Of a stretch of 33,817 bases of DNA, positions 1 through 33,817 are shown in pieces. The notes beneath the pieces were generated by a model. It had not been told where the DNA came from. It made no database searches and worked only from the letters and a program-made list of their open reading frames with translations. How positions within the stretch are numbered: position 1 is the stretch's first letter; each line of letters starts with the position of its first letter. Source of the stretch: Fidelibacterota bacterium (lineage in GTDB: Bacteria > Fidelibacterota > Marinisomatia > SCGC-AAA003-L08 > D37C17); the NCBI GenBank assembly GCA_030747125.1, contig JASLLI010000010.1, forward strand, positions 1 through 33,817. The letters run 5' to 3'. Both the position numbers and the translations under genes were made by a program.

Positions 1-1329
1 TCTCTGGAAAAGACACAAATAGATATTGAAGAACGCATCCAGAAGGCAGTGGCTGTTACTCAGGATGAAAATAAACAAATGAAGGGTACGGTTAATTCAT
101 TAAGAGATAAACTGGAAGAAACCCAGATTGGACAGGAGGAAGAAATCCAAAGGGCTGTAGCTTTGGTGAATGATGAAAATGTTCAGCTAAAGGATACTGT
201 GAATAATCTCCGCGATACTTTGGAAAAAACACAGATAGACATTGAGGAGCGCATCCAAAAGTCTGTTTCGGGGGTCAATGATGTGAATAAACAGTTAAAA
301 GGTACGGTAAACTCCCTCCGTGATGAACTGGAAAAAACACAAATTGGCCGTGAGGAGGAAATCCAGAAATCGGTTGCAAGGGTGAATGATGAAAATACTC
401 AGCTGAAAGATACAGTGAACAATCTTCGTGATTCTTTAGAAAAAACCCAGATAGATATTGAGGAACGCATCCAGTCAGCTGTATCCTTTACACATGACGA
501 AAATAAACAGCTTAGAACCACAGTGTCTGCTGTTCGTGATGAATTAGAAAAAACCCAGATCGGTCGTGAGGAGGAAATCCAGAAAGCTGTTGCCAGAGTA
601 AATGATGAAAATATGCAGCTGAAAGACACGGTAAACAATTTACGGGATACATTGGAGAAAACTCAAATTGATATTGAGGAGAGAATTCAACGGTCAGTAA
701 CTGTCACCAATGATGTAAACAAGCAGTTGAAAGATACCATCAACTCCCTGCGTAATGAACTGGAGAAAACCCAAATCGGCAGGGAAGAGGAAGTACAAAA
801 AGCAGTATCTCTGGTGAACGATGAGAACATTCAGCTGAAAGATACAGTGAATAATTTGCGGGATACCTTAGAAAAAACGCAAATAGATATTGAAGACCGT
901 ATTCAGCATTCTGTATCCCGGGCCAATGATGAAAATAAACAGCTGAAAGGTACGGTGAATTCCTTGAGAGATGAATTGGAAAAAACACAGATTGGAGAAG
1001 AAGAACACATCCAAAAGGCTGTAGCTGTAGTGAATGATGAAAATAAACAGTTAAAAGATGCAGTCAATAATTTGAGAGAGACCCTGGAAAAAACTCAAAT
1101 AGATATTGATGAACGCATTCAGAAATCCGTTGCATCGGTGAATGATGTGAACTTGCAGTTGAAAAGCACTATCACCTCCCTGAGAGAGCGTATTGAAAGA
1201 AAAGAAGCACAACGGCAGGATGAATTACAATCTGCTGCGAAATCCAAACGGGATGAGCATCAAGAATTAATGGAAACCATTGAAAAATTACGAGAAAAGT
1301 TAGAGGAACAAAATGGCGACAAAGACTAA
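1..1329 (+). CDS. Long coiled-coil repeat protein (5' end outside window)
   Basis: The reading frame is open from the first base, so this is the C-terminal 442 or so residues of a longer protein; the GTG at 49 is only an internal valine codon. Nearly all of it is a tandem array of 36-residue units that alternate between an A type (LEKTQIDIEERIQ...) and a B type (LEKTQIGREEEIQ...), ending in a degenerate unit and a charged tail (LEEQNGDKD). No cysteine, aromatic core, signal peptide or membrane segment is seen in this part. Hydrophobic positions follow a mixed heptad/hendecad spacing, so a long, nearly straight helical rod is expected. It overlaps the start of the adenylate cyclase gene by 17 nt, implying translational coupling and a structural or scaffolding role beside that sensor. 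Function is not known; the N-terminal domain that could define it is missing. Confidence 0.85.
   Translation, partial: SLEKTQIDIEERIQKAVAVTQDENKQMKGTVNSLRDKLEETQIGQEEEIQRAVALVNDENVQLKDTVNNLRDTLEKTQIDIEERIQKSVSGVNDVNKQLKGTVNSLRDELEKTQIGREEEIQKSVARVNDENTQLKDTVNNLRDSLEKTQIDIEERIQSAVSFTHDENKQLRTTVSAVRDELEKTQIGREEEIQKAVARVNDENMQLKDTVNNLRDTLEKTQIDIEERIQRSVTVTNDVNKQLKDTINSLRNELEKTQIGREEEVQKAVSLVNDENIQLKDTVNNLRDTLEKTQIDIEDRIQHSVSRANDENKQLKGTVNSLRDELEKTQIGEEEHIQKAVAVVNDENKQLKDAVNNLRETLEKTQIDIDERIQKSVASVNDVNLQLKSTITSLRERIERKEAQRQDELQSAAKSKRDEHQELMETIEKLREKLEEQNGDKD
4..1299 (+). repeat. 108-bp (36-codon) tandem coding repeat, 11 clear units plus one degenerate
   Basis: Units begin at about 4, 112, 220, 328, 436, 544, 652, 760, 868, 976 and 1084, with a degenerate twelfth unit at 1192-1299. 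A and B unit types alternate, giving a 216-bp (72-codon) super-repeat. The protein is strongly conserved between units, while synonymous codons differ freely: the LEKTQ segment is written with ctg/ttg/tta, aaa/aag, aca/acc/act/acg and caa/cag in different copies. This indicates an old array kept by selection on the protein rather than a recent DNA expansion. Confidence 0.9.
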
Positions 1330-3568
1330 ATCCATAAAAGAAAAAAATGGACAATATTCCGAATTGTTACTACAGGTAAACAATGATCTGGCAGTAACAG
1401 AAACCCTTGATCAGGCATTGGAGGCATTGGTTGGGATTACCACTTCCATAATTAAATGCGAAAGGGGAACCATTTTTCTCAATGACCCCAAATCTGAAGA
1501 ATTGTATTCCAGAGTTGCTCAAGGGAATTTCATGCGGGAAATCCGCTTTATGAATACCAAAGGGGTAGCCGGCTGGTCTTACACTAATGAGAAAGGGGTG
1601 ATTGTACATGATGCCTACAAGGATGATCGCTTTAATAAGAATGTGGATATCAGAACAGGATTTCGAACCAAGTCCATCCTGTGTACGCCGCTGCGGACTG
1701 TGTCTGGTAAACGCATTGGTGTTTCTCAATTGCTGAACAAAACCGACGGGCAATTTCAAGATTCTGATTTGGATTTGCTGGAAGCCATGACAGCACAGGC
1801 GGCCATTGCCATTCAGTCTCATGTCGCTCTTGAACAAATGGATCAGGCACGGCAGAAAGAATTGGAGTTTATGGATCTTGTATCAGAAATTTCATCAGAA
1901 TTGGAACTCACCTCACTCCTGTCCAAGATTATTGCCACCATTACCACCATGCTGGATGCAGAACGATCCTCGCTGTTTATCAATGATGAAAAGACTGGGG
2001 AATTGTTTACCATGGTTGGTGAAGGGCTCTCTCAGGAACTACGCTTCCCCAATCACATGGGAATTGCAGGACATGTATTTACTTCCGGAGAAACTGTGAA
2101 TATTCCCCATGCCTATGCTGATTTGCGGTTCAATCCCGGTGTGGATAAACAAACAGGCTTTTTCACTCGGTCTATGCTCTGTGCCCCTGTTACAAATAAA
2201 GATGGAAAAATTATTGGTGTGAGCCAGGTGTTAAATAAGCAGGGCGGAGCCTTTACTCCTGAGGATGTATCCCGCTTGACCGCTTTTACTTCTCAAATAT
2301 CTATTGGTATTGAGAACGCTTCCCTGTTTGATAATATTCAGGGACTTATGAATTACAATGAAAGCATGCTGAACTCCATGTCAAACGGTGTTATTACCAT
2401 TAATGAAGACGGGCTTATTGAAAAGTGTAACCCTGCAGGTGTTAAAATCATGAAAATGGAATCTGAAAATGAGATCATTAAACAGGAGTTCAAGAAATTT
2501 TTCGTAGGGAAGAATAAATGGATCGTTGAGAAGTTGACGAAAGTTGAGGAAACGGAATTTATCGCTGATGCCGAACTGGAATTTGGCGGTGAAAAAATTT
2601 CCACCAACCTCACCATTATGCCATTGACGGGGAGTGAGAATGAATCCCTGGGCAGTCTACTTATGATTGAGGATATCAGTAGTGAAAAACGAATGAAATC
2701 CACCATGTCCCGCTATATGGATGCAGATTTGGCTGATCAGTTATTGGCAGGTGGTGAAGGTGATGATGTTATGGGTGGAAAGGAAAGTATAGGCACGGTA
2801 TTATTCTCAGATATCAGAAGTTTCACTACCTTAACCGAAAGTTTAGGGGCACAGGGTACAGTTGGATTTTTAAACGACTATTTTTCCGTTATGGTTGACT
2901 GTATCCAGGATGAAGGCGGCATGCTCGATAAATTTATCGGAGATGCTATCATGGCAATATTTGGTACTCCAGTTGCACATGATGATGACCCGGACAGAGG
3001 GTTACGGGCTGCTATACAAATGATGCATGGATTAAATGAATTTAATGCAGTAAGAAAACAGAAGGGTATGCCCCCGGTTGATCATGGTATGGGACTAAAC
3101 ACAGATGAAATTGTATCAGGAAATATTGGCTCGCCAAAACGAATGGACTACACTGTTATCGGAGACGGGGTGAACTTGGCTGCTCGTGTGGAAAGTTCTT
3201 GCAAAAAGTATGGGGCTCATATTCTGATGAGTGAATATACATTTCATGCCCTAAAAGCCACCTATAGAACACGACAAGTAGATTGTGTTATAGTAAAAGG
3301 GAAAACTGAACCTGTCAAGGTATATGAAGTATTGGATTATCATTCTAAAGAAACATTCCCTAATATGATTGAAGTACTGGAAATGTTCAATAACGGAATG
3401 GAATATTATAATGAAGGAAATTGGGATAAAGCCATTGCCCAGTTTACAAAGGCACAGAAAGGTAACCCGGATGATAAGTGTTCAAACATGTATGTGGAAC
3501 GCTGTGAAATTCTTAAAAAGCGGAATCCAAAAGATTGGGACGGTGTTTGGGTAGCCACTTCTAAATAA
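1313..3568 (+). CDS. GAF-GAF-PAS class III adenylate cyclase
   Basis: Predicted cytoplasmic sensor enzyme making cAMP from ATP. Domains in order: two GAF domains (about residues 28-170 and 195-340), a PAS domain (about 352-455), a class III cyclase domain (about 480-665), and a C-terminal TPR-like tail ending PKDWDGVW. The two metal-binding aspartates are D500 (LFSDIRSFT) and D544 (DKFIGDAIMAIFG); the lysine in LDKF suits adenine recognition, and the transition-state Asn/Arg pair is in VNLAARVES. No membrane segment is seen. The usual GINTGE motif reads GLNTDE here. The start lies inside the end of the upstream coiled-coil gene, with AGAGG about six bases before ATG. TPR genes follow directly, so sensor, rod and TPR adaptors may act together. 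The GAF/PAS ligand cannot be told from the sequence. Confidence 0.93.
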   Translation: MATKTKSIKEKNGQYSELLLQVNNDLAVTETLDQALEALVGITTSIIKCERGTIFLNDPKSEELYSRVAQGNFMREIRFMNTKGVAGWSYTNEKGVIVHDAYKDDRFNKNVDIRTGFRTKSILCTPLRTVSGKRIGVSQLLNKTDGQFQDSDLDLLEAMTAQAAIAIQSHVALEQMDQARQKELEFMDLVSEISSELELTSLLSKIIATITTMLDAERSSLFINDEKTGELFTMVGEGLSQELRFPNHMGIAGHVFTSGETVNIPHAYADLRFNPGVDKQTGFFTRSMLCAPVTNKDGKIIGVSQVLNKQGGAFTPEDVSRLTAFTSQISIGIENASLFDNIQGLMNYNESMLNSMSNGVITINEDGLIEKCNPAGVKIMKMESENEIIKQEFKKFFVGKNKWIVEKLTKVEETEFIADAELEFGGEKISTNLTIMPLTGSENESLGSLLMIEDISSEKRMKSTMSRYMDADLADQLLAGGEGDDVMGGKESIGTVLFSDIRSFTTLTESLGAQGTVGFLNDYFSVMVDCIQDEGGMLDKFIGDAIMAIFGTPVAHDDDPDRGLRAAIQMMHGLNEFNAVRKQKGMPPVDHGMGLNTDEIVSGNIGSPKRMDYTVIGDGVNLAARVESSCKKYGAHILMSEYTFHALKATYRTRQVDCVIVKGKTEPVKVYEVLDYHSKETFPNMIEVLEMFNNGMEYYNEGNWDKAIAQFTKAQKGNPDDKCSNMYVERCEILKKRNPKDWDGVWVATSK

Positions 3569-3589
3569 TTTAAAGGTAAAGGAACAATT

Positions 3590-4402
3590 ATGTCAAACGC
3601 ACTTGAACATTTAGAAAAAGCCATTGAGATTCATCCGGATTTTGCCGATGCACATTATGAATTGGCATTAATCTTAAAGGATAAAAAGGATAATGAAAAA
3701 TCCAAAGAGCATTTTCTAAAAACTATTGAAATTCGACCTGAATTTGCACAAGCTCATTTCCATTTTGCTCTTCTGTTAAAGGATATGAAAGAGTTTGATG
3801 CTTCCAAGGAGCATTATCTCAAAGCTATTGATTTAGATCAGCATTTTGCAGATGCCCATTTTCATTTTGGTCTTCTTTTGGCAGATTTGGAAGATTATGA
3901 GGAAGCAAAAAATAATCTGGAAAAAGCGACGGATATTGATCAGAACCATACCCTTGCCTATTATCATCTTGCCAGACTTCTCATTGATCCTGAGGACTAT
4001 GAAAAAGCAAAGAAAAATTACCTTACAGCAATTGATATAGATGAGAGCTTTGCAGATGCCCATTATTATCTGGGCAAGTTAGTGGCAGGAGGATTAAAAA
4101 ATGATAAGGATGGAACTCTGGTTAAAAAACCTGAATATGACAATGCCATAACCCATTATAAAAAAGCCATTAGCATTAATAAGAATTATGCTAAAGCCCA
4201 TTATAATCTGGCTCTTATGTTTAAAATTCAAAAGCAATATGACGATGCTCGCACGCATTTCGAAACAGCTATATCCATCGTGAATGATTATTCAAAAGCA
4301 CACTTTCATTTGGCTATGCTGCTGAAAGAAACTGGATCAGTCTGGTCAAATACGGAGGGTAAGAAATCAAAAAAGAAAACCGCACCGGCTGAAGGAGCAT
4401 AA
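3590..4402 (+). CDS. TPR repeat protein (N-terminal part of a possible split gene)
   Basis: A 270-residue protein built of about seven tetratricopeptide repeats with typical helix A/helix B signatures such as FADAHYELALILKDKKD and KAHYNLALMF; no signal peptide or catalytic domain. The ATG is preceded by AAAGGTAAAGGA and lies 21 nt after the cyclase gene, so the genes are probably co-transcribed. One repeat near residues 163-180 carries a loop insertion between its two helices. The protein ends in a Lys/Ala/Pro-rich tail (KKSKKKTAPAEGA) placed after helix A of a repeat whose helix B is found in the next reading frame segment, beyond the TAA. A protein-binding scaffold role is inferred; the partner is unknown. 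Confidence 0.85.
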   Translation: MSNALEHLEKAIEIHPDFADAHYELALILKDKKDNEKSKEHFLKTIEIRPEFAQAHFHFALLLKDMKEFDASKEHYLKAIDLDQHFADAHFHFGLLLADLEDYEEAKNNLEKATDIDQNHTLAYYHLARLLIDPEDYEKAKKNYLTAIDIDESFADAHYYLGKLVAGGLKNDKDGTLVKKPEYDNAITHYKKAISINKNYAKAHYNLALMFKIQKQYDDARTHFETAISIVNDYSKAHFHLAMLLKETGSVWSNTEGKKSKKKTAPAEGA

Positions 4403-4408
4403 AACTCA

Positions 4409-5104
4409 TTGGATGCACTGAAGGCACACTTTCTGAAAGCATTGGAAGCAGATCCGGACTTTCCTGATGCGCATTTTGAATTAGGAATCATATATTTCGA
4501 GTCGAATGAATTGAAGGATGCAGTCAGCCATTTTCAATCAGCAATTGAGGGGCATTCTTCCGAAGCAAAGCGGTTGGTAAAAAGAGGCGAAGAGCTGCTA
4601 AAAAAATCACAGTTCCAACATGCAAAAGATCAGTTTCTTAAATCTCAGCAGCAGAAGGACAGTTGCGCATCAGCCTGGTATCATTTATCAAAAGTATTTA
4701 ACAAGAGGGGTAAAATTGACAAGGCTGTTGAATCTCTGGAGAATAGTATAGAGAATAATGCCACCACCAATGCACACCGTGATTTGGGAATATTGCTGCT
4801 GAAGGTGAACAAACCTGATGATGCCCGTTTCCATCTAGAGAAAGCCATTGGGCTAGATTATGGAGATTCATTAACCCATTTCTATCTGGGCATTGCTTTA
4901 GAAAGAGACAAGGATACTGCAGAGGCAGAACAGCATTATTTAGCAGCTTTGGATATTAACCCCATGTTCACAGATTGTCTGATAAATCTGGCAAAATTAC
5001 AGCATTCTCTGGGGAAGTCTGAAGAAGCAAATGCTACATTATCTAAGGCTCGGAACTTAGATCAGAAACGGGTTGATAAGGAACTAAAGAAATTACCCAT
5101 ATAA
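4409..5104 (+). CDS. TPR repeat protein (possible continuation of the preceding gene)
   Basis: About 231 residues of TPR repeats starting from an inferred TTG. An AAGGAG sequence at 4392-4397, eleven bases upstream, could serve reinitiation. The frame is the same as that of the preceding TPR gene, with only TAA-AAC-TCA between them, and the first residues (LDALKAHFLKALEADPDF) form a helix B whose helix A lies before the stop. It therefore is either a coupled second cistron or the other half of one TPR protein interrupted by a stop. Later repeats such as AWYHLSKVFNKRGKIDKAV and THFYLGIALERDKDTAEAE are intact. Function unknown; scaffolding next to the cyclase is inferred. Confidence 0.75.
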   Translation: MDALKAHFLKALEADPDFPDAHFELGIIYFESNELKDAVSHFQSAIEGHSSEAKRLVKRGEELLKKSQFQHAKDQFLKSQQQKDSCASAWYHLSKVFNKRGKIDKAVESLENSIENNATTNAHRDLGILLLKVNKPDDARFHLEKAIGLDYGDSLTHFYLGIALERDKDTAEAEQHYLAALDINPMFTDCLINLAKLQHSLGKSEEANATLSKARNLDQKRVDKELKKLPI

Positions 5105-5141
5105 CAATACTCAATAAAATAAAATGGTCTGAATTCGTCCT

Positions 5142-6545
5142 GTGAAACTCCTCAATCGTTATTTGATCCGAGAACATTTTTCCCCATTTCTCATGGCATT
5201 GTTGGTACTGCTCTTTGTTCTTTTAGCAAATTTTCTCCTCCGCAAAATGGATCGTTTCTTAGGGAAGGGCTTGGAATTCAGTCTTATCATAGAATTTGTC
5301 TTCCTAAATTTAGCATGGATTTTAGCATTGGCTGTTCCTATGGCAGTGTTGGTGGCTACCCTGATGGCATTCGGGAGATTATCTGCAGATAATGAAATTG
5401 CAGCTATGCGGTCCGTTTCTGTCAGTTATGTAAAATTAATGATTCCGGTGTTGTTATTTGGCTCTGCAATTGCCGGATTCATGATGTACTTTAACAATCA
5501 AATCCTGCCTGAAATGAATCATAAAGCGCGAATGTTATCTTCAGATATTTCCAGAAAGAGACCGGACTTAGAATTTGATGTAGGTTATTTTATAGATTCC
5601 ATTCCCGATTACAATTTTTTATTGGGAAGCAGAGACGGAGAAGTATTCTATGATATTACCATTTTCAGTAATCCCGAGAGGAATAAACACCAGACCATCA
5701 CTGCCCATTCCGGGACCATTTCTGCAGTGAATGACGGTGTTATCCTCCATCTTGAAAATGGTATTATACATGAGTATTTTGGCAATGAAAAAAATGAATA
5801 TCAGCAAATTGTCTTTGACAAATATCAGGTAATGATTCCTGTTGATAATTTGGTTTTGAACCGAAGAGACAGCAGTATTCGTGGAGACAGAGAAATGACC
5901 TACGGGATGCTGCAGGATAAAATTACTTCTTACAAAGAAAAAATAGTAAACACACATAACCGCATCCAGGGGAGGTTGGAAAATGAAGCAAAGAAACTCA
6001 AAATTGAATCGCGAATTGACAGTAGTACTGTATTGACATTAGCTTCCACCATAGATAGAATCCAGCAGTATGAAATTGAATTGGAGGATTCTCTTAAACT
6101 GATTGAAGGCGGTTCAATCGAGCGGGTAAAACGCAGATTAAAAAATATGAAAAGAGGGGTCGAATCAGACTTCTCACTCATTACCTCTTTCTCTAACTCT
6201 ATTAATAAATATTTGGTGGAACTACACAAGAAATTTTCCATACCTTTTGCTTCTGTTGTATTTATTCTTATTGGAGCACCTTTGGGGATGATGGTAAGAA
6301 AAGGAGGATTTGCAGTGAGTATGGCATTCAGTCTCAGTTTCTTTGTTATTTACTGGGCATTTCTCATTGGCGGAGAAGAATTCGCAGACAGAGGTTTTTT
6401 ATCCCCCGCATTATCAATGTGGCTGCCTAATATAGTCTTGGGAGTTTTAGGATTGTATATGTGCTACAGACAATCTTTAGAGCAGCAATTTCTCTCTTTT
6501 GATTTGTTAACTTTATTTAAACGAAAAAATAGATTACTTAAATGA
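5142..6545 (+). CDS. LptF/LptG (YjgP/YjgQ) family lipopolysaccharide-export permease
   Basis: Inner-membrane subunit of the Lpt ABC transporter that extracts LPS for transport to the outer membrane. The GTG start gives the characteristic opening KLLNRYLIREHFSPFLMAL. Membrane segments lie near residues 13-33, 50-80 and 100-122, then the periplasmic beta-jellyroll region, then three C-terminal segments (about 362-385, 390-410, 420-443). The motif RLSADNEIAAMRSVSVS in the second loop is typical of the family. At 467 residues it is roughly 100 longer than E. coli LptF/G; the excess is a charged helical segment at about 250-360 just before the fourth membrane helix. Its stop overlaps the next start (ATGA). 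A candidate LptE is encoded at 33065, far away. Whether it is LptF or LptG cannot be decided here. Confidence 0.88.
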   Translation: MKLLNRYLIREHFSPFLMALLVLLFVLLANFLLRKMDRFLGKGLEFSLIIEFVFLNLAWILALAVPMAVLVATLMAFGRLSADNEIAAMRSVSVSYVKLMIPVLLFGSAIAGFMMYFNNQILPEMNHKARMLSSDISRKRPDLEFDVGYFIDSIPDYNFLLGSRDGEVFYDITIFSNPERNKHQTITAHSGTISAVNDGVILHLENGIIHEYFGNEKNEYQQIVFDKYQVMIPVDNLVLNRRDSSIRGDREMTYGMLQDKITSYKEKIVNTHNRIQGRLENEAKKLKIESRIDSSTVLTLASTIDRIQQYEIELEDSLKLIEGGSIERVKRRLKNMKRGVESDFSLITSFSNSINKYLVELHKKFSIPFASVVFILIGAPLGMMVRKGGFAVSMAFSLSFFVIYWAFLIGGEEFADRGFLSPALSMWLPNIVLGVLGLYMCYRQSLEQQFLSFDLLTLFKRKNRLLK

Positions 6546-7042
6546 TTACCTCTTTTAAAGAATTAGAACCCAAATTAGGGAAGAATGTATTTATTGCAAA
6601 AACCGCTGCAGTTATTGGCGATGTTACTTTAGGTGACGAAGTAAATATTTGGTTTGGCGCAGTATTAAGAGGAGATATGCACTATATAAAAGTGGGCAAT
6701 AGGTCAAATATTCAGGACAATTCAGTGGTTCATGTAACCACTGCAGTATCCCCAACCACCATAGGTGAAAATGTAACAGTTGGCCACGGAGCAATTATTC
6801 ATGGCTGCACCATTGAAGATAATTGTATGATTGGCATGGGATCTATAATAATGGATGATGCAATTGTGGGAGAGGGTTCCCTTGTTGGAGCAGGTGCATT
6901 GGTTCCTCCTAACATGATTGTACCGCCAAAATCTCTGGTAGTGGGTATGCCGGGGAAAGTGGTGCGGAATGTAAATGAATCAGAATTTGAAATGATTATA
7001 GAACGGCCGGGAGAATATATATCCCTGGCAAAGCAATATTAG
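6542..7042 (+). CDS. Gamma-carbonic-anhydrase-like left-handed beta-helix protein
   Basis: A 166-residue hexapeptide-repeat protein of the YrdA/PaaY/CamH type, a cytoplasmic trimer of left-handed beta helices with metal at the subunit interfaces. The likely zinc ligands are visible: H64 in QDNSVVHV and the H82-x4-H87 pair in VGHGAIIHG. The LRGDMHYIKVGNRSNIQDN segment is also typical. The length is normal for the family. It starts inside the lptF-like stop (ATGA overlap) and ends 2 nt before the phosphorylase, so it is in the same transcript. Many family members have no proven anhydrase activity, and the acid loop of Cam is absent, so the catalytic role is uncertain. Confidence 0.88.
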   Translation: MITSFKELEPKLGKNVFIAKTAAVIGDVTLGDEVNIWFGAVLRGDMHYIKVGNRSNIQDNSVVHVTTAVSPTTIGENVTVGHGAIIHGCTIEDNCMIGMGSIIMDDAIVGEGSLVGAGALVPPNMIVPPKSLVVGMPGKVVRNVNESEFEMIIERPGEYISLAKQY

Positions 7043-7044
7043 GA

Positions 7045-8370
7045 ATGGAAGAATTACTCTCCCACCCTGACCAGGAAACGCACTTGAACTTCTCACCTAA
7101 AGAAATTACTACAAAGGTAACTACAGGAATACCTCTCACCACTGAAGAAATAGCATATATAGTCAACGGCTATACAAATGGGAGTATCTCAGATGATTCC
7201 ATGACAGATTGGTTAAAAGCGGTATTTGAAAAAGGAATGTCTCACAGGGAAACCCTAGATTATACCCGCACCATGCTGGATTCAGGAGCCACTTTGAATT
7301 TTAACCATTTGAATGGTTTTGTAGTGGATAAACACAGCACCGGCGGTGTAGGAGATAAAATTTCTATTGTATTAGCACCCTTGCTGGCAGCTTGTGGTTG
7401 TATAGTTCCCATGATTGCAGGCAGAGGACTGGGACATACACAGGGTACCATTGATAAATTGGAAACTATCCCCGGTTATAAGGCAGACTTATCACTGGAT
7501 ACATTTCAACAGAATGTAGAAAAAATTGGTGTTTCTATTATTGCACAAACAGGGCAGATTTGTCCGGCTGATCGTAAAATATATGCCCTGAGGGACATCA
7601 CCAACACGGTAGCTTCAAACCCCCTCATTTGCGGAAGTATTATGAGCAAGAAAATCGCTGAGGGAATTCAGGGGTTAGTAATGGATGTGAAAGTTGGGCA
7701 GGGGGCATTTATGAAAAATATCTCCCAAGCCAAAGCATTGGGAAATCTGTTACAGGAAGTTGGTGAGTTATACGGTATTAAGGTAGCTATCTGCTACACA
7801 GATATGAACCAACCATTGGGTAAAAAATCAGGATTGTTTAATGAAATTGAGGAATCCATTGATTGTCTAAAGGGGGAGGGACCTGATGATGTTATGAAAG
7901 TAGTGTATCATTTAGGAAAACAGGCATTATTACAACAGGGTGATAGAAATCCCCTTGATACTATGAAATCTGCAATATATAATGGTAGAGCTTTTGAAAA
8001 ATTCAGAGAAATTGTAATTGCACACGATGGTGATTTGACATCCCTGAAGACTAAATCATTGCATACTCCCACATGTCAATTTTCTGTTAAATCTCCTGAG
8101 ACCGGCGTCATTCAATCCATTGACACCCTTGCTTTAGGAAAGGCAATTGTCCAATTAGGGGGAGGCAGAATACAAAAGACTGACGTCATTGACCCAACAG
8201 CAGGATTCACCATCTACAAAAAAATTGGAGAATCCGTTGAAGAAGGGGAGGTTGTAATAGAATTTTATTGTTCTACAAATTCAAAATTAGAAAAGGTCAT
8301 TAAAGACTCTAATGATTTATTTAGGGTTAACAACGAAACACCTCCTGAACACCCGTTGATCATATCCTGA
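7045..8370 (+). CDS. Pyrimidine-nucleoside / thymidine phosphorylase
   Basis: Phosphorolysis of thymidine, deoxyuridine or uridine to the base plus (deoxy)ribose 1-phosphate; a cytoplasmic salvage enzyme of about 440 residues, normal for the family. The phosphate-binding motif KHSTGGVGDK starts at residue 96, and the substrate-binding R/S/K positions are present in LRDITNTVASNPLICGSIMSKK. The family signature appears as AGRGLGHTQGTIDKLE, with Q where most members have G. The C-terminal domain carries the usual AIVQLGGGR and DPTAGF motifs. The start is the ATG 2 nt after the preceding stop and has no clear ribosome-binding site of its own, suggesting coupling. Choice between deoA and pdp cannot be made from sequence alone. 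Confidence 0.93.
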   Translation: MEELLSHPDQETHLNFSPKEITTKVTTGIPLTTEEIAYIVNGYTNGSISDDSMTDWLKAVFEKGMSHRETLDYTRTMLDSGATLNFNHLNGFVVDKHSTGGVGDKISIVLAPLLAACGCIVPMIAGRGLGHTQGTIDKLETIPGYKADLSLDTFQQNVEKIGVSIIAQTGQICPADRKIYALRDITNTVASNPLICGSIMSKKIAEGIQGLVMDVKVGQGAFMKNISQAKALGNLLQEVGELYGIKVAICYTDMNQPLGKKSGLFNEIEESIDCLKGEGPDDVMKVVYHLGKQALLQQGDRNPLDTMKSAIYNGRAFEKFREIVIAHDGDLTSLKTKSLHTPTCQFSVKSPETGVIQSIDTLALGKAIVQLGGGRIQKTDVIDPTAGFTIYKKIGESVEEGEVVIEFYCSTNSKLEKVIKDSNDLFRVNNETPPEHPLIIS

Positions 8371-8383
8371 AATCAGGGTGACC

Positions 8384-9985
8384 ATGAAGCAGAAATATCT
8401 GCTATTTTCCATTGTATTTATTCTTGTTTTGGAATTATTTCAGAATTTTCTGCTGTCTCAAACTTTTACCTTCACAGCAGTGTTGAACTTATTCCGTTAT
8501 TCCCCGCTGTATTTTGCAGGATATATTCTCGTTTATATTTTCGCAATTTTGGCAATCGGATTAATCCCAATGTTCCGGTCCCGGTTTTTATATTATAGTG
8601 CCTTATTTCTGTTTGTAATAAGTGTGGCCTTTAACTTTGGATATATATTCATATCAGAAAAACCCTTTCACTTACTTGATCTAAATCTGCTGGTTAATGA
8701 AATACATATCCATTGGGTGCATGTGGTTAAAGAATACTTTGTCTCTATATCCATAGCACTAATTTTAGGGATAATCACCGTATTGACCTGGATTTATATT
8801 AGAAGAAAATCCTGCATTAGAATTGCAAATAGTTGGAGTATAGCCTTACTGCTTTCTTTTTTTTCTGTTTTATTTATTCAATATAAAACAGCAGCTACAT
8901 TTCAACCACCACTGCCCGCTATGTTGAATATCCCTGCTTTCAGTTTTTTATGGCAGTCTTTCAAACCCTACATGGGGGACCGAGATAAACTTTCTGAATT
9001 ACCTCAACGAAACCCTGATTTCCAAAATATAGTTTGGATAGTTGATTGCTCCGTCAATGGAGACTTTATCAGTATTAATAATACAGATTGGAATACTACT
9101 CCCTTTTTACAGTCAATCAAAAATAAAATGGTAAATAGGGGAGTTGTATCCTCTGTTACAAACTGTTCGGCTACCACCAATATTTTTTTGCTTGGATTAG
9201 GAGGAAACTCCCAAATCCCCGATACACATGAAACCTTGTTGAAATCCCCTAATATCTTTACTTTTGCCAAAAGAGCAGGATACAAGACTGCTTATTTATC
9301 TGCACAGAGTAATAACAGAAAATTGCACAATTTTATGACAAAGTATGATGTGGAAGATATAGACTATTTTCACCAGCCATTAACTCAAAGTGAACGCAGC
9401 CCTGTTTTAGCAGATAGTGAATTGGCACGGCATTTGAAAACTTATTTAACACATAATGATAGTAGTTTTATATATGTCTTAAAGTCTGGTGTTCATTTTC
9501 CCTGGTATAATAATTATCCACAAAACTATACACTCAATGATTCTTCCCAAATGGAATCCATGGGAGATAAGACCACGCAATATTTCAATGCTCTAAACTG
9601 GAAAACAGACAGATTTTTTCAAATTCTTTTTGAAGATGGTACTATTTCAGAAAATACACTTTTTATTTATACATCTGACCATGGTCAAATAGTTAAAGAG
9701 GAGGGAAATTATCTTACCCATTGTAATACGCATAATCCGGAAATTGAAGAGGGTAAAGTACCTCTTTTTTATTTGAGTGATAATTTATCAACAGTATCTA
9801 ATTATCTTTCAACTGTAAAACCAAACAATCATGCTGAGATAATTACTCTGACTTTACATCTTATGGGTTATGATGCACCTGTTAAAGAATCCTTTCCGTC
9901 TGGCTTTCTATACGGACATTTATTTCCCAAACATCCCCTCCATCAGTGGGCAATTAAATCCCTTCATCCATTATATGTGGAATGA
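8384..9985 (+). CDS. Membrane-anchored sulfatase/phosphoethanolamine-transferase-like protein
   Basis: About five N-terminal membrane segments (within residues 1-170) precede an alkaline-phosphatase-fold domain resembling EptA/CptA, so the catalytic part should face the periplasm. Recognisable blocks are NIVWIVDCSVNGDF...TTPFL, the candidate nucleophile block NCSATTN, SGVHFPW, and FIYTSDHGQ followed by a histidine (YLTHCNTH). Family members move phosphoethanolamine or similar groups onto lipid A or glycans. Unusually, the position of the metal-ligand glutamate in the first block (usually V-G-E-T/S) reads D221-C222-S223. A frame GTG exists at 8378, but ATG 8384 with CAGGG a few bases upstream is preferred. 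It is 13 nt after the phosphorylase. The substrate, and whether it is active, are unknown. Confidence 0.75.
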   Translation: MKQKYLLFSIVFILVLELFQNFLLSQTFTFTAVLNLFRYSPLYFAGYILVYIFAILAIGLIPMFRSRFLYYSALFLFVISVAFNFGYIFISEKPFHLLDLNLLVNEIHIHWVHVVKEYFVSISIALILGIITVLTWIYIRRKSCIRIANSWSIALLLSFFSVLFIQYKTAATFQPPLPAMLNIPAFSFLWQSFKPYMGDRDKLSELPQRNPDFQNIVWIVDCSVNGDFISINNTDWNTTPFLQSIKNKMVNRGVVSSVTNCSATTNIFLLGLGGNSQIPDTHETLLKSPNIFTFAKRAGYKTAYLSAQSNNRKLHNFMTKYDVEDIDYFHQPLTQSERSPVLADSELARHLKTYLTHNDSSFIYVLKSGVHFPWYNNYPQNYTLNDSSQMESMGDKTTQYFNALNWKTDRFFQILFEDGTISENTLFIYTSDHGQIVKEEGNYLTHCNTHNPEIEEGKVPLFYLSDNLSTVSNYLSTVKPNNHAEIITLTLHLMGYDAPVKESFPSGFLYGHLFPKHPLHQWAIKSLHPLYVE

Positions 9986-9989
9986 AAAA

Positions 9990-10017
9990 GTGAATTTAAT
10001 GGATTCACACAGTTTTT
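9990..10017 (+). terminator. Candidate intrinsic terminator
   Basis: A six-base inverted repeat GTGAAT/ATTCAC (9990-9995 and 10003-10008) with a seven-base loop is followed, after four bases, by five T. The stem is short and AT-rich, so it may be weak. It lies just after the sulfatase-like gene stop and would separate that operon from the YyaL-family gene. Confidence 0.4.
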
Positions 10018-10034
10018 CCCATTAATTTTAACCT

Positions 10035-12260
10035 ATGGAAATATTCATTAATTTATTCATGGCAGGAGGAGTATTGTTGGGAACCACTATGGAAAAATCT
10101 ACTATTTATACTTATGACGACCAGGGGAGACCCATACCTCCCTCAGGTGCAGAATTAAAGACTTTACCGGCGGATGGAGGTCCCCATTGGAACCGTCTCG
10201 TTTTTGAGAGCAGCCCATATCTATTGCAGCATGCTGCCAATCCTGTGGACTGGTATCCCTGGGGAGAAGAAGCCTTTCAAATAGCAGAAGAATCTGATAA
10301 ACCGGTATTTCTGTCCATTGGGTATACTACCTGTCATTGGTGTCATGTTATGGAGCATGAATCTTTTGAAAATGATGAGGTTGCTGCCCTGATGAATGAT
10401 GCCTTTGTCTGCGTTAAGGTTGATCGGGAGGAACGCCCCGATATTGACAATGTCTATATGGAAGTTACCCAAATGATGAATAATCGCGGGGGGTGGCCCA
10501 TGACCGTTATCATGACACCTGAAAAGCAGCCATTTTTTACCGGAACTTATTTCCCGAAATCTACTAGAGGCAGACGAATCGGTATGATGGAACTCATCCC
10601 CCAGGTGAAAGAAGTCTGGATGTCAAAAAGGGACTCTCTTTTTACTGATGCCCATAATATTACTAACAGATTAAAGGCAAATCAAAGAAACCGAACCTCC
10701 AGCGGCGAGATATCTCCGAATATTTTAGAGAATGCATTTCGATCTTTTTCTAACCGTTATGATGAAAATTTAGGAGGGTTTGGCAGAGCACCCAAATTCC
10801 CCAAAGCCCATGATTATTCCTTTCTCATAAAATATTGGAAAAGAACCGGAAAAGAACAGGCTCTTCATATGGCTGAATTTTCCTTGAAAGCCATGCGAAA
10901 TGGAGGACTGTACGATCAGGTTGGGTATGGATTCCATCGTTATTCAGTAGATGCCCGTTGGCTAGTACCCCATTTTGAAAAAATGCTGTATGACCAGGCA
11001 ATTTTGGTTCAGGCATACCTGGATGCTTACCAGGCTACCGGGAATAAATACTATTCTGATGTTGTGGATGAAATTCTGGAATATGTTCTGAGAGATATGA
11101 CTTCACCAGAAGGCGGGTTTTATTCAGCAGAAGACGCAGACAGTGAAGGAGAAGAAGGAAAATTCTATGTTTGGAAAATACAGGAGTTAGAGGAGATCCT
11201 TGGTAAGAAGGATGCAGATATATTCAGTAAAGTGTTTAATATAAAGGTAGGAGGAAATTGGAGTGATGGATATCACCATAAAACCAATATCCCTCATATA
11301 AAACGCAACTATACTATCTTGAGTAAACAGCTTGCTATTTCTGAAAACGAGTTGATTCAACGGATAGGAAACATGAGAAAAATATTGTTTTCTGTGCGGG
11401 AGGAGCGAATTCATCCTCAAAAAGATGATAAAATTTTAACCGATTGGAACGGACTTATGATCGCTGCCATGGCAAGAGCGGGAGCAGTTCTTAATAATGA
11501 GTCATACGCAATCGCTGCTGAAAAGGCAATGGCGTTCATACTCACTACTTTGCAAAATGAGGATAACAGCTTACTCAAGCGGTACCGTAATGGCAATGCA
11601 GGACTTACTGCAGTATTAGATGATTATGCTTTTATTATTTGGGGATTAATTGAATTATATCATTTAAAGTACGATGAATCCTACCTGGAAGCTGCCATGA
11701 AACTCAGTGATTATCAAGTTGAACAGTTTTGGGATTTTGAAAATAACGGATTTTACTTTACAGCAGATTCAAGCGAAAAACTGCTGGTTCGCAGTAAAGA
11801 GGTGTACGATGGAGCGATTCCGTCGGGAAATTCAGTCTCCGCTTATAATTTTATCCGGCTTGCTCGCATGACTTCCCGTACAGATTATGAAGAGATTGCC
11901 TTCCAGATTCTCAATGCTTTTGCAGGACAGGTTAATCGAGGTTCTTCCGGATACTCCATGATGCTGCAGGCAGCTGATTTTGCTTTTGGTCCTTCGTTTG
12001 AAGTGTTGGTTTTCGGAGATGAATCCAAGCAGGAAACCAAGGATATGTTGGAACAAATTCAATCCATTTATATGCCGAATCGAGTTATGGTTTTTGGAAA
12101 ATTCGGGGGCGAAGCATTAAAAAATATAATCCCCTTTGTAGGCTATTATCAACCTGCAAAAGATGGAAAGCCATTTGTGTATGTTTGCCAAAATTATTCC
12201 TGTAAGCTCCCCACTTCTGAGATTGAAGTGGTTAAACAGCAGCTTGGATTAAATAAATAA
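10035..12260 (+). CDS. Thioredoxin-domain protein of the YyaL/SSP411 (DUF255) family
   Basis: The N-terminal third is a thioredoxin-like DUF255 domain opened by the family hallmark [21 protein letters not shown] and carrying C100-H-W-C103-H104 in [16 protein letters not shown]. The rest is an alpha/alpha-barrel like that of N-acylglucosamine epimerases/cellobiose epimerases, for example [11 protein letters not shown] and [17 protein letters not shown], and the C-terminal [10 protein letters not shown] is also typical. At 741 residues it is slightly longer than most homologues. The biochemical role of the family is not settled; redox and sugar-related functions have both been suggested. The start is uncertain: ATG 10035 gives a weakly hydrophobic leader, while ATG 10089 would give a protein starting [11 protein letters not shown]. 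Its 3' end overlaps the convergent selenoprotein gene by 67 nt. Confidence 0.9.
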
Positions 12261-12763
12261 AATGTAATTATTCTAATACATTTTTTCCCGCCATCTAATG
12301 CCTTTGGCTGCTTCCAGTAGGAAAACTGAGGTGTCCAGGTTTCTGCATTTAGTCCTGCCAATCCAAGGAGGCTCCACAGGGAACAATAAATATCTCCGGG
12401 CCCAAAGACACAATCATTCTTCCTGAAAATTTTATCATCCTTCTTAGTATAAACAACTGTACCTGGCATGTTATCCGCCTCATCCATAACGGTTTGCTCC
12501 TTGATATAGGCACCTCCTTCATGGGATGCTAATTGAAACCGCCGACCCCAGCTATTAGCAAATTTTCTCTGTAATTCGGGAGCATCCTTAGATACTAATA
12601 CCACCTCCATGGCAGATTCTAGATGGGGGAGAAAACCATTAAATCCATCTGCCCAAAGGGTACAGTAATATCAGACCTTTCCCATGTTATGGATGACCAG
12701 CAAAGTGTCCTTTTTGCCAAACAGTTCGATAAGTGTTTTTTCATATGTGTAATTTATCAACAT
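12194..12763 (-). CDS. Putative selenoprotein: DUF899-like thioredoxin-fold protein with U-x-x-C (in-frame TGA at 12671-12673)
   Basis: Reading the minus strand from ATG 12763 gives 189 residues if the single internal TGA (residue 31) is decoded as selenocysteine. Before the TGA stands [20 protein letters not shown]; after it [44 protein letters not shown] and [11 protein letters not shown]. These blocks occur in this order in DUF899-type thioredoxin-fold proteins as I recall them, where the segment reads HNMG[15 protein letters not shown], so the TGA sits exactly on the first redox cysteine, giving U31-Y-Y-C34. Both sides of the TGA are in one frame. The start ATG has no good ribosome-binding site but lies 31 nt after lpdA on the same strand, so it is probably the last cistron of the PDH operon. 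The C-terminal 35 or so residues run beyond the family core into the convergent gene. A nonsense-mutated pseudogene is the main alternative. The Sec machinery is not in this window. Confidence 0.8.
12611..12653 (-). promoter_or_regulatory. Candidate bacterial SECIS-like stem-loop downstream of the TGA
   Basis: In the sense of the selenoprotein mRNA, a perfect 7-bp stem GGCAGAU/AUCUGCC spans nucleotides +18 to +24 and +54 to +60 after the UGA. Inside it a 4-bp AUGG/CCAU stem can close a nine-base loop starting about +36, within the 16-37 nt range usual for bacterial SECIS elements. The loop as drawn starts with U, not the preferred G, though a GG sits at its closing base pair, and AGAUGG/CCAUCU offers a competing pairing. 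No folding was run, so this is a candidate only. Confidence 0.4.
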
Positions 12764-12794
12764 TGGTGGCTAAACTACGACTTTACCCTAAAAT

Positions 12795-14207
12795 TTATTT
12801 CGGTACATACATATCGGTAATGGTACCACTGAACATTTCAGCTGCATTGGCTACTGTTTCCGTTAAGGTGGGGTGGGGGTGAATAGACATTCCAATGTCT
12901 TCTGCGTCTGCACCCATTTCAATGGCGAGTACAGCTTCGCCAATGAGGTCTCCCGCCCCGGGGCCAACTATTCCTGCGGAAATAATCTTTTTAGTGTCAG
13001 GATCAAACAAAAGTTTAGTTTTCCCCTCGATACGGTTCATAGCCAAGGCTCTACCACTGGCTGCCCAGGGGAACTCTCCCTTCTCATACGGGATGCCTTT
13101 TTCAATAAGTTTTGATTCTGTTGTGCCAGCCCAGGCGATTTCCGGATCAGTGAAAATTACTGCAGGGATGACTGCCGGTTCAAATGCGGAGGGAAGCCCT
13201 GCTATGACTTCAACAGCTACTTTCCCTTCATGGGTGGCTTTATGGGCAAGCATGGGGTCTCCGGTAACATCACCAATTGCAAATATATGAGGGACAGAAG
13301 TCTGTCTTTTCTCATTAACAGGGATAAACCCGTTGTCATTACTCTGAATTCCTGCCTTATCCAATCCAAGTTTTTCTGTATTGGGTTTCCTGCCTACGGA
13401 AATTAGAACTTTTTCATAGACTTCAGAAAAGGATTTACCCTTGCTATCCTCAAATTGTACGCTTACCATTCCATCTTCAGGTTCCATTGATTTAACTTTG
13501 GTTGAAAGGTAAATTTGTTCAAACGATTTATTTAATTTTCGTGCAAGAGGTTTGACCAGGTCTGTATCAGCACCGGGAAGAAGAGAGGACATAAATTCCA
13601 CAACAGTAACCTGGGAACCCAGAGCATGATATACTGTACCCATTTCAAGACCGATATACCCACCACCAACCACCAGCAGCTTTTGAGGAATATCCTCCAA
13701 ATTGAGAGCATTCGTTGAGTTAAGGATACGGGGATGCTCCGACGATATACCCGGGATATTGGCAGATCGTGATCCTGTGGCAATTATACAGTTATCAAAG
13801 GAAATTAGTTGTTCGCCATCTCCCGTTGTGAGTTTTAAGTTTTTATCAGTCTCAAATGCAGCAGTACCGGTTAATACCTGCACCTTTCTGACTTTAGCTA
13901 ATTGGCTGATTCCTCTGCTAAGTTTGGAAACTACACTGTCCTTCCATTGTCTCACCTTCTCCAGGTCAATGGATGGAGCACCAAAAGAGATTCCTGATTT
14001 TTCCAGGTGTTTTGCTTCATCCATAACTTTGGCAATATGCAGCAGAGCTTTAGAGGGAATACATCCACGGTTCAGACAGACACCTCCTAACACATCATCC
14101 TTTTCAATGAGGATTACCTGCTTTCCAAGATCCGCCGCACGAAAAGCAGCTGCATATCCCCCGGGACCTGCTCCTATCACCACTACTTCTGCATGTATTG
14201 TATTCAC
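12795..14207 (-). CDS. lpdA: Dihydrolipoyl dehydrogenase (E3)
   Basis: FAD-dependent E3 subunit that reoxidises dihydrolipoamide with NAD+. Visible features are the N-terminal FAD motif VVVIGAGPGGYAAAFRAADLG, the redox-active disulfide C44/C49 in GGVCLNRGCIPSK, the NAD motif VVGGGYIGLEMG, the second FAD motif IFAIGDVTGDPMLAHKA, and the C-terminal catalytic His-Glu in HPHPTLTE. At 470 residues it has normal length. The GTG start overlaps the aceF stop by four bases (GTGA), as expected within the aceE-aceF-lpdA operon. The next cistron on this strand is the putative selenoprotein 31 nt downstream, which E3 might help to reduce (inference). Confidence 0.97.
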   Translation of the reverse strand: MNTIHAEVVVIGAGPGGYAAAFRAADLGKQVILIEKDDVLGGVCLNRGCIPSKALLHIAKVMDEAKHLEKSGISFGAPSIDLEKVRQWKDSVVSKLSRGISQLAKVRKVQVLTGTAAFETDKNLKLTTGDGEQLISFDNCIIATGSRSANIPGISSEHPRILNSTNALNLEDIPQKLLVVGGGYIGLEMGTVYHALGSQVTVVEFMSSLLPGADTDLVKPLARKLNKSFEQIYLSTKVKSMEPEDGMVSVQFEDSKGKSFSEVYEKVLISVGRKPNTEKLGLDKAGIQSNDNGFIPVNEKRQTSVPHIFAIGDVTGDPMLAHKATHEGKVAVEVIAGLPSAFEPAVIPAVIFTDPEIAWAGTTESKLIEKGIPYEKGEFPWAASGRALAMNRIEGKTKLLFDPDTKKIISAGIVGPGAGDLIGEAVLAIEMGADAEDIGMSIHPHPTLTETVANAAEMFSGTITDMYVPK

Positions 14208-15481
14208 AGGGATTGCGTTATATCTTCAAGGTTTGATAATAACTGGCCAAATCTTGTGGTGAATCGTGCTGCATCTGCACCATCAATCACCCGATGGTCA
14301 TAAGACAGAGAATAGGGTAGAATGAGCCGTCGTCTGAATTTACCGTCAATGAATACCGGTTCATCTGCTGCACGGGAAATTCCCAAAATAGCAACTTCAG
14401 GGGGATTTACAATGGGGGTGAAATAGGTACCTCCAATGCCGCCAAGACTGGAGATTGTGAAACATCCTCCTTCCATATCAGCAGGCAGAAGTTTCTTTTC
14501 CCGTGCCTTTGCACTGAGGATAGTCAGCTCCCGCGCCAGGTCTTTAATAGATTTTTTTTCCGCATTTTTTATAACGGGTACTACCAATCCGTTAGGCGTA
14601 TCTACTGCAACGCCTACATTCATAAAATTTTTGAGTACAAGGTTTTCATTACTGCCATCTAATGAACTATTAAATTGAGGCATCTCCTTTAATATGATAC
14701 AGAGGGCTTTGATGAAAAAGGGTAATAGAGAGACTTTAATATTCTCATCCTTATTTACCTTTTTTAATTGTTGACGCAGTTTTTCCAGTTTAGTGATGTC
14801 ACATTTATCAAATTGCGTTACATGAGGGATTGCCTGCCAGGCTCTTTGTAATCGTTCTCCGGTAATTCTCTTAATTTTATTCAGGGGTTGAATATCAATC
14901 TCACCGTATTTAGAAAAGTCACTGTCTTGACCGGGAGCAGTAACAGGTAATGATGCTGGTGATGGTTCTCCTTTTCCCGATAACTGCCCTTTAATGTAAT
15001 TTTGAACATCTTCTTTGGTGATTCGCCCTTTAGGACCACAACCCTGGACTAATTTTAAATCGCACCCAAGTTCACGGGAAAACTGCCTGACAGAAGGACT
15101 TGCCAATACAGGTTTTCCAAGAGGTGCAGTTGTGGAAATAGTTGGTTTTGAAGGGGAGAGCGGTATAGTTTTAGGTTCCTGAAGTGAGGGTTGTGTTGTA
15201 TCTATCTGAACAGTATCTTCAGTTTTTATTTCCTCATCGTGGTCGGCATCGCCTGAAAGGGTAAGGATACTGTCACCCGGTGCAATGCTGCCTCCTTTTT
15301 CAATATGAATCTTCTCTATTTTCCCGCCGGAGGTGGATGGAATTTCCATGGAAGCTTTTTCGGTTTCAACCAGAATTAAAGGGTCATCTACTTTAATGAC
15401 ATCCCCATTCTGAACCAGCACATCAGAAATTTCAACAGAGGTTATTCCTTCCCCTAATTCAGGAAGTTTGATTTCAGCCAT
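14204..15481 (-). CDS. aceF: Pyruvate dehydrogenase E2, dihydrolipoyllysine acetyltransferase
   Basis: E2 core of the pyruvate dehydrogenase complex, moving acetyl groups from lipoamide to CoA. The protein has one lipoyl domain (residues about 1-78, lipoylated K42 in ETEKASME), a Pro/Thr/Ser-rich linker, a peripheral-subunit-binding domain (SPSVRQFSRELG...GPKGRITKEDV), a second linker, and the catalytic domain ending with SYDHRVIDGADAARF, which holds the active-site His and Asp. At 425 residues with a single lipoyl domain, it is shorter than E. coli AceF, which has three. It lies 17 nt after aceE and overlaps lpdA by 4 nt. Confidence 0.96.
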   Translation of the reverse strand: MAEIKLPELGEGITSVEISDVLVQNGDVIKVDDPLILVETEKASMEIPSTSGGKIEKIHIEKGGSIAPGDSILTLSGDADHDEEIKTEDTVQIDTTQPSLQEPKTIPLSPSKPTISTTAPLGKPVLASPSVRQFSRELGCDLKLVQGCGPKGRITKEDVQNYIKGQLSGKGEPSPASLPVTAPGQDSDFSKYGEIDIQPLNKIKRITGERLQRAWQAIPHVTQFDKCDITKLEKLRQQLKKVNKDENIKVSLLPFFIKALCIILKEMPQFNSSLDGSNENLVLKNFMNVGVAVDTPNGLVVPVIKNAEKKSIKDLARELTILSAKAREKKLLPADMEGGCFTISSLGGIGGTYFTPIVNPPEVAILGISRAADEPVFIDGKFRRRLILPYSLSYDHRVIDGADAARFTTRFGQLLSNLEDITQSL

Positions 15482-15498
15482 GTAATTTATGCTTCATA

Positions 15499-18165
15499 TT
15501 AGACAGTTATGGGGTTTGGTTTTTCTGTATTCAATTTATACTTCTCAATAGCTTCCTGAACTTTATTCTTTTCCATTTGCCCTGTGTTGCTTAAAGATTC
15601 CAAAGCAGTCATAATAATATAATAGCGGTTAATTTCGAAGAATCTTCTCAGTTCCTCTCTAGTTTCACTTCGGCCAAAACCATCTGTACCAAGAGCTACA
15701 AAAGGACAGTCAATATAAGGTGCAATTTGTTCTGCAACCAATTTCACATAATCGGATACCGCTACCACAGGGCCCCTTTCCTGTTTCAGGCAAGACCCCA
15801 CATAGGAAATTTTATCTTCGTCGTGTGGATGTAGAATATTCCAGCGGTTTTTGTCTTCTGCTTCCCGATGAAGTTCGCTGAAACTGGTGACACTATATAC
15901 ATCAGCGTCAATATTCCAGTCCTGCTTTAACAGTGCCGCTGCTTCCAAAATTTCATGTACCATAGAGCCGCTGGCAAGCAGTTGTACTTTGGGATTATCC
16001 CCATCTTCACCTTTTTTCAGCAGATACATTCCTTTAATGATACCCTCTTCCACATTTTCCGTAATGGGGGGATGGGTATAGTTTTCATTTTCCAGAGTAA
16101 GGTAATAAAAAACATCTTCCTGTTCAACATACATGCGTTTCAGTCCATCATGTATGATGACTGCAATTTCATAGGCAAAAGCCGGGTCATAGGCTTTCAT
16201 ATTTGGTACCACGGATGCCATTAAATGACTATGGCCGTCCTGGTGTTGGAGCCCTTCTCCAGCTAAGGTGGTTCTTCCTGCAGTACCCCCTAAGAGGAAG
16301 CCCTTCGTACGCATATCTGCTGCTGCCCAGATAAAATCTCCAACGCGTTGAAATCCAAACATGGAATAATAAATAAAGAAAGGAATCATGTTGATACTGT
16401 GACTACTGTAGGCAGTCCCTGCGGCGATAAATGAGGATATAGCTCCTGCTTCATTAATTCCCTCTTCTAAAATTTGCCCGTCAGTTGCCTCCCGATAATA
16501 GAGAAACTGATCAGAATCAACAGGGTCATAAACCTGCCCTACATGAGAGTAAATCCCCAACTGTCGAAAAAGAGGGTCAATACCAAAGGTACGGGCTTCA
16601 TCCGGAATAATGGGTACAATATGCGCCCCAATGTCTTTGTCTTTGCTCAAAATTGCCAGAATACGGACAAATGCCATAGTCGTGGAAAAATCCCTGTCCC
16701 CGGATCCTTTTAATAGTTCATCCAAAATAGAAATAGGTGGAATATTCAATGGGGGACCATTGTCTTGCCTTTTAGGGAGACTTCCGCCTAATGCTTTGCG
16801 TCGTTGATTGAGATAGGAAATTTCTTCACTGTCTTCTCCCGGTTTATAAAACGGAGCTTTCACACATTCCTCGTCCGAAAGGGGAATATCAAATCTGGAA
16901 CGAAAATGCAGCAATTCATCCTCATTTAATTTCTTCTGTTGGTGGGTAATATTTCTGCCTTCTCCTGCTTCTCCCAGTCCATAACCCTTAATAGTCTGTG
17001 CCAAAATCACAGTGGGCTGCCCTCTGTGATTAACGGCTTCATCATAGGCAGCATATACCTTTGCCGGGTCGTGACCACCTACTTTAAACTTCCAGAGTTC
17101 ATCATCTGTAAATTGTTCCACCATTTTCAACAGTTCAGGATATTTTCCCCAGAAATGCTGGCGGATATATGCACCACCTTCCACAATGTATTTTAAGCTA
17201 TCACCATCAACCATTTCGTCCAGCCGTTGCAGGAGCAAGCCTGAGTCATCCTTTGCCTGGAAGGTATCCCATTCTGATCCCCAAACTACTTTAATGACAT
17301 TCCAGCCGGCACCTCGGAATGCCCCTTCCAGTTCCTGGATAATTTTACTGTTACCTCGAACGGGTCCGTCCAATCGTTGGAGATTGCAATTCACCACGAA
17401 GATAAGATTATCCAACTGTTCTCTGGCAGCCAGAGTCAATGCTCCCATGGATTCCGGCTCGTCCATTTCACCATCGCCCAGAAATGCCCACACCTTTCTC
17501 TCATTGTTTTCCATGAGACCCCGGTCATGGAGATAATGCATGAATCTTGCCTGATATATTGCCATAATGGGACCTAAACCCATAGACACAGTGGGAAACT
17601 GCCAGAATTCAGGCATGAGCCAGGGGTGGGGGTAGGAGGAAAGTCCGCCTTCTTCAGCTAGCTCCTTTCTGAAATTATTCAATTGAGTTTCGGTAATGCG
17701 TCCCTCTAAATAGGCACGGGCATATATTCCAGGCGCAGCATGCCCCTGGAAGAAAACCAGATCGCCTCCATGATAATCATGTCCTCTCAGAAAATGATTA
17801 AATGCAACCTCATATAAGGTGGCAGCAGAAGCATAAGAAGAAATATGACCACCAATTCCATGATGCTCTCTGTTTGCACGCACCACCATAGCCATGGCAT
17901 TCCAGCGAATGAGAGATTTAATTCTCCGCTCAATGGCTCTGTCCCCGGGGAAGGGTTTCTGCTGACTTAAGGGGATGGTATTCACATAATCTGTGGTAGC
18001 ACTGTAGGGGAGCCGGACACCATTCCGCCGGGCAAACTCAATGAGCTTCTCAATGATAAAATGAGTTCTGTCAACACCTGAAGTTTCTAATATAGAACGG
18101 ATGGAATCTATCCATTCCTGAGTTTCTTGAGAATCAGGGTCCCTGTGGTTACTATTGGGGTTCAT
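15499..18165 (-). CDS. aceE: Pyruvate dehydrogenase E1 component, homodimeric type
   Basis: Thiamine-diphosphate-dependent decarboxylation of pyruvate and reductive acetylation of E2. The 888-residue length and motifs match the single-chain proteobacterial AceE rather than the alpha2beta2 type. The ThDP motif starts GDGEMDEPESMGALTLAARE at residue 230 and continues to FVVNCNLQRLDGPV. HFWGKYPE, GGHDPAKVYAAYDEA, TIKGYGLG and GGTAGRTTLAGEGLQHQDGHS are also family blocks. First gene of the E1-E2-E3 operon. The ATG has no obvious ribosome-binding site. The 65 nt upstream, after the DA1-like gene, are AT-rich and include a possible TTGCAC/TTTTTA promoter pair with 17-nt spacing (weak). Confidence 0.97.
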   Translation of the reverse strand: MNPNSNHRDPDSQETQEWIDSIRSILETSGVDRTHFIIEKLIEFARRNGVRLPYSATTDYVNTIPLSQQKPFPGDRAIERRIKSLIRWNAMAMVVRANREHHGIGGHISSYASAATLYEVAFNHFLRGHDYHGGDLVFFQGHAAPGIYARAYLEGRITETQLNNFRKELAEEGGLSSYPHPWLMPEFWQFPTVSMGLGPIMAIYQARFMHYLHDRGLMENNERKVWAFLGDGEMDEPESMGALTLAAREQLDNLIFVVNCNLQRLDGPVRGNSKIIQELEGAFRGAGWNVIKVVWGSEWDTFQAKDDSGLLLQRLDEMVDGDSLKYIVEGGAYIRQHFWGKYPELLKMVEQFTDDELWKFKVGGHDPAKVYAAYDEAVNHRGQPTVILAQTIKGYGLGEAGEGRNITHQQKKLNEDELLHFRSRFDIPLSDEECVKAPFYKPGEDSEEISYLNQRRKALGGSLPKRQDNGPPLNIPPISILDELLKGSGDRDFSTTMAFVRILAILSKDKDIGAHIVPIIPDEARTFGIDPLFRQLGIYSHVGQVYDPVDSDQFLYYREATDGQILEEGINEAGAISSFIAAGTAYSSHSINMIPFFIYYSMFGFQRVGDFIWAAADMRTKGFLLGGTAGRTTLAGEGLQHQDGHSHLMASVVPNMKAYDPAFAYEIAVIIHDGLKRMYVEQEDVFYYLTLENENYTHPPITENVEEGIIKGMYLLKKGEDGDNPKVQLLASGSMVHEILEAAALLKQDWNIDADVYSVTSFSELHREAEDKNRWNILHPHDEDKISYVGSCLKQERGPVVAVSDYVKLVAEQIAPYIDCPFVALGTDGFGRSETREELRRFFEINRYYIIMTALESLSNTGQMEKNKVQEAIEKYKLNTEKPNPITV

Positions 18166-18230
18166 ATATAGGGTAAAATTTGGCTTCTATGAGGTTAAAA
18201 AATTACAGCGAATAAAAGTGCAAATAAAGA

Positions 18231-19013
18231 CTACTGTTTTACCTGCATTAGGTTTTCTATATAAGGTATCCAACCCAGCTGTTTCACCCGGGCAAACTCA
18301 CTGCGAAAGGCATTGCCATAGGCAGGATTGGGGTTTTCATGCATAGCCTTCAATTGAATGTGGGCAAATTTGGTGTTATTGTTCTCCAAAATTAAAGCAG
18401 AACCAACATTACAAAATCCCTCAATTCTGCTTTTCTCCAATTGGATGTGATGTTCAAGTAGCCAAACATGAAGTAGCTCATGAGCCAATACAGCCTCAAA
18501 CTCAATTTTTGGAAGTCCAAATAGTAAAAATAATTGATAGGGAAATGGAGTAGATTTTTCAGTATTTACAAGAGTGAATCCCTTCAGGCATTTTTCACCG
18601 TTTTTTGAACTCAATCCTGCTAATTCCTCTCCGTTAACGAGAGTAATGTTTATGGTTTGTGGAATATTATGAAAGCCAACTTCATTCAATTGATCTCGAA
18701 CAGAGCGAAAGGAAGATTGAATATCATTTTCTTTTTCAATGAGGGAGGATTGACACAGTGAACAGAGATACCGACCATCTGAAAATTGAAATCCTCCTCC
18801 GGTAACTCCTTCTGAAATAATTCTGGAACAGGAGGAACAAAAGACCCCTTCTTGTTCATGGTAAGAATGATAGGGATTCCCCCAGGCATCTATGGAAAAT
18901 TCCTTATCCAGGTGAGTAAGGCAAATTGCACAGGGCTCAGCTTTTTTATCCAGCGAGTAAGCTGGGGCTGCAAACAGGAATATGAGTATTTGAATATAAA
19001 AAACGGGGGTCAT
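18231..19013 (-). CDS. Secreted DA1-like protein: LIM-like zinc domain plus HExxH metallopeptidase
   Basis: From ATG 19013 the protein is 260 residues with a signal peptide (about 1-20, ending APAYS). A LIM-like double zinc module follows: C28-x2-C31, H49-x2-H52, C59-x2-C62 and C84-x2-C87. The C-terminal half has H178-E-L-L-H182 within AHELLHVWLLEH and a downstream E198-G-F-C, the arrangement of the DA1-type peptidase domain known from plant DA1 and some bacterial proteins. The final segment FRSEFARVKQLGW also fits that family. An upstream ATG at 19094 would add 27 residues before the hydrophobic leader and overlap the divergent pfk start, so 19013 is preferred. It is a likely periplasmic or secreted zinc peptidase; the substrate is unknown. 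Confidence 0.75.
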   Translation of the reverse strand: MTPVFYIQILIFLFAAPAYSLDKKAEPCAICLTHLDKEFSIDAWGNPYHSYHEQEGVFCSSCSRIISEGVTGGGFQFSDGRYLCSLCQSSLIEKENDIQSSFRSVRDQLNEVGFHNIPQTINITLVNGEELAGLSSKNGEKCLKGFTLVNTEKSTPFPYQLFLLFGLPKIEFEAVLAHELLHVWLLEHHIQLEKSRIEGFCNVGSALILENNNTKFAHIQLKAMHENPNPAYGNAFRSEFARVKQLGWIPYIENLMQVKQ

Positions 19014-19092
19014 TCTGAGTGAGAATTTACTTCCTTTCAATAAAGAGGAAAGTAGTAATTTATGCCCTCCTGATGAGGAAAAATCTCCTACC

Positions 19093-20304
19093 ATGAAAAT
19101 AGCTTTTCTAACTGCCGGCGGAATTGCCCCTTGTCTGTCTGCATCTATTGGCAGACTGATTAGAAACTATTCCCAAACTTCACAGTCTGTTGAGATGATT
19201 GCCTATCTCCATGGCTATAAAGGGCTGCTCACAGGAAACTCTATACCTATCACCACTCAAATTATTGACAATGCGGAAATTCTTTACGAATATGGCGGCT
19301 CACCTATTGGCAACAGCAGAGTGAAACTCACCAATGTGGAAGATTGCGTAAAAAACGGATACATCCAGGAAGGTGAAGACCCTCTTAAAGTGGCTGCGGA
19401 CCAGTTGGTGAGGGATGAGGTAACTGTTCTGCACACAATTGGCGGGGATGATACCAATACTACCGCTGGTGATCTGGTATACTATTTAGCTGAGAACGGA
19501 TATACCCTCACTGTGGTAGGCCTCCCCAAAACGGTGGATAATGATGTGTATCCCATTCAACAAACGCTTGGTGCCTGGACTGCTGCAGAACAGGGAGCCT
19601 TATTTTTTGAAAATATAGCCAATGAAAATACCACCAGTTCACGGCAATTGATTATTCATGAAGTCATGGGTCGAAACTGTGGGTGGCTCACTGCTGCCAC
19701 TTCCATGGAATACCGACGCAGACTTGAGGTTAAATCTTACCTGCCCTCCATTTTTATTGACCGAGAAAGGTGGGATATTGATGCCGTCTATATTCCTGAA
19801 CAACCCATCCATATACAGGCTGAAATTGAACGGCTGAAGCTGCGCATGGATGAAAAGGATTCGGTAAATATCTTCCTCAGTGAAGGTGCTGGAATAGATG
19901 ATATCGTACAAGATTTAGAAACAAGGGGGGAGCCTGTGAAAAGGGATGCTTTTGGTCATGTGCGGTTGGATGAAATAAATCCCGGACTTTATTTTGCAAA
20001 ACAGTTTGCCGAAGGGGTTCATGCTGATAAAGTATTGGTACAAAAATCAGGCTATTTTGCCCGATCTGCAAAACCCAATAAAAAAGATTTAGGACTCATT
20101 TTTCAAACAGCTGACTATGCCAATGAATGTGCCCTCAACGGAAAATCAGGCGTGGTGGGCATAGATGAAGATTTTGATAATCAGCTTCGCTGTATAGAAT
20201 TCGAACGGATAAAAGGGGGCAAACCTTTTAATCCCACAGTGGGTTGGTATCAATCCATATTAACTGATATAGGACAATCAACAATGAAAGAGGTACTACA
20301 ATGA
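19093..20304 (+). CDS. 6-phosphofructokinase, probably pyrophosphate-dependent
   Basis: Phosphorylates fructose 6-phosphate; glycolysis, or both directions if PPi is used. The ATP/PPi-binding start reads TAGGIAPCLSASIG. G117-G-D-D120-T-N and P145-K-T-V-D-N-D151 are the donor and sugar-phosphate sites. Aspartate at 120 (GGDD rather than GGDG) and lysine at 146 are the residues that in this family point to pyrophosphate instead of ATP. HEVMGRNCGWLTAATS is the next conserved block. The 403-residue length suits the PPi-type enzymes. It overlaps the aldolase gene by four bases (ATGA), so two consecutive glycolytic steps are translated together. A GAGGAAA lies about 12 nt before the ATG, a rather long spacing. 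Confidence 0.9.
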   Translation: MKIAFLTAGGIAPCLSASIGRLIRNYSQTSQSVEMIAYLHGYKGLLTGNSIPITTQIIDNAEILYEYGGSPIGNSRVKLTNVEDCVKNGYIQEGEDPLKVAADQLVRDEVTVLHTIGGDDTNTTAGDLVYYLAENGYTLTVVGLPKTVDNDVYPIQQTLGAWTAAEQGALFFENIANENTTSSRQLIIHEVMGRNCGWLTAATSMEYRRRLEVKSYLPSIFIDRERWDIDAVYIPEQPIHIQAEIERLKLRMDEKDSVNIFLSEGAGIDDIVQDLETRGEPVKRDAFGHVRLDEINPGLYFAKQFAEGVHADKVLVQKSGYFARSAKPNKKDLGLIFQTADYANECALNGKSGVVGIDEDFDNQLRCIEFERIKGGKPFNPTVGWYQSILTDIGQSTMKEVLQ

Positions 20305-21332
20305 ATTATGAACAATTAAAAACAAATGCGAGCAAAATGGTTGCCAAAGGTAAAGGAATTTTGGCTGCAGATGAAAGCACTCCAACCTGCGGGAAACGGT
20401 TTGATAGTATAGGGGTAGAATCTACAGAATTAAATAGAAACACCTACCGTGATCTGCTCTTTACCACAGAGAGAATGGAAGAATTTATCAGCGGTGTAAT
20501 TCTTTATGATGAAACCCTGCGTCAAAGCACTCTGGACGATAATACACCCTTTGCAGACTATCTGAAAAGCAAGGGAGTGATTCCCGGTATTAAGGTGGAT
20601 ATGGGAGCAAAACCCCTTGCCCTCCATTCCGGTGAAAAAGTGACTGAAGGCTTGGATGGACTGCGGGACCGCTTACAGGAATATTATAAATTAGGTGCCC
20701 GTTTTGCAAAATGGCGTGCAGTCATTACCATTGGTGAGGATATCCCCACAGATGCCTGTATTTCAGTCAATGCCCATGCCTTAGCCCGCTATGCTGCTCT
20801 CTGTCAGGAAGCAGGAATTGTCCCCATTGTAGAACCTGAAGTACTCATGGATGGTGACCATTCTATTGATACCTGTCACAGCGTTTCTGAAAAAACATTC
20901 CGACAGGTATTTGCTGACTTGGACACACAGAATATCTATCTGGAAGGAATGGTATTAAAACCCAATATGGTAGTCTCAGGTATGGACTGCTCTCATCAGG
21001 CAGGGGTCGAAGAAGTGGCTGACCGCACAGTGGAATGTCTGAAAGCAACCGTACCCTCTGAAGTACCGGGATGTGCCTTTTTATCCGGTGGTCAAAGCAA
21101 TGAAGATGCTACTGCTCACCTGAATATGATGAATGCAAAACATAGCTCCAGCCTGGATTGGAACCTAACCTTTTCATACGGAAGAGCATTGCAGGCTTCT
21201 GCCCTCACTGCATGGGGAGGCCGGGATGAAAATATCCCAGCTGCTCAGGATGCCTTTTACCAAAGAGCCAAATTCAACAGCTTGGCAACTACCGGCACAT
21301 ACTCAGAAGAGTTGGAAGTGGAAATGGTATAA
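20301..21332 (+). CDS. Class I fructose-bisphosphate aldolase
   Basis: Reversible cleavage of fructose 1,6-bisphosphate by a Schiff-base mechanism. The class I pattern is clear: GKGILAADEST near residue 17, FAKWRAV with K137, the Schiff-base lysine K220 in IYLEGMVLKPNMV, and FLSGGQSNEDATAHLN near the C-terminus. The 343-residue length is normal. It is coupled to the phosphofructokinase gene by an ATGA overlap, and the operon ends at a strong hairpin terminator 21 nt after the stop. No class II zinc-binding motif is present. Confidence 0.96.
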   Translation: MNYEQLKTNASKMVAKGKGILAADESTPTCGKRFDSIGVESTELNRNTYRDLLFTTERMEEFISGVILYDETLRQSTLDDNTPFADYLKSKGVIPGIKVDMGAKPLALHSGEKVTEGLDGLRDRLQEYYKLGARFAKWRAVITIGEDIPTDACISVNAHALARYAALCQEAGIVPIVEPEVLMDGDHSIDTCHSVSEKTFRQVFADLDTQNIYLEGMVLKPNMVVSGMDCSHQAGVEEVADRTVECLKATVPSEVPGCAFLSGGQSNEDATAHLNMMNAKHSSSLDWNLTFSYGRALQASALTAWGGRDENIPAAQDAFYQRAKFNSLATTGTYSEELEVEMV

Positions 21333-21353
21333 CTTTTACCTGAAGTGAATAAG

Positions 21354-21383
21354 AAAAGGGGAGTGGTTTTCATTCCCCTTTTT
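21354..21383 (+). terminator. Rho-independent terminator after the aldolase gene
   Basis: A 12-bp stem AAAAGGGGAGTG/CATTCCCCTTTT (21354-21365 and 21371-21382), with one G-T wobble, closes a five-base loop and ends in a run of five T. It starts 21 nt after the aldolase stop. The remaining stretch up to 21513 holds no feature I can recognise. Confidence 0.9.
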
Positions 21384-21513
21384 ATTTGGGGGAAAATTCC
21401 AATTATATCTGGAGGTTCGCAATTAGTGTATGCCAACCATCCTGCTTAGATATGATGGAATATATATTGCAATATTCACCACTATTAGGTTTCTTTCCCA
21501 CAAACCCAGGAAC

Positions 21514-22581
21514 TTAGAAACTTTTCAAATACTCATGTATTCGTGAGAGTCCTATTTCAATTTTTTGAGTATCCAACGCATAGGAGAAGCGGACTCTCCC
21601 CGGCGCACCAAACCAGTCACCCATATAAGTAATGAGATCATACTTTGTAAACATATCCCAGACAAAATCTGCAGGATTCTCCACTTTGGGAAGCATATAA
21701 AATGCCCCTTCAGGATTCCAGAGATCAAAACCCATATCATGTAAACCATTGTATAATAAATCCCTGCGTTCCTGCCAGATTTTCAATTGATCGTCTATGA
21801 ATTTCCGCGGGACCTTTGTTGCTTCAAATGCCATTTCCTGCCCTAAAATATTGGTATTCATTGAAGTGTGGGTTTTCATGGCAATCACATCCTGTACTAA
21901 TTTATTATCCAATGACCAAAGGTATCCCACCCTGAATCCGCACATGGCATAGGTTTTTGAAAAGGAATTGATGGTCACCACATGATGACCCTGAATGAGA
22001 TAATTTTCCCGCACATAAATCAGATCTTTATATACCTCATCAGATAAAACATAAATACCTCTGTCAATGGTTTGTTTTTCAATTTCTTTCAAGGTATGTA
22101 TAGATTCCACCCTGCCTGTGGGATTAGAGGGAGAATTAATAATAATTGCTCTGCAATCATCCACTTTTGAGGAAAAATCATCTAAATCAATTTGTCCATC
22201 ATTGGTCTTTAGGTAAACGGGTTCCATCCCTGCAAAATCAATAATACGGGGATATGAATAATAATATGGTTTAGTTATGAGTACTTTTTTTGGAAGGATA
22301 GATTCTTTACTACTGATAACTCTTAAAGTAAGATCAAGGGCTTCGGATGCGCCATTGGTAATGATGAAACTGTCTTGAGTTGATTTTGGGTACTGTCTGG
22401 CAAGGGCTGATCGCAAATATTCCATCCCCTGGATGGTTCCGTATTTGAAATCCTTATAATGGGGGAGAATTTTATAGACTTCTTCAGGAGGAGGCAGGTC
22501 CGGTTCGCCTGAGCCAAAAGAAATGATATTGTCTCCCCTCACCCCGATAAAAGCGGCAGGGGAGAGGTCTTCTTTATTCAA
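21514..22581 (-). CDS. PLP-dependent aminotransferase class I/II
   Basis: Fold-type I aminotransferase of 355 residues, cytoplasmic. Key positions visible are the substrate/PLP-binding NSPSNPTG near 149-156, the cofactor aspartate D181 in VLSDEVYKDL, the PLP lysine K209 in SFSKTYAMCGFRVGY, and the carboxylate-binding arginine in PGRVRFSYA. The family includes aspartate, aromatic and other aminotransferases, and the substrate cannot be assigned. The start is a TTG at 22581 with AAGGA five bases upstream, lying inside the end of the preceding CorC-like gene (8-nt overlap), so translation is coupled. It is slightly short at the N-terminus compared with AspC. Confidence 0.9.
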   Translation of the reverse strand: MNKEDLSPAAFIGVRGDNIISFGSGEPDLPPPEEVYKILPHYKDFKYGTIQGMEYLRSALARQYPKSTQDSFIITNGASEALDLTLRVISSKESILPKKVLITKPYYYSYPRIIDFAGMEPVYLKTNDGQIDLDDFSSKVDDCRAIIINSPSNPTGRVESIHTLKEIEKQTIDRGIYVLSDEVYKDLIYVRENYLIQGHHVVTINSFSKTYAMCGFRVGYLWSLDNKLVQDVIAMKTHTSMNTNILGQEMAFEATKVPRKFIDDQLKIWQERRDLLYNGLHDMGFDLWNPEGAFYMLPKVENPADFVWDMFTKYDLITYMGDWFGAPGRVRFSYALDTQKIEIGLSRIHEYLKSF

Positions 22582-23815
22582 TGGCTTCCTTTTTACCGTT
22601 CATCGTCGCAGGGAAAATCTGGACTTGGTGTACCTGCCTTGCTGAACCTTTCTTAATGAGTACCTGGCCAATGGGAAGAAAAAGATGCTCTCCCTGATTG
22701 GGGATGCGACCTAACTCTGTGATAATATAACCACCCACCGTTTCATATTCTCCATCCGGAATTATAGACCCAAATTGAGAATTGAAATCCTCCCAGTCGA
22801 TTCGGGCATTGACTAAAATAGAGCCATCTTCCTGAATTTCTGATTTGACAGCTTTTTCATCAAACTCATCTTCAAAATCCCCAAACAGTTCTTCAAATAT
22901 ATCCTCTGCGGTAATGAGTCCCGCCGTACCGCCATGTTCATCCAACACGATGGCAAGTGCGTGATGAGCAGTTTTAAATTCACTCATAACATCCCGTACC
23001 CGTTTTGAAAAGGGGATATGGAAAACCGGTTGAATAACCTCCTGAAGGTTTTCCGGTTTATGAAAGAGATCATAGAGATAGACCACACCGATAATATTAT
23101 CCAGATCATTCTCATAGACCGGGAGTTTTGAATGCCCTGATTCTATAAAAGTATGTAATACCTTTTCAAGAGATTCATTTACCGATACAGCAGAAATTTC
23201 AGTCCGGGGGGTCATGGCTTCCTCTACCGTATTTTCACGGAATTCAAATACATTGGAAATCATTTCCTGCTGTTCTTTTTCCATAGCCTCAGGGGCATCT
23301 ACCTGTTCGTAGGCATGCTGCAAATCGTCTCGTTTTTCTTCCATTTCTTCTTCTGAATCTCTGCCTCTTTCTGATATGGACATCCAACCAGTTTTGCGTA
23401 ACATAATTACCACAGGCTTGAATACCATGCAGGAGATTTTTAAAAAGGGTGAGAGGAGTAGTAAGCCGAAGTTTGCATATTCCCGCATGATTGACTTTGG
23501 AAGTATTTCGCCGAAAAATAAAATGATAACGGCAATTGGAATAACAATTAATTTATGAGGAACCCAGTCAGTTCTGAGTAAATAGACAGTTGCAAAGGAA
23601 GTCGCTAATATATTTGAAAGGTTGGTACCAATGAGAATAACACTGAGATATTCCGGCTTATGGTCTAAAATAGAGGATGCCCAGCGTGCCAGCCGTTTTT
23701 CCTGTTTTTCCCAAACATCTATTTGCAGAGGATTTGATGCCAGCAATGCAATTTCTGATGCAGAATAAACAATTGAAAGGATGAGCCCCAGGAAGGCTAA
23801 GTTTAGATCAAGCAA
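22574..23815 (-). CDS. CNNM/CorC-family membrane protein (DUF21, CBS pair, CorC_HlyC domains)
   Basis: The N-terminal DUF21 domain has about four membrane segments within residues 1-140, including SASEIALLAS and GEILPKSIMREYAN. A CBS pair follows (about 200-320; MTPRTEISAVSVNESL, HSKLPVYENDLDNIIGVVYLYDL, GGTAGLITAEDIFEELFGD), and then the C-terminal CorC_HlyC transporter-associated domain. Such proteins are linked to magnesium/cobalt efflux or are annotated as hemolysin-like; the ion is not proven. The start is uncertain: TTG 23815 is the first standard start codon that keeps the domain whole, but no ribosome-binding site is evident and the frame is open further upstream (ATT, GTT). First gene of a two-gene unit with the aminotransferase. 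Confidence 0.9.
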   Translation of the reverse strand: MLDLNLAFLGLILSIVYSASEIALLASNPLQIDVWEKQEKRLARWASSILDHKPEYLSVILIGTNLSNILATSFATVYLLRTDWVPHKLIVIPIAVIILFFGEILPKSIMREYANFGLLLLSPFLKISCMVFKPVVIMLRKTGWMSISERGRDSEEEMEEKRDDLQHAYEQVDAPEAMEKEQQEMISNVFEFRENTVEEAMTPRTEISAVSVNESLEKVLHTFIESGHSKLPVYENDLDNIIGVVYLYDLFHKPENLQEVIQPVFHIPFSKRVRDVMSEFKTAHHALAIVLDEHGGTAGLITAEDIFEELFGDFEDEFDEKAVKSEIQEDGSILVNARIDWEDFNSQFGSIIPDGEYETVGGYIITELGRIPNQGEHLFLPIGQVLIKKGSARQVHQVQIFPATMNGKKEAIE

Positions 23816-23881
23816 TTTGAATAAAATATGAACAGGTTCTGAAAATTAGATGGTTTTAGAATTGCAATCAAAGGAAAGACT

Positions 23882-24763
23882 ATGAGCGGATCAAAGATTA
23901 CGGAACAACAAAATTCTCGCTCCCACCAAATTGATACCCTTTCTATTCAGGAAATATTACAACTCATCAATTCAGAAGATGCATTAGTCGCAGCAGCAGT
24001 TCAGGCTACCATCCCTGAAATCACCAACTTTGTGGAAAAAGTAGTTCTCCGTTTTCAAATTGGAGGGAAGCTCTTCTATGTAGGGTCAGGTACCAGTGGC
24101 AGATTGGGAATATTAGATGCTGCTGAAATCCCGCCCACGTATAGTGCTGATCCAATGCTGGTTCAGGGTATTATTGCTGGTGGGTATAATGCTTTAGTAA
24201 AATCAGTGGAAGGGGCAGAAGATATTCCTGAAGATGGTGCAAAAGCAGTGGAAGAGTTTGGAATAACCGAAAAAGATGTGTTGCTGGGTATAACTGCAAG
24301 CAGTAGTACCCCCTTTGTTTTAGGTGCCTTGGAGGAAGCTCATAATATGGGTGCCACCACCGGTCTGTTGATTTGTAATCGTCCTCCTCAATTGAACTGG
24401 ATAGATCATATTATTCCCATTATTACCGGACCTGAAATCATAACCGGATCCACCAGAATGAAGGCAGGTACTGCAACTAAATTGGCTTTAAATATGATAA
24501 CTACCACTGCCATGATTAAATTAAATAAGACTTACGGAAACCTGATGGTGGACTTGAAAGCTTCCAATAATAAATTATGGGACAGAGGAACACGAATAAT
24601 ACAGCAGCTTACTTCACTCAATTATGAGAAAGCCAGAATTCTTTTGGAAAGTGCTCAGGGGGAGGTAAAAGCCGCTTTAGTGATGCATAAGAAAAATACC
24701 TCTTTTGGTGAGGCTAAAACTTTACTTGAAGAGAATGAGGGGAAACTTAGAAATATTTTATAA
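23882..24763 (+). CDS. murQ: N-acetylmuramic acid 6-phosphate etherase
   Basis: Cleaves the lactyl ether of MurNAc 6-phosphate to give GlcNAc 6-phosphate and D-lactate in peptidoglycan recycling. Family hallmarks are the N-terminal TEQQNSRSHQIDTLS, the SIS sugar-phosphate motif VGSGTSGRLG near residue 67, E82 in DAAEIPPTYS as the likely catalytic residue, GITASSSTPFV, and the signature GPEIITGSTRMKAGTATKL. Length 293 is normal. AAAGGAAAG six bases before ATG is one of the best ribosome-binding sites in the window. It is monocistronic, divergent from the CorC-like gene, and no MurNAc transporter or kinase is next to it. Confidence 0.96.
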   Translation: MSGSKITEQQNSRSHQIDTLSIQEILQLINSEDALVAAAVQATIPEITNFVEKVVLRFQIGGKLFYVGSGTSGRLGILDAAEIPPTYSADPMLVQGIIAGGYNALVKSVEGAEDIPEDGAKAVEEFGITEKDVLLGITASSSTPFVLGALEEAHNMGATTGLLICNRPPQLNWIDHIIPIITGPEIITGSTRMKAGTATKLALNMITTTAMIKLNKTYGNLMVDLKASNNKLWDRGTRIIQQLTSLNYEKARILLESAQGEVKAALVMHKKNTSFGEAKTLLEENEGKLRNIL

Positions 24764-24767
24764 CTCT

Positions 24768-24813
24768 GCTGCATACAAAGGGTGTTTCAAAGTAAGCAAT
24801 GCAGCTCTTTTTC
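24768..24813 (+). terminator. Candidate terminator after murQ
   Basis: A perfect seven-base inverted repeat GCTGCAT/ATGCAGC (24768-24774, 24799-24805), five bases after the murQ stop, is followed by a T-rich tract (TCTTTTTCTT). The 24-base loop is long, so efficiency is doubtful. It fills the 50-nt gap between the convergent murQ and S1P-lyase genes. Confidence 0.45.
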
Positions 24814-26319
24814 TTAGGCTTTGTAGTATAAATCCAGATATTTTTTAAGAATGTCTTTAATAACTCCCCGAAAGGGAAGGGTTGCTGCCATCCCATAAAC
24901 AGGAGCCATTCCCGTGGAATTTTCAGGATTCTTTTTTACCATTTCCACTGCCTCTTTTAAATCTACGGAAAACCGTTCAGACACTCCTTCCTGAGTTTGA
25001 CGCAGGGTAATGCAAATGTGAATACATGACGGTTTATGCAGACCGTTCAAATTCCACCCCTTTTCTGTCATTTGATCCATAATTTTATACTCATCTAAGG
25101 AATCTGATTTAAACGCAATTACCCATAGTGGGTCTCCAATGAGTTCCAGTTCAGGAATGTCTGCAATGGACTTCTTAAACTTATCAGCAGTCTTTATAAT
25201 TTTAGTCACAGCCTCAAGATACCCTTTTTCTCCCATGGAAAGCATAGCAGCCCAGCAGGCAGCACTCAGCGCTCCGGGTCTGCTTCCTGCAAAAGTAGGC
25301 GAGAAGTACAGACCACCCGGCCAATCTGCAATGGTATAGTATTGATAACTACGGAGTTTTGGACTTCGATATAATATGACAGATGTCCCCTTGGCAGCAT
25401 AGCCAAATTTATGTGTATCAGCTGAGATGGAAGTAACTCCATCCACATTAAAATCAAAAGGTGGAACAGAAAATCCTGCTTTCTGAGCAAAGGGGAGAAC
25501 AAAGCCCCCCAGACAGGAGTCCACATGTAATCCCGTGTTGTTGCGTTTTGCAATCCTGGATAGGTCTTCAATAGGGTCTATAAGTCCATGAGGAAAATTC
25601 GGTGCAGAGCCAACAATACAGATGGTATTGCGGTCAACGGCTCGTTCAAGTTTGTGAATATCCACTAAATAATCATTACCAATGGGAATTTTCACCACCT
25701 TGATACCGAAATATTCGCCAGCTTTATCAAAGGCTGCATGTGCCGTAACAGGTATGATGATATTAGGGGTACGGACTCCTTTTTCTGAACGATAATAATC
25801 ACGATAAGTTTTCATTGCCAATAAAATGCTTTCCGTCCCGCCGGAGGTAACTGCCCCACAGATGTCATCCTTTGTTTCACCAGCACCAAGCATATTTGCT
25901 GTCATAGAAATAATTTCAGATTCGAATTTACCGGCACTTGGGAATAAATCAGAATGAAGGGGATTACTCTGCGATTGGATGGCATATACTTGATTGAGAA
26001 ATTCAATATGATCATCCTCACCATGATATACTGCCCCGGAAACATATCCCTCTTTCCAGCGTGATTGTTCGCCGGAGCTAATGTTTCGAACTTCTTCCAA
26101 CACTTTATCACGGGAGAGTCCTTCCTCCGGCAGTGAATGATGTGTAGTAAATTTCAGTTTGTAAGCGTTTGCCATCCGATCTAACTCAGGGAGGAGTTTT
26201 TCCATTTCTCTGTCCACTTCCTGCTGCACTTTAGAAGTTTTCATGAGCTGTTTTTCAAGCCAGGCCATCAGCCGGGGGGAGATATGAGCAATCTTTTGGA
26301 TAATGGGAGGAATATCCAT
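24814..26319 (-). CDS. Sphingosine-1-phosphate lyase
   Basis: PLP enzyme cleaving sphingosine 1-phosphate (or another long-chain-base phosphate) into a fatty aldehyde and phosphoethanolamine. The match to the eukaryotic enzyme runs along the whole chain: PAAGK-like LFPSAGKFESEII, TSGGTESILLAMK, LHVDSCLGGFVLPFA, SISADTHKFGYAAKGTSV with the PLP lysine K304, DWPGGLYFSPTFAGSRPG, ISAACWAA-like LSAACWAAMLSMGEKGY, KGWNLNGL and PSCIHICITL. It lacks the N-terminal membrane anchor of the animal and yeast enzymes, so it is probably cytoplasmic or peripheral. Its start overlaps the lipid-kinase stop by one base (TAATG), and it is the last gene of a three-gene cassette. Other group II decarboxylases are less likely given the C-terminal motifs. 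Confidence 0.93.
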   Translation of the reverse strand: MDIPPIIQKIAHISPRLMAWLEKQLMKTSKVQQEVDREMEKLLPELDRMANAYKLKFTTHHSLPEEGLSRDKVLEEVRNISSGEQSRWKEGYVSGAVYHGEDDHIEFLNQVYAIQSQSNPLHSDLFPSAGKFESEIISMTANMLGAGETKDDICGAVTSGGTESILLAMKTYRDYYRSEKGVRTPNIIIPVTAHAAFDKAGEYFGIKVVKIPIGNDYLVDIHKLERAVDRNTICIVGSAPNFPHGLIDPIEDLSRIAKRNNTGLHVDSCLGGFVLPFAQKAGFSVPPFDFNVDGVTSISADTHKFGYAAKGTSVILYRSPKLRSYQYYTIADWPGGLYFSPTFAGSRPGALSAACWAAMLSMGEKGYLEAVTKIIKTADKFKKSIADIPELELIGDPLWVIAFKSDSLDEYKIMDQMTEKGWNLNGLHKPSCIHICITLRQTQEGVSERFSVDLKEAVEMVKKNPENSTGMAPVYGMAATLPFRGVIKDILKKYLDLYYKA

Positions 26320-27254
26320 TAAACAATAACCTCAAGTGCTTTAGGAAGAATGCTGTACTTCACCGGAGGAATCCCGATATTTTCACCATCTGTTTCAACG
26401 ATGATATTTTCCTCTGTTTTCAATTGGAAAGCATTACAAGTTTTGTAATGAGCATAAGGTTTTTCAAGAATCTTTCCTGTAAAAAGGGAGGGCATTGCCG
26501 ATGTGAGACCAATGCGAGACATCCCATCCAACCATGCCAGTGACAGGATGCCATCATCAGGTATAGTCTTCACTCCAAAACTCATATCACCACCAAAATT
26601 TGAGGTTTTGAAAACAGTCACATTGGATAAATTCATAGATGGAAGAGGTTCGTTATCAATAATGAGATCTGCAGTGAATGGTTTAAAGTCTTTAATAGCC
26701 TGCAAACCACAAATCACTGCTCCTGCATCTACGCTGAATTGTTTTATTTTTTTAGTAACTCCTGAAACGGAGTTAAACTTTTCATTGGCAGAGCTGATAA
26801 TTCCCATACTTGAATTATTTAGAATATACCGCTGAACCTTGTCGCCGGAAGTATTTCTGCATTCCACTTTAAACAGGTCAATAGGGAAGGAGTCTACGCC
26901 GTGAATACGATCAATCCAGTTTCTTGCATCATCAAATTTTTTTTCAAAATCGCAGCTGCTTCCTGCAGGAAAAAACAGTAATTTCAAGTCAGCAGGAATT
27001 GGATCAGAATAGGCATAGAACCCCTGAAGGACTTCATTTAAAGTCCCATCACCGCTAAAAACAGCAATTCTTCGCTCACCAGATGCTAAGGCTTCATTTG
27101 CAAGTTTTGCAGCATGGTTTTTCTCCCTGGTGGTTACAACCTTATAGCTAATCAAAGTCTGTTGAAGTTCAGCCTCAAACTTTTCCCAGCGTTTCTGTGC
27201 TTGTCCGTCTCCTGCAGTGGGATTTAAAATGATGTAAGTTTCAGGAATACTCAT
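26319..27254 (-). CDS. Lipid kinase of the DAGK/sphingosine-kinase family
   Basis: ATP-dependent kinase of diacylglycerol, sphingosine or a related lipid; soluble or membrane-associated. The DAGK catalytic domain begins IILNPTAGDGQA (residues 8-19), with the nucleotide motif S67-G-D-G-T-L-N-E-V (usually GGDGT). FFPAGSSCDF stands where GTxNDFA is usual, and the C-terminal VETDGENIG motif is typical. Length 311 is normal for YegS/DagK/bacterial sphingosine kinases. Sequence alone does not tell DAG from sphingosine. Its place between a sphingomyelinase-like gene (5 nt away) and a sphingosine-1-phosphate lyase (1-nt overlap) argues for a long-chain base as substrate. Confidence 0.85.
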   Translation of the reverse strand: MSIPETYIILNPTAGDGQAQKRWEKFEAELQQTLISYKVVTTREKNHAAKLANEALASGERRIAVFSGDGTLNEVLQGFYAYSDPIPADLKLLFFPAGSSCDFEKKFDDARNWIDRIHGVDSFPIDLFKVECRNTSGDKVQRYILNNSSMGIISSANEKFNSVSGVTKKIKQFSVDAGAVICGLQAIKDFKPFTADLIIDNEPLPSMNLSNVTVFKTSNFGGDMSFGVKTIPDDGILSLAWLDGMSRIGLTSAMPSLFTGKILEKPYAHYKTCNAFQLKTEENIIVETDGENIGIPPVKYSILPKALEVIV

Positions 27255-27259
27255 AGAAT

Positions 27260-28372
27260 TTACTTAAGTTTAAATTCAGTTTGAACGCCATAATGATCAC
27301 TGGGAAAAATTCCTTTCTGTTGGGTGTTTATTACTACAGAGGATGCAACTGCATGTAATTGGGAATTTCCTGGATGGTAATAAATATAGTCTATTCTGTA
27401 AGATTCACGATTGAAATTATAATCCAGTATATTATATAAACTATTCATATTCAACTCTGCATCTTCAGGGTATTGCATGAGTACATTTGAGTTGCGTTCT
27501 GCATCCCAGGTGAAACCCTCAGTTGCAGTGTGAAACTCATTAAAGCTGTCTATTATCTTCAGAGAGTCTAAAATATGCAGTTCTTCCATTTCTGTGGTAG
27601 CATTAAAATCTCCCGTCAGAATAAAGGGGAGGGAATCACCACAGACCTCCTGAATATAAGCTACGGTACCCTGTGCTTCCGTGAAGCGCCATTCTGCTTC
27701 AATGATTAATGTCTGCTTTGCCTCTTCAATTTCTTCTACACTGTAGCCAAGTTTGGAACCAAGGTCTTCTGCAGAGTCTCGATAGCGTTTCAAATTTGGA
27801 ACTGAGGCATGCCAATGGGTAGTGAAAATATGAATAGGCTCACCTTCAAAATGAATCTTTCCTGCTAAAGCTTGTGCTCCATCATCAAAATGAAAGGCAA
27901 AGAAATTGCCTGCCAGTCCACCGGTAAGTCTCTTGCGACCCACCCATTCTAGGTTCAATTCCTTTTTTGAAAAAATGGCGTCACCCTGTCTCAGGTTCAC
28001 CGGAATCCCAATACAGCCTGCCTGAATACCTGCTTCGCTTACATGATAAATCACATCCATGTTTAAATCTTTAGCAAATTGTGCTGCCCGCCGTGGTAGA
28101 GGGTTAACCTCCTGCATGGTAATTACATCTGCGTCTAATTCTTTTAGCTGTTCAATGAGCAGGTTGTATCTTTTTTGCATTCTTTCCCCGCTTTCGAATT
28201 CTCCCATTTTTATAATTCCTTTATAATCCAGCCCTGACCAGATATTAATATTCACCACTTTTAAAGATCTCTTGTGGGAATTGTTGTCTGCTGACAGAGT
28301 ACCCAGAATAATTAACAAGAGAAATAGAGGGTTTAAAATGCCCGGGAGCCGTGGTCCTTTGTAGTGTTTCAT
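27260..28372 (-). CDS. Secreted endonuclease/exonuclease/phosphatase-fold hydrolase, sphingomyelinase-like
   Basis: A signal peptide (about 1-28: basic start, LFLLLIILGTLSA) exports the protein. The EEP (DNase I-like) fold follows: NINIWSGLDY near 41, metal ligand E88 in VITMQEV, THWHAS near 185, the metal site TGDFNATT with D255/N257, YRIDYIYYHP, and the C-terminal catalytic SDHYGV. Members include neutral sphingomyelinases, nucleases and inositol phosphatases. Sphingomyelinase-like cleavage of a sphingo-phospholipid headgroup is suggested mainly by the two sphingolipid-type genes immediately downstream. The ATG has only AAAG as a weak ribosome-binding site. First gene of the cassette, divergent from uvrB. 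Confidence 0.8.
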   Translation of the reverse strand: MKHYKGPRLPGILNPLFLLLIILGTLSADNNSHKRSLKVVNINIWSGLDYKGIIKMGEFESGERMQKRYNLLIEQLKELDADVITMQEVNPLPRRAAQFAKDLNMDVIYHVSEAGIQAGCIGIPVNLRQGDAIFSKKELNLEWVGRKRLTGGLAGNFFAFHFDDGAQALAGKIHFEGEPIHIFTTHWHASVPNLKRYRDSAEDLGSKLGYSVEEIEEAKQTLIIEAEWRFTEAQGTVAYIQEVCGDSLPFILTGDFNATTEMEELHILDSLKIIDSFNEFHTATEGFTWDAERNSNVLMQYPEDAELNMNSLYNILDYNFNRESYRIDYIYYHPGNSQLHAVASSVVINTQQKGIFPSDHYGVQTEFKLK

Positions 28373-28548
28373 CTTTAAATCCGTCGGAATATTTTACATT
28401 TGGGTTGAAGGAAAATTAGTTTGTTTTACAGGTAGGATTATACAAAAAATAATGAGAAGGAACATTCTGGATAAAAATATAAAATTTTTCTTTTCCGCAA
28501 AAATGACATTTTTCTGTATTGAAGGGAATTGTTAAATTATAGGTCATT
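28373..28548. other. Divergent intergenic region between sphingolipid cassette and uvrB
   Basis: AT-rich, with no open frame of note. Toward uvrB there is a possible -10 TATACA at 28439-28444, 17 nt after a poor -35 (TTAGTT, 28416-28421). I could not recognise a LexA-type operator by eye. It presumably holds the promoters of both units. Confidence 0.3.
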
Positions 28549-30537
28549 ATGGCAGGATTTAATTTAACATCTTCCTATGAGCCTGCAGGAGATCAGCCTC
28601 ATGCCATTTCAGAGTTGGTAAATGGAATAAATACCAATGTGAAAGATCAGGTCTTATTGGGGATCACCGGATCAGGAAAAACTTTTACTATGGCAAATGT
28701 CATTCAGGAAGTTCAAAAGCCAACATTGGTACTGTCTCACAATAAGACTCTGGCAGCTCAGTTGTATGGTGAGTTCAGGAGTCTTTTCCCTGAGAATGCA
28801 GTGGAGTTTTTTATATCCTATTATGATTATTATCAACCTGAAGCCTATTTGCCGGTAACGGATACTTTTATTGAAAAAGACCTCTCCATCGATGAAGAAA
28901 TAGATAGGCTACGACTAAAGGCAACAACATCATTAATATCCCGTAGGGATGTAATTATTGTAAGCTCTGTAAGCTGCATTTATGGTATTGGTTCGCCGGA
29001 CTCTTATAAGGCCATGTTGGTGCATATTGACAAAAAATCACCCTTAGACCAAAAAGCCTTTCTCCATTCTCTGGTGAATATTCATTATGGAAGAAATGAT
29101 CTCGTATTAGAACCGGGTACTTTTCGGGTAAGGGGTGATGTTATTGAAGTGTTTCCCGCCTATGAGGAGAGTGCATTGAGAATAGAGCTGTTTGGTGATG
29201 AAGTAGAAAAAATTTACAGCTTTCATCCTCTTACGGGAGAGGTAATTGCTGCGTATGAAGACTATTGGGTGTATCCTGCAAAACATTTTGTCACTTCTCG
29301 GGATAATCTCCACCGTGCAATGGATGATATTCGCGAAGAACTATCTGATCGATTGCAGTATTACAGAAACGAAGGCTTACTGCTAGAAGCACAACGACTG
29401 GAACAGCGTACCATGTATGATCTTGAGATGATGGCAGAGCTTGGTTATTGTTCCGGAATTGAAAATTATTCCCGTCATTTAGAGGGTCGGCAGAAAGGAG
29501 AAAGCCCCAACACTTTGCTGGATTTCTTTCCTAATGATTTTCTGCTATTTGCAGACGAATCTCATGTTTCCATTCCGCAGATCAGAGCCATGTATAATGG
29601 AGACAAGTCCAGAAAGGACTCGTTGGTAGAGCATGGATTCCGCCTGCCATCTGCCTATGATAACCGTCCTTTAAAATTTGAGGAATTTGAACAGAATATT
29701 AATCAGGCAGTCTATGTCTCAGCCACCCCCGGCGACTACGAATTGAAAAAGACGGGAGGAGTCTATATTGAGCAAATCATCCGCCCTACAGGACTTTTGG
29801 ATCCTGAAATTTCATTACATGAGTCCAAAGGACAGATTGATCATCTCATTGGAGAAATCCGCAATGTGGTTGGCAGAAATGAAAGAGTATTGGTAACTAC
29901 CCTTACGAAGAGAATGGCAGAGGATTTAACTGACTATCTGCGGGGAGTGAACATAAAAGCAGAATACATGCACAGTGATATTGACACTATTCAAAGAGTA
30001 CAGATTCTCAGGGGGCTTCGCCTGGCGGAGTTTGATGTTCTGGTGGGAATCAATCTGTTGAGAGAAGGACTGGACTTACCGGAAGTTTCTCTGGTTGCAG
30101 TACTTGATGCTGATAAAGAGGGCTTTCTCCGGTCCCGATCTTCATTATTACAGGTAGCAGGACGAGCGGCACGAAATGTTCATGGAAAAGTGATACTGTA
30201 TGGAGATAAAATCACCGACTCAATGCAGCATTTGATTGATGAGACAAATCGGCGTATAAAAATTCAAAAAGAATACAATAAAGTCAATAATATTAAACCG
30301 CAGACTATCTATAAATCTGCAGAAGATATTCAGATATCAACAGCAGTTGCAGATGAGTCAAGAAACAAAGTTACTTCTGAAAAAATTGAAATTGATACCA
30401 ATACTTTAGATGGCATGGAGACAAAAGCAACCATGGATGACTTGAAGAGGAAAATGTTAAAATGTGCAAAAGATTTACAATTTGAACAAGCTGCCATTTT
30501 AAGGGATAAAATCCGTCAGTTAGAAGAAGCATTGTAA
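28549..30537 (+). CDS. uvrB: UvrABC system protein B
   Basis: DNA damage-verifying helicase-like subunit of nucleotide excision repair. Visible are Walker A GITGSGKT (38-45), the damage-probing beta-hairpin region YYDYYQPEAYLP, the DEAD-like DESH box, the SATPGDYEL motif, helicase motifs V and VI (GINLLREGLDLPEVSLVAVLDADKEGF in blocks, then QVAGRAARN), and the C-terminal UVR motif (LKRKMLKCAKDLQFEQAAIL), which contacts UvrC. Length 662 is normal. Only a weak AGG precedes the ATG. It is 24 nt upstream of purD on the same strand. Confidence 0.98.
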   Translation: MAGFNLTSSYEPAGDQPHAISELVNGINTNVKDQVLLGITGSGKTFTMANVIQEVQKPTLVLSHNKTLAAQLYGEFRSLFPENAVEFFISYYDYYQPEAYLPVTDTFIEKDLSIDEEIDRLRLKATTSLISRRDVIIVSSVSCIYGIGSPDSYKAMLVHIDKKSPLDQKAFLHSLVNIHYGRNDLVLEPGTFRVRGDVIEVFPAYEESALRIELFGDEVEKIYSFHPLTGEVIAAYEDYWVYPAKHFVTSRDNLHRAMDDIREELSDRLQYYRNEGLLLEAQRLEQRTMYDLEMMAELGYCSGIENYSRHLEGRQKGESPNTLLDFFPNDFLLFADESHVSIPQIRAMYNGDKSRKDSLVEHGFRLPSAYDNRPLKFEEFEQNINQAVYVSATPGDYELKKTGGVYIEQIIRPTGLLDPEISLHESKGQIDHLIGEIRNVVGRNERVLVTTLTKRMAEDLTDYLRGVNIKAEYMHSDIDTIQRVQILRGLRLAEFDVLVGINLLREGLDLPEVSLVAVLDADKEGFLRSRSSLLQVAGRAARNVHGKVILYGDKITDSMQHLIDETNRRIKIQKEYNKVNNIKPQTIYKSAEDIQISTAVADESRNKVTSEKIEIDTNTLDGMETKATMDDLKRKMLKCAKDLQFEQAAILRDKIRQLEEAL

Positions 30538-30561
30538 TTTTAGAATGAATAGGAAACAAGC

Positions 30562-31851
30562 ATGAAAAAGAAGGTTCTCATTTTAGGATCTGGTGGCAGA
30601 GAACATGCGCTGGCTTGGTCTATGGTGCATGATAAGGCAGTAGAAAAGGTGTATTGTGCACCGGGGAATGGAGGCACGGAGAGTATTGCTGAAAACATAG
30701 TAGTCAATCTTGCCAATCATCAGGAAGTCATCCGCCTGGTTCAGGCAAAAAAAATTGATCTTACCATTGTTGGTCCTGAAAACCCTCTTGCCAACGGAAT
30801 AGTGGATGCATTTAATAAAGAAAATCTAAGAATCTTTGGCCCTGACAGTTATTGTGCGCAGCTGGAAAGCAGCAAGCTTTTTGCAAGAGATATCATGGCA
30901 GAAAAACGCATAAAACAACCAGTTTATTATTCATGTAATACAATAAGTGACGTAGAATCACTTAAAGAAATACTTGAGCTTCCTTTAGTGATTAAAGCAG
31001 ATGGATTGGCTGCAGGAAAAGGCGTATTGATCTGCCAGAAAGAAAAAGAATTTAAGGAAGCGCTAAAAGTGATTTTTGAAGAAAATGCTTTTGGTGATGC
31101 TTCCAGCAGACTCTCTCTGGAACGCTGCATTTTTGGTGAGGAGTTGTCTGTATTTGCTATTTGCGATGGATTTGACTATAAAATCATAGGGTCTGCACAA
31201 GATCATAAAAGAGCGTATGACGGCGACAAGGGACCAAATACAGGTGGCATGGGAGCTTATGCTCCAACTCCCCTCTCCACACCTGAATTAATGGATAGAG
31301 TAGGAAAGGAAATTATTGACCCTACTTTGGAAGCCATGGCAGAAAAGGGACATCCCTACCGGGGATTCCTTTATATAGGGTTGATGTTAGTGGAAGGAGA
31401 ACCTCATGTCATAGAATTCAATGTGCGTATGGGTGATCCGGAGGCTCAGGTTATTCTGCCTCTTTTAAAATCAAGTTTATTTCAATTAATTTGGGATGCA
31501 ACCGAAGGAAAACTGAAATCTGCCAAAGTGGAATTTAAGGATGAATCAGCGGTTACTATTGTCATTGCAGCGGAAGGGTACCCAATTAAATATAAGAAGG
31601 GCAGACGCATCCGCGGTCTGGATAAACTGGAAGGCAATATGGTGTTTCATGCAGGTACGAAGAGTAAGGATCATGACATTGTCACTTCCGGAGGCAGGGT
31701 GCTGAATGCTGTTGGATTTGGCAGTGATCTTCCTTCAGCAATTGAAAATGCATACCAAGTTGTAAAAAAAGTGAAATTCCGTGACCAGTATTACCGGAAA
31801 GATATTGGCAAACGGGGACTTCAATATTTAAAGACCAAAGGGAAGCGTTGA
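30562..31851 (+). CDS. purD: Phosphoribosylamine--glycine ligase (GARS)
   Basis: ATP-grasp enzyme of purine synthesis joining phosphoribosylamine and glycine. Characteristic blocks are LILGSGGREHALAW at the N-terminus, VGPENPLANGIVDAF, FGPDSYCAQLESSK, the ATP-grasp loop VIKADGLAAGKGVLIC, DHKRAYDGDKGPNTGGMGAY, and EFNVRMGDPEAQVILP. Length 429 is normal. No other purine gene is adjacent. Its TGA overlaps the ATG of the next gene (TGATG region), so the regulator is probably translated in step. Confidence 0.98.
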   Translation: MKKKVLILGSGGREHALAWSMVHDKAVEKVYCAPGNGGTESIAENIVVNLANHQEVIRLVQAKKIDLTIVGPENPLANGIVDAFNKENLRIFGPDSYCAQLESSKLFARDIMAEKRIKQPVYYSCNTISDVESLKEILELPLVIKADGLAAGKGVLICQKEKEFKEALKVIFEENAFGDASSRLSLERCIFGEELSVFAICDGFDYKIIGSAQDHKRAYDGDKGPNTGGMGAYAPTPLSTPELMDRVGKEIIDPTLEAMAEKGHPYRGFLYIGLMLVEGEPHVIEFNVRMGDPEAQVILPLLKSSLFQLIWDATEGKLKSAKVEFKDESAVTIVIAAEGYPIKYKKGRRIRGLDKLEGNMVFHAGTKSKDHDIVTSGGRVLNAVGFGSDLPSAIENAYQVVKKVKFRDQYYRKDIGKRGLQYLKTKGKR

Positions 31852-33068
31852 TGGATATTGATAAGATCAGGCGATCGGCAGGAATAATAGGGGAATCTGA
31901 TGAAGTACAGGAAATGCTGGCACTTATCGGTCAGGTTGCAAATACGGATATATCTGTATTAATCACAGGTGAATCAGGATCAGGTAAAGATCTGGTGGCT
32001 AAAGCCATTCATAAAAACAGCCGTCGGAAATTTGAAAATTTGGTGATAGTGAACTGTGCTGCAATTCCTGCAGGGATTATAGAATCAGAATTATTTGGCC
32101 ATAAAAAGGGTTCCTTTACCGGTGCTACAGAATCCAGAACAGGATATTTTGAAGCAGCTCATAAAGGCTCCATCTTCTTAGATGAAATTGGTGAACTTCC
32201 TCTGGAAACTCAGGCAAAACTTCTTCGGGTTATTGAACAGGGTGAATTCATGAGGGTGGGTGATACCAAAATCCAAAAGACGGATGTTCGGGTCATCGCT
32301 GCCACAAACCGTGATCTGGCTGAAGAAGTAAAAAAATCAAACTTTCGGCAGGACCTTTATTTCAGATTGAAAACCATCAATATTGAAGTGGCTCCTCTTA
32401 GAGATCATATCAGTGATCTACATTTGTTTATAGAAAGATTTGGATTGGAATTCACCGCGAAGAATGATATCCCATTTAAGGGATTTTCTGCAGAGGCTCA
32501 GGCTGTGTTAAAACATTACGACTGGCCCGGCAATGTACGGGAGTTGAAAAATTTGGTAGAATCCATTTTGGTGATGAACAAGGGAGAGCGAATCACTGAA
32601 GACATGGTGAAAAAGCAATTAAAGCTGGATACTTATAATACCAATCCCAACCTCCCTGTTTTTGTAAATGATAATCCTGATAAGGTGGAGCGGGAACTTA
32701 TTTTAAAACAACTGTTATTTCTCCGGCAGGATGTAAATGAAATCAAACAAATGATAACAGGGGGAAGAATGGGGACAGTAGAAGAAGTGCATCCGGCGAA
32801 TCCTGCACTGTATCTTCCGCCTCCGGCCTCTGATCAAAATCAGGTTTCACCAGTAATGACTAATATTGAAGATGGAACGGCACATGCCATACAGGAAGAT
32901 GCTATTGGTGAAACCACAATGGCAGAACTTGAACATGAAATGATTGAACGGGCATTGGAAAAATTCAGAGGTAACAGACGAAAAACTGCAAGGGCATTAG
33001 ATATTTCGGAGCGTACCTTATACCGAAAAATCAATGACTATGGCATCCAGAAAAAATTTAAAGATTGA
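31851..33068 (+). CDS. Sigma-54-dependent transcriptional activator without receiver domain
   Basis: AAA+ activator of sigma-54 RNA polymerase. The central domain starts almost at the N-terminus: Walker A GESGSGKD (about 40-47), the sigma-54 contact loop as GSFTGAT (usually GAFTGA), Walker B IFLDEIGELPL, and the arginine-finger region FRQDLYFRL. A linker of low similarity follows, then a Fis-type helix-turn-helix (NRRKTARALDISERTLYRKI). There is no response-regulator or sensory domain, so activity may be set by expression level or a partner. ATG 31851 with GGAAG upstream is preferred to the TTG one codon earlier. The gene overlaps both neighbours, linking it to the LptE-like gene. Confidence 0.93.
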   Translation: MDIDKIRRSAGIIGESDEVQEMLALIGQVANTDISVLITGESGSGKDLVAKAIHKNSRRKFENLVIVNCAAIPAGIIESELFGHKKGSFTGATESRTGYFEAAHKGSIFLDEIGELPLETQAKLLRVIEQGEFMRVGDTKIQKTDVRVIAATNRDLAEEVKKSNFRQDLYFRLKTINIEVAPLRDHISDLHLFIERFGLEFTAKNDIPFKGFSAEAQAVLKHYDWPGNVRELKNLVESILVMNKGERITEDMVKKQLKLDTYNTNPNLPVFVNDNPDKVERELILKQLLFLRQDVNEIKQMITGGRMGTVEEVHPANPALYLPPPASDQNQVSPVMTNIEDGTAHAIQEDAIGETTMAELEHEMIERALEKFRGNRRKTARALDISERTLYRKINDYGIQKKFKD

Positions 33069-33637
33069 AAACTAAACTCCTTCTAATCCTTTCTTTATCC
33101 CTCAGTTTTCAGGGGTGTATGTTTTATTCTCTGAAGGGGTCACTTCCAGCGCATATAAACAGCATATCTCTGGCACCCGTTAATAATGAATCTGCTGAAT
33201 TTGCAGCGGCGGAAGTGTTAAATGAAGAATTGAATGAATTAATGATTCATGAAAATGTGTTAGATATCGTCCTTCCTGAAGATGCTGACAGCAGGCTGGA
33301 AATCACGATTAATTCCGTCACAGATATCCCTTACACGGTGAATATATCCTCTGAGTTAGGGATGGAGGAAGTGGAAGAGTGGAAAATTACCATCAAGACT
33401 TCTGTAGTCTGGCATGATTTAAAGCGGGACGAAGTATTATTCCAGCGAAAAATGCAAAGTTGGGGTGCCTATACCCCCGGCGTGGATATCAGTACAGATG
33501 GATTGGATAATGACGGAGATAATTTAATTGACGGTGAGGACAGTGACGAAATTGGCTCTCCCCGTGAAGGTGCGTTGAATATTTCGGTGCGGAGACTCAC
33601 AGAAGATATAGTGAATGAAATCACCAATACTTGGTAA
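33065..33637 (+). CDS. LptE-like outer-membrane LPS-assembly lipoprotein with Asp-rich insertion
   Basis: A TTG start overlapping the regulator stop gives a lipoprotein signal (KTKLLLILSLSLSFQGC, lipidated C18). The mature part begins MFYSLKGSLPAHINSISLAPVNNES, the pattern of LptE, which plugs and assembles LptD in the outer membrane. Length 190 is typical. Close to the C-terminus, residues about 139-166 carry an Asp/Asn/Gly-rich stretch (DGLDNDGDNLIDGEDSD) like a calcium-binding DxDxDG loop, not a standard LptE element. LptF/LptG-type permease is encoded at 5142. Assignment to LptE is by N-terminal pattern and size and is less sure than the other calls. Confidence 0.75.
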   Translation: MKTKLLLILSLSLSFQGCMFYSLKGSLPAHINSISLAPVNNESAEFAAAEVLNEELNELMIHENVLDIVLPEDADSRLEITINSVTDIPYTVNISSELGMEEVEEWKITIKTSVVWHDLKRDEVLFQRKMQSWGAYTPGVDISTDGLDNDGDNLIDGEDSDEIGSPREGALNISVRRLTEDIVNEITNTW

Positions 33638-33649
33638 ATAAAGGAAGAA

Positions 33650-33817
33650 ATGGAAACTGCCAGAATTAACCGAATTGCAGAATTTGAAGGAAAAATTGTT
33701 CAACTAAACGGCTGGGTGTATAATTCCCGTAGAAGCGGAAAAATTGGATTCCTCATGTTCAGAGACGGCTTTGGAATCATCCAGTGCATTGTTGCAAAAA
33801 ATGACGTAGGAGAAGAA
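33650..33817 (+). CDS. asnS: Asparaginyl-tRNA synthetase, 5' part (runs off the window)
   Basis: The first 56 codons are present: after ATG 33650, with AAGGAAG two bases upstream of the spacer, comes the N-terminal OB-fold anticodon-binding domain (GKIVQLNGWVYNSRRSGKIG, FLMFRDGFGIIQCIVAK). The phrase VYNSRRSGKIGFL fits AsnRS better than AspRS, but the catalytic domain lies outside the window. It is 12 nt after the LptE-like gene and likely co-transcribed. Confidence 0.8.
   Translation, partial: METARINRIAEFEGKIVQLNGWVYNSRRSGKIGFLMFRDGFGIIQCIVAKNDVGEE

What the first reader, a model, noticed from the sequence alone, without database searches (positions are those of the whole stretch)
1..1299. 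Alternating 36-residue A/B repeats with an 18-residue, 3.6-residues-per-turn coiled-coil pattern
Core positions within each unit (about 1, 5, 8, 12, 16, 19, 23, 26, 30, 33) have spacings that sum to two heptads plus two hendecads per 36 residues, i.e. ten helical turns in 36 residues. That predicts an almost untwisted rod rather than a normal left-handed coiled coil. The A/B alternation mainly swaps residues 7-8 (DI versus G plus polar) and the position-18 region, giving a 72-residue period of about 11 nm. Synonymous codons have diverged while the protein has not, so the exact period seems to matter.
Basis: partly seen in the sequence, partly recalled or inferred. Interest (0 to 1): 0.52.

Follow-up and report, generated by a model that had tools for sequence, protein, structure and literature searches.

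The report
Near-straight coiled-coil rod beside a cyclase
Bacteria of two phyla carry, just before a gene for a signal-making enzyme, a gene for a long rod-shaped protein built from repeats of exactly 36 amino acids, whose number varies widely while their length never does, which makes it a good candidate for a scaffold of that enzyme.

Summary
Window 1-1329 is the 3' part of a rod gene; its 5' part lies on another contig of the same Neomarinimicrobiota genome, sharing an exact 77-base end. Joined: 1085 aa, cap to cap 29 x 36 residues. Hydrophobic residues recur every 3.600 residues; 3.5 and 3.667 are empty.

The rod always precedes, and in 39 of 41 loci its stop codon overlaps a possible start of, a GAF-GAF-PAS-class III cyclase. 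Rod and cyclase occur in the same Neomarinimicrobiota genomes (13 and 14 of 245) and in 29 of 223 genomes of an order containing an 'Opitutia' MAG. Unit number varies (3 to 29), unit length does not: 37 of 38 cap-to-cap distances are multiples of 36, the exception crossing an N gap; in rods kept out of the profile, 481 of 484 slots are in phase. The A/B (72-residue) alternation recurs in 24 of 25 long rods. AlphaFold2 gives one unbroken helix.

Best reading: a nearly untwisted parallel coiled-coil rod, co-translated with and probably scaffolding the cyclase. Scaffolding is inferred.

The parts
1..1329 (+). 3' part of the rod gene (442 codons plus stop), open at the contig start; the 5' part is L005:6100-8103 on contig C73
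1..77 (+). exact 77-base end shared with contig C73, which joins the two halves of the gene
76..1155 (+). ten 36-residue units, alternating B and A types
   Evidence: unit positions, types
1156..1263 (+). last full 36-residue unit, of neither A nor B type
1264..1326 (+). C-terminal cap: partial unit with the L..TI..LR.KLE motif found at the end of the relatives
1313..1329 (+). 17-base overlap of the rod's 3' end with the candidate cyclase start (translational coupling inferred)
1313..3568 (+). GAF-GAF-PAS-class III nucleotide cyclase, 751 aa, catalytic motifs conserved
3590..4402 (+). TPR protein, next gene of the module
4409..5104 (+). second TPR protein

Best explanation
The protein is a cytoplasmic, all-helical rod: a parallel, probably two-stranded coiled coil of 36-residue units, each two heptads plus two hendecads (18 residues in five turns, twice), so that the hydrophobic stripe runs almost straight along the helix and the rod is nearly untwisted (calculated pitch about 65 nm left-handed, against about 15 nm for heptads; about 5.35 nm per unit, about 160 nm for this protein). 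It is made together with the GAF-GAF-PAS cyclase encoded downstream and most likely serves as its scaffold or tether: a stiff track with equivalent sites every 36 or 72 residues, on which cyclase dimers, TPR proteins and, in Neomarinimicrobiota, the orphan protein X are arranged. Length is tuned by gain and loss of whole units. Shown: unit length, period, helix prediction, operon, co-occurrence, unit-wise length change. Inferred: parallel dimer, straightness, physical contact with the cyclase, scaffolding.
For: Period 3.600 with nothing at 3.5 or 3.667. 133 of 134 unit spacings equal 36, the other crossing an X gap; 37 of 38 cap-to-cap distances are multiples of 36; 481 of 484 slots in phase in rods kept out of the profile. 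One helix 2-248, mean pLDDT 83.8 in the best model. Acid-to-base pairs at i to i+5 exceed base-to-acid 3.9-fold in eight Neomarinimicrobiota rods and 2.1-fold in the 'V' rods, as expected of g-e' pairs in parallel coiled coils (the rule is recalled). Rod and cyclase occur in the same genomes (29 of 29 loci), with a candidate overlapping start in 39 of 41. Cyclase motifs FSD, DKFIGD and D.TVIGDGVN..(A/S)R are kept in all rows that have letters there. cNMP-binding domain proteins, possible effectors, are present in 5 of 5 genomes searched.
Against: No contact between rod and cyclase is shown; no fusion of the two was seen in the loci read. Length varies about tenfold (3 to 29 units), which argues against a fixed ruler distance. 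Three of the ten stripe positions are polar or variable. AlphaFold2 was run on a monomer only, two of its five models scored low (54.6, 42.8) and pTM is 0.32. Protein X is not seen upstream of the Verrucomicrobiota-side rods read and is not found in G245, so it is not an essential partner everywhere. The N-terminal unit is no more conserved than inner units (0.316 against about 0.32-0.34), which gives no support for a special head contact.
Confidence: 0.5

Rival explanations
1. A cytoskeletal filament former: the rods assemble laterally and end to end, and the fixed 36/72-residue phase keeps staggered neighbours in register. The cyclase is a regulated client or a regulator rather than the thing being arranged.
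For: Long low-complexity rods with a strict axial period; 72-residue super-period in 24 of 25 rods with at least 10 inner units; the long FilP/Scy rods of Streptomyces are hendecad-rich proteins of a cell-division/polarity assembly (PMC9858780, passages). A crude charge score gives its best antiparallel staggers near multiples of 72 for G003 (59/69, 131/141) and at 70 for V_G304.
Against: Short relatives with only 3-6 units exist beside an intact cyclase, too short for a classic filament protein; the charge score is crude and untested against a null.
Confidence: 0.25
2. A plain spacer: only stiffness and length matter, and the 36-residue phase persists because units are gained and lost by recombination in whole copies and small indels break the stripe.
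For: At least 15 changes in unit number on the cyclase tree over 35 rods, all whole units; divergent surfaces in the V rods.
Against: Surface residues are kept far beyond need: R at column 10 in 99-100% of units, Q at column 25 in 87-93%, E at 34 in 70-90%, in both groups. Half-unit (18-residue) shifts would keep the stripe but are not seen in 134 spacings and appear at 1 of 484 slots, though such mutations may simply be rare.
Confidence: 0.18
3. A long amphipathic helix lying on a membrane; a 3.6 period keeps the apolar face straight on a flat sheet.
For: 3.600 period; Pfam similarity to ApoO and, weakly, apolipoprotein models.
Against: Narrow apolar stripe, net negative charge (-1.3 per 36 residues in G003) and an i to i+5 acid-base pattern typical of coiled coils; the same Pfam scan also hits many unrelated coiled-coil families.
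Confidence: 0.04
4. On the A/B alternation alone: it is only a trace of duplication in 72-residue blocks and has no function.
For: Alternating columns differ between lineages (correlation of column profiles 0.18, -0.01 and 0.13), as expected if alternation arose or was overwritten separately.
Against: It persists in V rods whose neighbouring units are often only 21-35% alike, and the unit number is odd in all 22 V rods (L018 included) with 15-23 units measured cap to cap, as in genus g1 (9, 25, 29).
Confidence: 0.4

Closest known systems
FilP / Scy (Streptomyces coiled-coil rods)
   Same: Very long cytoplasmic coiled-coil rods (Scy over 1000 residues) rich in non-heptad periodicity (PMC9858780, passages read)
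   Different: They carry an N-terminal DivIVA-like motif and a hendecad-rich rod in Gram-positive bacteria; here no DivIVA match reaches the cut-off, each unit is two heptads plus two hendecads with an exact 36-residue phase, and the gene sits with a cyclase
18/5 coiled-coil periodicity
   Same: 18 residues over 5 turns is described as a stutter spread over two heptads (PMC4786415, passages read)
   Different: There it is a local accommodation; here it fills the whole protein, up to 29 units
Anabaena CyaB1/CyaB2-type tandem-GAF adenylyl cyclases
   Same: Two N-terminal GAF domains and a class III catalytic domain (CyaB2: abstract of PMC4411481 seen in the listing); PDB 1ykd matched at 1.2e-33 (that 1ykd is CyaB2 is recalled)
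   Different: I know of no rod gene upstream of the Anabaena enzymes (recalled, not searched)
SF-assemblin / giardin, tropomyosin, myosin rods (recalled, not searched)
   Same: Long coiled coils with a strict axial sequence repeat used for lateral register
   Different: Eukaryotic, other repeat lengths (29, about 40, 28 residues; recalled)

Membership tests
FilP/Scy/DivIVA-like | N-terminal DivIVA domain motif | tested here: not met
   PF05103 scores 19.0 bits against a cut-off of 28 on the 941-aa rod, at residues 259-311, not at the N terminus
FilP/Scy/DivIVA-like | long non-heptad coiled-coil rod | tested here: met
   period 3.600 over the rods
Intermediate filament family (PF00038) | consistent match to the rod model | tested here: inconclusive
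   47.3 bits (cut-off 40) on the 941-aa rod but 19.6 on the window part; ApoO, Rab11-FIP3 and axonemal dynein models also pass their cut-offs on that rod, so the match is to coiled coil as such
Coiled coil of 18/5 periodicity | hydrophobic positions at 3.6 residues per turn, continuous helix | tested here: met
Coiled coil of 18/5 periodicity | helices packed into an oligomer | not testable with these tools
   only single chains can be predicted here; the i to i+5 charge pattern is indirect
Tandem-GAF class III nucleotide cyclase | two GAF domains plus cyclase domain | tested here: met
   GAF twice, PAS, Guanylate_cyc PF00211 5.9e-21
Tandem-GAF class III nucleotide cyclase | catalytic motifs (metal Asp, Lys, Asp, Asn, Arg; assignment recalled) | tested here: met
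   kept in 42 of 42 (FSD) and in 41 of 42 (DKFIGD; D.TVIGDGVN..(A/S)R), one row having a gap
Tandem-GAF class III nucleotide cyclase | cAMP (or cGMP) synthesis and GAF ligand | not testable with these tools
   needs enzyme assay

The most novel reading that the evidence does not exclude
A new bacterial signalling skeleton: a nearly untwisted coiled-coil track with a strict 36/72-residue (5.4/10.7 nm) lattice that carries tandem-GAF cyclases and TPR proteins in fixed spacing, spread across two phyla, with its length set by the number of units.
Probability: 0.25. Interest if true: 0.75.

Novelty: new variant of a known kind. Interest (0 to 1): 0.52.

Why it matters
Natural coiled coils usually mix periodicities; a whole protein family locked to 18 residues in five turns, with strongly diverged units and no off-phase net length change seen, is a clean natural test of what sets coiled-coil twist and of whether axial phase itself is selected. 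Its tie to one cyclase type in two phyla suggests a structural layer of cyclic-nucleotide signalling that the searches made here did not find described.

Tried and rejected
Tried without result. Rod in plasmids (no match at 1e-20) and in viral contigs (117 pattern matches, none a relative). Protein X against PDB (best E 0.057) and Pfam (nothing near a cut-off); AlphaFold2 of X from two sequences was poor (pLDDT 41.8), so no fold search was run. Long single helices match any helix, so no fold search was run for the rod either. Papers: five searches were empty or nearly so for this rod or system (1 paper; 31: 0; 32: 0; 74: 1; 77: 64 at three of four terms, the 8 listed not about this system); some searches gave background only (listings seen). 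'Not described' therefore rests, in an open-access library only.

Considered and rejected. Mis-binning of L018: the cyclase occurs in 29 of 223 genomes of that order, so the Opitutia label is not a stray contig. Assembly artefact as the cause of the 36 phase: collapse of near-identical units could fake whole-unit lengths in genus g1, but not in V rods whose neighbouring units are often only 21-35% alike. Special terminal caps: N-terminal units are not better conserved than inner ones; the C-terminal value (0.444) covers only the better-conserved half of a unit, so it is not a fair comparison. A shared origin of A/B alternation in all lineages: alternating columns do not correlate.

Weak points. 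dN/dS is saturated. The unit profile was built from the Neomarinimicrobiota rods plus L018; the held-out test uses the other 28 V rods, which are related to each other. In one search the G444 distance is partial because its N cap was missed by the pattern, G263 has no upstream end and G398/G324 had no N-cap match; 38 of 41 rods were countable. The Fitch count used the unit numbers of 35 of 41 rods, typed in. The regular expressions for caps were written after seeing the sequences. TPR genes downstream were seen in Neomarinimicrobiota loci and in L018, not looked for in the other V loci.

Full report
Observation. Window 1-1329 is one open frame without a start on this contig. The same genome (G000, 107 contigs) holds the upstream part on contig C73: a frame starting with ATG at L005:6100 and running off the contig end. 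The last 77 bases of C73 equal window 1-77, the sort of overlap a de Bruijn assembler with k = 77 leaves (inference). Joined, the protein has 1085 aa, 29 x 36 residues from N cap to C cap. It is a minimum, because near-identical units may have been dropped.

Repeat geometry. A profile of the 36-residue unit placed units at spacing 36 in 133 of 134 intervals over 14 sequences (13 proteins), the odd one crossing an X gap in G046. The hydrophobic spectrum peaks at 3.600 in the window, the C73 part, G003 and L018 and between 3.596 and 3.602 in most others; the two exceptions are the short G173 (3.618) and the gapped G046 (3.612). Power at 3.5 and 11/3 is near zero in the long rods. The stripe is 2, 6, 9, 13, (17), 20, 24, 27/28, 31, (35) in my numbering, which reads as heptads 6-12 and 24-30 and hendecads 13-23 and 31-41. 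[quoted passage not shown] the pitch of about 65 nm is my arithmetic. PMC4786415 names 18 residues over 5 turns as a stutter spread over two heptads.

A/B types. Units alternate strictly in the window, and from the fourth unit to the last full unit but one in the two G000 parts and G003. Even-lag identity exceeds odd-lag identity at p < 0.05 (unit-order permutation) in 24 of 25 rods with at least ten inner units; G014 is the exception. Alternating columns differ between lineages. Third codon positions are 45% identical against 85% at second positions for same-type units, so the units are old and under purifying selection.

Neighbours. Downstream, overlapping by 17 bases, is a GAF-GAF-PAS-class III cyclase (PDB relatives), then two TPR proteins. 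Upstream in Neomarinimicrobiota is X (about 201-251 aa), an orphan family with a conserved core (YIKxRxxWxGxQRxxQ) and a C-terminal DWYxxW motif. In 245 genomes of the phylum, X is found in 12, the rod in 13 and the cyclase in 14. The difference is explained by contig ends: G189's contig starts inside the rod, G005's inside the cyclase. No rod was found without the cyclase at the thresholds used.

Other phylum. A genome scan found the rod and cyclase in a MAG titled Opitutia bacterium (L018). In 223 genomes of the order of that MAG, 29 have the cyclase, and all 29 have a rod directly before it. All unit spacings there are multiples of 36. A sample of 288 genomes of that phylum gave 5. On a cyclase tree neither group is monophyletic, so transfer between phyla is likely; this was not tested further. 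Protein X was not found in G245, an empty answer that alone shows little.

Phase is conserved, number is not. Of 41 rods, 38 had both caps at least 72 residues apart; 37 distances are exact multiples of 36, and one (G046) spans a run of N. Unit numbers range from 3 to 29 (a value of 2 for G444 is partial). In the 28 V rods not used for the profile, 481 of 484 slots score best at offset 0, one at 18. Neighbouring units of many of these rods are only about 21-35% identical. By contrast the cyclase core of the same loci has 21 distinct gap spans, and 680 of 820 pairs differ by at least one indel. At least 15 changes in unit number are needed on the tree. Selection against small indels that break the stripe explains most of this; the near-absence of half-unit shifts hints that the 36-residue surface pattern matters too, but such shifts may be rare for mutational reasons.

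Surface. Arg10 (99-100%), Gln25 (87-93%) and Glu34 (70-90%) are kept in both groups. Acid-base pairs at i to i+5 exceed the reverse 3.9-fold and 2.1-fold, which suggests a parallel in-register dimer.

Structure. AlphaFold2 on the last 252 residues with four relatives gives one helix, 2-248, pLDDT 83.8, pTM 0.32; two of five models scored under 55. A single-chain model cannot show twist or partner.

Function. Shown: a predicted helical rod with an exact phase, co-inherited and closely coupled with a cyclase that keeps its catalytic motifs, in genomes that have cNMP-binding proteins. Inferred: it scaffolds or tethers the cyclase. Rivals are a filament former and a plain spacer. The known kinds nearest to it are long bacterial coiled-coil rods (FilP/Scy) and 18/5 coiled coils; it fails the DivIVA membership test. 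I score it a new variant of a known kind, interest 0.52.

Noticed in passing
L005:5401-6099; relatives in L016, L017, L034, L036-L043: Orphan family X directly upstream of the rod: coiled-coil-like N part, small conserved domain (YIKxRxxWxGxQRxxQ) and a C-terminal DWYxxW tail; no Pfam or PDB match.
   Followed up: partly
L046:4162-5091 (same region in L017): The 309-322 aa coiled-coil gene upstream of X in G000 and G003 is split into two frames (201 and 105 aa) in G001, a possible frameshift or assembly error.
   Followed up: no
L005:3-239, minus strand: Lysine/alanine/proline-rich ORF with AAPKK repeats, resembling histone H1-like tails (recalled).
   Followed up: no
L018 and L074 (G263), rod C terminus: The rods of this lineage end in an extra basic tail (KRKR...RRKR) absent from the other rods read.
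   Followed up: no
V rods, column 35 of the unit: Column 35 is mostly Ile in the V rods but mostly Asn in Neomarinimicrobiota: a core position switched between polar and apolar across the units of a lineage.
   Followed up: no
L043 and L041, inside the rod: Both genomes have runs of N inside the rod array, showing that unit numbers from short-read assemblies are uncertain.
   Followed up: partly
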